A stretch of DNA of 64,000 bases, taken from the NCBI GenBank assembly GCA_028689675.1, contig JAQVCS010000007.1, positions 1-64,000 on the forward strand. Direction: 5' to 3'. This DNA is from Desulfovibrionaceae bacterium. Lineage in GTDB: Bacteria; Desulfobacterota; Desulfovibrionia; Desulfovibrionales; Desulfovibrionaceae. The notes under the pieces are model-generated. The model worked only from the letters and a program-made list of their open reading frames with translations, had not been told where the DNA came from and made no database searches. A program made the translations under genes and the position numbers. This document shows, one piece after another, positions 1-64,000 of this stretch. Position 1 is the stretch's first letter, and each line of letters opens with the position of its first letter.

Positions 1-2
1 CT

Positions 3-533
3 CTGAATACAGCTCTTCACATTCTCTTTGATACGAGCGCTTCCATGCGGCTTGACGATGCCATAAGCCTTGCTTCCAAGGCTTGCTACGGTGTGGCGTA
101 CAGTCTTAGCAAAATTCAGGGCATCAATGTAGGCGTAAGCGCATTCCCTGTAGACAATAAAGACGTGAAAAATGGTGTTCTGCCTCTGGTTAAACACGGA
201 GAGCCCATCCATAACCATTTCCTTGTTGAAGCCCGTGGCACAACGCCTATGGCTGAAGCACTCTGGTGGGTCATGCAGCAAATGTTTCCCCTTCAGGAAA
301 CGCGTAAAATTATTCTCATCATTACCGATGGTGAACCAGACAACATTGCCGATACCAAGGCTGCACTACTTCAAGCCCACAACTTAGGCATGGAAACCTA
401 CGGCATAGGCATTAAAAGCGACAGTATTACAAGACTGCTTCCCATACAAAGCAGAAGCATCAAGAGCCTTACAGAGCTTGCCCCTGCTATGTTTAACTTG
501 CTCCAAAGCGCATTAAAGGGGGAACTTGTATGA
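3..533 (+). CDS. VWA-domain protein, 5' end outside window
   Basis: The frame is already open at the left edge, so this is the C-terminal part of a longer protein. The visible part opens with a MIDAS metal-binding motif (DTSAS at about residues 10-14), the signature of von Willebrand factor A domains, and later shows ITDGEPDN, matching the conserved TDG(E/Q) acidic loop of the same fold. The best resemblance is to the cobaltochelatase CobT / NorD type of VWA domain, which works with an AAA+ ATPase partner; no such partner is visible here. It ends with an ATGA overlap onto the broken frame that follows, so the two were probably translated together. It lies beside a tRNA-Pro and an IS scrap, which suggests the end of an integrated element. 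The domain call is firm; the biological role is not known. Confidence 0.75.
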   Translation: MNTALHILFDTSASMRLDDAISLASKACYGVAYSLSKIQGINVGVSAFPVDNKDVKNGVLPLVKHGEPIHNHFLVEARGTTPMAEALWWVMQQMFPLQETRKIILIITDGEPDNIADTKAALLQAHNLGMETYGIGIKSDSITRLLPIQSRSIKSLTELAPAMFNLLQSALKGELV

Positions 534-787
534 TTGTCCTTGAATATAGCCTTCCCAAGGGTACACGAAAATTATCCCGATACATCACACGTTAACGCTA
601 TATAGTCGAAGGAGAACCGTATGAATTTTATGCCTTGGATTCCAGTGATCATCGCCGTTTTGGAAATAGTGAAAAATGAAATGAAAGATTAGGAATAGTT
701 ACCCTACTTCATCCTGAGCTCATCGATATTCTGGATGAGAAAATAGCTCTTCCTCAAAGACGAGGTGGGGCATTGAATACGAGGTAA
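530..787 (+). pseudogene. Broken reading frame downstream of the VWA gene
   Basis: An ATG at 530 overlaps the VWA stop codon. The frame gives 21 codons, then TAA at 593-595, TGA at 677-679 and a final TAA at 785-787. Ignoring the two internal stops, all 85 remaining codons read as an ordinary soluble protein (for example RYIVEGEPYEFYALDSSD, then ERLGIVTLLHPELIDILDE), without the low-complexity look of random frames. I read it as a gene inactivated by two nonsense mutations. A short ATG frame at 621-692 with a good GGAGAA ribosome site lies in another frame and is probably fortuitous. I do not recognise the family. Confidence 0.5.
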
Positions 788-1025
788 AAAAAGGAAAGCG
801 CCCTGTAGATAAACGTCTCTTAGGCTTGTCCTATTGAATTGTATAATCCCCGTCATTCAGGTTCATTTGGATATGCCGTAAGTCTACTCGCATTGCGGGG
901 GGGAAGTGTTTATAAACGAGGAGCAGTTTTTGTACCCTCTGCGTTCTGAGCCCATACGGGGCTTTTAGCTCTGCACTATAACGATTTTGTAGCATAAATA
1001 TAAGTGGTTGAAATGCAATTTTGTG
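788..1025. other. Stretch without recognisable genes
   Basis: No frame longer than a few tens of codons and no RNA gene is visible between the broken gene and the ISL3 scrap. The sequence has runs of G and A/T unlike the coding sequence further right. It is most likely decayed element DNA. Confidence 0.4.
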
Positions 1026-1140
1026 GACTTTGAAAATTGCCGCTTACGCGTCCGCGTAATATGTGGATAAAAAACTTGAAAACAAAGTCTCGGAATTGCC
1101 CCTTTTTACCCCTTGCCCTGTTTTTTGGTCTAGAGCCGTA
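1026..1140 (+). mobile_element. ISL3-family transposase 3' scrap
   Basis: Positions 1026-1070 translate to DFENCRLRVRVICG and a stop. This is nearly the same as the C-terminus of the larger ISL3-type remnant at 62642-62869 (NFENYRLRVRVLCG). The similarity continues past the stop in the non-coding flank (TTGAAA, then CGGAATTG), so both derive from the same kind of element. Only the last 14 codons and the outer flank survive here; the upstream sequence does not match. Confidence 0.65.
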
Positions 1141-1204
1141 TGATTTGTTTGTCATGATTTATCCCCTATTTTCAAAATCGGTGCGGGGAATGGTGCGGGG
1201 AAAT

Positions 1205-1240
1205 GAAAAAGGGCTTACGGAGTGTTTTCCGTAAACCCTT
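1205..1240 (-). terminator. Rho-independent terminator of tRNA-Pro
   Basis: The arms AAGGGCTTACGGA (1209-1221) and TCCGTAAACCCTT (1228-1240) pair with one mismatch. Read on the minus strand, a T-run follows the stem. It lies just downstream of the tRNA-Pro gene. Confidence 0.7.
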
Positions 1241-1248
1241 GATTTTAC

Positions 1249-1325
<77 letters not shown>

Positions 1326-1394
1326 TAATTGAGAGGCTCACCCTAGTCAAAAAGAATTCTTTTGGCAAGCATTAATTACTGGGGGAGGCTTTTT

Positions 1395-3077
1395 TTATCG
1401 TGTTAACTTTCGGTACTTCATGCGATGCGGGGTATCAGCCCCTTTGCCAAGGCGCTTCTTTCTATCTTCTTCATATTCGGTATAGTTACCGTCAAAGAAC
1501 AGTACGGAAGAGTCCCCCTCAAAAGCCAAAATATGCGTGGCTATGCGGTCTAAGAACCAGCGGTCATGGCTGACCACCAGCACGCAGCCAGCAAAGTTAT
1601 CAAGCGCATCTTCAAGGGCTCGCATGGTGTTCACGTCAATATCGTTGGTGGGTTCGTCAAGCAGCAGCACGTTTGCGCCCGACTTCAACATGCAGGCAAG
1701 GTGCAGGCGGTTGCGTTCACCACCAGAAAGCACTTCCACCTTTTTTTGCTGGTCTTGCCCCTGAAAGTTAAAGCGCGTGCAATACGCACGGGCGTTCACT
1801 TCACGGTTGCCCAGCTTGATGGTGTCATTGCCTTCGCTAATAGTTTCATACACGCTTTTGCCCGGCTCAAGCGATTCTCTCCCCTGATCCACATAGGCAA
1901 ATTGCACGGTTTCGCCCACGGTCAGCGTGCCCGCATCGGGCTGTTCCTTGCCCACCAGCATGTTAAACAGCGTGGTCTTGCCAGCGCCATTGGGGCCGAT
2001 AATGCCCACAATAGCCCCAGCAGGAATAAGGGCATTCACATTGTCCATCAAAACTTTGTCGCCCATGCTCTTGCTTACGCCAGCAAGCTCAATAACGCTT
2101 TTGCCAAGGCGCGCTCCCGGTGGAATGTAAATTTCCAAATCGGGCGCGCGCTTTTCGCTTTCATGCGAAAGCATGGCCTCATAGGCATTGATGCGCGCCT
2201 TGCTTTTAGCATGACGCCCCTTTGTGCCCATGCGAATCCATTCCAGCTCACGGCTCAAGGTTTTCTGGCGTTCAGCTTCGGCCTTATCTTCATTGGCAAA
2301 GCGCTTTTGCTTTTGCTCTAACCACGAAGAATAGTTGCCCTTCCACGGAATACCCCGCCCGCGATCCAGCTCAAGTATCCAGCCTGCCACATTATCCAGA
2401 AAATAACGGTCATGCGTAACGGCAATAACCGTACCGGGGAAGGTGGAAAGAAAACGCTCAAGCCAGCCGACCGATTCCGCATCCAAATGGTTGGTGGGCT
2501 CGTCCAACAATAAAATATCGGGCGATTGCAACAACAAGCGGCACAAGGCCACGCGGCGGCGCTCACCACCCGAAATAAGGTTTACGGGCATATCGGCAGG
2601 CGGGCAGCGCAGGGCATCCATGGCCATATCAAGGCGAGATTCTAAATCCCACACATTCTTGGCATCCATTTGCTCCTGCACCTTTGCCTGACGCTCAATA
2701 AGCGCGTCCATTTCGTCCGCTTCCATGGGTTCGGCAAATTGGGCATTGATAGCTTCAAATTCAGCAGCAATATTCACCAAATCCTGCACGCCCTCTTCCA
2801 CCACGGCACGCACGGTGCGGGTTTCGCCAGCCAAGGGCTCTTGTTCTAAATAGCCAATGGTGTAGCCAGGGGCAAGCACGGTTTTGCCTTCAAAGGCTTC
2901 ATCGGTACCAGCAAGAATTTTGAGCAGGCTTGATTTGCCCGCGCCGTTCAAGCCAAGAACACCAATTTTGGCACCATAAAAGTACGAAAGGGAAATATCC
3001 TTCAGCACTTCTTTTTGCCCATGGCGCTTGGAAACGCGAATCATGGAATAAATAATTTTATCTGGTTCTGTGCTCAT
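1395..3077 (-). CDS. ettA: EttA, ABC-F translational throttle ATPase
   Basis: This is a duplicated ABC ATPase without membrane segments. The first cassette has Walker A GLNGAGKSS (residues 42-50), signature SGGERRR (169-175) and LDEPTNHLD (191-199). The second has GPNGAGKTT (361-369) and SGGERNR. The linker between them carries the charged coiled ABC-F P-site-tRNA interaction region (QKQKRF, then RELEWIRMGTKGRHAKSKAR). At 560 residues it has the usual EttA length. EttA binds the ribosomal E site and gates the first peptide bond according to the ATP/ADP ratio. I chose the ATG at 3077 because GAGGAG precedes it and its product starts as the family does; an upstream in-frame ATG at 3113 would add 12 unrelated residues. 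It appears to be transcribed alone. Confidence 0.93.
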   Translation of the reverse strand: MSTEPDKIIYSMIRVSKRHGQKEVLKDISLSYFYGAKIGVLGLNGAGKSSLLKILAGTDEAFEGKTVLAPGYTIGYLEQEPLAGETRTVRAVVEEGVQDLVNIAAEFEAINAQFAEPMEADEMDALIERQAKVQEQMDAKNVWDLESRLDMAMDALRCPPADMPVNLISGGERRRVALCRLLLQSPDILLLDEPTNHLDAESVGWLERFLSTFPGTVIAVTHDRYFLDNVAGWILELDRGRGIPWKGNYSSWLEQKQKRFANEDKAEAERQKTLSRELEWIRMGTKGRHAKSKARINAYEAMLSHESEKRAPDLEIYIPPGARLGKSVIELAGVSKSMGDKVLMDNVNALIPAGAIVGIIGPNGAGKTTLFNMLVGKEQPDAGTLTVGETVQFAYVDQGRESLEPGKSVYETISEGNDTIKLGNREVNARAYCTRFNFQGQDQQKKVEVLSGGERNRLHLACMLKSGANVLLLDEPTNDIDVNTMRALEDALDNFAGCVLVVSHDRWFLDRIATHILAFEGDSSVLFFDGNYTEYEEDRKKRLGKGADTPHRMKYRKLTR

Positions 3078-3188
3078 AAGCTCCTCAAGTAACAGTGTCG
3101 CGCCTGTGGTCACAGGCCATGCAGATAGCCAGACTAGCCCGAGCTGAAAAATATTTCAAGCCTACAGGCTGGCGGCCTTATATACCGC

Positions 3189-3223
3189 AAAAAAGGGTCG
3201 CAACTTGTGTTACGACCCTTTTT
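3189..3223 (-). terminator. Terminator of tRNA-Leu
   Basis: AAAAGGGTCG (3191-3200) pairs with CGACCCTTTT (3213-3222). A-rich and T-rich flanks make it able to act on either strand; its natural role is to end the minus-strand tRNA-Leu transcript. Confidence 0.75.
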
Positions 3224-3231
3224 ATTCTCAA

Positions 3232-3316
3232 TGGTGCCGGGGGCGGGACTCGAACCCGCACAGCATTCGCCACTGCCACCTCAAGACAGCGTGTCTACCA
3301 ATTCCACCACCTCGGC
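3232..3316 (-). tRNA. tRNA-Leu (anticodon GAG)
   Basis: An 85-nt class II tRNA with a long variable arm, on the minus strand, CCA encoded. The anticodon stem CTGTC/GGCAG encloses loop TTGAGGT, giving GAG. The 5' sequence GCCGAGGTGGTGGAATTGG is typical of bacterial tRNA-Leu. One acceptor pair is an A:C mismatch as I read it. Confidence 0.93.
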
Positions 3317-3400
3317 GCGAAGAGGTATATAGTAAAAAAAATCGCGGCTGGCAAGTCTTTTTTTCTATAAAAAAAATTTCTCAATCTTTGCTTGCAACGC

Positions 3401-3429
3401 TTGACAGACAAAAAAGAGCGGCGTAGAAA
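3401..3429 (+). promoter_or_regulatory. Probable sigma-70 promoter of the aro operon
   Basis: TTGACA at 3401-3406, a 17-bp spacer and TAGAAA at 3424-3429 lie 28 bp before the aromatic leader peptide. The -35 is consensus and the -10 is weak. Confidence 0.55.
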
Positions 3430-3456
3430 TTCGTTTAAACAATGTAGGGGATTTTT

Positions 3457-3552
3457 ATGTACTCAATGACCACCACTTCCACCGTGCGCTTTACCAACTT
3501 TTGGTTTAGCTATTACTTTATGGAAGCCTGTGGTCAGGAGCTTCCCCTTTAG
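3457..3552 (+). CDS. Aromatic leader peptide of the aro operon attenuator
   Basis: This 31-codon frame starts with ATG behind AGGGGA. Its middle is crowded with aromatic codons: residues 12-21 read FTNFWFSYYF, that is four Phe, one Trp and two Tyr in ten positions. A rho-independent terminator follows at 3577-3611, and the first enzyme gene of the aromatic operon follows that. This is the classical layout of a peptide-mediated transcription attenuator, in which scarcity of charged aromatic tRNAs stalls the ribosome and prevents terminator formation. Mixed Phe/Tyr/Trp codons fit a pathway feeding all three amino acids. The peptide is too short and specialised to have another obvious role. The assignment comes from sequence pattern alone. 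Confidence 0.8.
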   Translation: MYSMTTTSTVRFTNFWFSYYFMEACGQELPL

Positions 3553-3611
3553 CTGTTGTATAATGGGAATGTTTTCAGGCCGCAGGCACAAAATGCCGGC
3601 GGCCTTTTTTT
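3526..3611 (+). promoter_or_regulatory. aro attenuator: antiterminator and terminator
   Basis: The terminator has arms AGGCCGCAGGCA (3577-3588) and TGCCGGCGGCCT (3594-3605), a CAAAA loop and a T-run to 3611. Just after the aromatic codons, GCCTGTGG (3526-3533) can pair over 8 bp (one G-U) with CCGCAGGC (3580-3587), which is the left arm of the terminator. The same upstream segment can instead form a local CCTG/CAGG hairpin at 3527-3538. These mutually exclusive pairings are what attenuation needs. Folding was done by eye. Confidence 0.72.
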
Positions 3612-3695
3612 GTGCTTTCGGCAAAACAACAGCAATGCAGCCCATCCCCATGCAGCACACCCTGAATATTCACTATTACTTCAAGGAGAATCAGC

Positions 3696-4493
3696 ATGTA
3701 CCTCGGTAAACAAGTTCGTCTGGAACGCATCATCAACCGTGAAACTGGCCGCTGCATTATTGTTCCTATGGATCACGGCGTCACCATTGGCGCTTGCCAA
3801 GGCTTGCTTGACATGCGCGAAGCCGTCAACGACATGGCGCGCGCAGGCGCAGACGCCGTGCTGATGCACAAAGGCCTCATTCGCTGCTCTCACCGCACCT
3901 ATGGCAATGATGTGGGCTTGATTGTTCACCTTTCCGCCTCCACAGACCTTGCCCCCAGCGGCAATACCAAAACCCTTGTGTGCTCGGTGGAAGAAGCCAT
4001 TCGCCACGGGGCAGACGCTGTTTCAGTACATGTGAACTTGGGTGACCCCAACGAGCGCCTTATGCTGGCCGATATGGGGCGCGTGGCTGAAGCCTGTGAC
4101 AATTGGGGCATGCCGCTGCTGGCCATGCTCTATGCCCGTGGCCCGAAAATTGAAGACGGCTTTGACGCTGCCACCGTGGCACATTGCGCGCGCGTGGGTG
4201 TGGAACTAGGCGCCGATATTGTTAAAGTGGTATACACAGGCACTATTCCTACCTTTGAAAAAGTTACCGAAGCCTGCTGCGTGCCCGTGGTGATTGCTGG
4301 CGGCGAGCGCATGAATTCCACACGCGACATTCTGCAAATGGTGTACGATTCCATTCAAGCTGGGGGTTCGGGCATTTCCATTGGGCGCAATGTCTTTGAA
4401 CACCCCCGCCGTGTTGAGCTCATCCGTGCCCTGCGTGGCATTGTGCATGAAAATAAAACTGTTGACGATGTTATTGAAATGGTAGGGGAATAA
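3696..4493 (+). CDS. 2-amino-3,7-dideoxy-D-threo-hept-6-ulosonate (ADH) synthase
   Basis: A 265-residue class I aldolase-fold protein of the DhnA/AroA' family. The N-terminal VPMDHGVTIG motif and KVVYTGT, with its Schiff-base lysine, are typical. In the archaeal-type route it condenses L-aspartate semialdehyde with 6-deoxy-5-ketofructose 1-phosphate to give ADH, replacing the DAHP synthase step of the common shikimate pathway. The next gene, DHQ synthase II, does the following step, which makes ADH synthase far more likely than fructose-bisphosphate aldolase. Start at 3696 has AAGGAG 7 nt upstream. It is the first enzyme gene behind the aromatic attenuator and lies 2 bp from the next gene. 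Confidence 0.9.
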   Translation: MYLGKQVRLERIINRETGRCIIVPMDHGVTIGACQGLLDMREAVNDMARAGADAVLMHKGLIRCSHRTYGNDVGLIVHLSASTDLAPSGNTKTLVCSVEEAIRHGADAVSVHVNLGDPNERLMLADMGRVAEACDNWGMPLLAMLYARGPKIEDGFDAATVAHCARVGVELGADIVKVVYTGTIPTFEKVTEACCVPVVIAGGERMNSTRDILQMVYDSIQAGGSGISIGRNVFEHPRRVELIRALRGIVHENKTVDDVIEMVGE

Positions 4494-4495
4494 GC

Positions 4496-5464
4496 ATGAC
4501 TATTTACTACAAAAGCCTGCCCTTCAGTAAAAACGACATCACGCTGGCGCTGGAATCGGGCGTGGATGGCGTTATTGTGCCGCAAGAGCAGGTCAAGGCC
4601 GTGGCGGCGCTGTCGCGCTGCCCTGTGCTGGCCGCAGAAGAATTCCCTTCTGTGCTGCTGGGCAGCAAGGCCGATGAAGAAGCCGTGGTAGAACGCTTGC
4701 AGCAGGGCGAGCAGGTGGCCTTGGCGCGCGGCTGGGAAATTATCCCTGTGGAAAATTTGCTGGCACAATGCTCTTCTGTTGCTGTGGAAGTGGGCAGCGT
4801 AGAAGAAGCCCAGCTTGCCAGCGGCATTTTAGAGCGCGGTGTGGACTGCATTGTGGTGCTGCCCCAAGCCCTAATGGAGCTGAAAGACATTGTTGCCCTC
4901 TGCTCGCTCAACCAAGGCAAAGAAGAGCTGCAACAGGCTGTTATTACTAAGGTGCAGCCTGCTGGCCTTGGCCACCGCGTTTGTGTGGATACCATTGCCA
5001 TGCTGCGCCGCGGGCAGGGCATGCTGGTGGGCAATTCCGCCGCCTTCACCTTTTTAGTGCATGCTGAAACAGAGCATAATGAATATGTGGCAGCACGGCC
5101 TTTTCGCATCAATGCGGGGGCAGTGCATGCCTATGCGCGCCAGCCCCACGATGCCACCTGCTACCTTGAAGAATTACGCTCTGGCTCACCCGTGCTTATT
5201 GTTTCTGCCAATGGCAGCACCATACGCAGCACTGTGGGCAGGGTAAAAGTGGAAGTGCGCCCCATGCTGCTTATTGAAGCTCGCGTGGGCGAGCAAACAG
5301 GCACTATTTTTCTGCAAAATGCAGAAACCATACGCCTTACCCGCCCTGACGGCACGCCTGTAAGCGTGGTCAGCCTGAAAGAAGGCGATGAAGTGCTGTG
5401 CCGCACCGATGTGGCTGGCAGGCACTTTGGCATGCGCATCAGCGAAGATATTCGGGAGATATAA
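4496..5464 (+). CDS. 3-dehydroquinate synthase II (AroB' type)
   Basis: At 322 residues it is collinear with the archaeal-type DHQ synthase: N-terminal LESGVDGVIVPQ and central GMLVGNSAAFTFLVHAETEHNEYVAARPFRINAGAVHAY are hallmark segments (parts quoted here as GMLVGNSAAF and RPFRINAGAVHAY). It performs NAD-dependent oxidative deamination of ADH and cyclisation to 3-dehydroquinate. It is unrelated to classical AroB. The stop codon of this gene is followed directly by the pheA ATG, so the two are tightly coupled. Confidence 0.92.
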   Translation: MTIYYKSLPFSKNDITLALESGVDGVIVPQEQVKAVAALSRCPVLAAEEFPSVLLGSKADEEAVVERLQQGEQVALARGWEIIPVENLLAQCSSVAVEVGSVEEAQLASGILERGVDCIVVLPQALMELKDIVALCSLNQGKEELQQAVITKVQPAGLGHRVCVDTIAMLRRGQGMLVGNSAAFTFLVHAETEHNEYVAARPFRINAGAVHAYARQPHDATCYLEELRSGSPVLIVSANGSTIRSTVGRVKVEVRPMLLIEARVGEQTGTIFLQNAETIRLTRPDGTPVSVVSLKEGDEVLCRTDVAGRHFGMRISEDIREI

Positions 5465-6637
5465 ATGAGCGACACCCTCTCCCCAGAGCAGCGCACGGCT
5501 GCTCTAGCCTCTATTCGTCATGAAATAAACGGTGTTGATGCTGCCCTTTTACAGCTTTTAAACCAGCGCGCCGCCCTCAGCCTTGAGGTGGGGCGCATCA
5601 AAGCTGGCGATTCGGGGCTTATTTTCAAGCCCGTGCGTGAGCGCGAAGTGCTGGCCAGCCTTGTGGCCAGCAACACAGGCCCCCTGCCTGATGCCCACCT
5701 GAACAATATCTGGCGGGAAATCTTCTCGTCTTCCCGCGCTTTGCAGCGCCCGCAGCATGTTGCCTACTTGGGGCCCGAAGGCACATTCTCCTATGTGGCT
5801 GGTGTGGAATACCTTGGCCATGCGGCCACCTTTCAGCCCTGCCCCGATTTGCAGGCCGTTTTTGCCTGCGTGCACAGCGGCGAATGTGAGCTGGGCATTG
5901 TGCCCCTAGAAAATTCCCTGCAAGGCACGGTGGGGGTGAGCTTTGACCTCTTTTTTAGCTACCCCGTCTTTATTCAGGCCGAGCTCTTTTTACGCATCAG
6001 CCACTGCTTGCTGAGCAATGCCCAAAGCCGTGCCGCGGTAAAGGTTGTGTATTCGCATTCACAGCCCTTGGCACAATGCGGGCAATGGCTGCGCACCCAC
6101 TTGCCCAATGCCCGCCTTGTACCTGTGGAATCAACCGCCGCCGCTGCCCTGCGCGCCGCTACAGAGCCAGACGCCGCCGCTATTGGCAGCCACAGCCTTG
6201 CCAGCATGTATGGCTTGGATATTTTGGCGCGTGCTGTAGAAGACAACCCCGGCAACTGGACGCGCTTTGTTATTATTGGTTCGCACTCTGCCCACGACAG
6301 CCTGAGCTCGCACCAGCGCACCCCGCAGCCCGGTTTTTGCGGGGCAAATAAAAGCTCGGTGCTCTTTACCCTGCCAGACAAAGCAGGCAGCCTTGCCGCT
6401 GTGCTGATGCTGCTTGCAGAACACAAGGTGAATATGCGCAAGCTGGAATCGCGCCCCATGCGCGGCGAATGCTGGAAATATGTTTTCTTTGCCGATGTGG
6501 AATGTGCCTTGGAAGACCCTGAATATACTGACTTAGTGGAAACATTGCGTAATACCTGTAATTCGTTCCGCATTCTTGGCTCGTACCCCACAGGCCCGCA
6601 AATGGATCGCTTGGGCATGGATGAGGGGGGCGTATGA
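5465..6637 (+). CDS. pheA: Chorismate mutase / prephenate dehydratase
   Basis: A 390-residue bifunctional P-protein. Residues about 10-95 form an AroQ-type chorismate mutase (RHEINGVDAALLQLLNQRA). Residues about 105-285 form prephenate dehydratase, starting YLGPEGTFS and ending with the catalytic-region motif TRFVIIG. Residues about 295-375 are an ACT domain with the ESRP Phe-binding motif (KLESRPMRGE), so feedback inhibition by phenylalanine is expected. It converts chorismate to phenylpyruvate. It begins immediately after the DHQ synthase II stop and overlaps aroA by 4 bp (ATGA). Confidence 0.95.
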   Translation: MSDTLSPEQRTAALASIRHEINGVDAALLQLLNQRAALSLEVGRIKAGDSGLIFKPVREREVLASLVASNTGPLPDAHLNNIWREIFSSSRALQRPQHVAYLGPEGTFSYVAGVEYLGHAATFQPCPDLQAVFACVHSGECELGIVPLENSLQGTVGVSFDLFFSYPVFIQAELFLRISHCLLSNAQSRAAVKVVYSHSQPLAQCGQWLRTHLPNARLVPVESTAAAALRAATEPDAAAIGSHSLASMYGLDILARAVEDNPGNWTRFVIIGSHSAHDSLSSHQRTPQPGFCGANKSSVLFTLPDKAGSLAAVLMLLAEHKVNMRKLESRPMRGECWKYVFFADVECALEDPEYTDLVETLRNTCNSFRILGSYPTGPQMDRLGMDEGGV

Positions 6638-7965
6638 TTAGTGTAATCGCTCCCGCTTCCAAATCTGTTTCACACCGCATGATGCTGGGCGCGGCACTGG
6701 CTAAAGGGGAATCGCACCTAAGCCATGTGCTGGACAGTGTTGATCTTGAGCGCACGCGCGCTGTGCTGTGCGCAGCTGGTGCGTGCATCACGCCCTGCGG
6801 CGCTGGCGAATTTCGCGTGCAGGGCATGGCTGGCAGGCCGCAAGGGGGCACAGAACAGCAGCCTTGCGATTGCAATGTGCATGAATCGGGCACAACTTGC
6901 CGTCTGCTCACCGCTGTGCTGGCCGCTGGGCAGGGCTTTTTTGCCATTCACGGCGCAGGGCGTATGCATCAGCGCCCCATTGGCGCTTTGGTAGAAGTGC
7001 TGCGGCATGTAGGCGTTGCTGTTCAGTACACAGGGCAAGACCTGTGCCCGCCCCTGCTGCTGCACACCAAGGGCATAGCAGGCGGCAATGTCACCATTGG
7101 GTTGGAAGAATCAAGCCAATACCTTTCTGGCCTGCTTTTTGCCGCCCCCTTAAGCAAACAAGGCATGTGCATTACTATTGGCGGCAAAAGCATTGTTTCT
7201 TGGCCTTATGTGGGGCTTACCCTGCAAGCGCTTGAAAGCTTTGGTATTGCCTTTAGGGTGGAAAGCCTTGAAGAGGGCACTTGGCAGGAACAACCTTGGC
7301 GCAGCCTGCATACTGTGCGCCCGCATGCCCTGCGCATTCACATTGCCCCTGCCGTATACCGCGCAGGCAGCTATGCTGTGGAAGGGGATTGGTCTGGCGC
7401 TTCCTATCTGCTGGCGGCAGGCGCAGTACACAATCAGCCTGTGCTGGTCAAAAACCTGCGGGCAGACAGCCTGCAAGGGGACAAGGCCATTCTGGATATT
7501 TTACAGCGCATGGGCGCAGAAGTGCAGGTGCAGGCAGAAGGCATTCTGGTTGCCCCGCCAGCCCAAGGGGCATTGCAGGGCATTTCGCTTGATATGAACG
7601 CCTGCCCCGACCTTGTGCCCACAGTGGCGGTGCTGGCGGCTTTTGCCCAAGGCACAACGCATATACGCAATGTGGCGCATTTGCGCTTTAAAGAATCAGA
7701 CCGTATTGCCGCACCAGCACAAGAACTGCGCACCTTGGGCATACAGGTGGATGAGCATGAGGACGGCCTCAGCGTGCAGGGCTGTGCCCCGCGCCTGCCC
7801 CTTGTGCCCGCAGGCACTGTTTTGCACAGCCATGGCGACCACCGCATAGCCATGTCTTTGGCTCTGCTGGGGCTGGCAGGCAGGCAGCCTGTGCTGGATG
7901 ACCCCAGCGTGGTGCAAAAATCCTTCCCCACCTTCTGGGAAGTGTGGCGGGATATTGCATCATGA
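6634..7965 (+). CDS. aroA: 5-enolpyruvylshikimate-3-phosphate synthase
   Basis: A 443-residue EPSP synthase. It has the N-terminal substrate motif ASKSVSHRMM, the ESGTTCRLL loop, RFKESDRI and HGDHRIAMS near the C-terminus, all expected for the family. It joins PEP to shikimate 3-phosphate, the penultimate step to chorismate. The ATG at 6634 overlaps the pheA stop. Genes for the intermediate steps (aroD, aroE, aroK, aroC) are not in this operon or window. Confidence 0.95.
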   Translation: MISVIAPASKSVSHRMMLGAALAKGESHLSHVLDSVDLERTRAVLCAAGACITPCGAGEFRVQGMAGRPQGGTEQQPCDCNVHESGTTCRLLTAVLAAGQGFFAIHGAGRMHQRPIGALVEVLRHVGVAVQYTGQDLCPPLLLHTKGIAGGNVTIGLEESSQYLSGLLFAAPLSKQGMCITIGGKSIVSWPYVGLTLQALESFGIAFRVESLEEGTWQEQPWRSLHTVRPHALRIHIAPAVYRAGSYAVEGDWSGASYLLAAGAVHNQPVLVKNLRADSLQGDKAILDILQRMGAEVQVQAEGILVAPPAQGALQGISLDMNACPDLVPTVAVLAAFAQGTTHIRNVAHLRFKESDRIAAPAQELRTLGIQVDEHEDGLSVQGCAPRLPLVPAGTVLHSHGDHRIAMSLALLGLAGRQPVLDDPSVVQKSFPTFWEVWRDIAS

Positions 7966-8795
7966 CAAATCAAAGCACTACAGCACAGGGCACAGGGCAA
8001 GGCCAGCCGCTGGCACAGCCACCAAGCAGCCCGCAGGTCAGCACAGGTCAGCCCCGTGTGGCGCTTATTGGTTGCCATGGGCGCATGGGCACATTGTTTA
8101 TGCACAGGTTGGCGGCAGGGGCGCAGCTTTGCGGGGTGGATATGCCCCTCAGCGCAGAAAAACTGCATACTGCCTGTGCGCAGGCCGATATTGTGCTGCT
8201 CTGCGTGCCCGCCGCAGCCATGCAGGAATGCATAGCCCTGTGCGTGCCGCACATGCAGGCAGAGGCTCTGCTTGCCGATATTGTTTCTGTGAAAGAAGAG
8301 CCGCTGGCGCACATGGAAAAGGCTTGGCAGGGGGCTTGCGTGGGCACGCACCCACTCTTTGGCCCTCAGCCAGCACCCGATTTAGCGTTGCGCGTATGCC
8401 TTACCCCCGGGGCGCGTGCCAGCCAAAAGCATATCGACACCCTGCGCCAGCTGTTTGCCAGCATGGGGGCAGAATGTTTTTGCAGCACAGCGCAGGAGCA
8501 TGACCGCGCGGTAAGCCTTATTCAAAGCATGAACTTTATTACCTCGCTTACGTATTTTGCCATGCTGGCAGATAAAGAAGAGCTTAAACCCTTCATCACC
8601 CCCTCTTTTCTGCGCAGGCAGGAAGCAGCACGCAAATTGCTGACCGAAGACGGCGCTTTGTTTACTGGCCTGTTTGAAGCCAACCCCTATGCCCACGAAA
8701 GTGTGCGCCAATACCGTTCCCTCTTGAATATTGCGGCTGGTGGCGATATTGAATTATTGTTGCACAGGGCGCAGCGCTGGCTGGAACAAGCCTAG
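7962..8795 (+). CDS. tyrA: Prephenate dehydrogenase
   Basis: A 277-residue TyrA-type enzyme. It starts with a roughly 30-residue Gln/Pro-rich stretch, then the NAD(P)-binding fold VALIGCHGRMGTLF, a strand ending VLLCVPAAAM, and the conserved THPLFGP motif that carries the catalytic histidine. It converts prephenate to 4-hydroxyphenylpyruvate for tyrosine synthesis. The ATG at 7962 overlaps the aroA TGA. A GTG 18 bp upstream is possible but less likely. It is the last gene of the aro operon, which is followed by a family A repeat. Confidence 0.9.
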   Translation: MTNQSTTAQGTGQGQPLAQPPSSPQVSTGQPRVALIGCHGRMGTLFMHRLAAGAQLCGVDMPLSAEKLHTACAQADIVLLCVPAAAMQECIALCVPHMQAEALLADIVSVKEEPLAHMEKAWQGACVGTHPLFGPQPAPDLALRVCLTPGARASQKHIDTLRQLFASMGAECFCSTAQEHDRAVSLIQSMNFITSLTYFAMLADKEELKPFITPSFLRRQEAARKLLTEDGALFTGLFEANPYAHESVRQYRSLLNIAAGGDIELLLHRAQRWLEQA

Positions 8796-8837
8796 GGGCA
8801 GACTCGAGCGCACCAGACACAAGGCAGCACATCACTT

Positions 8838-8954
8838 CTAGAGCATATTCACTTTCAAAGCGCACTGAATGGGGAAGTACATTCCCCTTGCGCTTTGAGC
8901 GGCAAGGATTTCTTGCGAAACCTTGTGAGTATTTTCAATGGTAAAATGCTCTAG
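8838..8954. repeat. Family A dispersed palindromic element, copy A1
   Basis: This 117-bp unit is bounded by CTAGAGCAT and ATGCTCTAG. Inside, AAAGCGCA...TGGGGAA and TTCCCC..TGCGCTTT form one hairpin, and CAAGG...CCTTG forms a second. The ends form an imperfect inverted repeat of about 22 bp that includes TTTCAA. Copies A2, A3 and A4 at 37357, 37556 and 25733 lie in the opposite orientation. Confidence 0.8.
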
Positions 8955-9118
8955 CCTTATGCGGCAGCAGGTATGCGGGCACCAAGCCCCTGCCTGCTGC
9001 CCTTGGCGTGTTGCCAAAGCAGACAGGCAGCAAGTATGCCTTTGCTCTGTAAAGAATTTGCCTGTACACCCTTGCCACAAAAGGGGCGCAGGCCAGCTTT
9101 ATTTGCTCTTATGCAACG

Positions 9119-9140
9119 TCTTCAAAAAAAATTGCTCTAA
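9119..9140. repeat. Solitary family B-like terminus
   Basis: TTCAAAAAAAATTGCTCTA, just before the LysE-type gene, matches the right end of family B elements. No B core is seen between here and copy A1, so it may be a decayed copy. Confidence 0.35.
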
Positions 9141-9155
9141 CAAGCGCGGGGATAT

Positions 9156-9770
9156 ATGGATTATTTTTTGCAGGGGCTCAGCATGGGGCTTACCTATGTT
9201 GCGCCTATTGGCATTCAAAACCTTTTTGTCATCAATACGGCTTTGGAGCGGGACAAGCTACATGCTTGGTGTACAAGCGGCATTGTAATATTTTTTGATA
9301 TCAGCCTTGCCCTTGCCTGCTATTTTGGTATTGGCCTGCTTATGCAGCAATGGCCAGAGCTCAAGCTGGCGCTATTGCTGCTAGGCGGGCTGCTTATTGC
9401 CCACATGGGCATACAGCGCCTGCGTGCACCCGTGCCCACGCATCTGCGGGGCGCAAGGCAGCGCACCTTGCTGCAAACGGCCAGTATGGCTTGCGCTGTG
9501 GCATGGCTAAACCCTCAGGCTATTCTGGATGGCACTATGATGCTGGGGGCTTTTCGTGCTGCTCTGCCGCCAGAAGGCGGACTGCACTTTTTGGGTGGTG
9601 TCTGCATGGCTTCGTGCCTATGGTTTTGCGGTTTAACGGCAGCCGTACAGCTGGGGCATGCGTGGATAAGCCAGCGCGTGCTTTTGCGCATCAACCAATG
9701 CTGTGCCGTAGTAATGCTGTTGTATGCCATTAGACTGCTGTGGAATTTTACGCAGGCGGTGGCAGCATGA
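9156..9770 (+). CDS. LysE/ArgO-family amino-acid exporter
   Basis: A 204-residue, very hydrophobic protein with about six membrane segments. The N-terminus contains the family hallmark PIGIQNLFVIN, and a later LNPQAILDGT segment matches the second half. Proteins of this family export basic or other amino acids across the inner membrane; the substrate cannot be told from sequence. It overlaps fetA by 4 bp (ATGA), which suggests a shared transcript with the fetAB pair. The ribosome site is GGGGAT. A family A repeat and a family B-like end fill the 360 bp between tyrA and this gene. Confidence 0.85.
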   Translation: MDYFLQGLSMGLTYVAPIGIQNLFVINTALERDKLHAWCTSGIVIFFDISLALACYFGIGLLMQQWPELKLALLLLGGLLIAHMGIQRLRAPVPTHLRGARQRTLLQTASMACAVAWLNPQAILDGTMMLGAFRAALPPEGGLHFLGGVCMASCLWFCGLTAAVQLGHAWISQRVLLRINQCCAVVMLLYAIRLLWNFTQAVAA

Positions 9771-10408
9771 ACACCCTCTTTTCTTTACGCACTGTGCGCC
9801 AGCACGGCCTGTGCTACCCCGATATAGACATAGCCGAAGGCTGTACAAGCTTTATCACAGGGGCAAGCGGCTGTGGTAAAAGTTCTCTCTTCTGCTTGCT
9901 CAATGGCACAGCCCAAGCAGAAAGCGGCACTATTGTTTACCGCAGCCGCCCTATTGAGGACTATGAGCCCCTTGCCCTGCGCCGCGAAGTGCTGCTGGTG
10001 GGGCAGCAGGTTTTTCTCTTTGACGGCAGTATTCAAGACAATTTTGCCACTTTTTATGAATACCGCCACAAGCCCTGCCCCTCTGCCGCCACCATGCTGG
10101 CCATGTTGGCGCTGTGCCAGCTTGATATGCCCCTGCATACGGCCTGTGCCCACCTCTCTGGCGGGGAAAGGCAAAGGGTGTATGTTGCCCTCTTTCTTTC
10201 GCTGCAAACGCCAGTGCTCTTGCTGGATGAGCCCAGCGCCGCGCTGGATGCCCACACAGCCCACGCCATGCTTGGGGCGCTGCATGCCCATTGCCAAGCC
10301 CGCGGGGCAAGCCTGCTGGTTATCAGCCATGATGTCAGCTTGGCACAGCGCTATGCCCATACACACATTGCGCTGCCCACGCCGCACAAGGAGCAAAACC
10401 ATGAATAG
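9767..10408 (+). CDS. fetA: FetA-like ABC transporter ATPase
   Basis: A 213-residue single ABC cassette: Walker A GASGCGKSS, signature LSGGERQRV, Walker B LLLDEPSAALDA and a switch His in VISHD. The next gene is a FetB/YbbM-type permease overlapping it by 8 bp, which identifies the pair as the FetAB exporter. In E. coli this pair is linked to iron export and oxidative stress resistance. I chose ATG 9767 because it overlaps the preceding stop; a GTG 27 bp upstream is in frame but has no support. Confidence 0.8.
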   Translation: MNTLFSLRTVRQHGLCYPDIDIAEGCTSFITGASGCGKSSLFCLLNGTAQAESGTIVYRSRPIEDYEPLALRREVLLVGQQVFLFDGSIQDNFATFYEYRHKPCPSAATMLAMLALCQLDMPLHTACAHLSGGERQRVYVALFLSLQTPVLLLDEPSAALDAHTAHAMLGALHAHCQARGASLLVISHDVSLAQRYAHTHIALPTPHKEQNHE

Positions 10409-11192
10409 TGCTCTTGATTTGCCCCTGCTGCGCTTTGCCCTTGTCTATATCTTATTGCTGGCTGTGCTTTGGCTGATGAAAAAAGCCCGCATCCATAAAA
10501 CAGCCCTGCTCATTACTGCCAGCATGCGCATGACAGTGCAGCTTATTCTTGCTGGCTTGCTGCTTACATGGATTTTCAAACACCCGCACCCTCTGCTCAC
10601 GCTTGGCTATGTGTGCGCCATGGTGCTTTTTGCCATACATCGTGTGCTTTCGCAGCATAGGGGGCTGAACAAGCGCTTTCAATGGGTGGTGGCGGCATCG
10701 CTGGCTGGCTCTGGGCTGGCAGTGCTGCTCTTTTTTGTTTGCCTTGTCGTGGGGGTGAATATTACCGAGGCGCAATACACCATTCCCCTTGGCGGTATGA
10801 TTATTGGCAATGCCATGACAGGCCTGAGCCTTGCCCTCAATACTTTCGAGCAAAACCTTGCTGCCAATACAAACCGCCTTGCCAGCCTGCTGAACTGGGG
10901 CGCGCACCCGCAGGATATTGTGCGCCCCATGGCCAATGCTGCGCTGGAAACAGCCCTGCTGCCCACTATTAATTCCATGCTGGGCACGGGCATAGTGTGG
11001 CTGCCCGGTATGCTGACAGGGCAAATCTTGGCCGGCACGCTGCCCACCACGGCCATACTGTATCAAATAGCTATTATGATTGCCATTTGTGCCGTTGTCT
11101 GTCTTGCTGTTTTTTGTTCTCTTTACTTCGGTTGCCACACCTTGTATGATAAGCATTACCGCCTTATCCTTGCGAACCCCCCAAAGGAGTAA
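10401..11192 (+). CDS. fetB: FetB-like ABC transporter permease
   Basis: A 263-residue polytopic membrane protein of the UPF0014 / FetB (YbbM) family. Diagnostic stretches are the segment around IPLGGMIIGNAMTG, the NTFEQNL region, and LLPTINSMLGTGIVWLPGMLTG (quoted in part as NSMLGTGIVWLPGMLTGQ). It starts at ATG 10401 with AAGGAG 7 nt upstream, inside the end of fetA. Together with FetA it should form an inner-membrane exporter, probably for iron or another metal. Confidence 0.88.
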   Translation: MNSALDLPLLRFALVYILLLAVLWLMKKARIHKTALLITASMRMTVQLILAGLLLTWIFKHPHPLLTLGYVCAMVLFAIHRVLSQHRGLNKRFQWVVAASLAGSGLAVLLFFVCLVVGVNITEAQYTIPLGGMIIGNAMTGLSLALNTFEQNLAANTNRLASLLNWGAHPQDIVRPMANAALETALLPTINSMLGTGIVWLPGMLTGQILAGTLPTTAILYQIAIMIAICAVVCLAVFCSLYFGCHTLYDKHYRLILANPPKE

Positions 11193-11198
11193 ACAGCT

Positions 11199-11741
11199 AT
11201 GGAAACATTGGACGCCTTCCCTCTAGTATTGCAAAAACCCTGTAAGGAATTTTTAGAATCATATAGAAATGCCTGCTCTGAAACATGCGGCTTTGTTAAT
11301 CACCCCACCTTAATGCATGACCCTGCACAGTTTGAGCAATGGAAAGATTCTATTTTTGATACCTATGAAAAGCATGAGAAAGGCATTGATTTACCAGAAG
11401 GGCAGATGCCTTCTGCTACCTATTGGCTTGTTTCTGGCTCTGAATATATTGGTACTATCAATATTCGCCTAAAATTAACTGAAGAGCTGGAAAATTATGG
11501 TGGCCATGCCAGTATTTTTATTCGCTGTAGTGCGCGCGGCAAGGGCTATGCCACAAAAGCCCTTGACCTCACCTTGGCACAAGCCCGCAAGCTGGGCATT
11601 TCCCCCATTCTTATTACCTGCATAGAATCAAACGCGGCCTCGCTGCACAGCCTGCTGAACGCGCCGCATGAAAAAAGGGAAAGCGTCAGCACTGTGGCAA
11701 ATGGCACAGAATGCAAGGTCAGCCGCTTCTGGTTTCGCTAG
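11199..11741 (+). CDS. GNAT-family N-acetyltransferase
   Basis: A 180-residue protein with the GNAT acetyl-CoA site CSARGKGYATKAL around residues 110-122, preceded by GSEYIGTINIRL. Family size and motif order suggest a RimJ/RimL-like or small-molecule acetyltransferase; the substrate is unknown. It follows fetB by 6 bp with AAGGAG before the ATG, so it is probably the last gene of the LysE-fetAB transcript. Its TAG stop codon lies inside the CTAGAGCA left end of repeat B1. Confidence 0.8.
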   Translation: METLDAFPLVLQKPCKEFLESYRNACSETCGFVNHPTLMHDPAQFEQWKDSIFDTYEKHEKGIDLPEGQMPSATYWLVSGSEYIGTINIRLKLTEELENYGGHASIFIRCSARGKGYATKALDLTLAQARKLGISPILITCIESNAASLHSLLNAPHEKRESVSTVANGTECKVSRFWFR

Positions 11742-11889
11742 AGCAACCTTGCTTTGAAATTACTCTGACAAGGACGAAAACATATGCCCGCTACCAAGGC
11801 ATAAGCGCACTATATTTGCGCTGTTACATGATAACAGGGGCTTATCTTTCCTCTTTTAAATTATGTACTTTCAAAATTAATTTGCTCTC
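11738..11889. repeat. Family B dispersed element, copy B1
   Basis: About 152 bp, from CTAGAGCAACC to AATTTGCTCT. Its reverse complement contains GTAACAGCGCAAATATAG followed by GCGCTTATGCC, the same core as copies B2 and B3. It overlaps the last codon and stop of the upstream GNAT gene. Confidence 0.75.
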
Positions 11890-11965
11890 ACTCGCGTTAA
11901 AAACACTCTATTCTTTTGCGGCTGACAGCGTCAGGCTTTACCTTTTACGCCGCACAACAAGCCAT

Positions 11966-12002
11966 AAAAAAAGCCCCCTCTGCCAAAAAGCAAGGGGGGC
12001 TT
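11966..12002. terminator. Terminator between convergent GNAT gene and dsbD
   Basis: AAGCCCCCT (11971-11979) and AGGGGGGCTT (11993-12002) form a strong stem. The A-run on the left makes it a good minus-strand terminator for dsbD. Confidence 0.7.
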
Positions 12003-12073
12003 CATGGTATCTGGTATACACACTGAGCCTTCAGAGTGGCTGAACTTTATTTTTTAGGCAAAAAGGTGCGCCC

Positions 12074-14056
12074 TCAGGGCATTTGGCGCACAAAGCCTGC
12101 TTCTTCTTGAGGGGCGTCAAAGGCCTTTTGCAGGGCATGCTCCAAAGCGCTCATACTGTATACATCGCGCAAAACCAAGGGCTTTTTCCAGCCCTCACCC
12201 GCGGGGAAGAGCGCTGTGAGCGGGATGCTTTTACTGCCCAAGGCTTCCAGCAGGCCTTGGGCTACGGCGTCCTCGCGGGTTAAATCAACACGAATCAAGC
12301 GAAAGCCATACTGCTGCTGCAAATCTTTTATGGCATCATTTTTTAATACGGTAGCTTCCAAAAATTTACAATTGGGGCACCAGTCGGCGGTAAATTCCAC
12401 CAGCAAAGGCTGCTTGCCCGCCAGCGCGGTGAATTGCGTCGGGCTAAAACTCTCCCATTCCAAAGCAGGGCGCACGGGCTGCGTGGCATAGAGCAGCCCC
12501 CCAATAAATAAGAGCACCCCCACCAAACGCGCCAGCATGCGGCGGCGCGGCGGGGCAGTATAGCCACAATAGCGCCCCCACACCCAACCGCAGGCAGCAA
12601 TAATAAGCAAGGCTGTGAGCACCTGCATGTGCCGCTCTTGCGGTAAAATAGACAGCAAATACAGAGCAGTAGCCAGTAAGAAAAAGCCCATACCCTTTTC
12701 CAGCACATTCATCCACGCCCCAGGGCGCGGCATAAGGTGCACAAGGCGCGGCTTATAGGCAAAAAGAATATAGGGGCTGGCCATGCCCAGACCCACAGCG
12801 CAAAAAATAACCACCATACTGCTCACTGGCTGGGTAAAAGCCCAGCTCAGCACCCCGCCCAGCAAAGGGCCGCTGCACGGCGTGGCAAGCAGGGTAGCCA
12901 GCACGCCAGTGCTATAGGCCTGCATGCGCGGGCTGCCCGTGGCGCTGCTTTTCAGGTCAATCATGGGCAGGGTAAACACCCCAAGCATGGAAAGCCCAAG
13001 CAAAAAGACCAAGCACAGCATGCCCAAAATCACCATTTGGTTTTGAAAAAGCTGCCCCCACATCAAGCCAGCCAGCCCCAGCACCACGGCCAGCAGCACA
13101 AACCACGTTATCACCCCTGCGGCAAAAAAGAGGTTATGCTCACGAAACCGTGCCAGCCGTGTTGACTCATCCTGCCCCGCCGCCACCAGCATGCCGCTGA
13201 CTTTGAGCGTCAGCACGGGCAGCACGCAGGGCATCACATTCAGCAGCAACCCTGCCAAAAAGCCCATCAGCAAGGCCTTGCCCCAGTGGTTTACCTCTAC
13301 AGCATCCTGCGCATAGCGTGGCTCTAAAGTCCATTGCCCATCGTGCCCTTGCTGGCTTTGGGCAGCAGGCACAGGCACAAGGGCAGTAGTGCCCTCTTGG
13401 CCTTGCGCGGGCAAAGGCATGGGGGCAATGCCCGCAGCAGCCTGCCCGCCCTGCCCGCCGCCCAAGGGCATAAGGGGTACAATGCCGCCCTGCCCGCCAG
13501 CCTGCGCTGTGGGCACAAGCACATCGGGGTCTGCACTGGGCAATTTTTGTGCTTTGAGCCATGCTGCCTGCCATGGCAGCGTGCCCACGGGGCTGAGCTC
13601 TTGCGGCACAACGACCTCAAAAGGTATTTTTTGCGGCACACAGCGCGCATTTGAGCACAGCAAAGCCCGCACCATGCCACGCAGCACCTGCCTTTGCTTC
13701 TGCTCTGCCACCCTGCCGCGCACTTCAACAAAAACAGTAACTTCATCCGTATATTTACCGCGCGCACCCTTGGGATAATACACCACACTGTGCGCCTGCT
13801 CTGCGGGCAGCAAAAGCGTGGTGGGCTGCCCTTCTGTGGAAGCATGAGGGTAAATATAATAGTTTTCGGGAATGCGTATGCGCACGGCAGCAAGCAGCTT
13901 GGCTTTATCGCGGGCAAAACTGACCGAAACCGCAAGGTTTTCATCTGCCGCCACCGCAGGCATGGCCAGCAGCACAAGCAGCATAGCTGCTGCCAACAGG
14001 GCAAAAAGCTGCACCTGAAACACTTTTTTTATGACAGGGGGAAAAAATTTGTACAT
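12074..14056 (-). CDS. dsbD: Thiol:disulfide interchange protein DsbD
   Basis: A 660-residue full-length DsbD. It has a signal peptide (to about residue 37), an N-terminal periplasmic domain with the cysteines LCSNARC, a Gly/Gln/Pro-rich linker near residues 180-240, and a membrane domain of about eight helices with cysteines in NVMPCVLP and TPCSGPLLGG. The C-terminal thioredoxin-like domain carries WCPNCK (Cys 560 and Cys 563). It moves electrons from cytoplasmic thioredoxin to periplasmic disulfide isomerases and cytochrome c maturation, which suits a cytochrome-rich organism. The linker is longer and more low-complexity than in E. coli. Transcribed alone. Confidence 0.93.
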   Translation of the reverse strand: MYKFFPPVIKKVFQVQLFALLAAAMLLVLLAMPAVAADENLAVSVSFARDKAKLLAAVRIRIPENYYIYPHASTEGQPTTLLLPAEQAHSVVYYPKGARGKYTDEVTVFVEVRGRVAEQKQRQVLRGMVRALLCSNARCVPQKIPFEVVVPQELSPVGTLPWQAAWLKAQKLPSADPDVLVPTAQAGGQGGIVPLMPLGGGQGGQAAAGIAPMPLPAQGQEGTTALVPVPAAQSQQGHDGQWTLEPRYAQDAVEVNHWGKALLMGFLAGLLLNVMPCVLPVLTLKVSGMLVAAGQDESTRLARFREHNLFFAAGVITWFVLLAVVLGLAGLMWGQLFQNQMVILGMLCLVFLLGLSMLGVFTLPMIDLKSSATGSPRMQAYSTGVLATLLATPCSGPLLGGVLSWAFTQPVSSMVVIFCAVGLGMASPYILFAYKPRLVHLMPRPGAWMNVLEKGMGFFLLATALYLLSILPQERHMQVLTALLIIAACGWVWGRYCGYTAPPRRRMLARLVGVLLFIGGLLYATQPVRPALEWESFSPTQFTALAGKQPLLVEFTADWCPNCKFLEATVLKNDAIKDLQQQYGFRLIRVDLTREDAVAQGLLEALGSKSIPLTALFPAGEGWKKPLVLRDVYSMSALEHALQKAFDAPQEEAGFVRQMP

Positions 14057-14102
14057 TTTTCTTGACTTCTCCAGCGCATCACCGTAAATGCATTGCCACG
14101 GC

Positions 14103-14178
<76 letters not shown>

Positions 14179-14186
14179 GAAATTTT

Positions 14187-14215
14187 GGAGCGGAACATAT
14201 TCCGCTCCTTTTTTT
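14187..14215 (+). terminator. Terminator of tRNA-Lys
   Basis: GGAGCGGAA (14187-14195) pairs with TTCCGCTCC (14200-14208), followed by seven T. Confidence 0.9.
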
Positions 14216-14411
14216 ATGCCTGAATACGCCCTGTTGTATACTTCCTTCATTCCTTTCTCTCTTTCCCCACCCAAAAATCATGTCCGTAGCACGCGCCCAA
14301 GGCTTTGCCCAAGGCAAGGCTGCACAAGCATTGCTGCAAAATACAGCTTATCGCAGCTTCCTCTTTTTAGCACCTGCCCCCAGCTTTAGCAAGCAGGTGT
14401 GCTGCCAGTGC

Positions 14412-14915
14412 TTATGCCCGCTTTGCCGCATATTCCAGCAGCATAGTGTGCCATTGCGCCGCCCCGTGGCACGAATCGGCTATGCCCTTGTGCACAAAGC
14501 CCAGCGCTTCATAAAAAAGAATAAGCTTGGCCTTGCAGGTCAGCACCACCCCGCGCTTGCCCCGCCCTTGTGCTGTGGCAATAAGGTGGCGCATCAGCGC
14601 GCTGGCTATGCCCCGCCCCTGCCATTGCGGCAGTACCACCAAGCCGAACACCGTTTGATATGCCCCCTGCGCATTGTGCAGGCTGGTGTCATGGTACAAA
14701 GCGTCGGGCAGCACAGGGCTGGTGGTAACGCAGCCATTCACCTGCCCCACCACCATGCCCCCCGCCTCTGCCACAAAAAAACATTCGGGAAAAGCCGCAA
14801 AGCGTGCCACAAAGGAGGGCACAGTGGCTGCCTCTGCCGCAGGAAAACCCAAGGCTTCCACAGCCGCTATGGCTGGTATATCTTCAGCCCGTGCTGGGCG
14901 TATATACATGTTCAT
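14412..14915 (-). CDS. GNAT-family N-acetyltransferase
   Basis: A 168-residue GNAT protein. It begins MNMYIRPARAEDIPAI, the usual strand-1 and helix-1 start, and has VVLPQWQGRGIASALMRH, the acetyl-CoA loop (Q/R)xxGxG/A. I chose ATG 14915 because the family start MYIRPA follows at once; the open frame runs further upstream into merR. The ribosome site is weak. It follows merR by 11 bp on the same strand, so it is probably co-transcribed under the metal regulator; whether it has a metal-related role is unknown. Confidence 0.75.
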   Translation of the reverse strand: MNMYIRPARAEDIPAIAAVEALGFPAAEAATVPSFVARFAAFPECFFVAEAGGMVVGQVNGCVTTSPVLPDALYHDTSLHNAQGAYQTVFGLVVLPQWQGRGIASALMRHLIATAQGRGKRGVVLTCKAKLILFYEALGFVHKGIADSCHGAAQWHTMLLEYAAKRA

Positions 14916-14926
14916 GAGCGCACCAC

Positions 14927-15376
14927 TTATGAATACAGGCTGGGCGCGCGCAGGGGGTGATGCGCACACGAAGAGCAGCAAATGCTTTGCTCGGTAAGGC
15001 ATTGCAAAATGCCGCATTGCTTGCCGTCATGCTCTCCAGTGCAGCTTTGGCGCAATTGCTGCAAATGGTGCTTAAGGTGCTCAAGCGAGGCTATTTGCTC
15101 ATTCACGGCCTGCACATGCTCTTCCAGCAGTTTCATAACCCAAGTGCATTCTTTTTGCGGCTGCTCTCTAAAGGCAAGCAAGGCCTTGATTTCGGGCAGT
15201 TTTATACCGTGCTTGCGGCAATGCATAATAAAAGCCAGCTTTTCCTCATCGGCTGGGCTGTATTGCCTGTAATTGCCCTCTGTCCTTTGGGGGGCACTCA
15301 GCAGGCCTTCTTTTTCATAATACCGAATTGTCACAACCTTGCAGCCCGTTTTTTTAGCCAATTCGCCTATTTTCAT
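14927..15376 (-). CDS. MerR-family metal-responsive regulator (CadR/PbrR-like)
   Basis: A 149-residue regulator. The N-terminus MKIGELAKKTGCKVVTIRYYE is the MerR winged-helix start (quoted in part: KIGELAKKTGC and IRYYEKEGLL). It has a long dimerisation helix, a cysteine in KECTW, and a C-terminal cysteine cluster (SCTGEHDGKQCGIL, then ICCSSC) typical of Cd/Pb/Zn sensors. It is divergent from the P-type ATPase gene across a MerR-type promoter, so it should activate that gene when Zn, Cd or Pb accumulates. The start at 15376 has AAGGAA upstream. The extra CCSSC at the end is longer than in common CadR proteins. Confidence 0.88.
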   Translation of the reverse strand: MKIGELAKKTGCKVVTIRYYEKEGLLSAPQRTEGNYRQYSPADEEKLAFIMHCRKHGIKLPEIKALLAFREQPQKECTWVMKLLEEHVQAVNEQIASLEHLKHHLQQLRQSCTGEHDGKQCGILQCLTEQSICCSSCAHHPLRAPSLYS

Positions 15377-15401
15377 ATTTTTCCTTTTTTTAAAAAAGTT
15401 C

Positions 15402-15432
15402 TTGACCCTATAGTAACTATAGATATTAGGCT
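15402..15432 (+). promoter_or_regulatory. MerR-type promoter/operator of the metal ATPase
   Basis: TTGACC at 15402-15407 and TAGGCT at 15427-15432 are separated by 19 bp, the overlong spacer of MerR-activated promoters. Within the spacer is the perfect dyad CTATAGTAACTATAG (15408-15422). A TATTAG with a 16-bp spacer is an alternative -10. Transcription would start near 15440, upstream of the chosen ATPase ATG at 15483. Confidence 0.75.
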
Positions 15433-15482
15433 TGTCAAAACAGCTATTGCAAAGCACATACACCATTGCATGGAGAAAAACT

Positions 15483-17840
15483 ATGTCTAAAAGCACACTA
15501 TCAGAAAGCACGCTCACAGCCGCCTGTGCCTACAAAAACCCGCACGGGCAGGCCAGCTGCAATACACCCTTTGCCTCAAGCCCCCACCAGCACAGCGCGG
15601 ACGCCTGCGCTTGCCAACAGCAGAACACAAAACAACACAACCATGTCTGCTGCTGCGGGCACACAGCACCCCTTGGCGCACAGGCAGACAGCCCGCTTGC
15701 CAAGCCCTCGGCACAGTGCGTGCTGTACCGCATTGTCAATATGGATTGCCCCATGGAAGAAACCCTGATACGTAAAAAGCTGGAGCCCATGGCAGGTATA
15801 ACAAAGCTGGAATTTAACCTGATGCAGCGCGTGCTTACCGTGCATCACAGCCTGCCAAACACAAAGGGCATTGCCGCAGCGCTGCATGCTATTGATATGG
15901 ACGGTGAGGAAATGCACACAGCCAAGGCCGCAGCCGCCCCCTTGCCTGCTCAGGGCAATGCATGGCGCAGCCTTGGTTTGGCTCTGATTTTAGCCGCTGC
16001 TTCAGAAGTGCTGGAATTGCTGCACGAATGGCAGGTTGCCCCTTTTGGCGGGGCTGACAGCAGCGCATTTATGGCATGGCTGCCCCTGCTTTTTGCCCTT
16101 GCCGCCATAGCCTGCGCAGGCCTGACCACCTATAAAAAAGGCTGGATTTCCCTACGCACTGGCAATTTGAACATCAATGCGCTGATGTCCATTGCCGTAA
16201 CAGGGGCAGTGCTCATAGGGCAATACCCCGAGGCCGCCATGGTTATGGTGCTGTTTAATGTGGCAGAAGCAATAGAAGGCAAATGCCTTGACCATGCGCG
16301 CAATGCTATTCAAAAATTATTAAGCCTCACACCAGAGCAGGCCACAGTGCTCATGCTCGATGGCGCATGGCAGGTGCTGCCCTGCAAAGATATTGCCCTT
16401 GGCAGCCATGTGCGCGTGCGCCCCGGCGAGCGCGTGGCGCTTGACGGGCTGGTGGTGCAAGGGCAGCCCGCCATAAATCAGGCGCCCATCACGGGGGAAA
16501 GCCTGCCCATAGAAAAACATGTGGGCGATGTGGTCTATGCTGGCAGCATCAATGAATCGAGCAGCTTTGAATTCACTGTCACTGCCAGAGCAGAAGACAC
16601 TACCCTTGCGCGCATTATTCATGCTGTGGAAGAGGCTCAGCGCTCGCGCGCGCCTATACAGCGCATTATTGACAATTTTGCCCTCTATTATACCCCTGCC
16701 GTATGCCTTTTGGCACTTGCTTTGGCCATATTTCCGCCTCTGTTTATGGGCAGCGCGTGGACAGAATCTATTTATATGGCCTTGGTCACCTTAGTTATTG
16801 GCTGCCCCTGCGCGCTGGTCATTTCCACCCCTGTTACCATTATCAGCGGCATAGCCGCCGCCACTAAGCAGGGCATTATGATTAAGGGCGGGGCATTTTT
16901 AGAACAAGGCCGCCTGCTCAACTGGGTGGCGCTGGATAAAACAGGCACACTCACGCATGGCAAACCCGTGCTGACCCAAAGCCAGCCTTGGGGCACAATG
17001 GATGCCACGGCCACGCTGCACTATGCCAGCAGCCTTGCCGCGCTTTCAGACCACCCCGTCTCGCTGGCTTTGGCCAAAGCGGGCGCAGAACAAGGCCTAA
17101 GCCCGCTGGACGTGAGCGACTTTAGCGCGCTGGCGGGGCTGGGGGTGCAGGGCAGGCTTCAAGGTTCGCTGTGGCGCTTGGGCAATAAGCGCCTGCTGCC
17201 AGCCGATATGCACGATAAAATAGTATTGCAGCATATAGAAGCATGGGAAAAGCAGGGCAACAGCGTGGTTGTTCTGCTTCAGGAAGAGACAGTGCAGGCC
17301 GTATTTGCCGTTGCCGACACCGTGAAAGAAAGCAGCATTGCCGCCATACAGGAATTGCACCAGCTTGGTGTGCAAAGCATGATGCTCACAGGGGACAATG
17401 AATACAGCGCGCAAACCATTGCCGCGCAGGTGGGTGTGGATGCTTTTCAGGCCAATTTGCTGCCCGCAGCCAAGCTTGAGGCCGTGAGCCGCCTTATGCA
17501 GCAGGGCACAGTGGGCATGGCTGGGGACGGCATTAACGATGCCCCCGCCCTTGCCAAGGCTGATATAGGCTTTGCCATGGCCGCGGCAGGCACAGATACC
17601 GCCATCGAAACCGCAGATATTGCCCTGATGGATGACGATTTACGAAAAATCCCGCGTTTTATTCGCCTTTCCCGCGCCACGCACGCCATAATAGTACAAA
17701 ATATTGTTGTGGCGCTGGGCATAAAGGCTCTTTTTTTCACCCTCACGGTGCTCGGCTATGGCACTATGTGGATGGCTGTCTTTGCCGATGTGGGCACAAG
17801 CCTGCTGGTGGTTGGCAATGGGCTGCGTGCCATGCGCTAA
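15483..17840 (+). CDS. zntA: Zn/Cd/Pb-exporting P1B-type ATPase
   Basis: A 785-residue heavy-metal ATPase. The N-terminus (about residues 15-60) is rich in Cys and His (HQHSADACAC, HNHVCCCGH). A single HMA domain follows with MDCPMEE (87-93) instead of CxxC. The core shows TGES, the membrane metal site GCPCAL, the phosphorylation site DKTGTLTHG, the SDHPVS nucleotide region, and GDGINDAPALAKADIG (quoted in part). These are features of ZntA/CadA exporters. The ATG at 15483 has GGAGA upstream and lies after the predicted start of transcription; the in-frame ATG at 15432 overlaps the -10 and cannot be used. It is divergent from the merR gene that should control it. Confidence 0.93.
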   Translation: MSKSTLSESTLTAACAYKNPHGQASCNTPFASSPHQHSADACACQQQNTKQHNHVCCCGHTAPLGAQADSPLAKPSAQCVLYRIVNMDCPMEETLIRKKLEPMAGITKLEFNLMQRVLTVHHSLPNTKGIAAALHAIDMDGEEMHTAKAAAAPLPAQGNAWRSLGLALILAAASEVLELLHEWQVAPFGGADSSAFMAWLPLLFALAAIACAGLTTYKKGWISLRTGNLNINALMSIAVTGAVLIGQYPEAAMVMVLFNVAEAIEGKCLDHARNAIQKLLSLTPEQATVLMLDGAWQVLPCKDIALGSHVRVRPGERVALDGLVVQGQPAINQAPITGESLPIEKHVGDVVYAGSINESSSFEFTVTARAEDTTLARIIHAVEEAQRSRAPIQRIIDNFALYYTPAVCLLALALAIFPPLFMGSAWTESIYMALVTLVIGCPCALVISTPVTIISGIAAATKQGIMIKGGAFLEQGRLLNWVALDKTGTLTHGKPVLTQSQPWGTMDATATLHYASSLAALSDHPVSLALAKAGAEQGLSPLDVSDFSALAGLGVQGRLQGSLWRLGNKRLLPADMHDKIVLQHIEAWEKQGNSVVVLLQEETVQAVFAVADTVKESSIAAIQELHQLGVQSMMLTGDNEYSAQTIAAQVGVDAFQANLLPAAKLEAVSRLMQQGTVGMAGDGINDAPALAKADIGFAMAAAGTDTAIETADIALMDDDLRKIPRFIRLSRATHAIIVQNIVVALGIKALFFTLTVLGYGTMWMAVFADVGTSLLVVGNGLRAMR

Positions 17841-17846
17841 ACGCCT

Positions 17847-18941
17847 CTATTCGCCTGTGCCATATTGACCAAAAGAACCATCAATGCTGGCATTATCCCC
17901 GGGGGTACGAAAGTACCCTTCGGGGCTGTATTCTGGCTTGCCTGCGGCCATAAGTTCACTTACAGTCTGGCATTCCCAGCCTTTCTTATCCAAATAGTCC
18001 AGCAAAAAGAGCAGCAGCTCAAGGCTGTGCTCGGGCACACTGTTGGCATGAAATAAAATAATAGACCCCGGGCGCACCTGCTCCAGCATGGCATGCATGG
18101 CCTGCGCCACACTTTCCCCATGCATGCCTTCTGCCACCACATCCCATTGCACCACATGCAGGCCGTGCTCTTGCAGCCATGTTAGGCTTGCGGGGGTGCA
18201 GCGCCCATAGGGCAGGCGAAAAAGCGTCATACTGTAGGGCACATTGTCCATCATAGAAGCATAGCCCGCAGCCTCGGCCATGCGCCCCAGCTTTTCACGC
18301 AAATGCTCATACCATGCCTGTGTCCATTCTATTTGCTCATCCGCTTTTTGCTTGTTAATAATGGCAAAATTGGCATGCGTCCAAGCATGGTTGCCCACCT
18401 CAAAGCCCCGCGCTGCCATAAGCTGCAAGGCGCGCTCTTCATGAGAGCGCATCCACTTGCCGCTCATAAAAAAAGTGGCATGCGCCTTATAGCGCAGCAA
18501 GGCACTAATAATACCCTGCTCATAGCCAGCCACAGAACATTGCAGCTCACACAAGTCAAAAGTCAGAGCCACAGCCTTGCGCCCGGGGGGCAGGGCAACA
18601 CGGCGTATTGTGCCATAGGGCAAGGGCTTGCCCGCGGCGGCATTGCTGCTGGCAAGCAGCTTGTGTAGCACGGTGCTGGCATGGCGTGGCACAGTAAACA
18701 AAGAAGGGTGCGTATTATTGGGCACGCCAAAGCCCATATCGCTGGCGCGCAAAGGGGGCAGGCCATGCGGCCACAAAGCCTGAAAAAGATCGGGCGGAGT
18801 GGGCAAAGCCGTAACCAAGGGCTGGCTTTGCTCGGCAATAAAGGAAGATACAGCCTGCTTCAGCAAAGGGCTTGCGCTGGGCTGCACAGGCATACAATAA
18901 AAAAGGGCAAGAAAGGCACACAGAAAATATTTTTTTACCAT
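17847..18941 (-). CDS. Exported polysaccharide deacetylase (NodB domain)
   Basis: A 364-residue protein with a signal peptide at residues 1 to about 22 (KKYFLCAFLALFYCM). The NodB domain begins near residue 125 with VALTFDLCE, a known variant of the TFDDGP metal motif, and continues with VGNHAWTHANF, the HxxxH zinc pair. FRLPYGRC and IILFHAN match the later motifs. It should de-N-acetylate a cell-wall or surface polysaccharide in the periplasm. I chose ATG 18941 because it begins the signal peptide; the open frame extends further and the ribosome site is poor, so the start is uncertain. It converges on zntA. Confidence 0.8.
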   Translation of the reverse strand: MVKKYFLCAFLALFYCMPVQPSASPLLKQAVSSFIAEQSQPLVTALPTPPDLFQALWPHGLPPLRASDMGFGVPNNTHPSLFTVPRHASTVLHKLLASSNAAAGKPLPYGTIRRVALPPGRKAVALTFDLCELQCSVAGYEQGIISALLRYKAHATFFMSGKWMRSHEERALQLMAARGFEVGNHAWTHANFAIINKQKADEQIEWTQAWYEHLREKLGRMAEAAGYASMMDNVPYSMTLFRLPYGRCTPASLTWLQEHGLHVVQWDVVAEGMHGESVAQAMHAMLEQVRPGSIILFHANSVPEHSLELLLFLLDYLDKKGWECQTVSELMAAGKPEYSPEGYFRTPGDNASIDGSFGQYGTGE

Positions 18942-19063
18942 ACAGCTACCATACAGCACAAAGTATTGCGCCCCGCCCGCATGCAGACAGCTATGCATAA
19001 AGAGCATACGCGCCCCAATGCGCTTGTGCGCCCCCACCAAGCAAGCAGGGGCAAAAAAGCGCC

Positions 19064-19756
19064 CTAGATGCCCTTCACGCGGCGCACCAGCTCGGCCACA
19101 AGGCAATCAAGCGCATCCACCACGGCCTCATCATGAGGGCAAATGACAGAAAGCTCGGTGCAGGCGGCAATCATCACAGGCACACCCTGCGCGCGCATGG
19201 CATCCACCACAGCCACAAAGCGCTGGCGCATGGCGGGGCTGGAATCGCCCGCTTTCACAGCGGCAATAATAGCGCTGACCTCTTCTTGCAGCATGGCCTC
19301 GGGGTACACGGCCTCTATACCATAGGCGGCAAGGCGCTTTTCATACAGCCCAGTGCTGCGTGTGCCCACCGTGCACAACACAGCAGCGCGCTTTGCCTGC
19401 GGGTGGCTTTCATGAATATGCTTTGCTGTGGCGTCCAGCATATCCACAAAGGGCAGGGCGCTGGCAGCCTGAATTTCTGGCAAGTAATAATGGGCAGTAT
19501 TGCAGGGCATGCACAGCATATCCGCACCAAAAAGCTCCAGACGCTTTGCCATATCGGCCAGCACAGGGGCAGCAGAAGGAATAGTGCCCTGAATGGAAAG
19601 CACACGGTTGGGCACTTTGCTGTTTTGGTCAACAATACAATGGATATGGTCATTATCCACACTGGCTGGTGTGGCTACCACAATGCGGCGCATCAGTTCA
19701 ACGGTTGCTTCTGGCCCCATACCACCTAAAATTCCCACCACTTTTTCTGTATTCAT
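19064..19756 (-). CDS. Aspartate/glutamate racemase family protein
   Basis: A 230-residue, two-domain racemase. It has GILGGMGPEAT at the N-terminus, the first catalytic cysteine in MPCNTAH (Cys 85) and the second in ACTELSVI near residue 197. This pattern matches YgeA/RacX-type amino-acid racemases more than MurI. D-amino acids from such enzymes go into cell wall or signalling; the substrate is not predictable. AAGGAT lies before ATG 19756. The neighbouring deacetylase gene starts 122 bp downstream on the same strand. Confidence 0.85.
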   Translation of the reverse strand: MNTEKVVGILGGMGPEATVELMRRIVVATPASVDNDHIHCIVDQNSKVPNRVLSIQGTIPSAAPVLADMAKRLELFGADMLCMPCNTAHYYLPEIQAASALPFVDMLDATAKHIHESHPQAKRAAVLCTVGTRSTGLYEKRLAAYGIEAVYPEAMLQEEVSAIIAAVKAGDSSPAMRQRFVAVVDAMRAQGVPVMIAACTELSVICPHDEAVVDALDCLVAELVRRVKGI

Positions 19757-19993
19757 TCCTGCATCCTTTTTATCAAGCACAAATTTTTTGCCCAAGGGGC
19801 ATGCGCGCAACCTACAGCGAACAGGGCAAAGACACAAGCAGGGGCTTTGCCTTTATATCATAAAGCCAAATGACAGGCTTTCGGGCACAAAAGCATAGGG
19901 CAAGAGGCTCTTTTTATTCGTAATAAAATAAGTATTGTTATTTTTTAGCCTGCGTGTATGAGAATAAAGAGCCTAATGCTCAGGAGGTTGCTT

Positions 19994-20302
19994 ATGCGCA
20001 TACATACTTTGTTTGCTTTATTGGCTCTGCCTTTAGCCACCTTGGCTTTTGCCAGCTACAGCCACGCCGCCGATGGCGCTGCTGTCTGGAAACAATCCTG
20101 TAGCCCCTGCCACAGCAGCGCCGCAAAATTCAAAGGCGCAGCCCCCGCAGACCTTGAAAAAAAGCTGCTCGCCTTCAGCCAAAAAGAGCAAAGCAGTGAC
20201 AAGGCCAAAACCATGCAAAAAAATATTCAAAGTTTAAGCTCGGAACAAATGACCGCGCTCACGCTGTTTATGAGCACGGGCGGCGAGGCGCAGGGCAAAT
20301 AG
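19994..20302 (+). CDS. Periplasmic c-type cytochrome, c553-like
   Basis: A 102-residue class I cytochrome. The signal peptide ends at SHAA-D near residue 25. The mature start ADGAAVWKQSCSPCH includes one CxxCH heme site, and a later Met in KTMQKN is placed like the axial ligand of Desulfovibrio cytochrome c553. It is probably a soluble periplasmic electron carrier. The ATG at 19994 follows CAGGAGGT; an in-frame ATG at 19958 lacks a site and would bury the signal peptide. The promoter region is framed by AGGCTCTTTTTATTC (19905-19919) and GAATAAAGAGCCT (19962-19974), an inverted repeat of unknown meaning. Confidence 0.85.
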   Translation: MRIHTLFALLALPLATLAFASYSHAADGAAVWKQSCSPCHSSAAKFKGAAPADLEKKLLAFSQKEQSSDKAKTMQKNIQSLSSEQMTALTLFMSTGGEAQGK

Positions 20303-20328
20303 CTGCCCTTTTTCCAAAACACAGAACA

Positions 20329-20357
20329 AAAGCCGGCACACTTGCTGTCGGCTTTTT
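20329..20357. terminator. Terminator between cytochrome and rnc
   Basis: AAGCCGGCA (20330-20338) pairs with TGTCGGCTTTTT (20346-20357) around CACTTGC. The flanks allow termination on both strands, as expected between two convergent genes. Confidence 0.7.
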
Positions 20358-20365
20358 GTTTTGGG

Positions 20366-21055
20366 CTATGCTTGGTTAAGCGCTTCCAAAGCAAGGCGCG
20401 CCGCTTCCTGCTCGGCACGTTTCAGGCTGGGGCCCTGCGCGCTGAATTCTTTGTGGTTAGGCAAAATAAGGCGCACAGAAAATATTTTAGCATGTTCTGG
20501 CCCAGAGCTGCCCGTGGGCACATAGAGGGGGCGGTCTTTAAAAAGGCGCTGGGCTTCTTCTTGCAGCCTTGTTTTATAATCTTTACGCGGGCTTTCCCCC
20601 ACGCTGGCTGGCCAACGATTGCGAAAGACATGCTGCACCACAGCCGTGGCAGCCGCAAAGCCGCCGTCTTCAAAAACCGAGGCCAGCACGGCTTCAAACA
20701 CGTCGCTCAACACTGTATCTCGGTTACGCCCGCCCTGCCCTTCTTCGCCCTTGCCCAGCAGCAAAAAGGTGTCTAAATGCAGCTCACGGGCAAGGTCTGC
20801 CAGCGCACCAGTGCTCACAAGGCGCGAGCGCAGGCGTGTCATGTCCCCTTCACGCGCATCGGGAAAACGCGCAAACAGTTCCCACGAAACGCACAATTCC
20901 AGCACAGCATCACCCAAAAATTCCTGCCGCTCATTGTGCGCCTGCTCTGCCCCATGCTCGTTTGCCCACGAGCTGTGTGTAAGTGCTAGCGTAAGCAATT
21001 CTGGGCGGGAATAGGTGTATTGCAAAATCTCTTCAATAGCTTTGTGTTGTTGCAT
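20366..21055 (-). CDS. rnc: Ribonuclease III
   Basis: A 229-residue RNase III. The catalytic signature NERQEFLGDAVLEL lies near residues 40-53, with the second acidic site DVFEAVLASVF around 115. A C-terminal double-stranded RNA-binding domain starts with KDYKTRLQEEAQ and ends KRAEQEAARLAL. It processes rRNA precursors and cleaves double-stranded RNA. The start ATG 21055 has AGGAAGG upstream; further upstream in-frame codons do not resemble the family. Confidence 0.94.
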   Translation of the reverse strand: MQQHKAIEEILQYTYSRPELLTLALTHSSWANEHGAEQAHNERQEFLGDAVLELCVSWELFARFPDAREGDMTRLRSRLVSTGALADLARELHLDTFLLLGKGEEGQGGRNRDTVLSDVFEAVLASVFEDGGFAAATAVVQHVFRNRWPASVGESPRKDYKTRLQEEAQRLFKDRPLYVPTGSSGPEHAKIFSVRLILPNHKEFSAQGPSLKRAEQEAARLALEALNQA

Positions 21056-21221
21056 ACTTGCTTCCTTCCTACGACCGAATAGTTTTATCAAATTTAGCTG
21101 GCTTGGCAAGTATAAAGCGCAGGTGCACCCTTGACAGAGGCGCTGGCAATGTCTACCTATGCCCAACAGCATTTTTGCAGCGCACTCATTGCGGAACACT
21201 ATTTTTGAGGAGCAAGACCAA

Positions 21222-21560
21222 ATGGCTTATGATATTCGCATTATGAAATTGGTAAGCGGTGACATTGTCATCGGCAAATATGATACAGAAAAAGACAGCC
21301 TGAACGATGTGGCCGTTATCCAAACCATGCCCACCCAGCAGGGCGTACAAATGCTCATTCTCCCCTATGGCTACCCCTTTGAGCCGCAATTTTGCGGCAG
21401 CATTGAAGGCAAGCATTTTATGTACCGCTATGCTGAAATTCCCGATGATCTCGAAAAAAAATATCTGGAAGCCGTCACCCAGCTTACTGTCAGCGGTGGC
21501 ATGGGCAAGCTGCAATTTGGCCCTATGGGCGGCGCTGGCGGCAGCGGCTTGATTAAGTAG
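21222..21560 (+). CDS. Small conserved protein, possible Sm-like fold
   Basis: A 112-residue protein of no named function. It starts MAYDIRIMKLVSGDIVIGKY, followed by alternating strands (DVAVIQTMP, GVQMLILPYGYPF, HFMYRYAEIPDDLEKKYLE) and a Gly-rich end. The order, with an opening strand carrying a GD(I/V)(I/V)G motif and five short strands, is like LSm/Sm-type small barrels, including the kind seen in phage proteins. That is a fold guess from pattern only. The ATG at 21222 has GAGGAG upstream. It lies between rnc (opposite strand) and the radical SAM gene, 70 bp before the latter. Confidence 0.6.
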   Translation: MAYDIRIMKLVSGDIVIGKYDTEKDSLNDVAVIQTMPTQQGVQMLILPYGYPFEPQFCGSIEGKHFMYRYAEIPDDLEKKYLEAVTQLTVSGGMGKLQFGPMGGAGGSGLIK

Positions 21561-21630
21561 CTTTTTAAACGCACTTCACCTATATTAGGGCGGTTCACCA
21601 TACCGCCCTTTTTTAGTATAAAGGAATATC

Positions 21631-24213
21631 ATGCGTTCTTTGTTACCCTTGCTCCCCAAGCCCAGCCGCTATACAGGCCTTGAAGAAGGCAGCATACATA
21701 AAAACCCTGCTGCGGTGCGCCTGCGCATGGCCTTGGCTTTTCCCGATACTTATGATGTTGGCATGTCCTACCTTGGCCAAAAAATTCTTTATGGCATAGT
21801 CAATGCCCAGCCCGAATGGTGGGCAGAGCGCGCCTGTGCCCCCGAGCGCGAAGCCGCCGAAATATTGCGCCAGCACAACAAGCCCCTAGGCACGCTTGAA
21901 AGCGGCACAGCCCTTGCCGAAATGCATGCCATAGGCTTTGCCATCACGCACGAGCTTTGCTATACCAATGTGCTGTATATGCTTGATTTGGCAGGCATTC
22001 CCCTGCGGGCAGCCCAGCGCGGCACCAGCCTGACTGCATGGCCGCTTATTATGCTGGGCGGCGGGGCATTGCTCAGTGCCGAGCCCCTTGCCCCTTTTGT
22101 GGACGTAATGCTGCTTGGCGAAGGCGAAGAATTGCTGCCCGAAGTGCTCACCCTGCTGCAACAAGCGCGTGACGCGGGCTGGACAAAACAGCACTTTTTA
22201 GAAGAAGCCCGCCACATTGCCGGCGTGTATATTCCTTCTTTTTTTCATGAACAGGCCGATGGCTCGCTGCAAGCCCAATTTGACGACTACACCCGCCCAG
22301 CCCGCCGCATTGTGACCGATTTTGACAAAGCCACCTACCCCGTCAGCCAAGTTGTGCCCATTGGCGCGGTGCACAACCGCCTTGCCCTTGAAATTGCCCG
22401 AGGCTGTACGCGCGGCTGCCGTTTTTGCCATGCAGGCATGGTCTACCGCCCCGCGCGTGAACGCAGCCTGCCCCATTTGGAAAAGCTGCTTAAAGAATGC
22501 CTTGCCCACACAGGCTTTGACGATGTTTCTTTCCTCTCGCTCAGCACGGGCGACTTTTCCGCCCTCAAAACCTTGTGCGATACGGTGTTTGATAAATGCG
22601 CACGCGAGCAGGTGGCTGTTTCGCTGCCCTCGCTGCGTGTGGGCTCTATTGATGACAGCATTATGGGGCGCATAGCAGGCATACGCCGCACTGGCGCAAC
22701 CCTTGCCCCCGAAGCGGGCAGCCAGCGCCTGCGCGATGTCATCAACAAAGGCGTTACCGAAGAGCAGCTTATTTTGCATGTGCAAAAATTGCTGGAACAC
22801 GGCTGGCAGCAGGTAAAGCTGTATTTTATGATAGGCCTGCCCACCGAAACGGATGCCGACCTTGAAGCCATTGTGGATATTTGCCGCAAGGTGCGCGATG
22901 CCGCAGGGCGTGGCCAGCCGCGGCTTATTGTTACCGCGGCCTTGTCACCCTTTGTACCCAAGCCCTTTACGCCTTTTCAATGGTACGGGCAAATTCCTCT
23001 GGAAGAAATACAGCGCCGCATCAATTATGTGCGCCAGCTCTTTAAGGGGCAAAAGTGCCTGAACATGCGCTGGCATGAACCCAGCATGAGCCATTTGGAA
23101 GGCATTTTTTCACGCGGAGACCGCCGCTTGGCTGATGTGGTGGAAAAGGCCTATCATAAAGGCTCTATATTTAACTCGTGGGTCAATGGCTTTTCGCTTG
23201 CGCCTTGGCTTGAGGCCATGGAAGAATGTGGGCTTTCAATAGAGCAGTACACTGGCGAGCGCGCCCTAGGCTCTGTGCTGCCGTGGTCACATTTAGAAGC
23301 GGGCATCGACCCAGAATTTCTGCGCAAAGAATGGGAACGCGCCCTTGAAGGCAAGGTGACGGAAGATTGCCGCTATCATGCCTGCCGCCAATGCGGGGCT
23401 TGCGACCGCAAGGGGGCGGCCTCGCGCCTGCCAGCGCCCAACCATGCCAGCATTCACAACAGGCTAAACTTCCCCCAGCGGGATCAGGCCGCCCATGTGC
23501 CAGCTCGCGATGAGGAAGGGCATATTATTTGCCGCATCACGCAAGGCAAAAAACAGCCGCCGCATATTGCGCCTGCGCTGGTGGTCAAAGCCGTGCAATA
23601 CCGCATTGTGCATACAAAGCTTGACGGCGCCGCCTATTTCAGTCAATTGGAGCTACAGGCTTTGCTGGAACGCGCCATGCGCCGCGCCGCCCTGCCTTTG
23701 GCATTTTCACAGGGCTTTCACCCACAGCCTTTGTTCAGCTTTGGGCGTGCTCTGCCTGTGGGCGTGGAAAGCCTTGCCGAATGGTTTGCCATTACCCTGC
23801 GCGAGCCCATGCCAGCGCAGGCAGTGCGCCTTGCTCTTCAGCCCTGCCTGCCCAAGGGCATGAACATTGTGGATGTTTCTGCCGTGGGTAAAGAAACGCG
23901 CACCCTGCAATCGCTGCGCGAGCGCTACACCTTGCGTTTTATTCAGGGGGATAGTGCCCGCTTCCAACAGGCATGGCATGATTTTGCAGCGCAAGACAGC
24001 TTTATTTGGACGCGTATGACCAAAAAAGGTGAACGTAGCGACGACATACGCCGCATGATAAGCACTATCAGCCACGAGGCAGACGGCAGCATCACCTTTG
24101 AGGCAGACTGGGGCACAAAATACCTTTCCCCCTTGGCGCTCTGCCTTGCCCTGACAGGGGAAGACAGCCTGCCCTGCCTGCACCTGCGTAAGACAGCGCA
24201 ATATTTTGAATAA
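21631..24213 (+). CDS. TIGR03960-type radical SAM protein fused to DUF2344
   Basis: An 860-residue fusion. Residues about 1-220 are the B12-binding-like N-terminal domain of TIGR03960 proteins (MALAFPDTYDVGMSYLG). The radical SAM site is CTRGCRFC, Cys 259, 263 and 266. A Cys-rich stretch near 580-595 (CRYHACRQCGACDRKG) could hold a second cluster. From about residue 655 (VQYRIVHTKLDGAAYFS) there is a DUF2344/TIGR03936 domain, which in other bacteria is a separate gene beside RNase G or ribosomal L21/L27 genes. The chemistry is not established. A 68-residue small protein follows 30 bp downstream. Confidence 0.9.
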   Translation: MRSLLPLLPKPSRYTGLEEGSIHKNPAAVRLRMALAFPDTYDVGMSYLGQKILYGIVNAQPEWWAERACAPEREAAEILRQHNKPLGTLESGTALAEMHAIGFAITHELCYTNVLYMLDLAGIPLRAAQRGTSLTAWPLIMLGGGALLSAEPLAPFVDVMLLGEGEELLPEVLTLLQQARDAGWTKQHFLEEARHIAGVYIPSFFHEQADGSLQAQFDDYTRPARRIVTDFDKATYPVSQVVPIGAVHNRLALEIARGCTRGCRFCHAGMVYRPARERSLPHLEKLLKECLAHTGFDDVSFLSLSTGDFSALKTLCDTVFDKCAREQVAVSLPSLRVGSIDDSIMGRIAGIRRTGATLAPEAGSQRLRDVINKGVTEEQLILHVQKLLEHGWQQVKLYFMIGLPTETDADLEAIVDICRKVRDAAGRGQPRLIVTAALSPFVPKPFTPFQWYGQIPLEEIQRRINYVRQLFKGQKCLNMRWHEPSMSHLEGIFSRGDRRLADVVEKAYHKGSIFNSWVNGFSLAPWLEAMEECGLSIEQYTGERALGSVLPWSHLEAGIDPEFLRKEWERALEGKVTEDCRYHACRQCGACDRKGAASRLPAPNHASIHNRLNFPQRDQAAHVPARDEEGHIICRITQGKKQPPHIAPALVVKAVQYRIVHTKLDGAAYFSQLELQALLERAMRRAALPLAFSQGFHPQPLFSFGRALPVGVESLAEWFAITLREPMPAQAVRLALQPCLPKGMNIVDVSAVGKETRTLQSLRERYTLRFIQGDSARFQQAWHDFAAQDSFIWTRMTKKGERSDDIRRMISTISHEADGSITFEADWGTKYLSPLALCLALTGEDSLPCLHLRKTAQYFE

Positions 24214-24243
24214 ACAATAACATACAAAACATAAGGCCTATTT

Positions 24244-24450
24244 ATGGGAAGCATACGCCCTTTTGATTCTGACCTAAGCTTTGCCGAGCATATTAAACAA
24301 TTACAGCCTGATGAATTGCTTGATATCTGGGTGGAAACACAGCAATTGGCAGAGCAGGTACAGGCACAGCATGAAGAAGACCTGAGCCTTGACCCTGAAT
24401 ATGAAAGCATTATTGTGCGCGAACTGCAATTACGCAGCGTTCATGCCTGA
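24244..24450 (+). CDS. Small acidic conserved-looking protein
   Basis: A 68-residue acidic, helical protein without cysteines or membrane segments (ELLDIWVETQQLAEQVQAQ in the middle). It follows the radical SAM gene by 30 bp and is closed by its own terminator, so it probably ends that transcript. Codon use matches the neighbours. I do not recognise it. Confidence 0.6.
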   Translation: MGSIRPFDSDLSFAEHIKQLQPDELLDIWVETQQLAEQVQAQHEEDLSLDPEYESIIVRELQLRSVHA

Positions 24451-24456
24451 TACGCA

Positions 24457-24481
24457 AAAGCCCGCCCTGCGCGGGCTTTTT
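24457..24481 (+). terminator. Terminator after the radical SAM transcript
   Basis: AAAGCCCGC and GCGGGCTTTTT enclose CCTGC, a compact stem with T-run. Confidence 0.88.
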
Positions 24482-24492
24482 ATGGAGCATAT

Positions 24493-25509
24493 ATGAGCAC
24501 CCCGCCACACAAAGCCTTGCTGGAAATTCGTGACCTTTCCTTATATATGCCCAATTGCGGCAAGCCCTGCCCTGTGGTCAGCCATGTGGATATTACGCTT
24601 GCCGCAGGCGAGGTGACCTGCCTTGTGGGGGAATCGGGCTGTGGCAAAAGCCTGACTGCCCGCGCTGTGCTCGGCCTGCTCCCCACAGGTTTTCGCGCTA
24701 CAGGGGGCATATTTTTTGATGGTCAGCCCCTGTTGAACCTGCCCGAAAAGGCTTGGCAGCAGGTGCGCGGCAAAGAAATAGGCATGATTTTTCAAGAGCC
24801 CATGACAGCGCTGAACCCCGTCATCCCCGTAGGGGAACAAGTTGCTGAGGTGCTGCGCCTGCACCTGCACATGACGCGCAGCGCAGCGCAGCAACAGGTA
24901 CTTGAACTTTTTGCCCAAGTGGGCATACCCGAAGCCGCCAGCCGCTATCATGTCTACCCGCATCAGCTTTCAGGCGGTATGCGCCAGCGGGTGATGATAG
25001 CCATGGCACTGGCCTGCCGCCCGCGCCTGCTGCTAGCCGATGAGCCCACCACAGCGCTGGATGTGACTATTCAAAACCAAATTTTGCGCCTGCTGCAAGA
25101 GCAAAGCCAAAAACGTACTATGGGCTTGCTGCTTATTACGCATGATTTGGGCGTGGTGGCGCATATGGCGCACCATGTAAACATTATGTATGCAGGCAGG
25201 CTGGTAGAAACCGCCTCAGCAGCTGCCCTTTTTGCTGCGCCGCGCCACCCCTACACCGCGGGGCTTATTGCCTGCGCCCCCAGCCTTGCCCACAAGGGCT
25301 TGAGCAGGCTGCCTGTTATTCAGGGCACAGTCCCGCCGCCTGCCAGCATTGGGGCTGGATGCGTGTTTTATAATCGCTGCACCCGCGCTGTGGAACAATG
25401 CCAGCAAAGTATGCCCCCACTTTGTGGCACAGAGCACAAAGTGGCCTGCTGGAATGCCCTACCCTACAGTAGCACAGGGCATGCTGCTACAAACCACAGC
25501 TACTGCTGA
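24493..25509 (+). CDS. OppD/DppD-type peptide ABC transporter ATPase
   Basis: A 338-residue ATPase: Walker [10 protein letters not shown]-loop [10 protein letters not shown], signature LSGGMRQRV, Walker [13 protein letters not shown] and His switch ITHDLG. The C-terminus has the oligopeptide-transporter extension with several cysteines ([14 protein letters not shown]...[11 protein letters not shown]). The usual partners (two permeases, second ATPase, binding protein) are absent on both sides, so it is either an orphan or works with genes elsewhere. Nickel or peptide uptake are the common substrates of the group. It starts 12 bp after the previous terminator. Confidence 0.85.
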
Positions 25510-25684
25510 AGCGATGCAGCACAACATGTGCGCTCTGAAACGGACTGCCAAACTTTTGGGTGCAGGGCAAGTGCTCCCCTCGCTGCGCTGAAATAGCTAA
25601 GAACAACCTTATTGTCTTGAAGCGGCATAGAACAAGATAGCCCGCCGCTTCCCCGCCAACACGGTAACAATACAAAATAAAGAA

Positions 25685-25718
25685 CCAGCCCTGCCTTGTA
25701 TGCAGAGCTGGCTTTTTT
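25685..25718 (+). terminator. Terminator in the 25.5-26.0 kb gap
   Basis: CCAGCCCTGC (25685-25694) and GCAGAGCTGG (25702-25711) with a CTTTTTT tail. It lies 175 bp after the ATPase stop. Between 25510 and 25684 I see no gene. Confidence 0.75.
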
Positions 25719-25732
25719 GCATTGCGCCCTTG

Positions 25733-25850
25733 CTAGGGCATAGTAGCATTAAAAAAATACCCGTAAGGCTTCATAAAAAAATTGCCACCCAAAGCGTACA
25801 AGGGGAATTCACTCCCCCGTGAAGTGGGCTTTGAATGTGTATTTGCTCTA
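25733..25850. repeat. Family A dispersed element, copy A4
   Basis: From CTAGGGCA to TTTGCTCTA, 118 bp, same orientation as A2 and A3. Conserved parts are CCCGTAAGGCTTC, AAAGCG, ACAAGGGGAA and GAATGTG; this is the most diverged copy. Confidence 0.65.
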
Positions 25851-25998
25851 AAAAAGCAAAGACCAGCATGAAAACACGCTGGTCTGCTCTTCGCATGTGC
25901 CAAAAACTTGAGGCATTGGCAACATAGGCAAGTGACAGCCCCCCTGCACCATGCCAAGAGGCCGCCTTGGGGTGAAGGGAAGCTATCGTAATTATTTT

Positions 25999-26664
25999 TT
26001 AGAAATTAAAACGAGCGCCTACAGAAAATTCATTGCTGTAGGGGCTGGTTTTAATGCTGTATTCACCATCACGGGTTTTCTGCGAAACTTCATGATTGCC
26101 TAGGCCAACAAAGCGATAGCCCAAGTCAATGGCTAAATTGGGGTTGATATTATAGGCAACACCAATGCCCGCATTCCATGCAAAGGTGGTATAATTTTCA
26201 TCCATCGATTCTTTATAGTCACCCTGCTTGATGTCATAGCTGGCATACTGATGCGCCATGCCTATGCCTGCACCAATATAGGGCACAAAATCGCTGCTGT
26301 TATGAAAATCCCAATACAGGTTCAAAAAGCTGGTTTTTGTGTTCCATTCCGACTCTACTTTACCGCGAGAGCCAGACCAATTCTGCGAAGCATTTGAGCG
26401 CAGGGCAAATTCAAATTCGGCGCGCAAGGGGATCATCTGCTCATAAAAGAAATCATAGCCCACAGCAATACTACCGCCAAAAGTCCAATAATCTTCGGAA
26501 CCTACACCATAGCCGTGCAAGTTATTGCTGCGAGAAACTGTACCCAAATTATAATCGCTCATCACAAATTTAGGGGCGACATAAATGCCGCTGGCTGCTT
26601 CTGCCGCCACAGCGGGTAACAATAACGAAGCCGCCAATACGAGAGTGGACAATATACGTTTCAT
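25999..26664 (-). CDS. Outer-membrane beta-barrel protein
   Basis: A 221-residue exported protein with signal peptide MKRILSTLVLAASLLLPAVA and cleavage near AEA-AS. The rest alternates polar and hydrophobic residues in the manner of an eight-stranded barrel (GGSIAVGYDF, VPYIGAGIGMAHQY, NAGIGVAYNINP) and ends in the outer-membrane targeting phenylalanine (GARFNF). It belongs with the surface-antigen / OMP beta-brl group (Pfam-type, OmpW/Msp4-like). It may be an adhesin or small porin; no function can be assigned. GAGGAG precedes the ATG. Single gene. Confidence 0.8.
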   Translation of the reverse strand: MKRILSTLVLAASLLLPAVAAEAASGIYVAPKFVMSDYNLGTVSRSNNLHGYGVGSEDYWTFGGSIAVGYDFFYEQMIPLRAEFEFALRSNASQNWSGSRGKVESEWNTKTSFLNLYWDFHNSSDFVPYIGAGIGMAHQYASYDIKQGDYKESMDENYTTFAWNAGIGVAYNINPNLAIDLGYRFVGLGNHEVSQKTRDGEYSIKTSPYSNEFSVGARFNF

Positions 26665-26966
26665 TCAGATAATCTCCTCGGCTTTCTAGATTTCTTCTAA
26701 AGAACAGCACTGACTTTTACAAAGTATGTCGTTTTTGTCAAGGCTGCTTACCTGTATGTCACTTTTTCCCCCCTTCGGGGGTAGCCTTATTTACAGAGGC
26801 TTTTGCAAACGTAGGCATTGCTGTTTGCAGCCACGTTTGCAGCCGCCTGTGCCACGCTCTTCAGGCAAAAGCTTTACCCTAAAACAGCGTAGCCCTGTTG
26901 CCCCACAAGGTAGCTGCTTTTATGCAGATACTTTTCTGCCCGCGTGCTCAGCATTTTGTGCTCACG
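26665..26966. other. Intergenic region, nothing recognised
   Basis: It presumably contains the promoter of the outer-membrane protein gene. A short CCCCCTTCGGGGG hairpin lies at about 26768-26781. Open frames here are short and unlike proteins. Confidence 0.4.
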
Positions 26967-27935
26967 TCAGCTCAAATCAGGGTCGGAGGGCAATCGTTCC
27001 CAATAAACCTGCCCTTTCTTTTTGTATTTGCGCAAAAGCACATACACGCAGCCCGCGCCGCCATCGGCAGGCACAGCCGTGCAAAAAGCCAAAACAACAC
27101 GCTTAAAAGGCTCTTGAATAAGCCAGTGCTGCACTTTATCCCCCAGCACGCCATAGCCATTGGGGGAATTAAGCCCGCGCCCATGCACCAAGAGCACAGT
27201 GCGCAACCCCTTGAACCACGAGCCCCGAATAAAGCCAAGCAAAGCCTGAAAGGCCTGTGCAGCGCTCAGGCCGTGCAAATCTAAATGCGCCTCGGGGCTG
27301 AATGCGCCAGCGCGCAGGCTGTTTATAGTCAGCTCATCCAGCCCCAGCACATGCCCTTCTCTATGCTCCCCAGCTGAGGAAAGCACAAATTCCAGCTTGC
27401 TGTCGAGCATTTCCTGCGTATAGGCGCTTTCGGGCTGGACAATTTCAGGAATTTGCGCCACTTCGCGCCCCTTACCCGCCAGCGGTTTGACCTGCCGCAT
27501 GGCCGTGGCAAAGGCAGAAAGCTCGCCATGCGCTTCTTCTTGGGCAGCAGCTTGGGCAAACAGCGCTTCTTCTGGCTGGGGGCTAGCGGGGCACAAGGGC
27601 GCGCTGGCAGGGGCTGGCGTGGCTTTTTCGGGCTTGCTCTGCCCATGCAAAGGGGCAAAAGCCTGCTGCTCATGCAGGGCAAAACCCTTGCTTTTTTTGC
27701 TGCCCGCTTTGCCGCCATCTTCCTGCCTGACATTGCGCATGGCTTCATGAAAAAGCCGAGAATCTTCTGGTGGGCAGGGGGCAGCCCCCACAGCGGCAAG
27801 AAAATCAACATCCTCGTGCACGGAAAGTTTTTTCTTCTTTTGTGCTGGGCGGCTGGGGCTTGTTGTACCGCTTTTGGCGGGAAATTGCTTTTTATTCAGC
27901 GCGGCAAAGGGGTTGGCGGTAAAGGAATCGGCCAT
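26967..27935 (-). CDS. Smr-domain protein
   Basis: A 322-residue protein. The first two thirds are low-complexity (Ala, Lys, Pro, Gln), with KNP/KK-rich and EE-rich patches. The C-terminal Smr domain starts near residue 215 with HLDLHGLSAAQA, the conserved LDLHG, and has LVHGRGLNSPNG, the HGxG motif. Smr domains are nucleases or nucleic-acid binders linked to mismatch repair, recombination and ribosome collision response. I chose ATG 27935 (MADSF) because the first ten codons of the longer frame look random and GAGGTG lies upstream. Confidence 0.82.
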   Translation of the reverse strand: MADSFTANPFAALNKKQFPAKSGTTSPSRPAQKKKKLSVHEDVDFLAAVGAAPCPPEDSRLFHEAMRNVRQEDGGKAGSKKSKGFALHEQQAFAPLHGQSKPEKATPAPASAPLCPASPQPEEALFAQAAAQEEAHGELSAFATAMRQVKPLAGKGREVAQIPEIVQPESAYTQEMLDSKLEFVLSSAGEHREGHVLGLDELTINSLRAGAFSPEAHLDLHGLSAAQAFQALLGFIRGSWFKGLRTVLLVHGRGLNSPNGYGVLGDKVQHWLIQEPFKRVVLAFCTAVPADGGAGCVYVLLRKYKKKGQVYWERLPSDPDLS

Positions 27936-27951
27936 GGCACACCTCACAAAA

Positions 27952-27986
27952 TAAAAAAGCCGCAAGTATCCCCTGCGGCTTTTTCT
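27952..27986 (-). terminator. Terminator downstream of secG
   Basis: AAAAAGCCGCA (27955-27965) pairs with TGCGGCTTTTT (27974-27984). T-runs on both strands; it lies 20 bp downstream of the secG stop. Confidence 0.85.
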
Positions 27987-28003
27987 GTATACGAATAAAA
28001 AAA

Positions 28004-28534
28004 CTACTTGGCAGCGGGCTGCGCCGCAGGGGCTTCTGTCTTAGCAGCTTCAGGCTGCGCGGGGGCAGTGGCCGCAGGGGCAGCAGGCTGCGCCGCAGGG
28101 CTTTCTGTCTTTGCTGCTTCTGGCTGGGCAGGGGCTGCGGGGGCTTCTGTTTTGGCAGCTTCAGGCTGCGCGGGGGCAGTGGCCGCAGGGGCAGCAGGCT
28201 GCGCCGCAGAGCTTTCTGTTTTTGCTGCTTCTGGCTGGGCAGGGGCTGCGGGCTGTGCTTTTTCTTCAAACTGCACATTCACATCCAACACGGCCGAATC
28301 ATCGGCAGGGCGCGAGCTTGTGACAAAAGTATAGCTTAACGAAGTGATAATAAAGAGCAAACCCGCAAATGCGGTCAGCTTTGCCAGCATGCCACCTGCA
28401 CCGGTAGAACCGAACACAGACGAGTTACCGCCGCCAAAAATGACGCCCATACCTTCCTTGCCCGCTTGCAGCAGCACAAGAATGACCAGCAAAACACAAA
28501 CAATGATATGCAGCGTTAAAATAAGGGTCTGCAC
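28004..28534 (-). CDS. secG: SecG preprotein translocase subunit with repetitive C-tail
   Basis: A 176-residue product. Residues 1 to about 75 are a standard SecG: two membrane helices around LLVILVLLQAGKEGMGVIFGGG (quoted in part: VLLQAGKEGMGV) and GSTGAGG before helix 2. The rest is an unusual tail of about 85 residues built from Ala, Pro, Gln, Glu and Lys units such as AQPEAAKTE and AAQPAAPAA. I chose the GTG at 28534 because GGAGG lies 5 nt upstream and the product starts as SecG does (VQTLILTLHI); a longer ATG frame from 28600 lacks support. It follows tpiA by 58 bp and probably shares its transcript. Confidence 0.85.
   Translation of the reverse strand: MQTLILTLHIIVCVLLVILVLLQAGKEGMGVIFGGGNSSVFGSTGAGGMLAKLTAFAGLLFIITSLSYTFVTSSRPADDSAVLDVNVQFEEKAQPAAPAQPEAAKTESSAAQPAAPAATAPAQPEAAKTEAPAAPAQPEAAKTESPAAQPAAPAATAPAQPEAAKTEAPAAQPAAK
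28013..28250. repeat. secG: 111-bp tandem repeat inside secG
   Basis: The segment beginning CAGGCTGCGCGGGGGCAGTG at 28051 recurs at 28162, a period of 111 bp (37 codons). Shorter half-units also repeat. It encodes the Ala/Pro/Gln/Glu/Lys tail of SecG, so length variation would keep the frame. Confidence 0.85.
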
Positions 28535-28592
28535 TGTATCCTCCAGAGTAATTCTGCTTCCAAGAGCTGAACTATACCGACAAGCGGCTCTC

Positions 28593-29405
28593 TTACGCAA
28601 AAATAATGCGGCTAAAACTTTCAGCTACTAAAGAAGCACCTCCTACCAAGAGGCCGTCCACATTGTCAAGCAGAATAATGGCGCCAGCATTGTCGGGCTT
28701 AACACTGCCGCCATAAAGAATGGGCGTTTCTGCCCCAAAGTTGGGGAAGCGCTGCACCAGCAATTTACGCACAAGAGCGTGAACTTCTTTAATTTCTTCC
28801 AAAGTTGCCACACGCCCCGTGCCTATTGCCCACACAGGTTCATAGGCAAAAGCTATTGTTTTTTCATCGCACGTTGCGGGCACATTTTTCAGGGCAGTGT
28901 CAAGCTGACGGGTGAGCACCTGCTCAAGCTGGCCAGCCTCACGCTCGGCCAGCGTTTCGCCAATACACAGCATAACCTTAAAGCCCTGCTCTAAAGCAAA
29001 GGCTGTTTTTTTCGCCACAAAGTCATCTTGCTCGCCCAGCAGGTGGCGGCGCTCAGAATGCCCCACCAGCACCCACGTTGCGCGGGCATCGTGCAGCATA
29101 GCAGGGGAAATTTCGCCAGTAAAAGCCCCCTCGGCAGCGGGGTACATATTTTGTGCGCCCACTGAAAAATCGTCAGCGCCGCCAAAAACCATAGCCACAG
29201 CATGCAAGCCCATAAATTGAGGAAAAACAATAACTTCTCGCTGCACATTTTGGTGGCAGCTGCACTGGGCGTCATGGCATTCATGCCCTTGGTGGGCGGC
29301 ATTGTGGTCATGCTCGCGCACAAGGGCAAGCAATTCAGAAGCTGTTTCAGCGCATTGCTGGCGATTTTTGAACATTTTCCAGTTAGCGGCAAAAATCTTT
29401 TTCAT
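28593..29405 (-). CDS. tpiA: Triosephosphate isomerase with His/Cys-rich insertion
   Basis: At 270 residues this is about 20 longer than usual. All catalytic parts are present: NWKMF (Asn 8, Lys 10), GHSERR (catalytic His), AYEPVWAIGTG (catalytic Glu) and YGGSVK. The extra length is a block at residues 32-53, after the first helix, with six His and three Cys (EHDHNAAHQGHECH, then QCSCHQN). This could bind a metal; nothing like it is needed for the reaction. The enzyme interconverts dihydroxyacetone phosphate and glyceraldehyde 3-phosphate. It overlaps rimI by 4 bp and precedes secG. Confidence 0.93.
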   Translation of the reverse strand: MKKIFAANWKMFKNRQQCAETASELLALVREHDHNAAHQGHECHDAQCSCHQNVQREVIVFPQFMGLHAVAMVFGGADDFSVGAQNMYPAAEGAFTGEISPAMLHDARATWVLVGHSERRHLLGEQDDFVAKKTAFALEQGFKVMLCIGETLAEREAGQLEQVLTRQLDTALKNVPATCDEKTIAFAYEPVWAIGTGRVATLEEIKEVHALVRKLLVQRFPNFGAETPILYGGSVKPDNAGAIILLDNVDGLLVGGASLVAESFSRIIFA

Positions 29406-29899
29406 GCTTTATCCTTTTTATCCCGCGCTGCCGCGAGGTCACACACATAAATAAGGGCATCTTCACCCGTATCGGCATAATACTGCCGCCGCCGCCCCAC
29501 AGGCACAAAACCCTGCGCTTTGTACAGTGCAATGGCTGGGGCATTGCCAGTGCGCACTTCCAATACAGCCCTAGAAATACCCTTTTTGCAGGCTTCTTGC
29601 AAGGTCAGGCTTAGCAGGCGCGTGCCCATGCCCTGCTGCCGCCACGCGGGGGCAATGGCTATATTCAGTATTTCCAGCTCGTCAAAAGTATGGTACAAAG
29701 CCACATAGCCCACCAGCACAAGCCCCTGTTTCAGGCCATAAGCCATAAAGGCCTGCTGTGTGAATGATGCTGTACATTCCGCCTCGCCCCAAGGCTGGGA
29801 AAAGCAAGCCTGCTCTAGCTGCACTAGGCTTGGCACATCCCCCGCATTCAGCGCAGTAAACACTGCTGCTTCAGGAGATAATTTGGGTATCGTTTCCAT
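29402..29899 (-). CDS. rimI: Ribosomal protein S18 alanine N-acetyltransferase (RimI)
   Basis: A 165-residue GNAT. It has the RimI-type segment LEQACFSQPW, the strand ELEILNIAIAP, acetyl-CoA loop QQGMGTRLL, and LEVRTGNAPAIALYKAQGF, which is characteristic of RimI/RimI-like enzymes. ATG 29899 (METIPK) has AGGATAT upstream; the longer open frame is unlike any GNAT. First gene of rimI-tpiA-secG. Its 5' end overlaps the start of the gene on the other strand. Confidence 0.85.
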   Translation of the reverse strand: METIPKLSPEAAVFTALNAGDVPSLVQLEQACFSQPWGEAECTASFTQQAFMAYGLKQGLVLVGYVALYHTFDELEILNIAIAPAWRQQGMGTRLLSLTLQEACKKGISRAVLEVRTGNAPAIALYKAQGFVPVGRRRQYYADTGEDALIYVCDLAAARDKKDKA

Positions 29900-30419
29900 A
29901 TATCCTGCCCTTGCTGGCATACCCGACTTGCTGGAAGTTGTTGACAGCAACAATAAAGCCCTGCTGCTCATGCCGCAGGAACAAGTTTTGCGCCAGCACT
30001 TGCCCCACCGCCGCGCTATGCTCATAGTATGTGACAGGCAGGGGCGCATTGTGCTGTGCCGTTTGCACGGGCAGGAACAAAGCTGGGGTTTTGCCCTGTG
30101 CCCTGTACCTGCGGGGGCTTCGTATGAAGACACGGCCTGCGGGGTGCTGGCAAGCTGGGGGCTGCCCCCTTTGCCCCTGCACAGCCATGGCCTGTGGCCA
30201 CCATGTGCCACCAACAGCTATGCCTTTACGGCCTGCTACAGGGCAAACCTGCACTGCCCCCTGCCCCTTGCCGCCTCAAGCCCGCTTGCCGAAAGCATGC
30301 TGCTTGATATGGATGAACTGCGCGGCATAGCCAGTAGCCTGCCACAGCAGCTTGCCCCAGAGGTGCACTGGGCACTGACCCAAAAGGGGCTGTTCAGCCT
30401 GCCGCATGAGCGCAGATAA
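29883..30419 (+). CDS. Nudix-like protein with degenerate Nudix box
   Basis: The region LLEVVDSNNKALLLMPQEQVLRQHLPHRRAM (quoted in parts: LLEVVDSNNKALL, HLPHRRAM) matches the start of IPP-isomerase/YfcD-type Nudix proteins, and IVCDRQGRIVLCRL gives the next strand. Where the Nudix box GX5EX7REUXEEXGU should be, I read GASYEDTACGVLASWGL: the glycine and one glutamate may remain but REUXEE is lost, so catalysis is doubtful. The start is uncertain. TTG 29883 has AGGAG 5 nt upstream and gives 178 residues, but it overlaps the 5' end of rimI by 17 bp; ATG 29760 would overlap it by 140 bp. Repeat B2 follows. Confidence 0.6.
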   Translation: MGIVSIYPALAGIPDLLEVVDSNNKALLLMPQEQVLRQHLPHRRAMLIVCDRQGRIVLCRLHGQEQSWGFALCPVPAGASYEDTACGVLASWGLPPLPLHSHGLWPPCATNSYAFTACYRANLHCPLPLAASSPLAESMLLDMDELRGIASSLPQQLAPEVHWALTQKGLFSLPHERR

Positions 30420-30439
30420 GCCTTGAAAATTTGTCTGGC

Positions 30440-30584
30440 CTAGAACAACTAACATTACATAATGTTAATGTTGAAAGACAAACACACTTCGGCTCGTAAC
30501 AGCGCAAATAAATTATGCTTGTGCCTTCGTTACTGGCATCTGCTCCCGCAGATGCCAGAGCAATTCCAAAACAAAATTGCTCTA
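30440..30584. repeat. Family B dispersed element, copy B2
   Basis: 145 bp from CTAGAACAA to TTGCTCTAG. It shares ACACTTCGGCTCGTAACAGC and GCAAATA with B3, and contains its own hairpins (ACATTA/TAATGT; GGCATCTGC/GCAGATGCC). Its right end supplies the TAG stop codon of mreB on the minus strand. Confidence 0.8.
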
Positions 30585-31607
30585 GTTGATAAACACACCA
30601 CCAAAACGCTCCTTATCTTCCATAGCCCGCGCTGTGCCGCGCAAGACTGTGGTAAGGGGCTCGGCATCCACCACCACATTCAGCTTGGTGACCTCGGCAA
30701 TGCGGCGATCTAAACCACGAATAAGCGCACCGCCACCCGCAATAAGCATACCGTTGCGGTAAATATCCCCTGCCAGCTCTGGCGGTGTTTTTTCCAAAGC
30801 GCGGAAAATGGCATCGATAATGGTTTGGATAGGTTCTTTCAGGGCTTCGCGCACATGCCCTTCGGTAAGGCGAATAACCTTGGGCGTGCCTAAAGAAATA
30901 TCTTTGCCCGAAACTTCAATAACGGGGGCATCGGGCATGGGTATGGCGCAACCAATGAGCTTTTTGACATTTTCTGCCGTATTATCACCAATTTCCAGAC
31001 GAAAAACATCGCGTACATAACGCTGCACAGCCCTGTCCATCACATCCCCAGCTACGCGCACCGATTCATAATGCGCAATAGCTGAAAGGGTAATAACGGC
31101 CACTTCAGACGTGCCGCCGCCAATATCCAGCACCAAATTACCCTGCGGCTCAAGCACGGGCAGGTTTGCCCCAATAGCTGCGGCCATGGGTTCTTCAATT
31201 AGCAGCACTTCCCTCGCGCCTGCATCCATGCCCGATTCTATAACGGCGCGCTTTTCCACCTGCGTAATGCCCGTGGGGATGCAAATAGCCATAGAGGGCT
31301 TGATAATGCGAAAGCCTTTAATGATCTTGCGCACAAAAAAGGCAATCATCTCACGGGTAACTTCAAAGTCGGCAATAACGCCATCTTTCATAGGGCGTAT
31401 GGCGCGGATGCGCTGTGGTGTGCGCCCCAAAAAGTCTTTTGCCGCCCGCCCCACGGCAAGCACCGTGCCTTTGTGCACATCCATGGCAACCACAGAAGGC
31501 TCATTGACAGCAATGCCCGCACTCTTGGTATACAATAAGGTATTAGCCGTGCCCAAATCCATAGCAATGTTTTCGCCAAAGGAGCTGAAAAAACGCTGTA
31601 AAAACAT
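30582..31607 (-). CDS. mreB: Rod-shape determining protein MreB
   Basis: A 341-residue actin-fold protein. Phosphate-1 motif AMDLGTANTLLY, phosphate-2 region VLDIGGGTSEVAVI, and adenosine motif LIAGGGALIRGLDRR are all intact. It polymerises on the inner membrane and guides cell-wall elongation. RBS AGAGGAAAAG lies in the end of the upstream gene, whose stop abuts the mreB ATG. mreC and mreD do not follow; instead a repeat element begins at the stop codon. Confidence 0.96.
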   Translation of the reverse strand: MFLQRFFSSFGENIAMDLGTANTLLYTKSAGIAVNEPSVVAMDVHKGTVLAVGRAAKDFLGRTPQRIRAIRPMKDGVIADFEVTREMIAFFVRKIIKGFRIIKPSMAICIPTGITQVEKRAVIESGMDAGAREVLLIEEPMAAAIGANLPVLEPQGNLVLDIGGGTSEVAVITLSAIAHYESVRVAGDVMDRAVQRYVRDVFRLEIGDNTAENVKKLIGCAIPMPDAPVIEVSGKDISLGTPKVIRLTEGHVREALKEPIQTIIDAIFRALEKTPPELAGDIYRNGMLIAGGGALIRGLDRRIAEVTKLNVVVDAEPLTTVLRGTARAMEDKERFGGVFIN

Positions 31608-32627
31608 TTACTTTTCCTCTGCGCCTGCATCGGGCGCGCTATGGCTTTCATTGCCAGAATTTCTGTATAACTGCGCCTTGGGCAGCATATTCTGCACACG
31701 ATTTTTCAAGTACAGTGTTTCAACATACAGGCTCATATAGTCCATAGCCTGCTGCAAAAAAGAACGCATGGCATCATTCACATCCACCGCTTTTGGGCTG
31801 CCAAGGCACAGCACACCGCGCGTGCTCTTGTTCAAAAGCAGGGGCATGCAAATAACAGCCTGAAAGGTTGGCGAATTGGCTATGCGCCCAAAAAGGAGCT
31901 GCTCGGCATCGCTGCATTGCACCACAGGCTCGCCATTGCGGAACACACAGCCTATCAGGTTACCCCCCATAGAAAGCTGCATGGGCTCATCGCTAAGCAA
32001 CATGGGGCTTGATTCCATTTCTAGCAAAAAGCTTTCTTGCGGAACATCCACAGAAGCAAAGGCACAATATTCAAAACCAGTGGCTCGCACCATAATTTCT
32101 AAAAAGTCTTTCAAGAATGCTGCCCAGCTGCGGCTGCGCTGGCGCAAAACAGGCAACAGGCTTAATGCTGTAAAATACTGTTCTATATAGCTTGAAAGGT
32201 CTTCGCGCGTTTGTGTGAGCTGGGCATTTTCCATCAATTTTGCAAAAAGCTGCAAAATTTTACAATCTTTATCAGAAAAAGAATATTGGCGCTTGCTGTC
32301 CACACAGAGCACGCCGCCCGTTTCAATGGGGCAGCCCATAAAAGCCTTGATGCTGCTTTCTTCCCCATCGCGGTAATAGTTAAGCACATTCTGATGCTGA
32401 TCCACATTGGGCACAAGCAAAGGTTCTTTGTTGCGGGCTATCCAGCCCACAAGGCCTTTGCCTTTCAGCACACTTGCCCCTGTGGCAATTTTTTCCCCAA
32501 GGCTATACGAAGCGGTTAAAATGCATGTTTCTGAATCCCCCTCTGGCAAAAAAAGCACGGCAGAATAGGCATCAAACACGCTGCACACAATACTGAGCAA
32601 TTGTTTTTCTATAGAAAGCTGGGTCAT
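31608..32627 (-). CDS. Double-GAF-domain protein upstream of mreB
   Basis: A 339-residue soluble protein with two GAF-like halves: residues about 15-155 (VGWIARNKEPLLVPNV, then GGVLCVDSKRQYSFSDKD) and about 190-310 (GNLIGCVFRNGEPVVQ, then RGVLCLGSPK). There is no output domain such as a kinase or GGDEF. The end is a polar tail. Since its stop codon touches the mreB start, it is probably co-transcribed with and regulates, or senses conditions for, cell-shape control; this is inference. The start is uncertain: ATG 32627 lacks a strong site, ATG 32669 is the alternative. Confidence 0.78.
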   Translation of the reverse strand: MTQLSIEKQLLSIVCSVFDAYSAVLFLPEGDSETCILTASYSLGEKIATGASVLKGKGLVGWIARNKEPLLVPNVDQHQNVLNYYRDGEESSIKAFMGCPIETGGVLCVDSKRQYSFSDKDCKILQLFAKLMENAQLTQTREDLSSYIEQYFTALSLLPVLRQRSRSWAAFLKDFLEIMVRATGFEYCAFASVDVPQESFLLEMESSPMLLSDEPMQLSMGGNLIGCVFRNGEPVVQCSDAEQLLFGRIANSPTFQAVICMPLLLNKSTRGVLCLGSPKAVDVNDAMRSFLQQAMDYMSLYVETLYLKNRVQNMLPKAQLYRNSGNESHSAPDAGAEEK

Positions 32628-32845
32628 GGAAAAAGGCCTTTTTGAGTAAAAATAGAGAGCAGAACGCATCTTTTTTGTAAAGCTATCAAATGGTCACGGC
32701 AAGAGCAAGCCCCTCCAGCACGGCACTGCCTTTGCGGGGGAGTAATTTTTTACGTCGGAGAGAGTAGCATTTTTTGGCAAAATATATATACTTACATGAG
32801 GAATAGACAGAATAGTCACCTTTTGAGCAAGTATGGAACGGCACT

Positions 32846-34570
32846 ATGGCGATACCGTGGCAGCAAATTTTTAGTAAAGATGGGCTTCCCTGGCAGGGGG
32901 CTGTTTCCTTTTCAGACTTTATACAGGTGCGTACTTTACCGGAATTAAAAAAATTTCTGGATGCCGTTCACATTCGTTTTTGCCTTGTCAAACCCTATTA
33001 CGAGCAGGCGGACTATCCCCTAGTAGAAGCGCGTGAGCTTTTGCCCTCGTTCGATAACGACATGTGGGAATATAAAGACCTGCCCGGCTTTGCCTTGGTG
33101 GCTTTTGCGCGCCCTCTTGAGTATTTTTCTGAAGTATTTCAGTATGATAATTTACACCCCCTGCTGGATGTGCAGCACAATACTGCCGCCGCCTGCCCGC
33201 TTGAACCCTTTGTGCTTGCGCAGAATGTGCAAACTATCTGCGACCGCCTGCCCCGCGTTTTACAAGAAAATTTTCGCCAAAATTTTGCTGGGCGCGATAC
33301 CTCGGTGCTGGACTATTACCCTGCATTGCTGCCCTATTTATTGCAAATGGACAGGGCGCAGGTAATGGCGCTTGATAGCGACAACCTCTTTCACCTTGCC
33401 GGGGTTTTTGCCTCTTTTCCTTCAGATATTGATTCTGAAATAAAGCGTTTTGGCATACGCATGGGCAAGTTTGCCTATGGCAACAATGCCCTGTATGAAC
33501 GCAACCGCATGTTTGTGTATCAATACCTCATGGAATTGTATGGTTTTCCTGTTGTTTCTGAAAGGCGCACCTCTAGTGCGCTGTTTGCCCGCCGCCTGCA
33601 TAAAATGGGTGAAAACTTTTTATTGCGCGTGCTGGGGCAAACAGACCGCACTATCACAACCTATTGGGCAGAAAATGAAAACCGCCGCTACCCTTGGGTA
33701 GAAAAAATTGCCCTTATTGCTGTTGACCAAGACCAAACAGAAGTTATTAAAACATTGAAAGAAGGCGGCTACTTTGTTGATGAGGAAAAGCGCGTTATTA
33801 TTATTCGCATCACCTACCGCCAGCATGTTTTTTCTCCCAGCAATGTGCGGCAAGACAGGGCGCTTTCTGTTGCCTTGCAGGAGGTTTTGCACCCTCTTAC
33901 AGGGCAGGCATTGCAAGGTCTGAATATTATTAAAGATACAACCAATATGCTCTTGCGCCTTTCCGATATTGTGCGCGGCGAGCACACAGGGCGCGTTATT
34001 TACAAGCGCACCGAAGTGGTGGAAAACACCGATACCGATGAAAAACGCCTGAAATTCCTGTATTGCTGGCTCACCAAGCACCAAAGACGCATGGTAGGCT
34101 ATAGCGATGACTTTTTTACCAGTGTCAGCAAGGTGGTGGCAAAATATCTTTATTCCCCCGAAAATGATGATGTTTTTGACGGTCTGCGTGATTTGCACCG
34201 CGATGTGTGCAATCGCTTCAGCTATATTCAGCAAGCCAGAAAAATTCGCCTTTTAGAAGATATACGCCAGCGCAATTATAAAGGGCAGCGCATCACCTAT
34301 TTGCAAATGACCACAGAAGCCGTGAGCCTGCTGACTGATTTAAGTTTTGATATAACCACCTACTTTCCTTCCCTTGTTGATACCGCTATACTGAGCTTGG
34401 AAGGAATTTTGTCAGATCGCTATTTAATCCGCAAGTATTTGGGAAAAGAGGAAAAAAACATTTCGAGCTATGCTGCCGAAGTGCGTAAAAACTATGGCAG
34501 GCTTGTTTCCCTGCTGGATAAATTTACCGCAGTGCGTAAAGCCCGTGCTGCAAATGAGCCGAAAAACTGA
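32846..34570 (+). CDS. Large protein of unknown function, first gene of rsmE-rarA-plsC operon
   Basis: A 574-residue soluble protein with no signal peptide, membrane helix or motif that I recognise. It is rich in aromatic and charged residues (WEYKDLPGFALVAFAR, ENENRRYPWVEKIALIAVD) and mostly alpha/beta in the first 330 residues, then helical. Codon use resembles the neighbours, so it is a resident gene. Its stop overlaps the rsmE start (TGATG), so the two are translated together. I would expect orthologues only in close relatives. Confidence 0.72.
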   Translation: MAIPWQQIFSKDGLPWQGAVSFSDFIQVRTLPELKKFLDAVHIRFCLVKPYYEQADYPLVEARELLPSFDNDMWEYKDLPGFALVAFARPLEYFSEVFQYDNLHPLLDVQHNTAAACPLEPFVLAQNVQTICDRLPRVLQENFRQNFAGRDTSVLDYYPALLPYLLQMDRAQVMALDSDNLFHLAGVFASFPSDIDSEIKRFGIRMGKFAYGNNALYERNRMFVYQYLMELYGFPVVSERRTSSALFARRLHKMGENFLLRVLGQTDRTITTYWAENENRRYPWVEKIALIAVDQDQTEVIKTLKEGGYFVDEEKRVIIIRITYRQHVFSPSNVRQDRALSVALQEVLHPLTGQALQGLNIIKDTTNMLLRLSDIVRGEHTGRVIYKRTEVVENTDTDEKRLKFLYCWLTKHQRRMVGYSDDFFTSVSKVVAKYLYSPENDDVFDGLRDLHRDVCNRFSYIQQARKIRLLEDIRQRNYKGQRITYLQMTTEAVSLLTDLSFDITTYFPSLVDTAILSLEGILSDRYLIRKYLGKEEKNISSYAAEVRKNYGRLVSLLDKFTAVRKARAANEPKN

Positions 34571-35295
34571 TGCATACTTTTTATCTTCCTGCTGCCGACT
34601 GGGGCACAGAAGCAGCCCTGCCCCTTGCCGAAGCCAAGCATGCCGCGCAGGTGCTGCGCCTGCACGAAGGCGAAACCGTGCGCCTGCTTGATGGCCAAGG
34701 GCGAGAAGGACTGTTCCGCCTTGCCACTGTGGGCAAAAAAAATGTTGGCGTGCAACTGCTGCAAGAAACAGTGCACCCCCAGCCCGCTGCGCGGGCAATT
34801 ATTGCCCTTGCCTTCAGCAAAGCCGTGCGGCGTGGCTTTTTTATGGAAAAAGCTGTGGAGCTGGGCGCCCATGAAATTTGGCTATGGCAGGGCGACCACA
34901 GCCAAGGGCATTTACCGCATGATGCCGCAGAAAATTGCCAAGGGCAGATGATTGCCGGCATCAAGCAATGCGGTAACCCTTGGATGCCGCAGGTGCGCGC
35001 CCTGACCAAGGGCATTGCCGAAGTGATCGAGCAGGCCGCCAGCGCAGATCACCGCCTTTTGCCTTGGGAACAGCAGCACGATGTGCCCATGCTTACCCCA
35101 GCTATGGCAGGGCAGGCAGGGCTGACTGTCTATGTTATTGGCCCAGAGGGGGGCTTTTCTGAACGCGAGCTCGGCCTGCTGCGCGGGGCAAATTTTTTGC
35201 CCGTCAGCTTGGGGCAACGCATTTTGCGCTGTGAAACAGCCGCCACCTTATGCCTTGGCCTGCACTGGTGGGCAAGCCAGCAGCCAAAGGCCTAG
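34570..35295 (+). CDS. rsmE: 16S rRNA m3U1498 methyltransferase
   Basis: A 241-residue SPOUT-class methyltransferase. It has an N-terminal PUA-like part (HAAQVLRLHEGE), the linker KAVRRGFFMEKAVELG, and the knot motifs VIGPEGGFSERE and LGQRILRCETA. It methylates U1498 of 16S rRNA. It begins in the stop of the unknown gene and is followed by rarA after 2 bp. Confidence 0.93.
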   Translation: MHTFYLPAADWGTEAALPLAEAKHAAQVLRLHEGETVRLLDGQGREGLFRLATVGKKNVGVQLLQETVHPQPAARAIIALAFSKAVRRGFFMEKAVELGAHEIWLWQGDHSQGHLPHDAAENCQGQMIAGIKQCGNPWMPQVRALTKGIAEVIEQAASADHRLLPWEQQHDVPMLTPAMAGQAGLTVYVIGPEGGFSERELGLLRGANFLPVSLGQRILRCETAATLCLGLHWWASQQPKA

Positions 35296-35297
35296 CC

Positions 35298-36551
35298 ATG
35301 CCTACCAAGCAAAGCACCCTGCTGGATGCCAGCCGCGCCGCCCCCTTGCCCGAAAGGCTGCGCCCCACAGAGCTTGAGCTCTATGTGGGGCAGCGCCATT
35401 TGCAAGACCGCCTGCGCGCGCTTTTGGCAGCCAAACATTTGCCAAGCCTCTTACTGTATGGGCCGCCCGGTTGTGGCAAATCTACACTGGCCTTGCTGCT
35501 GGCAGCGCACAAGGGGCAAAATTTTGTGCGCCTTTCTGCGCCCGAAGCTGGCCTGCAGCAATTGCGCCGCTCGCTTGCGGGCAAAGAGGTACTTATTTTG
35601 GATGAGCTACACCGCTTTTCCAAAGCGCAGCAAGATTTCTTCTTACCGTTGGTGGAATCGGGCGAGCTCACCCTTATTGCCACTACTACAGAAAACCCCT
35701 CTTTCAGCGTTACCCCGCAGCTGCTTTCACGCCTGCACTTGCTCAAGCTCAAGCCCCTTGAAGCCCATGAGCTGAAAATATTAGCCAAGCGCGGCGCACA
35801 GCAAGAAGGCCTAGTGCTGGACGATGCTGTGCTTGCCCTGCTCACCAGCACAGCCCACGGCGATGCCCGCACCCTGCTGAATTTAGTGGAATATGTTTGT
35901 TCCCTGCCAGAAGACAAACGCGGGCTGGATGCCGTGGCCAAAAGCCTGCCCGAAGTGCTGGTGCGCCACGATAAAGATGGCGATAGCCACTATGAGCTGG
36001 CCTCTGCCCTCATTAAATCCATACGCGGCAGCGATGTGGATGCCGCCCTGTATTACCTTGCCTGCCTGCTGGAAGGCGGCGAAGACCCCCGCTTTATTTG
36101 CCGCAGGCTTATTCTTTCTGCTTCAGAAGACATAGGCCTTGCCGACCCGCAGGCCTTGCCGCTGGCCGTGGCCTGCCAGCAGGCTGTGACCTTTGTGGGC
36201 ATGCCCGAAGGCTTTATTCCGCTGGCCGAAACAGTAACCTACCTTGCCCTTGCCCGCAAAAGCAATTCCACCTATGCAGCCTATATTAGTGCTGCGCGTG
36301 AAATACGCATGAATGGTAAGCGCCCTGTGCCCCTGCATTTACGCAATGCCTCTACCAGACTGCAAAAGGCCGAAGGCTATGGGCAGGGCTATAAGTACCC
36401 GCATTCCTTCCCTGAAGGCTGGACAGAACAGCAATATTTGCCCGAAGGGCTGGAAGGCCGCCGTTTTTACCTGCCCAAAGACTATGGCGAAGAAGGCCGC
36501 CGCACCCAGTGGTGGCGCAAATTGCATAATATTCAAAAAGGTGGTGATTAA
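35298..36551 (+). CDS. rarA: Replication-associated recombination protein A
   Basis: A 417-residue AAA+ ATPase of the RarA/MgsA family. Walker A is GPPGCGKST, Walker B ILDELHRF, followed by the family's KAQQDFFLPLVESG and TTENPSF sensor-1 segment. The C-terminal part has the oligomerisation-domain motifs DGDSHYELASALIKSIRGSD (quoted within the limit) and RRLILSASEDIGLADP. It acts at stalled replication forks with SSB. ATG 35298 is chosen because the upstream 16 codons overlap rsmE. Confidence 0.93.
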   Translation: MPTKQSTLLDASRAAPLPERLRPTELELYVGQRHLQDRLRALLAAKHLPSLLLYGPPGCGKSTLALLLAAHKGQNFVRLSAPEAGLQQLRRSLAGKEVLILDELHRFSKAQQDFFLPLVESGELTLIATTTENPSFSVTPQLLSRLHLLKLKPLEAHELKILAKRGAQQEGLVLDDAVLALLTSTAHGDARTLLNLVEYVCSLPEDKRGLDAVAKSLPEVLVRHDKDGDSHYELASALIKSIRGSDVDAALYYLACLLEGGEDPRFICRRLILSASEDIGLADPQALPLAVACQQAVTFVGMPEGFIPLAETVTYLALARKSNSTYAAYISAAREIRMNGKRPVPLHLRNASTRLQKAEGYGQGYKYPHSFPEGWTEQQYLPEGLEGRRFYLPKDYGEEGRRTQWWRKLHNIQKGGD

Positions 36552-36552
36552 T

Positions 36553-37350
36553 ATGCTGACCCCTCAGGCTCATGTTCCCTCCCGCTTGTTTCAGGGCTAT
36601 AGCTTTCATAGCCCCCAGCGCGAGCCTTCCTGCTTTTCCCGCACCTTCCCCACATTGTCTTGCTATGCTGGGGTGTTGGTAGAAGCCCTGCGCATGCATT
36701 GTGCGGCAAGGCAGGGCACATGTGATGATATGGCGTGGACACGAGGCTCGGAAGGGATTTTTCATAATCTGTTACGCGTAGGCTGCTCTGTGCACATTGA
36801 AGGCTTAGAAAACCTTGCCGCCATGCATGAGCCCTGCGTTTTTATTGGCAACCACATGAGCACGCTGGATGCCTTTGGCCTGCCTGCCATTATACGCCCC
36901 TTTATGCCTGTTACCCCTGTGGTCAAGCGCAGCCTGTGCACCATGCCCTTTTTCGGGCCTATCATGTGCTCGCGCCAGCCTATTCCTGTCGATCGCGTCA
37001 ACCCGCGCGAAGATTTTAAGGCTGTTATGGAAGGGGGCACAAAGCACTTGGCCAACGGCATTTCTATGATTGTGTTCCCGCAAAGCACGCGCTCCACAGT
37101 GTTTGACCCAGCCAAGTTTAATACCATAGGCATTAAGCTGGCAAAGCATGCTAATGTGCCCATTATTCCCATGGCGCTCAAAACAGACGCTTGGGGGCAG
37201 GGGAAATATACCAAAGACCTTGGGGCTATCAACCCTGCCCTGCCCATTCATTTCCGTTTTGGTAAAGCGCTGCGCGTGCAGGGCAATGGCAAAGAAGAAC
37301 ACGCCCATATTATTCAATTTATTCAGCAAAGCCTTGATGAATGGCAATAG
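36553..37350 (+). CDS. plsC: 1-acyl-sn-glycerol-3-phosphate acyltransferase
   Basis: A 265-residue PlsC-type acyltransferase: catalytic NHMSTLD (HX4D) near residue 100 and FPQSTRS, a variant of the FPEGTRS substrate motif. PIIPMALKT follows, as in the family. It makes phosphatidic acid in the inner membrane, though related enzymes modify other lipids. The ATG at 36553 lies 1 bp after the rarA stop, with AAGGTGGTG upstream. Last gene of the four-gene operon. Confidence 0.85.
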   Translation: MLTPQAHVPSRLFQGYSFHSPQREPSCFSRTFPTLSCYAGVLVEALRMHCAARQGTCDDMAWTRGSEGIFHNLLRVGCSVHIEGLENLAAMHEPCVFIGNHMSTLDAFGLPAIIRPFMPVTPVVKRSLCTMPFFGPIMCSRQPIPVDRVNPREDFKAVMEGGTKHLANGISMIVFPQSTRSTVFDPAKFNTIGIKLAKHANVPIIPMALKTDAWGQGKYTKDLGAINPALPIHFRFGKALRVQGNGKEEHAHIIQFIQQSLDEWQ

Positions 37351-37356
37351 GGAACA

Positions 37357-37476
37357 TGCTCTGGTAAACCTTTGAAAATGCCCGCAAGGTTTTTATACGA
37401 ATTCCTTGCCGCGCACAGCGCATAAGGGGATTTCACTTCCCCATTCCATGCGCTTTAAACGTGAATCTGCTCTCGA
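37357..37476. repeat. Family A dispersed element, copy A2
   Basis: Shares TTGAAAATG, GCAAGGTTT, CCTTGCCGC, AGCGCATAAGGGGA and TGCGCTTTAAACGTGAATC with copies A1 and A3. Its left end is diverged. It begins 7 bp after the plsC stop. Confidence 0.7.
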
Positions 37477-37520
37477 GCTCAAGCAATATGCTATTCAAAG
37501 AGAACATAGAGAGAAATAAC

Positions 37521-37555
37521 AATCCTGCCTGCACACAATGCAGACGGGATTGTTT
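37521..37555 (+). terminator. Terminator of the rarA-plsC operon
   Basis: AATCCTGCCTGC (37521-37532) pairs with GCAGACGGGATT (37540-37551) with one mismatch, then GTTTC. It sits exactly between repeats A2 and A3. Confidence 0.65.
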
Positions 37556-37665
37556 CTAGCGCATTTCACCATTGAAAAGGCTCGCAAGGTTTCGTAAGCA
37601 ATCCTTGCCGCTCACAGCGCACAAGGGGAAGTACCCTTGTGCGCTGTGAAAGTGAATCTACTCTA
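37556..37665. repeat. Family A dispersed element, copy A3
   Basis: 110 bp from CTAGCGCATTTCACC to GTGAATCTACTCTA. It is very close to the reverse complement of A1. Its centre CAGCGCACAAGGG and CCCTTGTGCGCTG forms a near-perfect hairpin. Confidence 0.8.
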
Positions 37666-37708
37666 TTTGTATGGTGCAGGTTTTGTTTTTGCCCTGCATC
37701 TGTGCTTG

Positions 37709-39121
37709 TTATTTGCCAAGCATCACTGTTTTAAAGCCTGTTTCGCCATGGCGCATTATCTGAAGCATAAGAGCACCGCGCTTTTGCCCTTCATTTTTCA
37801 CAATAGCGGCTAAGCCTTCTACTGTATTTACAGGCTTCATATTGGCGGTAAGAATAATGTCGCCTTCCATCAGCTCGGCTTCGGCAGCGGGTTTACCCCT
37901 TTCCACCTTAACAATAAGCAAGCCTTTGCTTTTATCAATATTCATGCGCTGGCGTTCTTCGCCAGAAAGCGGGCGCACAGCAATGCCCAGCGGGGTATCG
38001 GCATGGCCTTTTTCCTGTTCTGTGCCTTGGCTTTGCCCAGCAGTTTTTCTTTCACCCAAGGTAACGCTTATTTCTTTGCGCGCACCATCACGCCACACCA
38101 CCAGCTGCGCCTTGCTGCCGGGGCTAAGCGCGGCAATGGCACGCAGCAGCGCGGCAGAATCTTCCATAGGTTTGCCCTGCACGCTCAGCACAATATCGCC
38201 AGCCTGTACCCCTGCTTTGTCGGCAGGGTCACCAGCCACCACGTCAGCAATAAGTGCACCGCTTTTTTGCGTTAAGCCCAAGGCCTTGGCGCCATTTTCG
38301 TCCAAATCGCCAATGGTGACGCCCAGCCAGCCGCGAGAAACTTTTTTGCCGCTCTTTATCTGGTCTGTAATATCCTTGGCCATGGTGCTGGGTATGGCAA
38401 AACCAATGCCTTGCCCGCTGGCTATAATGGCGGTATTGATGCCCACCACTTCACCCTTCATATTCAGCAAAGGGCCGCCCGAGTTCCCGGGGTTAATGGA
38501 GGCATCGGTCTGCAAAAAGTTATCGAATGCGCCTGACTGAATATTGCGCCCCTTGGCAGAAAGAATGCCTGCGGTGACGGTGTGATCAAGCCCAAAGGGG
38601 TTGCCAATGGCCAGCAGCCATTCCCCCACCTGAAGAGCATCCGAATCGCCAAATTTCAAGAAAGGTAAATCTTTCTTGACGCTTACCTTCAAAAGGGCAA
38701 TGTCTGTTTCTGCATCTGCCCCTACTAATTTGGCTTCAATAGAATCATTCTTGCCTGTGGCGCCTTGTAAATTTACACGAATAATATCAGCGCCTTCCAC
38801 CACATGATTATTGGTGACAATATAGCCATCGGCAGAAATTAAAAAGCCAGAGCCCAAAGAGCGCTGCTTGCGTTGCTGCTGTGGGGCAAAATTTTTGCCG
38901 AACTGCTCAAAAAATTTATCAATATTAGGGGGCATATCTCGCAGCATACCGCCAAAAAAGGCTTCAGGGCCGCCAGCGCTGCCCGTGCGCTCTGTGCTAA
39001 TATTTACCACGGCCGAGCCAGAATCTTTAGCAAGGCGGGTAAAATCGGGCAATTCTGCATGAGCCAAAACAGCGCTGCCCAGCAGCACACACAGCATCCA
39101 TACACCAAATACTTGTTTCAT
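37709..39121 (-). CDS. degP: Periplasmic serine endoprotease DegP/HtrA
   Basis: A 470-residue protein with a signal peptide (to about residue 22) and a trypsin-like domain with the catalytic triad His 106 (NNHVVEG), Asp 140 (AETDIAL) and Ser 214 (NPGNSGGPLL). Two PDZ domains follow (SRGWLGVTIGDL near 265; TPLGIAVRPL near 375). It degrades or refolds damaged periplasmic proteins. AAGGAG precedes the ATG. It could equally be called MucD/DegQ. Transcribed alone. Confidence 0.93.
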   Translation of the reverse strand: MKQVFGVWMLCVLLGSAVLAHAELPDFTRLAKDSGSAVVNISTERTGSAGGPEAFFGGMLRDMPPNIDKFFEQFGKNFAPQQQRKQRSLGSGFLISADGYIVTNNHVVEGADIIRVNLQGATGKNDSIEAKLVGADAETDIALLKVSVKKDLPFLKFGDSDALQVGEWLLAIGNPFGLDHTVTAGILSAKGRNIQSGAFDNFLQTDASINPGNSGGPLLNMKGEVVGINTAIIASGQGIGFAIPSTMAKDITDQIKSGKKVSRGWLGVTIGDLDENGAKALGLTQKSGALIADVVAGDPADKAGVQAGDIVLSVQGKPMEDSAALLRAIAALSPGSKAQLVVWRDGARKEISVTLGERKTAGQSQGTEQEKGHADTPLGIAVRPLSGEERQRMNIDKSKGLLIVKVERGKPAAEAELMEGDIILTANMKPVNTVEGLAAIVKNEGQKRGALMLQIMRHGETGFKTVMLGK

Positions 39122-39221
39122 ACCAATACTCCTTGTCCATCCTCAACAAAGCATTTGCCTTGTCTTTTTTTTATGCAAAAACGCAGACCTGCCTGTAATA
39201 TAGCAAGAAGCATACCAAAAC

Positions 39222-39259
39222 AAAAAAATGCTGCCGCAAACCACGCAGGCTGCGGCAGC
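39222..39259 (-). terminator. Terminator of the S1 gene
   Basis: GCTGCCGCA (39230-39238) pairs with TGCGGCAGC (39251-39259). On the minus strand a run of seven T follows. Confidence 0.85.
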
Positions 39260-39285
39260 ACAAAAACACATAAGACTGTGCCAGC

Positions 39286-40770
39286 CTACTTTTTCTTGTT
39301 CAAAGCAGCCTGCAAAGCACTGCCCAAAGAATTTAAGGAAGGCGCGCTGGCGCTGGCTTTTTTAGCGCTGCTCACATGCTCGCGCCACGAATTGTCTTCA
39401 CGTTCGCGGGGGGCAGCAGCGTTCATATCCACACCTTCAGGGGCAAGGCTAATGCGGCGGGCAGCCACGTCAACATTCTGAATGACCAAGGTCACAGCAG
39501 CGCCCTTTTCCAGCTTGGCAAGCTCGTTCTTTTTGCTGGCTTTAATCACACCCAAGGGCAACAGGCCAGTAATGCCGTCTGCCAAGGTGACAAAAACGCC
39601 AAACTTGGACTGGCTTTCCACAATGCCTTCCACCACCGTGCCCACGGGGAACTTGGCGGCAGCTTCAGCCCACGGGTCGCCTTCCGCATCACGCAAAGAA
39701 AGGGAAATGCGGCGCTTTTCTACCGAAACTTCCTTTATTTTCACGCTGATGGTGTCGCCCACCTTCATCATATCTTCAGGCTTGGCCACGCGCTTTGTCC
39801 AGCTCATTTCAGAAACATGCACCAAGCCTTCAATGCCGGGCAACACTTCCACAAAAGCGCCAAAGGGGGTCAGGCGCATTACGCGGCCTTCCACCACAGC
39901 ACCCACGGCAAGGCTTTCGGCAACAGTATCCCAAGGGTCACCCTGAGCCTGCTTGCGAGAAAGGGAAATGCGCGTGTTGCCCTTGGCATCTTTGCTGATA
40001 TTCAAAATTTTTGCTTGCACCACATCACCGGGGGCACAGGCTTCAGAAGGCTGCGAAACACGCGCCCAAGAAAGCTCGGAAATATGAATCATGCCTTCTA
40101 CAGCGGGGGCAATTTCCATAAATGCGCCAAAGGCGGCAAGGCGGGTAATGCGCCCTTCCACAACATCGCCAATATTGATGGCTTCCAGCACCTTGCTCAG
40201 GTTTTCCTGACGTTCCCTTTCCAGCAGGGCGCGGCGCGAAACCACAATATTGCGGCCATAGCTTTCCACCTTGGTGATGATGAATTGCTGCACTGTGCCA
40301 ACCATGCTTTCGGCTTCGGTCTGGGCAACATCCATTTGGCTACCGGGGCAGAAGGCACGCTTGCCCATGACTTCAACAGTAAAGCCGCCCTTGCAGGTAG
40401 CCGTTACCTTGCCGTCAACAGGCAAAGCAGCATCGCGGGCTTCTTCAAGCGCAGCCACGCCGCTGCCGCTCATGGAGCGGGAAAGGCGAATTTCGCCAGC
40501 CTTGACAGACACAACCCAAGCTTCAAGGCTTTCGCCGGGCTTGACAATTTCCTGCCCTTCGGCGTCCAAAATATCTTTACGGTCCATAATACCGTCAACC
40601 TTGATGCCTACATCCAAAAAGACAGCATCGCCAGTGATGTCAATGACGGTGCCAGTTACTTTCTGGCCAGGTGCAAGGCGAACAGTATTTGCCGCCTGAG
40701 CTTCAAACAGGGAAGCAAAATCTTCATTCATATCTTCCGCGGAGGACGCGGCAGGATTTTCCATATTCAT
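39286..40770 (-). CDS. rpsA: Ribosomal protein S1 (five S1 domains)
   Basis: A 494-residue protein made of S1 repeats that begin near residues 36 (VTGTVIDITGDAVF), 119 (DGKVTATCKGGF), 200 (VVEGRITRLAAFGAF), 285 (VVEGRVMRLTPFGAF) and 372 (VVEGIVESQSKFGVF). E. coli S1 has six and about 557 residues, so this is a short form. Repeats 3 and 4 carry the best RNA-binding motifs. It helps mRNA docking at the 30S subunit. If another S1 gene exists in the genome, this one may be a paralogue with its own role. The long open frame on the other strand is a shadow. Confidence 0.82.
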   Translation of the reverse strand: MNMENPAASSAEDMNEDFASLFEAQAANTVRLAPGQKVTGTVIDITGDAVFLDVGIKVDGIMDRKDILDAEGQEIVKPGESLEAWVVSVKAGEIRLSRSMSGSGVAALEEARDAALPVDGKVTATCKGGFTVEVMGKRAFCPGSQMDVAQTEAESMVGTVQQFIITKVESYGRNIVVSRRALLERERQENLSKVLEAINIGDVVEGRITRLAAFGAFMEIAPAVEGMIHISELSWARVSQPSEACAPGDVVQAKILNISKDAKGNTRISLSRKQAQGDPWDTVAESLAVGAVVEGRVMRLTPFGAFVEVLPGIEGLVHVSEMSWTKRVAKPEDMMKVGDTISVKIKEVSVEKRRISLSLRDAEGDPWAEAAAKFPVGTVVEGIVESQSKFGVFVTLADGITGLLPLGVIKASKKNELAKLEKGAAVTLVIQNVDVAARRISLAPEGVDMNAAAPREREDNSWREHVSSAKKASASAPSLNSLGSALQAALNKKK

Positions 40771-41079
40771 ATCCTAAAGGCTCCTTCAAGTATAGGGCTT
40801 GCCCCTTGCGATCCATGAAGCATAGCGTAGTCGCGTTCAGAATACAATCCCTTTATGCTGCCATTTCATCAGCGGCCATAAAAATCTTTGTCTAAAAAAT
40901 AGACAGACAGCACGTTACTGTATAAAAACTAGCCAATATCCTGTTGTAGCCTGCCCGCAGGCAGAGTACCTTGATTTTTTGCCTGAATAAGGAGACAAAA
41001 CCAAGGCAATGCAGCAGCGTTCTACAGCAGGCCAGCCCCAGCAGGCAGCGAGAGCCACTTTATACTAAGGAAGAGTATT
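40771..41079. other. Promoter region between divergent S1 and yhdT-panF
   Basis: A 309-bp gap. It contains a GTCTAAAAAATAGAC palindrome near 40891-40905 and a GCCTGCCCGCAGGC palindrome near 40951. I see no gene. Promoters for both directions must lie here. Confidence 0.5.
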
Positions 41080-41394
41080 ATGCAGGCAAATGATACCGAC
41101 AAACGCTATGCACAGGCAAATAAAGAGGCCATATTGGCGCTTATTGCCTATGCTTTCTATTTTATTTGGTGGTATGTGTGCGCCTATGGCCTTGGCGATG
41201 GCGACCCCGAGCTCTATAGCTATGTGCTGGGGCTGCCCGCGTGGTTTTTTTATAGCTGCATAGTGGGCTACCCCCTCATAACGCTGGTGCTGTGGTGTAT
41301 GGTGCGCTTTGGCTTTAACGATATGCCCCTTGAAGCGGAAACTGAAGCAAAAACCGCGGCGGAAGCGAAAGCAAAGCATAAGGAGCAGGTATGA
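41080..41394 (+). CDS. YhdT family membrane protein
   Basis: A 104-residue protein with two membrane helices (AILALIAYAFYFIWWYVC and FFYSCIVGYPLITLVLWCMV) and a charged Ala/Glu/Lys tail. It matches the YhdT (DUF997) family, which is encoded just upstream of panF in many proteobacteria. It overlaps panF by 4 bp and is probably a small accessory to the transporter; its role is not known. Confidence 0.82.
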   Translation: MQANDTDKRYAQANKEAILALIAYAFYFIWWYVCAYGLGDGDPELYSYVLGLPAWFFYSCIVGYPLITLVLWCMVRFGFNDMPLEAETEAKTAAEAKAKHKEQV

Positions 41395-42878
41395 GCGAAC
41401 GCATTGCCAGCATTGTGCCTGTGCTGCTGTATTTGGCCTTGTCGCTTGGGGTGGCGCTGTGGGCGCGCAAGCGCGAGGTGCAGAGCACAAGCCCGCAGCG
41501 CTTTATTGAAGAATATTTTATTGGCGGGCGCTCTATGGGCGGCTTTGTGCTGGCCATGACCATTATTGCCAGCTACACCAGTGCCAGTTCCTTTGTGGGC
41601 GGGCCGGGGGTGGCTTATCAGCTGGGGCTGAGCTGGGTGCTGCTTTCTATGATTCAAGTGCCCACCACCTTTTTGACACTGGGCATTTTGGGCAAGCGCT
41701 TTGCTATTGTGGGGCGCAAAACTGGCGCTGTGACCATCAGCGACTATTTGCGCGCCCGCTACCGCAGTGACACTGTTGTCATATTGTGTTCACTGGCCTT
41801 GCTTGTGTTTTTTATGGCGGCCATGTTGGCGCAATTTATTGGCGGGGCACGGCTGTTTCAGGCTGTGACGGGCTATCCTTACGTTGTTGGTTTAGCGCTG
41901 TTTGGCATTACCGTGGTGCTCTACACCGCAGTAGGGGGCTTTCGCGCTGTGGTGCTGACTGATGCCATGCAGGGCATTGTGATGGTTATTGCTGCTGTGG
42001 TGGTGCTGCTGGCTGTTGTGCAGGCAGGCGGCGGCATGGGGCAGTGCATTGCCACGCTAAAAAGCATTGACCCTGGGCTTATCACCCCCACAGGCCCTAA
42101 AAACAGCGTGCCACAGCCCTTTATTTTGTCTTTCTGGGTGCTGGTGGGCTTGGGCATTTTAGGCTTGCCGCAAACAACACAGCGCTGCATGGCCTATAAA
42201 GATTCGCAATCTTTGCACAGCGCCATGCTTATTGGTACGCTTATTATTGGTTTTATGATTTTGTGTGCCCATCTTTCAGGCACATTGGGGCGCGCTGTGC
42301 TGCCCAACCTGCCCGCGGGCGACCTTGCCATGCCCACACTGATTGTGGAATTGCTTTCTCCTTTTTGGGCGGGGGTTTTTATTGCTGGGCCTTTGGCCGC
42401 TATTATGTCCACTGTCGATTCCATGCTTTTGCTGGCTTCGGCAGCCATTATTAAAGATTTGTATATTCACTATGGCCTGCACGGCAATATCACCCGCCTC
42501 AGCCCCGAAAAGCTGAAAATCATGAGCTTTGGCAGTACCCTGACCATAGGTTTTTTGGTTTTTTTAGCCGCGCTGGAGCCGCCAGATTTGCTGGTCTGGA
42601 TTAACCTTTTTGCCTTTGGCGGCCTTGAGGCTGTGTTTTTATGGCCTGTGGTACTGGGGCTATATTGGAAAAAAGCCAATGCCGCTGGGGCAATAGCTTC
42701 TATTCTTGTTGGGCTTGTGGTCTTTTTTGCCCTGAGCATACTCAAGCCGCCCATGGGTGGTATTCATGCCATTGTGCCCACCACCTTGGCGGCATTGTGC
42801 GCTTTTGCCGCTGGCGCATACTGGGGGCGGCCAGCCGAGCCCGAGGTTCTGCGGCTTTTTTGGGGCAAAATGCAGTAA
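41391..42878 (+). CDS. panF: Sodium/pantothenate symporter
   Basis: A 495-residue solute:sodium symporter with about 13 membrane helices. The EEYFIGGRSMGGFVLAMT segment and YTSASSFVGGPGVAY near residue 65 match PanF closely, and the sodium-site helix GPLAAIMSTVDSMLLLASA is present. It imports pantothenate, the coenzyme A precursor, with sodium. Its position after yhdT supports the name over other members of the family (for example PutP). A terminator follows. Confidence 0.9.
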   Translation: MSERIASIVPVLLYLALSLGVALWARKREVQSTSPQRFIEEYFIGGRSMGGFVLAMTIIASYTSASSFVGGPGVAYQLGLSWVLLSMIQVPTTFLTLGILGKRFAIVGRKTGAVTISDYLRARYRSDTVVILCSLALLVFFMAAMLAQFIGGARLFQAVTGYPYVVGLALFGITVVLYTAVGGFRAVVLTDAMQGIVMVIAAVVVLLAVVQAGGGMGQCIATLKSIDPGLITPTGPKNSVPQPFILSFWVLVGLGILGLPQTTQRCMAYKDSQSLHSAMLIGTLIIGFMILCAHLSGTLGRAVLPNLPAGDLAMPTLIVELLSPFWAGVFIAGPLAAIMSTVDSMLLLASAAIIKDLYIHYGLHGNITRLSPEKLKIMSFGSTLTIGFLVFLAALEPPDLLVWINLFAFGGLEAVFLWPVVLGLYWKKANAAGAIASILVGLVVFFALSILKPPMGGIHAIVPTTLAALCAFAAGAYWGRPAEPEVLRLFWGKMQ

Positions 42879-42908
42879 ACAAGCATACTATTCGTAGACA
42901 TAAAAATA

Positions 42909-42957
42909 CCCTTCCTCACCCTTTGATATTCAAAAAATATCAAGCATGAGGAAGGGT
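42909..42957. terminator. Terminator between panF and the small HTH gene
   Basis: CCCTTCCTCA (42909-42918) and TGAGGAAGGG (42947-42956), with an inner GATATT/AATATC stem. It serves the convergent genes. Confidence 0.75.
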
Positions 42958-42979
42958 TGTTATTTATTTTATCTCAATA

Positions 42980-43219
42980 TCAGGCTCTGTAAGGACGTCT
43001 TCCGCGTGGCCTGTCTTCTGCTAAAGGCAAAAGATCATAAGGTATACCCAATTGTGGTAATTGCCCATGCCGCGCAGAACTTATTCTTGGCGCTTTACAC
43101 AGGCGTAAGGCAGACATACGCGTTATTGCTAATAACTTTCCTAAAGCGGCATACGAAAGTCTATTACGACGCATCCAAATTAAGAGCTTTTCTTCTCGAT
43201 TTAAGCCTTCCTCAAACAT
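42980..43219 (-). CDS. Small helix-turn-helix protein
   Basis: A 79-residue basic protein. RRNRLSYAALGKLLAITRMSALRLC (quoted here as NRLSYAALGKLLAITRMSA) fits a helix-turn-helix, and the tail LPLAEDRPRGRRPYRA is very basic. It looks like a phage-type or plasmid-type regulator. I chose the ATG at 43219 because AGGAG lies 6 nt upstream; the ATG at 43225 touches the site. It lies in an AT-rich patch next to a CI-like repressor gene, which suggests acquired DNA. Confidence 0.6.
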   Translation of the reverse strand: MFEEGLNREEKLLIWMRRNRLSYAALGKLLAITRMSALRLCKAPRISSARHGQLPQLGIPYDLLPLAEDRPRGRRPYRA

Positions 43220-43225
43220 AGCCAT

Positions 43226-43702
43226 CTCCTACATAACTTTGAAAGCAAACTATATACGACTATGACACTCTAAAGAGAAAGCCTTTTCTTTTTGTCACGA
43301 CACTCCTTTTGTTATAATTGTAGGGCAAGTATATATCTTCTTTTCCAGAACACAAAATAACATTACAAGTATAAAAATTTATCATATATTGCTAAGATAT
43401 ATACTTTTTCTCATTAAAATTTATCACTATTTTTTAGTATACTGTACATATTGAGCAAAAAAGCACCCGGTATTGTGCACATCATAAAATAAAAAAAATT
43501 ACGAAAAGCGCACCGTCCTAAGGCATAGGGCGGTGCGCAAATCAAAAAAGCACTGTACAAGAGAGAGACTTCTTTCTCATTTATACATAAGAAAGAAGTT
43601 TCTATGGCGTGTGACTCAAGCCATTGCCTTTGCACAGCAGAGTGTGTTAGCGTTTTTCCTGCATTGGTGAAAACATTAACAACCCGTGACCTCTCTGTAC
43701 TA
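43226..43702. other. AT-rich region with two hairpins and no gene
   Basis: Base composition is clearly more AT-rich than the surrounding genes. GCGCACCGTCCTA (43508-43520) pairs with TAGGGCGGTGCGC (43526-43538), followed on the minus strand by a T-rich tract, so it may be a terminator of a lost gene. ACTTCTTTCT (43568-43577) and AGAAAGAAGT (43590-43599) form another hairpin. Open frames here look random. Confidence 0.5.
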
Positions 43703-43741
43703 CCATTTTTTAGTTCATGTCAAACTAAAAAATGGTATAAT
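43703..43741 (+). promoter_or_regulatory. Operator palindrome at the repressor promoter
   Basis: A perfect 13-bp inverted repeat, CCATTTTTTAGTT (43703-43715) and AACTAAAAAATGG (43723-43735), is directly followed by a consensus -10 TATAAT (43736-43741). It lies 90 bp before the CI-like gene. It is a candidate operator through which the repressor controls itself. Confidence 0.6.
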
Positions 43742-43830
43742 ATCTCACTTTTTACCCCTCTTCTGCAAAGACAAATAAAATCAAAGATATGGGTGTACAG
43801 ATATGCCACGGGGGGGAGGAAATATCTCTC

Positions 43831-44298
43831 ATGGCAACACTGGGCGATCGCCTGAAGTTGATTCGACAAGGAATGACGCAGCGAACTTTTGCTGCAAAAC
43901 TTGGTATTCCGCAAACAACATTAAGCAACTATGAAAAGAATAAATGTGAATTGAACCTTGCCCTAGCAGAACAAATTACAATAATGTTCGGCATTTCCAC
44001 TGATTGGCTTTTGTTTGAGCGTGGGCCTATGTATGTTTCTTTTGGACATCATGGGCAAAACAAAATGATAGTCAATAGTAATGCGCCACAAAAAGCACTT
44101 GTTCCAGTAATGCACAATAGCCCAAGCCTGCTGCCCGCAGCAGCCTGCGCTGAAGCAGAGCAGGCACAGCAGCAACAGCCCCAGCAAGGGGAAAGTACAG
44201 CGGTATTTGTGAACTTGCCAAAATCATACCAAATTAATCAAAAATTCCCCACGCTGCGCTGTATGGAGCCTTTACCCAGCTATAACTATAAATATTAA
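43831..44298 (+). CDS. XRE/CI-type repressor-like protein
   Basis: A 155-residue protein. Residues about 3-65 form a lambda-Cro/CI helix-turn-helix (GDRLKLIRQGMTQRTFAAKLG, in part MTQRTFAAKLGIPQTTLSNYE). The C-terminal half is Gln/Ala/Pro-rich (EQAQQQQPQQGES) and lacks the peptidase domain (Ser-Lys) of LexA/CI. It resembles the Desulfovibrio phage-type regulators. The start is uncertain: ATG 43831 gives the standard HTH start; ATG 43789 is in frame. Flanked by an AT-rich, gene-poor stretch, so it is probably a phage or island leftover. Confidence 0.7.
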   Translation: MATLGDRLKLIRQGMTQRTFAAKLGIPQTTLSNYEKNKCELNLALAEQITIMFGISTDWLLFERGPMYVSFGHHGQNKMIVNSNAPQKALVPVMHNSPSLLPAAACAEAEQAQQQQPQQGESTAVFVNLPKSYQINQKFPTLRCMEPLPSYNYKY

Positions 44299-44396
44299 CT
44301 TGATACAAGTAAATAAGCGCCTGCTGTGCATAGTGTTGCTGCACGTCACAAGCAAAACTGCATGGGGCATATTTTTGCTGCACAGGCAGCTATGGT

Positions 44397-44425
44397 TTGA
44401 CAAGCACGAAAAGCCCTATTATAAG
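44397..44425 (+). promoter_or_regulatory. Strong sigma-70 promoter next to a start codon
   Basis: TTGACA (44397-44402), a 17-bp spacer and TATAAG (44420-44425). Transcription would start near 44431-44434, at or next to the ATG of the following gene, so the message would be leaderless. Confidence 0.65.
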
Positions 44426-44433
44426 AACTCATT

Positions 44434-45282
44434 ATGGTAAAATGCTTAACAACACGCAGTAAAAAGGCACGCGCCTTAAGCAATACCCGTGCAACAGGGC
44501 AAGAAACCTTTGCAGGGCGCAAAAAAATTCTCCTTACCATTATTGATGCCGAGCGGGAAACAGCTCTCGCGCTGGGGCAGCATTGCCAAAGGCTAAAAAT
44601 GGATGTGCGCGCACATGCTTGGCAGGGCGGCGAAGCGGGCTTATGCGGCTTGCTTCAGGCTCTTATTTGTGACGGGCACGACCTGTGGCTTATTGCTGGG
44701 CGCAAAAAAACGCTGGATTTACCCGAGGTGCGCAAAAGCCTTGCCCTTGCAGCGCTGGGGGCTACGGCCGCGCTGGCGAGCAAGGGGCAAAGCCTGCCCA
44801 TTGTTATTGCCCCCACGGGGGGTATGCCCAAGCCCCTGCCAGACCCCCTGCGCCACGCCGTACTGGCGCCAACAGCCACCACCGATGCCATTATGGCAAG
44901 CCTGCGCCAGCCCCCTGCGCCAGCACCCCTGCCCTGCCGCCTTGCCGTGCATTGCCCCCCACGCATGGGCTTGTGGCTTGAGGCTGGCCCCCTAAATGAA
45001 GAATGGCAGGGCGCTTTGTGTGGCCTAAGCGGCGTAGCCAGCCCCCTTGCCCATGCCGTCAGCACCGCAGATCGCCTGCTGGAGCAAAGGGAAATGCAGG
45101 AACCAATGCAAGGGCTGCACTTTTCTACAGCCATGGGGGAATTTACAGCATGGGGCGTAAAAAATACGCTTAGCCCGCAGCTTTCCTATTTTGTACGCAT
45201 GCATGGCCTGCCCGATGCCCTGCTGGTGGGGGCTTTACCGCAGGCTGGCGCGCCCGACCTGACATGTCTCTCCCTAATCTAA
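44434..45282 (+). CDS. Protein of unknown function
   Basis: A 282-residue soluble, Ala/Leu-rich protein. A basic N-terminus (residues 1-30) is followed by ILLTIIDAERETALALGQHC, a strand-helix unit like a nucleotide-binding or receiver fold, and LWLIAGRKKTLDLPEVRKSL. No motif identifies it. It has no signal peptide. A consensus promoter ends 8 bp before the ATG, so either the message is leaderless or translation starts later, for example at the ATG of codon 55 (44596). Codon use matches the neighbours. Confidence 0.55.
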   Translation: MVKCLTTRSKKARALSNTRATGQETFAGRKKILLTIIDAERETALALGQHCQRLKMDVRAHAWQGGEAGLCGLLQALICDGHDLWLIAGRKKTLDLPEVRKSLALAALGATAALASKGQSLPIVIAPTGGMPKPLPDPLRHAVLAPTATTDAIMASLRQPPAPAPLPCRLAVHCPPRMGLWLEAGPLNEEWQGALCGLSGVASPLAHAVSTADRLLEQREMQEPMQGLHFSTAMGEFTAWGVKNTLSPQLSYFVRMHGLPDALLVGALPQAGAPDLTCLSLI

Positions 45283-45325
45283 CCAGTTTTTAGTTCACGC
45301 CTACCCTCTGTGCGGCAGTGGCATA

Positions 45326-45390
45326 TAGAGACACCAAAGCGCAAGTATAGTGCGCTTTGCCTTTGTAGCGGGTGTCTTTTCGCAGCCGCC
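45326..45390. repeat. Diverged family B core, copy B4
   Basis: AAAGCGCAAGTATAGTGCGC followed by TTTGCCTTTGTAGCGGG matches the core of B1 (read as its reverse complement). The usual ends are missing. AGACACC and GGTGTCT frame it as an inverted repeat. Confidence 0.55.
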
Positions 45391-45434
45391 CAAATAAATG
45401 CAAAACAACAGTGCTCTGCACGGTACAAGAGCAC

Positions 45435-45468
45435 AAAAAAAGACTGCCTCACACGAAGCAGCCTTTTT
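45435..45468. terminator. Terminator downstream of tpx
   Basis: AGACTGC (45441-45447) pairs with GCAGCCT (45458-45464) with one mismatch. A-run and T-run on either side; it lies between convergent genes. Confidence 0.6.
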
Positions 45469-45485
45469 ATGCTTATTCTTCTTTC

Positions 45486-45992
45486 TTAGGCTGTTGCTTC
45501 TTTAATGGCCGCAAGCACAGCATCATAATCGGGCTCATGGGTCACTTCGGGCACAAGCTGGCTGTAGCGCAGCACGCCATCGGCACCAATCACAAAAATT
45601 GCCCGCGCCAGCAAGCGCAACGCAGGCAGTAGCACGCCATAGGCACGCCCAAATTCCACTGTTTTGTAGTCCGAAAGGCTGCTCACAGCCTGCACGCCAG
45701 CCGCACCGCACCACCGAGCCTGAGCAAAGGGCAAGTCGCAACTTACGGCCGCAATGCGCACCATATCACCGCAGGCGGCAGCCTCTTTATTAAAGCGGCG
45801 CACTTCCATATCGCACACAGGCGTATCTAAGGAAGGAACAACCACAAGCACAAGTACCTTGCCAGCAAAATCGGCCAAGGTCACGGGCTGTAATGCATTA
45901 TTTGCCAAAGTAAAATCAGGGGCAGGGGCACCCACCTGCGGCAAGCAGCCTTCAAGCTCAAGGGCATTACCCTGCATGGTCACGGTTTTCAT
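45486..45992 (-). CDS. tpx: Thiol peroxidase
   Basis: A 168-residue atypical 2-Cys peroxiredoxin. The peroxidatic cysteine is Cys 60 in SLDTPVCDMEVRRFN and the resolving cysteine Cys 95 in ARWCG, as in E. coli Tpx. It reduces lipid and other peroxides with thioredoxin, useful for an anaerobe exposed to oxygen. AAGGAG precedes the ATG. A Fur/PerR-like box lies 19-37 bp upstream. Confidence 0.95.
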   Translation of the reverse strand: MKTVTMQGNALELEGCLPQVGAPAPDFTLANNALQPVTLADFAGKVLVLVVVPSLDTPVCDMEVRRFNKEAAACGDMVRIAAVSCDLPFAQARWCGAAGVQAVSSLSDYKTVEFGRAYGVLLPALRLLARAIFVIGADGVLRYSQLVPEVTHEPDYDAVLAAIKEATA

Positions 45993-46010
45993 ATATTTTT
46001 TCTCCTTCTT

Positions 46011-46029
46011 GAGAATGACAATTATTATC
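46011..46029. promoter_or_regulatory. Fur/PerR-like box upstream of tpx
   Basis: GAGAATGACAATTATTATC matches the classical Fur consensus GATAATGATAATCATTATC at 16 of 19 positions. Being next to a peroxidase gene, it could be read by PerR instead of Fur. Confidence 0.5.
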
Positions 46030-46073
46030 TATTGGTAGAATCTAGCGCACTTTGCCGCAAAACACAAGAGGAC

Positions 46074-46110
46074 AAAAAAAGGTTCTGCAAAAAATATGCA
46101 GAACCTTTGC
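46074..46110 (-). terminator. Terminator of the lactate permease gene
   Basis: AAAGGTTCTGCA (46078-46089) pairs with TGCAGAACCTTT (46097-46108); on the minus strand a T-run follows. Confidence 0.88.
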
Positions 46111-46149
46111 TTGCTCTATGGCGCAGGCCATGCTGTGCCTGCCAAAGGT

Positions 46150-47784
46150 TTAGGGCAGCATAAAGCGCAAGGGGCCTGCCTGCAAATAGGTCAGCACGCA
46201 CAGCACCAAGGTCATGCCCAAGCTATGGAAAATGGTGAAGCGGAAAAGGTTGCCTTCCTGACCCACCATATTAGTAGCGGCTGTTGCCACAGAAAGGGAC
46301 TGGGGCGAAATCATCTTTGCCGTAACACCGCCCGAAGCATTGGAGGCCACAGCCAGCTCTGGCGACATGCCCACAGTGATGGCCGTATCCTTTTGCATGC
46401 CGCCAAAGAGTGCGCAAGAGGATGTGTCGGAACCCGTCAAAAACACGCCAAGCCAGCCCAGCAAGGGCGAGAAGAAGGGGAAGAAGCTGCCCGTATAGGT
46501 AAAGGCCAAACCCAAGGTGGAGCTCATGCCCGCATAGTTCATCAAGAAGGCCAAGCCAAGAATCATGGCAATGGTCAAAATGGGGTAAATAAGCTGCTTT
46601 AAGGTGCGGGCAAAGCAGGCAATGGCCTTGCCATAACCATACTTAGGCATAACAGGCACAGAAAGCAGGCCTGCAAACAAAATGGCCGTGCCGCCAGCAG
46701 AAAGCCAGTTAAAGCTAAACTTGGCAGCATACACAGCGTCGGTGGCAACAATGGGGGCGGTCTTCATAACCTGACCATCAAGCCCCGGCCAGCCAAAGGC
46801 AAATACCGCACCGGGCAGGCCATTCAGCAGCTTTTTAAATTCGGGCAAGCCCCAGAAAAACACAAAAATAGCCAGCACAATATAGGGGCTCCAAGCGCGC
46901 AGCACTTCTTTGCTGCTGTAGCCGCTGCCAGAAAGATTGCTTTCGGTATCATTTTCAAAGCGGAAAATGCGCGAAGGCTTCCACACCTTTAAAAGCAGCA
47001 CAAGGCCGCCAATGGTGGCAATGGCCGAGGCAATATCAGGCAGGGTCGGGCCATGGTAGTTTGCCATAAGGAATTGCGCCCCAGCAAAGCACACGCCAGA
47101 AACGATAATAGCGGGCAGCACTTCCAAAGAACGGCGGAAGCCGCACATAAGCACGCAAACCCAAAAGGGCACAATAAGCGCCAGTAAAGGAAGCTGACGG
47201 CCAGCAATAGCGCTCACCGTCATCTGGTCAAGGCCAGAAACAGAGGCAGCCACAATAAGCGGCACGCCAATAGCACCAAAGGCAACAGGTGCGGTGTTGG
47301 CTATCAAGGCTACGCCAGCGCCCCACAGCGGCGTAAAGCCAAGCCCCACCAGCATGGCGGCTGCAATAGCCACAGGCGTGCCAAAGCCGGCTGTGCCTTC
47401 CAAAAAGCAGCTAAAGGCATAGGCTATAAACAAAGCCTGCAAGCGGCGGTCATCGGTCAAACGGGCAAGAGAATCTTTAATAATTTCAAATTCGCCCGAT
47501 TCCACTGTCATATTATACACCCATACAGCGGTGATAACAATCCAGATAATGGGGAAAAGCCCGAAAGCGGCACCATTAAGCGTGGCGCTTATGGCCAAAT
47601 CTACAGGCATTTTCCACACCAGCACAGCCGTGAGCAATGCGCCAATAAGCCCTGCCGCTGCCGCAACATGCCCCTTGGCTTTGCGCACTGCCAGCATATA
47701 AAAAAGAATAACCAAAGGAACAGCCGCAACACAGGCGGAAACACCTACGCCCCCCAGCGGAGCATACACTTGAACCCACGCCAT
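46150..47784 (-). CDS. lctP: L-lactate permease
   Basis: A 544-residue LctP-family transporter with about 13 membrane helices. Family segments are FLEGTAGFGTPVAIAAAML (in the first half) and GSDTSSCALFGG and NASGGVTAKMISPQSL (in the second half). It imports lactate, a main electron donor of sulfate reducers. AAGGAG precedes the ATG. It stands as a single gene; the Lar cofactor genes for lactate racemase lie about 2 kb to the right, facing away. Confidence 0.93.
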   Translation of the reverse strand: MAWVQVYAPLGGVGVSACVAAVPLVILFYMLAVRKAKGHVAAAAGLIGALLTAVLVWKMPVDLAISATLNGAAFGLFPIIWIVITAVWVYNMTVESGEFEIIKDSLARLTDDRRLQALFIAYAFSCFLEGTAGFGTPVAIAAAMLVGLGFTPLWGAGVALIANTAPVAFGAIGVPLIVAASVSGLDQMTVSAIAGRQLPLLALIVPFWVCVLMCGFRRSLEVLPAIIVSGVCFAGAQFLMANYHGPTLPDIASAIATIGGLVLLLKVWKPSRIFRFENDTESNLSGSGYSSKEVLRAWSPYIVLAIFVFFWGLPEFKKLLNGLPGAVFAFGWPGLDGQVMKTAPIVATDAVYAAKFSFNWLSAGGTAILFAGLLSVPVMPKYGYGKAIACFARTLKQLIYPILTIAMILGLAFLMNYAGMSSTLGLAFTYTGSFFPFFSPLLGWLGVFLTGSDTSSCALFGGMQKDTAITVGMSPELAVASNASGGVTAKMISPQSLSVATAATNMVGQEGNLFRFTIFHSLGMTLVLCVLTYLQAGPLRFMLP

Positions 47785-48036
47785 ACAAACATCCTCCTTA
47801 CACCCCTTTTCGGGGCGGTCACACTATAATGGCTCTGGCTAGCATAGCTAAGACCTCAGAAATGTACATAATTGGAATAAGAAATATCCATGAATTTTTT
47901 TCCCTGTATACATGCGTAAAGGGAATAGCTTTGCAATATCAAAGCAATAAAAAAGCAACCTTATTTTGTTGCTCTTAAGGGCAAGAAAAATTATAAGTAA
48001 AAAATAAAAGCAAATTCACAGCTTCATGGAGAAAAC

Positions 48037-48537
48037 ATGCCAAAACAAAAAGCTACGGGCTGGAAAGTGCCCCTGATTTTTTGTGCTCTTATTATTACAA
48101 TTGTATGTATTGCGCACCCTTTTATAGGCAAAAGCACTAAGCCTGCACCCGATATTCTGCCGCCCGAGCTGTATGCACAGGCAAAAGCGCTGGTTATTGA
48201 CTTAGATGCCGATGAAGAAGGCCGCACATGGAAAAGCCGCATCACAGCCGCCGCCAGTGGTTTTGGCGATGTGCGTGAAAAAGACTTGCAATTGTGCCGC
48301 TTGGCTCTTTCGGCTGTGGAAAAGGGGCGCTTTGATGCCGCCTGTACGGCTTCTGTGCTGGTGCGCGAAGTTCAGCAGCGCGATGCCCTGCGCCAAGACA
48401 TAGCAGACTTTGCCGCGCGGGAATGTTCCACCCTACCGTGGGCAGTAATGGGCGCGCATGGCATAGAAAACACAGCGCTACACCTTGCCACCAACAAAGC
48501 CCTGCAAACACGCTGGCAGGAATGCAGCAGCCGCTAA
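48037..48537 (+). CDS. Membrane-anchored protein of unknown function
   Basis: A 166-residue protein with one N-terminal membrane helix (VPLIFCALIITIVCIAH, residues 11-27) followed by a soluble part, probably periplasmic, with three cysteines (LCRLAL, AACTAS, ECSTLP) and a C-terminal ECSSR. I do not recognise it. RBS GGAGAA precedes the ATG. It is divergent from lctP with 250 bp between and followed by its own terminator. Confidence 0.6.
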   Translation: MPKQKATGWKVPLIFCALIITIVCIAHPFIGKSTKPAPDILPPELYAQAKALVIDLDADEEGRTWKSRITAAASGFGDVREKDLQLCRLALSAVEKGRFDAACTASVLVREVQQRDALRQDIADFAARECSTLPWAVMGAHGIENTALHLATNKALQTRWQECSSR

Positions 48538-48544
48538 TAATGCT

Positions 48545-48573
48545 AACAGGCGGGGAAGAGACCCCCGCCTGTT
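48545..48573 (+). terminator. Hairpin after the unknown gene
   Basis: AACAGGCGGGG (48545-48555) pairs with CCCCGCCTGTT (48563-48573). The T-run is poor, so it may be a weak terminator. Confidence 0.5.
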
Positions 48574-48733
48574 ACTGAGTAGAGTGTGCCCGATGTGCTT
48601 TGTTTGGGCTAGGACTGCATAAAAGCAGCATCGCCTAAACTGTCTCGATGCCGAACACATAGCTTATGCTATACAAAGAAGCGCGTCAGATGGAAAATGA
48701 AAAAAAATCACTCTCGCCATTGGGAAATGGAAT

Positions 48734-49669
48734 ATGCTAAATATTAGAAGCCTGCAAATTGTCGCCGCAGTGGCTAGGCTAGGGGGCTTTTCCAGAGCAG
48801 CTAAAGAAGTGCACGCGGTACAATCCACCGTAAGCAAGGCTGTGCAAAGTGTCGAAGAGTATTTCGACATACAAATATTTGAGCGGCTTCAGCATGGTGT
48901 GCGCCTTACGGTGGAAGGGGAAATTTTGTGCAACCATGCCAAGGAAATTTTGGCAACCTTTACGGCCATGCAGCGCGATGCTCAGCAAATGCAGGCCTTG
49001 CAGGGTGGGGAATTGCGCTTGGGCTTTCCCCCTGTAGCAAGCGGAGTGCTTTTTGCCCATTCTTTGGCGCAATACAGCAAGCGCTACCCCGGCATCAGCA
49101 TTCAAACGCAAGAACAAGGCTGTGCTTCGCTGGAAACCCTTGTGCGTTCTGGTTCGCTAGAGCTGGCACTGTCTTTGCTGCCCGTTTCGGATGATTTTTC
49201 ATGGCTGCCCATACGCAACGAGCCCCTGCTGGCGCTGCTGCCCCCCTCCTTCCCGCTTGAGGGGCGCTCCAGCCTCAAGCTGGACGATTTGGCACACAGC
49301 CCTTTTATTTGGTTTGAAGAGCGATTTTTGCTGAATGAACGCATTACAGCCTTGTGCCGCCAGCGGCATTTCACATTGAAAGAATGTATGCGCACAGGGC
49401 AGGTTGATTTTCTTATTACGCTGGTTTCCTCTGATGTGGGCGTGGGCTTGCTGCCGCGCATTGCTGTAGAGCAGCGTGACCTGCCCCCCAACATACGCCT
49501 TGCCCTGCTGGATGAGCAGGACTTGCGCTGGCAGGCAGCCATCATTTGGCGCAAGGGCAGGCCGCTTTCCAATGCCGCACAGGCATGGCTGCACTTGATA
49601 CATGAAACCTATGCCCTGCCCTCGCAAGGGCTGCCCCCCAGCTTTGATGTGCACAGGGGCAAAGAGTAA
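48734..49669 (+). CDS. LysR-family regulator next to the lar genes
   Basis: A 311-residue LysR-type regulator. The N-terminal helix-turn-helix runs [20 protein letters not shown] (in part [19 protein letters not shown]), and the effector domain starts [10 protein letters not shown]. It precedes the larB fragment by 5 bp and so looks like the first gene of a larB-larE transcript, which is unusual because LysR genes are mostly divergent from their targets. It may sense lactate or control the cofactor genes; this is inference. Confidence 0.85.
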
Positions 49670-49674
49670 GTAAA

Positions 49675-49986
49675 ATGCAGACCATGCCGCATATCAATGC
49701 CTGCGATGTGGTCATTGTGGTGGCGGGTATGGATGCTGCTCTGGCCACGGTGCTGGGCGGCTTGTGCCCCAAGCCCCTGTTTGCCGTGCCCACCTCTGTG
49801 GGCTATGGTATAGCGCAGCAGGGCAACACCGCCCTTGCCAGCATGTTGGCAAGCTGTGCCCCCGGTATTGGCGTGCTGAATATTGATAATGGCTATGGGG
49901 CTGCCTGTGCAGCCGCGCGTATTATTCATAGCCTCAATGCCACTGGCAGTGCAGAGCAAAAAAATGCAGGAAAAGAACAGCCATGA
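49675..49986 (+). CDS. larB: LarB, C-terminal fragment
   Basis: A 103-residue frame that matches only the last 100 residues of LarB, a PurE-like enzyme of about 250 residues: [28 protein letters not shown] and [15 protein letters not shown] are all LarB hallmarks. LarB carboxylates the pyridinium ring of nicotinic acid adenine dinucleotide in making the nickel-pincer cofactor. The N-terminal domain and most of the PurE-like active site are missing, since the LysR gene ends 5 bp before its ATG. It still overlaps larE by 4 bp. It is either a decayed gene or a shortened protein doing something else. Confidence 0.75.
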
Positions 49987-50828
49987 TACACAAGCTTCTT
50001 GACATAGTGCGCGCCACTGCCGCCACCACTGCCACGGGTGGGCTGGCTCTTGCCTTTTCTGGCGGGCTTGACAGCCGCTTTCTTGCCCATGCCATGCAGC
50101 TGGCTGGCGTGCCCTGCCAGCTCTTTCATTGCAGCGGGGCGCATGTAGCACAGGCAGAAAGCCGCTATGCCCAGCACTGGGCAGCAAAGCATGGCCTGCC
50201 CCTTACCCTACTGCCCTGCAACCCCCTGCTTTTGCCTGCTGTTGCCGCGGGCAGCAAAGAGCGCTGCTATGCCTGCAAGCATGCCCTTTTTTCGCAAATT
50301 TTAGCCCAGCTACAAGGGCAAACGCTGTGCGATGGCAGCAATATCTCTGACGCTGCACAATTTCGGCCGGGCAGGCGCGCCCTGCACGAGCTCGGCATTG
50401 TCAGCCCCTTGGCGCTGGCAGGCATTGCCAAGGCTCAGGTGCATATGCTGGCGCAGCAAACAGGGCTGGAAGACCCCATGCAGCAAGCCCGCCCCTGCCT
50501 GCTTACACGCCTGCCCTATGGCATGCCCCCAAGCCCTGCCCTGCTGCGCCGTCTGGAGCTGTGCGAAACAATAGTGCTGGCTGTTTTTGAGCAGCATTAT
50601 GACGCACAAAACCAGCCCGATTTTCGTGTGCGCTGCCTTGCCACAGGGGGCTTGGTTATTCATTGCACCCACATGCCCGATAAGGACGTGTGCTTGAGCC
50701 TGCATACCGCCCTTGCCAAGCATGGCCTTGCCGCCCCTGTGGAAGTTATAGAAAAACTCAGCGGTTTTTTTGACCGCATGCCTGAGCTGCACGAAACAAA
50801 GCCAAGCCCGACAGGCGATTTTTCGTAA
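49983..50828 (+). CDS. larE: LarE, sacrificial sulfur transferase
   Basis: A 281-residue PP-loop enzyme. [10 protein letters not shown] at residue 27 is the ATP site, ERCYACK the conserved cysteine region, and [11 protein letters not shown] holds the cysteine that gives its sulfur to the cofactor precursor. It is one of three proteins making the nickel-pincer nucleotide of lactate racemase and related enzymes. larC and larA are not in this window. The start ATG 49983 overlaps the larB fragment. A lone LarE can exist in genomes where sulfur incorporation has another target. Confidence 0.85.
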
Positions 50829-50912
50829 GCAAAACAAGGCGCGCTCAACCTTGACAGGACGCTGGCTTTCAGTAAGGCTCTTTATTCATTGCTTCTGTAT
50901 GGAGGAAACACT

Positions 50913-51467
50913 ATGACCTATGCTTTCTTGGGTGGCGCTCTTGTGCTTATTCTGGGGCTTATTGCCCTATACAACGGGCTGGTGCGCGGCAAAAATGCTG
51001 TTGATGAAGCGTGGAGCGGCATTGCCGTGCAATTAAAACGCCGTCATGACCTTGTGCCCAACCTTATTAATACGGTCAAAGGCTATGCCAGCCATGAGCG
51101 CGAGGTCTTTACCCACCTTGCCGAGGCAAGGGCGCAGTCCATTGCCGCTGGCAGCCAAGGCATAGAAGCCACGGCTGCGGCAGAAAATGCCCTTTCTCAC
51201 GCACTAAAAAGCCTGTTTGCCGTGGCAGAGGCCTACCCCGAGCTTCAGGCCTCGGCCAATTTTGCCTCTTTGCAGCAAAGCCTGAGCGAGCTGGAAGAAG
51301 CCCTGCAAATGGCGCGCCGCTACTATAACGGCACGGCACGCGAGCAAAATAACCGCATTTTGCAATTCCCTGCCTGCCTTATCGCTTCTTCTCTTGGTTT
51401 TAACAAAGCTGCTTATTTCGAGCTGGATAGTGAGGCGGAAAAAGCCGTGCCGCAAGTAAATTTCTAG
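50913..51467 (+). CDS. LemA family protein
   Basis: A 184-residue LemA protein: one N-terminal membrane helix (LGGALVLILGLIALYN) then the family signature KNAVDEAWSGIAVQLKRRHDLVPNL (in part QLKRRHDLVPNL) and YNGTAREQNNRI. A coiled-coil helical bundle forms the rest. LemA proteins are often paired with a DUF2207 or M48 peptidase gene, as here, although repeat B3 separates the two. The start is chosen at 50913, with GGAGG upstream; a longer frame from 50889 is possible. Confidence 0.85.
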   Translation: MTYAFLGGALVLILGLIALYNGLVRGKNAVDEAWSGIAVQLKRRHDLVPNLINTVKGYASHEREVFTHLAEARAQSIAAGSQGIEATAAAENALSHALKSLFAVAEAYPELQASANFASLQQSLSELEEALQMARRYYNGTAREQNNRILQFPACLIASSLGFNKAAYFELDSEAEKAVPQVNF

Positions 51468-51504
51468 CGCTGTACCTGTGCCCTCCTAGGCGTGTTCACG
51501 CGAC

Positions 51505-51657
51505 CTAGAGCAGATTACCGTTAAAATTATATCATTTTAACGGTGAAAGACAGGCACACTTCGGCTCGTAACAGCGCAAATACATTGCGCTTATGCCTTT
51601 GTTGCGGGCATCTGCTCCCGCTCTTGCCAAAGTAATTTCAAAGAAAAATTGCTCTGG
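51505..51657. repeat. Family B dispersed element, copy B3
   Basis: 153 bp from CTAGAGCAG to TTGCTCTGG, same orientation as B2. It contains CACACTTCGGCTCGTAACAG, the B core GCGCTTATGCC, and a TTAAAATTATATCATTTTAA palindrome. It separates lemA from the DUF2207 gene. Confidence 0.8.
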
Positions 51658-51795
51658 CAGGGCTTAGCAGAACTATGCCAAGCCCAACGTTTGGTATTTT
51701 TGGTGAAAGGCAAAGTGAACGCGCCCCTCACCTGTGCACTGTGCTACCTTGTAAATACTACTTATTCTCAAGCCCTTTTGGTGGAGATGTGCCTT

Positions 51796-53862
51796 ATGCT
51801 GCACTCTTGGCAAATGCGTCTTTTTGTTTTGTGCTGTTTTTTATTGTGTGCTGTGCCCGCCATGGGCAGCAGCGCACAGCCAGAATATCGGAGTTTTGAC
51901 AGCCACATCAGCATTGATGCCGATGGAACGCTCACCGTTCAGGAAATTATTACCGAATATATAGCCGAAGGGGGCACAAGGCACGGGCTTTTTCGCGATT
52001 TTCCCATGACCTACCGAGGGCTTAACCCTTTCAAAAGCTCTGTGCCCTTTACGCTGCTTGCAGCCAGCCTTGACGGCAAGCCCGTTTCCACCACAGACAT
52101 AGAGTCACAAGAAGGCGGCATACGCATCTTTGTGCGCGATAATAACGCTGTGCTGGATAAAGGGGAACATGTTTTCAGCATTACCTATAAAACAGGCCTG
52201 CAATTGGGCTTTTTTGAGGATTATGATGAATTAACATGGAATGTGACGGGGGCAAATTGGCAATACCCCATACGCCAGTCAAGCTGCACCATCACCCTGC
52301 CCCAAGGGGCAAAAGGGCTGAAGCTGGGTGCTTGGCTTGGGCTGCCCAATGCGCGCACCAGCCCCGTGAGCATGGCTTTTAACCATGATGGGCAGGCTCT
52401 TTTTGTTGCCCGCCGCACCATAGAACCAGGGGAACAGCTCACCGTAGCCCTCGCGTGGGAAAAAGGCTTTGTTAGCCCAGAAGATGATGGCAGTGCCACC
52501 TATGCCACCTTTGTGCAGGCTTTGCATTGGCTGATAGGGGCTTTAGTGCTTATTTTTGCCCTCATTTGGTTTATGTGGGGCAAAGACCCCAAGGGTGGCG
52601 TCATTATTCCGCGTTTTGAGCCGCCTGCCAATCCCTTTAAGCCCAAAGCAAGCCTTTCCGCCGCGGCCATGGGTTTTATTGTTTCTGTTTTGCGCTTAGA
52701 GCCTGCACACTTTTCTGCCCTGTGCATAGGCCTTGCGGTGAAAAAGCAATGCACTTTTTCGGGCTCAGCCCAAGAAAAAACCCTCAGGCTTACCCGCAAC
52801 ACAACAAAAAGTCAGGACAGTGAGGAAGAAAATATCCTGCTGCGCACCGCCTTTAACAGCAGCGGAGACCTGCTCTTTGGCGAATACAGTCACGAGCGCC
52901 TGCAAAAAAGCTATGCCGCCATAGAAACATGCCTAGAAAAACAATTTACACCGCTGTGGCAAAAAAACCTTAGCCTTGTTGGCCTTATGGCAGGGCTGGC
53001 CATTGCTGGTGCTGGTCTGCTGCTTTTTCAGGCTTTTGGGCTGGTAGATGATTTTTATTTCTTGCTGGTGCTTTTTGCGCTGACAGTTTTTTTCTGGTGC
53101 TTTTCTGCCCTGAAAACAGGTAAATATTTTGCCCAATGGCGTTATGAATCGCGGTGGAGCATAGGCTTGTTGCTGTGCTTTTCCCTTTCCCTGCCCTGCA
53201 CTGTGTTCCTTGCCCTTTGTACCCTCGGCGGAGAACGAGCCGTGATTATTGCGGCAGCTATTTGCCTAGGCATAAGCCTTGCCCTGCTGCTGGCCACGCG
53301 GGCTTTGCTGCACCAAAAAAATTCGCTGTGGCAGCTTATTGTCAAGTCGGCCAAAATGATAGCCTTCTTTTTCTTATGCCTGCTTATTGGGCTGAGCTTT
53401 TATAGCTGCTTTCCCAATGACTCAGGCATAGAAATGCTGGCGCTGAGCCTGCTGCCAGCCCTGTTTGCCCCGCATATGAAAAGACCCAGCAAACAATGCC
53501 GCCAAGTGTTAGATGAAATTGAAGGCCTTGCCCTGTATATTCGTGTGGCCGAAGAAGACCGCCTGAATATACTCAACCCCCCAGAGCATACCTTGCAGTT
53601 TTTTGAAAAAATATTGCCCTATGCCGTGGCTTTGGGGCTGGAAGATGCCTGGGGTAAAAAATTCAGTGATGTTATAGATGGCTTGCAGCAAGACCAGCAA
53701 GCCTATTGGAACACAAACAGCTACACAGCGCACAGCATTACACGCTCGGTGCAGCAATCCTGCATAGGGCAGAGCAGCGGCTCTACTTCCAGCTCGTCCT
53801 TTGGCGGCGGGGGCGGCGGTGCTGGTGGTGGCGGCGGCGGGGGCGGCGGAGGCGGCTGCTAG
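51796..53862 (+). CDS. DUF2207 membrane protein with polyglycine tail
   Basis: A 688-residue protein with a signal peptide (LFVLCCFLLCAVPAMGSSA), an extracytoplasmic N-terminal domain (SFDSHISIDADGTLTVQE..RHGLFRDFP), a membrane helix near residue 245, and several more helices from 450 to 570. This is the DUF2207/YciQ architecture. The C-terminus ends GGGGGGAGGGGGGGGGGGC, a glycine run seen in this family. I chose ATG 51796 because it begins the signal peptide and has a GGAGA site 8 nt upstream. Its usual partner LemA is encoded just upstream. Confidence 0.85.
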   Translation: MLHSWQMRLFVLCCFLLCAVPAMGSSAQPEYRSFDSHISIDADGTLTVQEIITEYIAEGGTRHGLFRDFPMTYRGLNPFKSSVPFTLLAASLDGKPVSTTDIESQEGGIRIFVRDNNAVLDKGEHVFSITYKTGLQLGFFEDYDELTWNVTGANWQYPIRQSSCTITLPQGAKGLKLGAWLGLPNARTSPVSMAFNHDGQALFVARRTIEPGEQLTVALAWEKGFVSPEDDGSATYATFVQALHWLIGALVLIFALIWFMWGKDPKGGVIIPRFEPPANPFKPKASLSAAAMGFIVSVLRLEPAHFSALCIGLAVKKQCTFSGSAQEKTLRLTRNTTKSQDSEEENILLRTAFNSSGDLLFGEYSHERLQKSYAAIETCLEKQFTPLWQKNLSLVGLMAGLAIAGAGLLLFQAFGLVDDFYFLLVLFALTVFFWCFSALKTGKYFAQWRYESRWSIGLLLCFSLSLPCTVFLALCTLGGERAVIIAAAICLGISLALLLATRALLHQKNSLWQLIVKSAKMIAFFFLCLLIGLSFYSCFPNDSGIEMLALSLLPALFAPHMKRPSKQCRQVLDEIEGLALYIRVAEEDRLNILNPPEHTLQFFEKILPYAVALGLEDAWGKKFSDVIDGLQQDQQAYWNTNSYTAHSITRSVQQSCIGQSSGSTSSSSFGGGGGGAGGGGGGGGGGGC

Positions 53863-53867
53863 CCCCC

Positions 53868-53925
53868 AAAAAATATGCCTGCCGCAGGCCTTATCAAGGC
53901 TTGCGGCAGGCACAACTTGTTTTTA
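53868..53925. terminator. Terminator between DUF2207 and the exported protein gene
   Basis: GCCTGCCGCA (53877-53886) and TGCGGCAGGC (53902-53911) form a perfect stem. The inner GGCCTT/AAGGCT also pairs. A-run on the left and T-rich sequence on the right let it serve both convergent genes. Confidence 0.75.
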
Positions 53926-53937
53926 TGCTCCACACTA

Positions 53938-54666
53938 TCAGCGCACAGGAATATTCATGGGCTGCAAAGGAACATTTTCAGGATATTCTTCCCAATCCTT
54001 CACTTTTTTTAGGCAGCGCTTGCCCACCTTAACCACATCCTTGTCTATACCCAATAAAAAATAATCACACAGGGCAGAAGCTTGCTGCACTGGCTTTTCC
54101 TGACCATTTTTTATATTCATGCGAAAAACAGAAACTTCCCCACAAGGGTCATAATTGCAGGCACGCTGTGTATCTGTTTGCATGAAGGTGTACACCAGCT
54201 CATCATTGCCATGCCACAGCATGGCGGGGCTGCTGGCGCTGGCCACCACATAATCAATTTCGCTTTTAAGCAGGGGCTTCATGGAAGGGTAGGCAAACAC
54301 TTCCCATTCGCGCAGGGCAGACACGCCAGAATCCATAGCAAAAGCCTTGTGGTCGGGGGAAAAAGAAATGGCCTCGCAATAGTCCACAGCATCGGTAATC
54401 AATTTGCCCGCCGGTTTATTGTCTGCGGTAAAAAAATAAAGCCCTTCTTCCACGCCATATTTTTTTGCGCTTTCTTCCCCTACAGGCACATAGCGCAAGG
54501 GGGAATTTTGTGCAGCTTTTAGGGGAAATTCTGCGTCGGGCAATTTTTTGCTGCCGCCAGCATGCAACAGCACAGCCTTGCCATTGCGCAAGGCCAATTC
54601 TGCCCCTTGCACGGGCAAGGCAAGCAGCACACAGCCCAAGATAAAGCAAGCAATACTTTTTTTCAT
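53938..54666 (-). CDS. Exported protein of unknown function
   Basis: A 242-residue protein with a clear signal peptide (MKKSIACFILGCVLLALPVQG). The mature part is probably periplasmic with beta strands resembling a beta-propeller blade pattern (AISFSPDHKAFAMDSG, MLWHGNDELVYTF) and four cysteines (CNYDPCGE, LCDYF, RCLKK). The SFSPDHK element recalls WD40/TolB-type repeats. I do not recognise the family. GGGGAG precedes the ATG. Confidence 0.65.
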   Translation of the reverse strand: MKKSIACFILGCVLLALPVQGAELALRNGKAVLLHAGGSKKLPDAEFPLKAAQNSPLRYVPVGEESAKKYGVEEGLYFFTADNKPAGKLITDAVDYCEAISFSPDHKAFAMDSGVSALREWEVFAYPSMKPLLKSEIDYVVASASSPAMLWHGNDELVYTFMQTDTQRACNYDPCGEVSVFRMNIKNGQEKPVQQASALCDYFLLGIDKDVVKVGKRCLKKVKDWEEYPENVPLQPMNIPVR

Positions 54667-55057
54667 GACTATACTCCCCTATGTTGGCACTTGCCTTATT
54701 GCAGGCTTATATGCAGAAAATCTGCGTGAGAAGAGCCCTAAAAAAACAGCACAAGGCTTTTAGTTCTGCCCTGTATGCGCCTTGTGCCTGCCACAAAACT
54801 ATGAGGGAATATCAATTCCCATCCTTGCCTCTTGTGCCGTACTCGCCTTGCTTTGGCAAGAGCAGCAAAGGGCTTTTGCAAAAAAAATTTTGCGCCTTTG
54901 CCTGTGCAGGGCAAAAAAATAAGCTACCCGTAACAGCGTATAAAGAAACATAAAAATCACCCAGAGGCGCTGCCACCTCTGGCAAAAGCAATACTTTTGC
55001 CGTATAGCCCAAAGCAGAACGCTGGGCATACCGCCCATACCAAACAAAGGGTTTTCT
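54667..55057. other. Intergenic region without recognisable gene
   Basis: A 391-bp gap between divergent genes. It contains a CCAGAGG/CCTCTGG hairpin at about 54961-54979 and a GGGAATATCAATTCCC palindrome near 54804. No repeat of family A or B is seen. Confidence 0.5.
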
Positions 55058-55702
55058 ATGAAATCACAGTTCTTTTTTTGCTTTTTTTTGGCGGTCTTGC
55101 TCTTGTGCGCCTTTAGCCAGCCAGCACAGGCGCGCCCCACACCACAAGCCTCATTGCAACAGGTACAGCAGGCACTCGATGCCCGCGACCTTGCTCTTTT
55201 TGAGCGCCGTGTCGATGTGGATGCCCTTGTTGACCAAGGGGTGGCGCTTTTAAGCGAGCGGCTTAAAAATTCTGGGCAAAACGGTGCTGCCCTGCCCCCC
55301 ACACTGATGCTCATGGCCTATTCCCTGCAAGATGAAAGCACAGCGCCAGCCGTGCGCGCTATGCTCAAAAAAGAACTGAGCACCTTTGTGCGCTCTGGCA
55401 TAAAAACAGGTCAGCTCAATGGCCAGCCCCAGCAGAATGTGCAGGCCGAAGGGGCTTTGGCAAGACTCTTGCCCAATATTTCCACTGGGGCAAAAACGCT
55501 GCGTGCCACGGGTGAGGCAAGCATACAGGAAAATGGGCATTGCCTCTTGCCCGCCAGCCTGCACGATGCAGGCAATGGCCAAACCTATGCCCTACAGCTG
55601 AACATGCGCCCCCAAGAGGATGGCTGGCAGGTTTATGCCATAAACAATATGCCTGCCCTAATGAATATGCTTGAAAAAGAAAGCCGCGATACAATACAAT
55701 AA
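55058..55702 (+). CDS. Exported protein, possibly DUF2939-like
   Basis: A 214-residue protein with a signal peptide (FFFCFFLAVLLLCAFSQPAQA). The mature start QQALDARDLALFERRVDVDALVDQGV resembles the DUF2939 pattern, in which a helix counts residues like ARD..F.RYVD (quoted in part: LDARDLALFERRVDVDALV). A polar domain follows, ending in a short beta region. Function unknown. It lies 120 bp before the trp leader and is not part of that operon. Confidence 0.6.
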   Translation: MKSQFFFCFFLAVLLLCAFSQPAQARPTPQASLQQVQQALDARDLALFERRVDVDALVDQGVALLSERLKNSGQNGAALPPTLMLMAYSLQDESTAPAVRAMLKKELSTFVRSGIKTGQLNGQPQQNVQAEGALARLLPNISTGAKTLRATGEASIQENGHCLLPASLHDAGNGQTYALQLNMRPQEDGWQVYAINNMPALMNMLEKESRDTIQ

Positions 55703-55762
55703 ACCAAGGGCTTGGCAGTAAAGCCAGCACAAAATATTTATGCCAACCATACTACTTTTTTC

Positions 55763-55791
55763 TTGACGTGAAAAAAAATGCGCCCTATTGC
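55763..55791 (+). promoter_or_regulatory. Candidate promoter of the trp operon
   Basis: TTGACG (55763-55768), 17 bp, then TATTGC (55786-55791). The -35 is good and the -10 is weak. A GCCC/GGGC hairpin overlaps it, and no clear TrpR operator is visible. Confidence 0.4.
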
Positions 55792-55824
55792 TAAGGGCAC
55801 ACATTTTAATTAACGAGATTTTTT

Positions 55825-55914
55825 ATGACCTTCTCTTGCTCCATTGCTTCTTACTGCCAGAACATCTGGTGGTGGCGCATATACGATGCAGGGGGAGGTG
55901 TGCTTTTCGTATAG
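55825..55914 (+). CDS. trpL: trp operon leader peptide
   Basis: A 29-residue frame beginning MTFSCSIASYCQNI and then three consecutive tryptophan codons (TGG at 55867-55875), followed by RIYDA and a stop at 55914. Three adjacent Trp codons just before a terminator and trpE are the diagnostic layout of a trp attenuator. No strong ribosome site is seen; GAGA lies 9 nt upstream. Trp is the rarest residue in proteins, so a run of three is not expected by chance. Confidence 0.9.
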   Translation: MTFSCSIASYCQNIWWWRIYDAGGGVLFV

Positions 55915-55979
55915 AACAGCATTCAGCACTGGTATTGTATACGGCGCTGTCTCCCTAGGGAGGCAGCGCCGTTTTTTTT
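55880..55979 (+). promoter_or_regulatory. trp attenuator
   Basis: Terminator: ACGGCGCTG (55941-55949) pairs with CAGCGCCGT (55963-55971), with an inner CTCCC/GGGAG, then eight T. Switch: TATACG (55880-55885), four bases after the Trp codons, can pair with CGTATA (55908-55913), which can instead pair with TATACG (55938-55943) at the foot of the terminator. So regions 1:2, 2:3 and 3:4 of the textbook trp model are all present. Folded by eye. Confidence 0.8.
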
Positions 55980-56004
55980 ATTCTCTTTGCACAAGGAAGG
56001 AATT

Positions 56005-57414
56005 ATGAGCACCACTTCATCCACAGTATTACGTTTAGAACAGCATGCCCGCTGCCTTGCTGCCGACATGGAAACACCCATCAGCCTCTTTATGGGCATG
56101 GCCAGCAAGGGTGGCATTTTATTGGAAAGCGCCGAAGTAGACGGGCGCTGGGGGCGCTACAGCGTGCTGGCCTGCGAAACCCTGCTTAGCCTCCACTGCC
56201 GCAAAGGGCTGCTTGAGCTGAGCGTGGCCGATGACTGCCTCAAACCCCTGCTGGCTTGTGCTGGCCTGCCCTTTGTGCAGGGCTTGCGGCAAGTAATGGC
56301 CATGCTTGACATTGTGCCCGACCCCACAGCAGAGCCTTTGCCCCCCATGACGCGAGCCCTGTACGGCTATTTTGGCTTTGGCATGGCGGCCGTATTTAAC
56401 CCGCGCTTAAGCACGCTTTTTCCTCAGGAAGAAGAAAGTTGCACCCTGCTGCTGCCGCGTACAGTCATTGTGATGGATCACCTGTACAACCGCCTTGTTC
56501 AGGTCAGCATTGGCGAGCACAGCCCCCTGCAAGGCAAGCATAATGTGCCAGAAAGCAAGGAATGCGTGCTGCCCGAGCACATTGTGGCCAGCCCCAATGC
56601 CGAGGGCTATAAGGCCTGCACGCGTGCCATAAAAGAACTGCTGCGGCAGGGGGAAGCTATTCAGGTTGTGCCCTCTGTGCGTTTTTCTGCCCCTTACAGT
56701 GGCGACCCTTTTACGCTGTACCGCCGCATGCGCAACAGCAACCCTTCGCCCTATATGTTTTATATGCAATTTCCGCACATGACGCTGCTGGGCGCTTCGC
56801 CAGAGGTCATGGTGCGTTGCAGCGCGGGCACGGTTTCCATGTCCCCCATTGCGGGCACGCGCAAACGCGGCAGCACTTCTGCTGAAGATGCCCGCCTAGC
56901 CGAAGAATTGCGCCACGACCCAAAAGAATGCGCAGAGCATGTTATGCTGGTTGATTTGGGCAGAAATGATGTGGGGCGCATTGCCAAAGCTGGCACAGTG
57001 CAGGTGGAAAGGCTGATGGATATTGAACGATTTTCGCACGTTATGCACATGACCAGCCGCATTAGCGGCACAGCACAAGCAGGGCTGGATGCTTTGGATA
57101 TTTTGGCCGCCACCTTTCCCGCGGGCACAGTGAGCGGCGCACCCAAAATTCGCGCTATGGAAATTATTGCCGAAATGGAAAAACAGGCACGCGGCCCCTA
57201 TGCTGGCTGCATAGGCTGGTTGGGGCTGGATAAAGACGCTGTGCATATGGATACAGGCATTACCATACGCAGCATGTGGCTGCACAAAGGCAAGCTGCAC
57301 TGGCAGGCTGGCGGGGGAATTGTGCACGATTCTGACCCGCAGACAGAATGGGAAGAAGTGTACAATAAATCTGCCATTATGCGCCTTGTTTTGAAGCCCA
57401 CAGGAGAAAAATAA
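56005..57414 (+). CDS. trpE: Anthranilate synthase component I
   Basis: A 469-residue TrpE. It has LLES (tryptophan feedback site) near residue 35, PIAGTRKRG and LGRNDVGRIA in the chorismate-binding half, and GAPKIRAMEII. It makes anthranilate from chorismate with the glutaminase TrpG. ATG 56005 has AAGGAAGG upstream; an ATG 18 bp earlier is in frame but lies closer to the attenuator. It overlaps trpGD by 1 bp (TAATG), so translation is coupled. Confidence 0.95.
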   Translation: MSTTSSTVLRLEQHARCLAADMETPISLFMGMASKGGILLESAEVDGRWGRYSVLACETLLSLHCRKGLLELSVADDCLKPLLACAGLPFVQGLRQVMAMLDIVPDPTAEPLPPMTRALYGYFGFGMAAVFNPRLSTLFPQEEESCTLLLPRTVIVMDHLYNRLVQVSIGEHSPLQGKHNVPESKECVLPEHIVASPNAEGYKACTRAIKELLRQGEAIQVVPSVRFSAPYSGDPFTLYRRMRNSNPSPYMFYMQFPHMTLLGASPEVMVRCSAGTVSMSPIAGTRKRGSTSAEDARLAEELRHDPKECAEHVMLVDLGRNDVGRIAKAGTVQVERLMDIERFSHVMHMTSRISGTAQAGLDALDILAATFPAGTVSGAPKIRAMEIIAEMEKQARGPYAGCIGWLGLDKDAVHMDTGITIRSMWLHKGKLHWQAGGGIVHDSDPQTEWEEVYNKSAIMRLVLKPTGEK

Positions 57415-59000
57415 TGTTCCTTCTCATCGATAATTACGACTCCTTTACCTACAACCTTGTGCAGGCTTTTTATATGCTGGGGGAAAAGCCCGTGGTTGTG
57501 CCCAACGATTCGCCACGTCTGCTTGAGCTGGCCTGCGACCCAGCCCTTGAAAAGGTGTGTATTTCCCCGGGCCCCAGCAGCCCCGAAAAGGCAGGGCTGT
57601 GCCTAGAGTTTCTGCGCCTGCTTTCCCCGCGTGTGCCAGTGCTTGGCGTGTGCTTGGGGCATCAGGTGCTGGGGCTTTTTGGCGGGGCAAGCATTCGCAT
57701 AGCGCCAAGCATTGTGCACGGCAAGCAATCCCCCATTACGCACGATGGCAAGGGGCTTTTTACTGGCCTTGCCAGCCCCATGCTGGTGGGGCGCTATCAT
57801 TCGCTTGTGGTGGATATGCCCGAGCAGGAAAATGCCGCCTTTGTCGTCACCGCTCGTGGCCCCGAAGGCGAAGTGATGGCACTGCATTACAAAGACAGGC
57901 CGTGGGTTGGGGTGCAATTTCACCCCGAGTCCATTTTAAGCCCCGAAGGCCTGCGCCTGCTGGGGAACTTCCCGCAAACGGTGCTGCCCTTGGAAAATCA
58001 GGTCAGCATGCCCCTTATTCTTGAAACACTGGCAGGGGGCAAGGCGTTAACAGCTACCATGGCGGCCTCGGGCTTTGCCCGCCTGATGGATGGCGAGCTC
58101 AGCCCTGCACAGGCAGGGGCTTTTTTAATGGGGCTGCGCATCAAGGGTGAAAGCCCGCAAGAGCTTGCCGAAGCGGTACATGCGGCTTTGGCGCGTTCTG
58201 TGCGCATTCCCAGCACACAAGGGCAGGCTATTGACGTTGTGGGCACGGGCGGCGACGGCAAGCACAGCTTTAATTGCTCTACAGCCACAGCGCTGACTTT
58301 GGCAGGCATGGGCTACACTGTTATCAAGCATGGCAACCGTGCTGTTTCTTCCACCAGCGGCAGCGCCGATGCGCTGGAACGTCTGGGGCTGCCCTTTGCC
58401 AAAACACCGCAAGAGGTGCTGCAACAGGCGGCAGAAAAGCATTTTGCCTTTGTTTTTGCCCCCTATTTTCACCCAGCCTTCAAAAATATCGGGGGGGTGC
58501 GCAAAGAAATGGGCATTCGTACCCTCTTTAATTTGCTTGGCCCCATGATTAACCCCGCCTGCCCCTCGCATTTGCTTATGGGCGTGGCGCGTCCAGATAT
58601 GGTGACAACCATGGCGCAAACGCTAGGCCTTACCCGCGTACAGCGCGCGGCCGTGGTGTGCGGTGCTGGCGGCTATGATGAAATCAGCCCGCTGGGCGCG
58701 GCCACCGTCATGCTGGTAGACAAGGGGGAACTGAGCCCGCTGGAGTTGCTTCCTTCCCGCTATGGTGTGCAGCCCTGCCTGCAGGAAGACCTTGCCGTAC
58801 ACAGCAAGGAAGAAGCCTTTTTCGTGTTGCAGGAAATCTTGCGCGGCAAAGGCAAGCAAGCCATGCGCGATATGGTAATGCTCAATGTGGGCTTGGCCTT
58901 GTATTTGCTTGAGCCAGAGCTGACGCTGGAGCAGTGCATGGAAAAAGCCAGCCTTGCTGTGCAGCAAGGTGTGGGAAGCAAGGTTGTGCCCCATGCTTGA
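57414..59000 (+). CDS. trpGD: TrpG-TrpD fusion: anthranilate synthase II and anthranilate phosphoribosyltransferase
   Basis: A 528-residue fusion. Residues about 1-190 are the glutamine amidotransferase TrpG (DNYDSFTYNL, catalytic Cys in GVCLGHQ, His and Glu in FHPES). From about residue 200 comes the TrpD phosphoribosyltransferase (GTGGDGKHSFNCST, KHGNRAVSS). The fusion occurs in E. coli and other lineages. It supplies ammonia to TrpE and attaches PRPP to anthranilate. It overlaps trpC by 8 bp. Confidence 0.95.
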   Translation: MFLLIDNYDSFTYNLVQAFYMLGEKPVVVPNDSPRLLELACDPALEKVCISPGPSSPEKAGLCLEFLRLLSPRVPVLGVCLGHQVLGLFGGASIRIAPSIVHGKQSPITHDGKGLFTGLASPMLVGRYHSLVVDMPEQENAAFVVTARGPEGEVMALHYKDRPWVGVQFHPESILSPEGLRLLGNFPQTVLPLENQVSMPLILETLAGGKALTATMAASGFARLMDGELSPAQAGAFLMGLRIKGESPQELAEAVHAALARSVRIPSTQGQAIDVVGTGGDGKHSFNCSTATALTLAGMGYTVIKHGNRAVSSTSGSADALERLGLPFAKTPQEVLQQAAEKHFAFVFAPYFHPAFKNIGGVRKEMGIRTLFNLLGPMINPACPSHLLMGVARPDMVTTMAQTLGLTRVQRAAVVCGAGGYDEISPLGAATVMLVDKGELSPLELLPSRYGVQPCLQEDLAVHSKEEAFFVLQEILRGKGKQAMRDMVMLNVGLALYLLEPELTLEQCMEKASLAVQQGVGSKVVPHA

Positions 59001-59937
59001 GCAATTTCGCACTGCCAAAAAGGCAGAAATTCAGCAGCTTGAAGCCTTGGCACAGGCGCATGCCCTGCCGCCAGCCCTGCAAGGGCAACGCCCTTCTTTT
59101 TCTGGCGCATTGCGTGCCGCTGGGCAGCCCATAGCTATTATTGCCGAATATAAACGCGCATCCCCTTCACGCGGGCTTATTTGCAGCCATGTGCCCGTGG
59201 AAGAAGCCGCAAGGCAGTATACAAAAAATGGGGCATGCTGCTTGTCCATATTAACAGAAAGCAGCGCTTTTCAGGGAGAATTGGGCTTTCTTGACCGCGC
59301 TGCTGCCGTCAGCCCCTTGCCCTTATTGCGTAAGGACTTCATTTTTCACCCTCTACAGGTGCAGGCCACAGCCGCAACGCAGGCCGCTGCCCTACTCTTG
59401 ATTGTGCGCCTTACGCCTGATGTGCACCTGCTGCGTTCTTTGCGCGAACAAGCCCAAGGCTATGGCATGGAAGCCGTGGTAGAAGTATTTGACGCCGACG
59501 AGCTGGCCTTGGCGCGCGCCAGCGGTGCAAAGCTTATTCAGGTAAATGCCCGCAATTTATCCAGCCTGAGTGTGGATGCACAACGCTGCCTTGACGTGGC
59601 ACAGCAATGCCCGCCGCAAGAAAATGAATGCTGGATTGCCGCCAGCGGTATTTGCCACGGGGCTAGCCTGCCCACGCTGGCAGCCGCAGGCTATAAGGCG
59701 GCCTTGGTGGGTTCGGCACTCATGGCGGGGGGGCAGCCGGGGGCAGCCCTGCATGCCCTGCTGCACGAAGCCACGCAAGACAAAGAACAGGCAACACAGC
59801 ATAATAAAGGGCAAGCCATGCACAAGAAAACGCAGGCAGAGCAGCAAGGCGAAGGGCAAGCCATGCAAGCGGGGCAACAAGCAGTAGCAGCACACTGCGG
59901 GGCGCAGGCAGCGCAAGCCAAGGAGCGCATAGTATGA
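58993..59937 (+). CDS. trpC: Indole-3-glycerol phosphate synthase with Gln/Ala-rich tail
   Basis: A 314-residue protein. Residues 1 to about 258 are a standard TrpC barrel (AEYKRASPSRG, LLRKDFIFHP, NARNLSSL, GSALMAG). After GALHALL an extra roughly 55 residues, Gln/Ala/Lys-rich and without structure (EQATQHNKGQ, KKTQAEQQGE, AGQQAVAAHCGAQAAQ), follow to the stop. TrpC is normally about 260 residues. The tail lies where other bacteria fuse TrpC to TrpF. It overlaps trpF by 4 bp. ATG 58993 is chosen over an upstream frame that lies in trpD. Confidence 0.92.
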   Translation: MLEQFRTAKKAEIQQLEALAQAHALPPALQGQRPSFSGALRAAGQPIAIIAEYKRASPSRGLICSHVPVEEAARQYTKNGACCLSILTESSAFQGELGFLDRAAAVSPLPLLRKDFIFHPLQVQATAATQAAALLLIVRLTPDVHLLRSLREQAQGYGMEAVVEVFDADELALARASGAKLIQVNARNLSSLSVDAQRCLDVAQQCPPQENECWIAASGICHGASLPTLAAAGYKAALVGSALMAGGQPGAALHALLHEATQDKEQATQHNKGQAMHKKTQAEQQGEGQAMQAGQQAVAAHCGAQAAQAKERIV

Positions 59938-60566
59938 TTATTAAAATTTGTGGAATCACCCGCCAGCAGGATGCCGATGTGCTGCAAAAATTGCATGTGG
60001 ATATGTGCGGCTTTATTTTTCACCCGCGCAGCCCGCGCGCCATCAGCCCCGAGCTGGCAGCCCTGCTGCGCACGGGCAGGGTGCAGCGTGTTGGTGTGTT
60101 TGTTGGGCAGCATGCTGTAGATATTAAGCGCATTATGAATGCCGCCACGCTGGATTTTGCCCAATTGCATGGCGAACAATCCATAGCCTGTGCCCAAGCT
60201 GTGGGGGCAGAACGCATTATTCGCGTGCTGTGGCCAGCGCGCTACCCCAGCAAAGAAGCCTTGCAGGCCGCGCTGGAACACTATGCCCCCACCTGCGCCT
60301 ATTTTCTTTTTGACGCAGGTCAGCAGGGCGGCGGCAGCGGGCAAAGCTTCAATTGGTCACTCTTGCAGGGCTTGCACAGCCCACGCCCCTTTTTGCTGGC
60401 TGGGGGGCTTCAGGCGGCTACTGTGCCGCAATGCCTAAGCCTTTGCCAGCCTGATGGCCTTGATTTTAATTCGGGCATTGAAGTGCGCGCTGGCATCAAA
60501 AATACAGAGCAGCTGTGTGCCGCTGTGCAGGCGGCGCGAGCCTATACAATGCAGGAACAGGCATAA
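59934..60566 (+). CDS. trpF: Phosphoribosylanthranilate isomerase
   Basis: A 210-residue TIM-barrel enzyme: KICGITRQQDAD with the catalytic cysteine, GFIFHPRSPR, LHGEQS, LLAGGL, and DFNSGIE near the end with the catalytic aspartate region. It converts phosphoribosylanthranilate to the keto form used by TrpC. The ATG overlaps the trpC stop. A 51-bp spacer with a GCCGCA/TGCGGC hairpin separates it from trpB. Confidence 0.93.
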   Translation: MIIKICGITRQQDADVLQKLHVDMCGFIFHPRSPRAISPELAALLRTGRVQRVGVFVGQHAVDIKRIMNAATLDFAQLHGEQSIACAQAVGAERIIRVLWPARYPSKEALQAALEHYAPTCAYFLFDAGQQGGGSGQSFNWSLLQGLHSPRPFLLAGGLQAATVPQCLSLCQPDGLDFNSGIEVRAGIKNTEQLCAAVQAARAYTMQEQA

Positions 60567-60617
60567 TATAACTCTTCTTTTTACAGGCCGCACAGGCTGC
60601 GGCAAAGGTATATTCTC

Positions 60618-61796
60618 ATGAAAAAAGGCTATTTTGGTGACTTTGGCGGCTGTTTTGTGCCCGAATTGCTCATGCCCCCCCTGCTTGAGGTGGAAGAAGC
60701 CATGCAAAAAATTATGCCCACAGCACAATTTCGCGCAGAGCTTGACGACTTGCTGCATTCCTACGCAGGGCGCGAAACCCCGCTGACCCTGTGCCCAAAC
60801 CTTTCGCAAAAGCTGGGCTTTACCCTGCGCCTAAAGCGAGAAGATTTGCTGCACACAGGCGCGCATAAAATAAATAACACGTTAGGGCAGGCCTTATTGG
60901 CAAAATATATGGGCAAAAGCGCCTTGGTGGCAGAAACAGGCGCAGGGCAGCATGGTGTGGCCACGGCCGCCGCGGCAGCAAGGCTGGGCTTGCAATGCAC
61001 TATTTTTATGGGGGCAGACGATGTAACAAGGCAGGCCTCGAATGTATGCCGCATGCGCCTGCTGGGGGCAAAGGTGCACCCTGTGCACAGCGGCACGCGC
61101 ACCCTAAAAGATGCGATTAACGAAGCCTTGCGCTTTTGGATTCGCTCGCAGGAAAGCACGCATTATTGCTTTGGCACAGCCGCAGGCCCCCACCCCTTCC
61201 CCACATTGGTGCGCGAATTTCAAAGTGTGCTGGGGCAGGAAACACGCAAGCAAATGCTGGCCGCCACAGGCCGTCTGCCCGATGCCGTGGTGGCCGCTGT
61301 GGGCGGGGGCTCAAATGCCATTGGCATGTTTGCCCCCTTTATTCATGACCCCGAAGTGCGCCTTGTAGGCGTGGAAGCCGCAGGCACTGGCGAGGCTGGC
61401 TGCTATAATTCTGCCCCGCTCAATTTAGGCACAGATGGCGTGCTGCACGGCAACTTTACCAAGCTGCTGCAAACAGCCGATGGGCAAATCGAGCCCTCTC
61501 ATTCTGTTTCGGCTGGTTTAGATTACCCCGGTGTGGGGCCAGAGCATGCCTACCTGCACGCCACAGGCCGCGCAGAATACGGCATGGCCAACGATGCGCA
61601 GGCGCTGAATGCCTTTCAAGTGCTGTGCCACACCGAAGGCATTTTGCCCGCGCTGGAGTCTTCCCACGCGCTGGCCTATGTGCTTGAGCACCCCCAAGCC
61701 TTCCCCGCTGGGGGCGAGGTGGTGGTAAACCTGTCTGGCCGCGGTGATAAAGATATGGATATTGTCCGTCACGCTCTTTCCCTTGAAGATCTTTAA
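60618..61796 (+). CDS. trpB: Tryptophan synthase beta chain
   Basis: A 392-residue TrpB1-type enzyme. [13 protein letters not shown] opens it; the PLP lysine is in [19 protein letters not shown] binds the phosphate; the C-terminal part has GTGEAG and LSGRGDKD. It condenses indole with serine. AAGGTA lies before the ATG. Confidence 0.96.
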
Positions 61797-61808
61797 AAGG
61801 AACTTGTT

Positions 61809-62570
61809 ATGCACAGCTTGGAACAAAAAATACGCGCTACGCAATCTCGATTTGCCCTTATTCCTTATATTACAGCAGGCTTTCCCACCCGTGCCACCTT
61901 TTGGCAGCAAGTGGAAGAGCTGGATGCCCACGGTGCTGACATTATTGAAATTGGCGTACCCTTTTCTGACCCTGTGGCCGATGGCCCTGTGGTGGAAGAT
62001 GCCGCAAGGCGGGCGCTGGCAGAAGGTATGAGCCTTGAGCTGCTGCTCAGTGAGCTTGGCGCACGCAAGCACAGCCTGCGCGCTGGGCTGGTGCTGATGG
62101 GCTATATGAACCCCTTTTTGCAATATGGGCTGGAGCGCTTTGCCCGCGATGCGGCTGCGGCAGGGGTGCAGGGCTGCATTGTGCCCGACCTGCCCTATGA
62201 AGAAGCAGAAGAATTTCGCTTGGCCTTGCGTGCACAGGGCATAGCGCTCATTACGCTGGTGGGGCAAAATACGTCAGAAGAGCGCATGCGCTTGTATGCC
62301 ACAGTAAGCGAAGGCTATGTGTATGTTGTGTCTGTTATGGGCACAACTGGTGGCAAAGGCAGCCTGCCCGCTGCCGCTGCCGAAACTTTGGCGCGGGCGC
62401 GCAAGGTCTTTACTGTGCCGCTGGCGCTTGGCTTTGGGCTGGAAAAGACCTCGCAGGTGGCTGCCCTGCCTGTTTTGCCCGATGCCGTGGTCTTTGGCAG
62501 TGCTTTGCTGCGCCATATTGATGCTGGCAACAGTGCAGCATCCTTTATGCAGAACTTTGTTAATAACTAA
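61809..62570 (+). CDS. trpA: Tryptophan synthase alpha chain
   Basis: A 253-residue TIM barrel. ALIPYITAGFP and IEIGVPFSDPVADGP contain the catalytic Glu and Asp, and VVSVMGTTGGKG the phosphate loop. It splits indole-3-glycerol phosphate and channels indole to TrpB. AAGGAAC precedes the ATG, 12 bp after trpB. Last gene of the operon. Confidence 0.96.
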   Translation: MHSLEQKIRATQSRFALIPYITAGFPTRATFWQQVEELDAHGADIIEIGVPFSDPVADGPVVEDAARRALAEGMSLELLLSELGARKHSLRAGLVLMGYMNPFLQYGLERFARDAAAAGVQGCIVPDLPYEEAEEFRLALRAQGIALITLVGQNTSEERMRLYATVSEGYVYVVSVMGTTGGKGSLPAAAAETLARARKVFTVPLALGFGLEKTSQVAALPVLPDAVVFGSALLRHIDAGNSAASFMQNFVNN

Positions 62571-62580
62571 AATGGGTTAA

Positions 62581-62611
62581 CGGCTCTGCCTCCGTCTTTG
62601 GGGGAGAGCCG
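62581..62611 (+). terminator. Hairpin after trpA
   Basis: CGGCTCT (62581-62587) pairs with AGAGCCG (62605-62611), with further pairing of CCTCC and GGGGG inside. No T-run follows, so termination here may be weak or Rho-dependent. Confidence 0.45.
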
Positions 62612-62641
62612 AGAAGACAATGTCAGCCTTGGGTAGCCGCA

Positions 62642-62938
62642 TTGCTTGAACGAATAAAACAGCTCAGGACAAGTCCTTTTAAGGCCATAAAAACGCTTGG
62701 GAAGACACTAGATTCGTGGAAAGAAGAGGTGGCAAGGATGTTCAGGTTCGTAAAAGGAAATGGAATCACGGAAGGATTTCATAGAAAAATGAAACTGATA
62801 CAACGGCGAGCTTACGCTTTCAGGAATTTTGAAAATTACCGCTTGCGTGTCCGCGTATTATGCGGATAAAAAATTTGAAAGCAGAGACGCGGAATTGATC
62901 CTTGTTGGCACTTGCCCCGTTTTTTCACGGAGAGCCCT
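62642..62938 (+). mobile_element. ISL3-family transposase remnant, C-terminal 75 residues
   Basis: The open frame 62642-62869 encodes GNGITEGFHRKMKLIQRRAYAFRNFENYRLRVRVLCG (parts: NGITEGFHRKMKLIQRRAY, RNFENYRLRVRVLCG), the typical ISL3 transposase C-terminus. The first three quarters of the gene are gone. The segment after the stop, ending near GTTTTTTCACGGAGAGCCC, looks like the right end of the element. The scrap at 1026 is a relative. Confidence 0.8.
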
Positions 62939-62946
62939 ATACAAAA

Positions 62947-62986
62947 GGCGGTATGCTGAAGACTGTGTGCCCTCCAGCATACCGCC
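62947..62986. repeat. Perfect 12-bp inverted repeat
   Basis: GGCGGTATGCTG (62947-62958) and CAGCATACCGCC (62975-62986) with a 16-bp loop. No T-run adjoins it. It may be part of the old IS junction or an extra arrest site for the tRNA transcript. Confidence 0.6.
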
Positions 62987-62991
62987 AGACA

Positions 62992-63026
62992 TAAAAAAAG
63001 CCGATACATATCGGCTTATATTTTTA
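62992..63026 (-). terminator. Terminator of the tRNA-Arg pair
   Basis: AAGCCGATA (62999-63007) pairs with TATCGGCTT (63010-63018). A-run to the left and T-rich sequence to the right make it bidirectional. Confidence 0.8.
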
Positions 63027-63029
63027 TTG

Positions 63030-63106
63030 TGGTGCGCCCGAAGAGATTCGAACTCCTGGCCTACAGGTTCGTAGCCTGTTGCTCTATCCAGCTGAGCTAC
63101 GGACGC
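63030..63106 (-). tRNA. tRNA-Arg (anticodon ACG), second copy
   Basis: A 77-nt gene on the minus strand, CCA encoded. GCGTCCG pairs with CGGGCGC in the acceptor (with a T-G pair), and the anticodon loop CTACGAA gives ACG. Confidence 0.95.
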
Positions 63107-63122
63107 ACAGAATGCAAAAAAA

Positions 63123-63199
63123 TGGTGCGCCCGAAGAGATTCGAACTCCTGGCCTACAGGTTCGTAGCCTGTTGCTCTATCCAGCTGAGCTACGGACGC
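63123..63199 (-). tRNA. tRNA-Arg (anticodon ACG), first copy
   Basis: Identical in all 77 bases to the copy at 63030, with 16 bp between them. Being upstream, it is transcribed first. Confidence 0.95.
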
Positions 63200-63286
63200 A
63201 CACTGCGCGCTGAAAGCATTCTTCCCTCGCGACAGAGAAGGAATATAGAAAATGCTCACAAGCGTCAAGAACTTTTTTATCTTTTT

Positions 63287-64000
63287 TTATTTTTTGGGCA
63301 AAGCACGCTGAGCTTTTACAAATAATTCCGTCAGCGCGGGGGATGCCCCCTCGGCATCAAATAGCTTTTTGGCATCAATACGCGCCTGCTCGCCCAAGGC
63401 TCGCGCCATTTCGGGCGCTTCCATGCAGCGGCGTATGGCCTGTGCTATGCCTTCTGGCTTGCGCTGAGGCACAATAAGGGCATTGCTTTCATGCTGCAAA
63501 ATCTCTAGCTGCCCCGGCAAATCGGTGGCAACTATGGTGCAGCCATACAGCATGGCCTCTTGCAGGGCTGTGGGCAGCCCTTCCATAAAGCCGCCCTGCG
63601 CATAGCCCGCCGCCACAAAAATATCTGTTGTTTTCCATAGTTCTGGCATGCGCTCATGCGCCACCTGCCCCAAAAATTCCACCTGTTTACGCAGCCCCAA
63701 GCGCCATGTCAGCAGCTTCAGGCCGCGGCGGGCTGGGCCATCGCCAGCAATGCTCAAGCGAAAGGGCACATTCAGGCTTTTCAGGCTGGTACAAGCGCGC
63801 AGCACATCTGCTACACCTTTTTGCTTGTCAAGCGTGCCCGCCACCAGAATATGCGTTTGGCGCGGGGCATTGCCAGCCTGCGGCAGGCTTGCTTCATCTT
63901 CGGCAGGGGCTGGCAGGGTCAGGCCATCACGCAGCAGCACAAACTTATGCGCCAGCTCGGGAAAACGCGCCTGCAAGGTTTGCTGCGTTAAGGCTGTGTC
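63287..64000 (-). CDS. GT4-family glycosyltransferase, 5' end outside window
   Basis: The frame is open to the right edge, so only the C-terminal 237 residues are visible. They show the GT-B fold C-domain: ILVAGTLDKQKGVADVL, LSIAGDGPARRGL, VEFLGQVAHERMPELW and the donor-site motif EGLPTALQEAMLYG...ATDLPG, with the EX7E pattern of family GT4. It should transfer a sugar from a nucleotide donor onto lipid or polysaccharide. The partner genes are outside the window. Confidence 0.88.
   Translation of the reverse strand, partial: DTALTQQTLQARFPELAHKFVLLRDGLTLPAPAEDEASLPQAGNAPRQTHILVAGTLDKQKGVADVLRACTSLKSLNVPFRLSIAGDGPARRGLKLLTWRLGLRKQVEFLGQVAHERMPELWKTTDIFVAAGYAQGGFMEGLPTALQEAMLYGCTIVATDLPGQLEILQHESNALIVPQRKPEGIAQAIRRCMEAPEMARALGEQARIDAKKLFDAEGASPALTELFVKAQRALPKK

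Follow-up and report, generated by a model that had tools for sequence, protein, structure and literature searches.

The locus raises the question of whether a short frame crowded with aromatic codons, lying upstream of an aromatic amino acid operon of archaeal type, controls that operon and, if so, which amino acids it reads. It was analyzed within the window, i.e., the whole 64,000-nucleotide stretch of Desulfovibrionaceae DNA under study. A ribosome-mediated attenuator combines a short leader rich in end-product codons, an intrinsic terminator ahead of the first gene, a mutually exclusive antiterminator that uses the terminator's left arm, and control codons sited so that strand 2 of the RNA is exposed when the ribosome stalls and covered when it moves on. 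The locus meets all of these criteria, with translation of the leader being inferred and the siting of the codons being predicted by a stall model and by fixed spacing. The locus is therefore very likely (probability of about 0.92) a ribosome-mediated transcription attenuator of the classical type. The leader, both covarying helices, the fixed spacing, and a codon content matched to gene context are shown; there are no expression data, and translation and the co-transcriptional switch are inferred.

The operon lies on the forward strand and was identified, like the trp genes, with NCBIfam models. It encodes ADH synthase (2-amino-3,7-dideoxy-D-threo-hept-6-ulosonate synthase; 3696 to 4493; TIGR01949, 372 bits against a cut-off of 299), 3-dehydroquinate (DHQ) synthase II (4496 to 5464; NF002628, 548 bits against a cut-off of 508), the chorismate mutase-prephenate dehydratase PheA (5465 to 6637; NF008865 over its cut-off, plus a chorismate mutase domain), the EPSP synthase AroA (6634 to 7965; TIGR01356 over its cut-off), and a prephenate dehydrogenase-like TyrA (7944 to 8795; several prephenate dehydrogenase models, all below cut-off). 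DAHP synthase (PF00793) and classical AroB (TIGR01357) gave no match in this genome, which is 99.5% complete and in which the positive controls were detected. The genome thus meets the definition of the archaeal-type route, with ADH synthase and DHQ synthase II present and DAHP synthase and AroB absent, and the operon is the sole pathway entry found. The switch would therefore gate the flow to all three aromatic amino acids, although the response itself is inferred. The same strand carries trpE-trpGD-trpC-trpF-trpB-trpA (55987 to 62570), preceded by a separate Trp leader, MTFSCSIASYCQNIWWWRIYDAGGGVLFV, with WWW (55825 to 55914; leader RNA z = -6.8) and by an intrinsic terminator predicted by sequence and folding, with a 14-bp stem and a U-run (55941 to 55980). 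The layout of the window suggests two levels of control, one at the pathway entry that responds to three amino acids and one at the Trp branch that responds to Trp, an inference from sequence without expression data. Two near-identical tandem tRNA-like repeats, apparently on the minus strand, are located at 63030 to 63200.

The leader peptide gene (3457 to 3552, forward strand, ATG to TAG) encodes the 31-amino-acid peptide MYSMTTTSTVRFTNFWFSYYFMEACGQELPL and is the only frame of 15 to 60 amino acids in the 64-kb window with seven aromatic residues in ten. Its control codons, F-T-N-F-W-F-S-Y-Y-F (3490 to 3519), comprise four Phe, two Tyr, and one Trp codon, assigned from the sequence and the stall model. 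A Shine-Dalgarno sequence, AGGGG (3446 to 3450), ends 6 nucleotides 5' of the ATG, and a sigma-70 promoter is predicted at 3401 to 3429 (TTGACA at 3401 to 3406, a 17-nucleotide spacer, and TAGAAA at 3424 to 3429), with the start site being inferred. Of 74 leaders, 54 have a TTGAC-like -35 element 15 to 75 nucleotides 5' of the start of the frame, compared with 4.3% of shuffles, and the whole leader RNA folds with a z score of -3.9 relative to shuffles. Another aromatic frame in the window (NFFIFFYF, at 63252) overlaps the end of an opposite-strand gene and was set aside.

The RNA can adopt two competing structures. The left arm of the antiterminator, strand 2 (GCCTGTGGTC, 3526 to 3535), lies within the leader frame; strand 3 (GGCCGCAGGC, 3578 to 3587) is at once the right arm of the antiterminator and the left arm of the terminator; and strand 4 (GCCGGCGGCC) with its U-run (3595 to 3611) completes the intrinsic terminator. 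The terminator stem (3578 to 3587 with 3595 to 3604) has one A.G mismatch, is followed by T7 (3605 to 3611), and folds at -20.7 kcal/mol; the 2:3 hairpin alone folds at -30.2 kcal/mol. A simple terminator scan of the window did not list the hairpin at 3578 to 3604, probably because of the mismatch. A first-pass annotation had reported the 31-codon frame with FTNFWFSYYF, a rho-independent terminator, and the gene order, all of which held and lie where it placed them. It had also proposed pairing between 3526 to 3533 (GCCTGTGG) and 3580 to 3587 (CCGCAGGC); this held as well, and the full pairing is longer (10 bp, 3526 to 3535 with 3578 to 3587) and covaries. A candidate strand 1 (GACCACCAC, 3468 to 3476) can pair with GTGGTC of strand 2, and this protector hairpin is present in the minimum free energy fold of the window leader but only weakly enriched over shuffles in the relatives (mean z, -0.78), so the behavior of the switch without translation is uncertain.

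Covariation was measured on a 54-sequence alignment of leaders, with 500 shuffles as the null. In the terminator, 92% of the cells are paired, and six pairs show two-sided changes (23 such cells), which no shuffle matched (0/500). In the antiterminator, 94.8% of the cells are paired, with seven double changes, again matched by 0/500 shuffles; slid versions of this pairing reach only 36 to 42%. Strand-3 column 180 separates the two helices: it is unpaired with strand 4 in 38 of the 54 sequences and paired with strand 2 in all 54, including 7 U-A to C-G double changes. Most simply, the antiterminator accounts for the retention of this base and is selected separately from the terminator. Conserved structure is confined to the 2:3 and 3:4 helices, and the remainder is a reading frame with fixed spacing.

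Conservation was assessed in 80 loci encoding the nearest ADH synthases, 79 of which have upstream DNA. An aromatic leader and terminator are present in 76 of the 79, and six or more aromatic residues in ten were found in 70 of the 79 real upstream regions, compared with 0.6% of dinucleotide shuffles. Three loci lack a leader directly upstream: L040 is a second copy behind a Lon-like gene, L064 lies on an odd contig, and L074 is the second of two tandem copies. The cores of 75 close-relative leaders contain 304 Phe, 200 Tyr, and 66 Trp codons in total. Phe occurs in 75/75 and Tyr in 74/75 of these nearest Desulfovibrio relatives but Trp in only 60/75, which makes Trp sensing the least certain part of the reading. 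The linked trp operon was considered as the source of the Trp codon and rejected, since Trp is common although just 2 of 61 close-relative loci carry a linked trpE. The peptide tail EACGRE, of which ACGRE is encoded by strand 2, is kept in most close relatives. The GCCTGTGG-like bases fall in a different frame in L038, L051, and L066 and in the symporter leaders L192, L193, and L195, and they lie beyond the leader stop in L039; strand 2 is therefore conserved as RNA in these loci, and conservation as peptide was rejected.

A covariance model built from the leader, R1, finds matches in nearly all members of the class surveyed (147 of 149 genomes; 36 of 38 genera). The second R1 match in the window's genome (C23:141550-141615) was rejected as an ordinary terminator; it spans only the terminator half and lacks an aromatic leader. 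In other classes of Desulfobacterota, ADH synthase genes are often preceded by aromatic leaders, such as NYYFYFWYYWF and IYTYWWGFFFYFY (within L154 to L179), whose arms differ in sequence yet pair on the same plan (CCCACGG with CCGTGG in L156 and L163; also L170 and L176). These may represent an old switch whose arms were replaced or more than one origin, and common origin and convergence remain unresolved. Metagenome bins supplied many of the sequences, and the relatives cannot be counted as independent samples.

The distance between the control codons and strand 2 is fixed. Exactly 10 nucleotides separate the strand-2 core from the last aromatic codon, counted from the first base of that codon, in 60 of 74 close-relative leaders and in 27 of 34 leaders from other genera (87/108 overall). 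In the stall model, in which the ribosome footprint is masked and strand 4 is not yet transcribed, the 2:3 helix forms with the ribosome at any codon through Tyr19, retains seven pairs at Tyr20, and does not form at codons 22 to 31. It can re-form when the ribosome occupies the stop codon, and therefore ribosome release or timing must be favorable. In the full-length RNA at equilibrium, the terminator is favored at nearly every stall position, and the switch must therefore be kinetic and co-transcriptional, as in known attenuators; the race model of attenuation (PMC1183508) serves as the comparison.

In the mechanism that we propose, transcription would start near position 3436, and a ribosome would begin the leader peptide. 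Under a shortage of tRNA charged with Phe, Tyr, or Trp, the ribosome would slow on codons 12 to 20, leaving strand 2 free to pair with strand 3 once the latter is transcribed. The resulting 2:3 hairpin (about -30 kcal/mol) would sequester strand 3 so that it could not pair with strand 4, and transcription would continue into the genes for ADH synthase, DHQ synthase II, PheA, AroA, and TyrA. When all three amino acids are plentiful, the ribosome would cover strand 2, the 3:4 terminator would form, and transcription would stop about 90 nucleotides before the ADH synthase gene. The trp operon would answer separately through its own Trp-only leader. The transcription start site, pausing, folding order, and response to each amino acid are inferred.

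Which amino acids are read can be approached through gene context. The survey read every ADH synthase copy scoring above the family cut-off in 29 genomes of 23 genera; the operon tally adds the window's genus and two separately read leaders (G021 and G030). For operon-linked ADH synthases, the run contains all three of Phe, Tyr, and Trp in each of the 24 genera, which represent six families. The leaders of stand-alone ADH synthase paralogs have Phe-only runs (RFFFFFSFF and AFFFSFFFF), Tyr-only runs (TYYYYGY and QYYYSYG), or Phe/Tyr runs, with Trp in 0 of 12 genera. Those dominated by Phe are L227, L228, L234, L239, L244, L256, L257, L260, and L261, and those dominated by Tyr are L269, L270, L273, L274, and L275; these paralogs sit in genomes whose operon copy has a Phe, Tyr, and Trp leader. 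Trp is thus found in 24/24 operon genera versus 0/17 rows of stand-alone ADH synthases plus symporters, at about one row per genus (Fisher's P = 7e-12, which is only a guide because of phylogenetic dependence). The aromatic codons are selected as codons, since Tyr-only and Trp-only runs fill the same place in the leader. In the ADH synthase protein tree, Phe-type and Tyr-type copies cluster, at least two changes are forced for the Phe label, and a leaderless clade is also present. L274, labeled leaderless in the tree, has a Tyr leader, GPYYYYG, which fits its position among the Tyr-type copies. Tandem ADH synthase pairs within one operon were observed at L225, L226, L263, L265, L231, L271, and L074, with the first copy after the leader and the second immediately 5' of the DHQ synthase II gene.

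The switch is not restricted to biosynthetic genes. R1 also matches upstream of a gene for a sodium:solute symporter of about 535 amino acids (Pfam SSF) in at least four genera, with Phe-dominated leaders (MNTNQNRFSFFFFFSFRFFRSACGLGVCV) and the same antiterminator and terminator (L182 to L193, L195, L198, L295, and L297 to L299). None of the five symporter leaders compared contains Trp. Three genomes, each from a different family, have a TRAP DctP gene behind a Trp-rich leader, with the runs LWWWRASCGR (G020), AWWWQWWRVSCG (G034), and KWQNCWWLW (G097), and a fourth Trp-rich leader was found in G138. The leaders in this Trp-rich group are L300, L309, L346, and L362; the DctP gene was seen for L300, L309, and L346, and a TRAP target is presumed for L362. 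An aromatic leader is lacking from the symporter genes of G034 and G023 and from most family-f1 TRAP homologs, so both links are clade limited. The symporter is probably a phenylalanine importer and the TRAP system a tryptophan uptake system, both substrates being inferred from codons alone. Two single cases were also observed. At L308 (G138:C87:3856-3998), a Phe/Tyr-rich leader and terminator precede an AMP-binding, phenylacetate-CoA-ligase-like gene, which possibly points to Phe synthesis from phenylacetate; at L302 (G127:C5:42163-42250), a leader with two Trp codons and a terminator precede a gene for a TrpB-like PLP enzyme.

These results bear on the remaining claims of the first-pass annotation. 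The check that it proposed, a conserved aromatic frame with a covarying terminator and antiterminator upstream of ADH synthase genes in Desulfovibrionales, was passed strongly. Its claim that Phe, Tyr, and Trp are read together is supported by the presence of all three in every operon genus and the absence of Trp from the stand-alone paralogs, with the response to starvation being inferred. The lack of DAHP synthase and AroB matches adds weight to its claim that the switch sets the flow into the entire pathway, although flow control is likewise inferred. The occurrence of the same switch before paralogous ADH synthases, the symporter, and other aromatic genes goes beyond what it had claimed. 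The Trp branch, in addition, has its own WWW leader in the window.

The rival that survives best, although we consider it unlikely, is that the leader attenuates in response to Phe (and Tyr) only, with the Trp codon being a passenger and Trp not regulating the operon. It is favored by the single Trp codon in the window leader, the absence of Trp from 15 of 75 close relatives, and the separate WWW leader of the trp operon; in addition, with Corynebacterium glutamicum AroR (Phe-Tyr-Phe), limitation for Phe but reportedly not for Tyr raises transcription (PMC11802643). Against it, Trp is present in 24 of 24 operon genera and absent from the 12 stand-alone ADH synthase genera and the five symporter leaders, and passengers would not sort by gene context. 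A second rival, which is very unlikely, is a TnaC-like arrest peptide, in which a free metabolite is sensed by the nascent chain with its ACGRE tail. The retention of the EACGRE tail in most close relatives is in its favor, but the tail bases are out of frame or beyond the stop in the loci named above (L038, L039, L051, L066, L192, L193, and L195), and the composition of the run varies freely among Phe, Tyr, and Trp. Equally hard to sustain is a riboswitch, T-box, or protein-bound antiterminator with an incidental frame. The strong conserved RNA helices would suit it, but an Rfam search of the leader returned only chance matches, with no family at its gathering score (the neighboring tRNA alone reached its own), and nothing outside the 2:3 and 3:4 helices is conserved as structure. 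A constitutive terminator behind a T-rich linker, without regulation, is all but excluded: Phe codons are U-rich and upstream terminators are common in operons, but Tyr-only (TYYYYGY) and Trp-only (LWWWR) leaders occur in the same architecture, the enrichment is frame specific, and the antiterminator covaries.

With the attenuator reading preferred, a bolder one is likely, namely, that the aromatic supply of Desulfobacterota is governed by one attenuator family whose codons are re-tuned gene by gene: Phe, Tyr, and Trp for the operon, Phe only or Tyr only for duplicate ADH synthases, Phe for the symporter, and Trp for the TRAP transporter and the TrpB-like enzyme. Since the switch recurs with re-tuned codons before duplicate genes and transporters, it probably marks each gene's cognate amino acid; if so, the leader codons are a key to the substrates of uncharacterized transporters and isozymes, and they already suggest probable substrates for orphan transporters (a Phe symporter and a Trp TRAP system), from codons alone. 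Because the tuning of the leader differs among paralogs of one enzyme, codon replacement alone seems sufficient to change signal specificity, and the leader family offers a model set for testing how the sensitivity of an attenuator depends on the order and spacing of its codons. The attenuator also offers a control mechanism for archaeal-type aromatic entry in bacteria, for which no regulator is described in the papers searched.

The first-pass annotation regarded this arrangement as apparently undescribed for this pathway variant, and no description was found in the open-access literature searched, whether for attenuation of ADH synthase, for a leader reading Phe, Tyr, and Trp, or for paralog-specific leaders of entry enzymes. 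The same search found no attenuators of aromatic genes in Desulfovibrio or deltaproteobacteria, which is weak evidence, since it covered open-access papers only; Rodionov 2004 (PMC545781) does not contain the term "leader peptide," and its single attenuation passage concerns THI-elements. Leader-peptide attenuation and multi-amino-acid leaders are already known, and near precedents exist in C. glutamicum aroR and an Acholeplasma aroF motif.

The C. glutamicum aroR-aroF attenuator (Neshat et al. 2014, as cited in PMC11802643; also PMC4046766) likewise has a leader peptide before the first aromatic-pathway enzyme and works by ribosome stalling, there on Phe-Tyr-Phe. It differs in that it belongs to an actinobacterium, targets a DAHP synthase, and has three aromatic codons, with no Trp reported. 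Here, the target is the ADH synthase of the archaeal-type route, PF00793 being absent from the genome, so the locus lacks the DAHP synthase target of AroR; about five to nine codons cover all three amino acids, and the leader family is re-tuned for each paralog. The uORFC-13-1 motif upstream of aroF in Acholeplasma (PMC8632094), known from 24 sequences whose known organisms all belong to one genus, also combines an upstream frame having one or more Phe codons with a terminator before the first pathway gene, but its structure is different and its target is again a DAHP synthase. The pheA, pheST, and trp attenuators of Escherichia coli share the leader peptide, the alternative 2:3 antiterminator and 3:4 terminator, and the end-product codons; however, each reads one amino acid. 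Here, strand 2 lies inside the leader frame, and no Rfam match to those leaders was found. A single leader reads several amino acids in the thr and ilvGMEDA/ilvBN attenuators of enterobacteria; those leaders read Thr and Ile or the branched-chain amino acids, and the leader described here is inferred to read the aromatic trio. Finally, the differently tuned paralogs resemble AroG, AroF, and AroH of E. coli, first-step isozymes that respond to different aromatic amino acids. In E. coli, this specificity is achieved by allostery and the repressors TyrR and TrpR, whereas here it is apparently achieved by the leader codons of each paralog, and, if the bolder reading is true, the duplicate ADH synthases are a codon-encoded counterpart of the Phe-, Tyr-, and Trp-sensitive DAHP synthases of E. 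coli.
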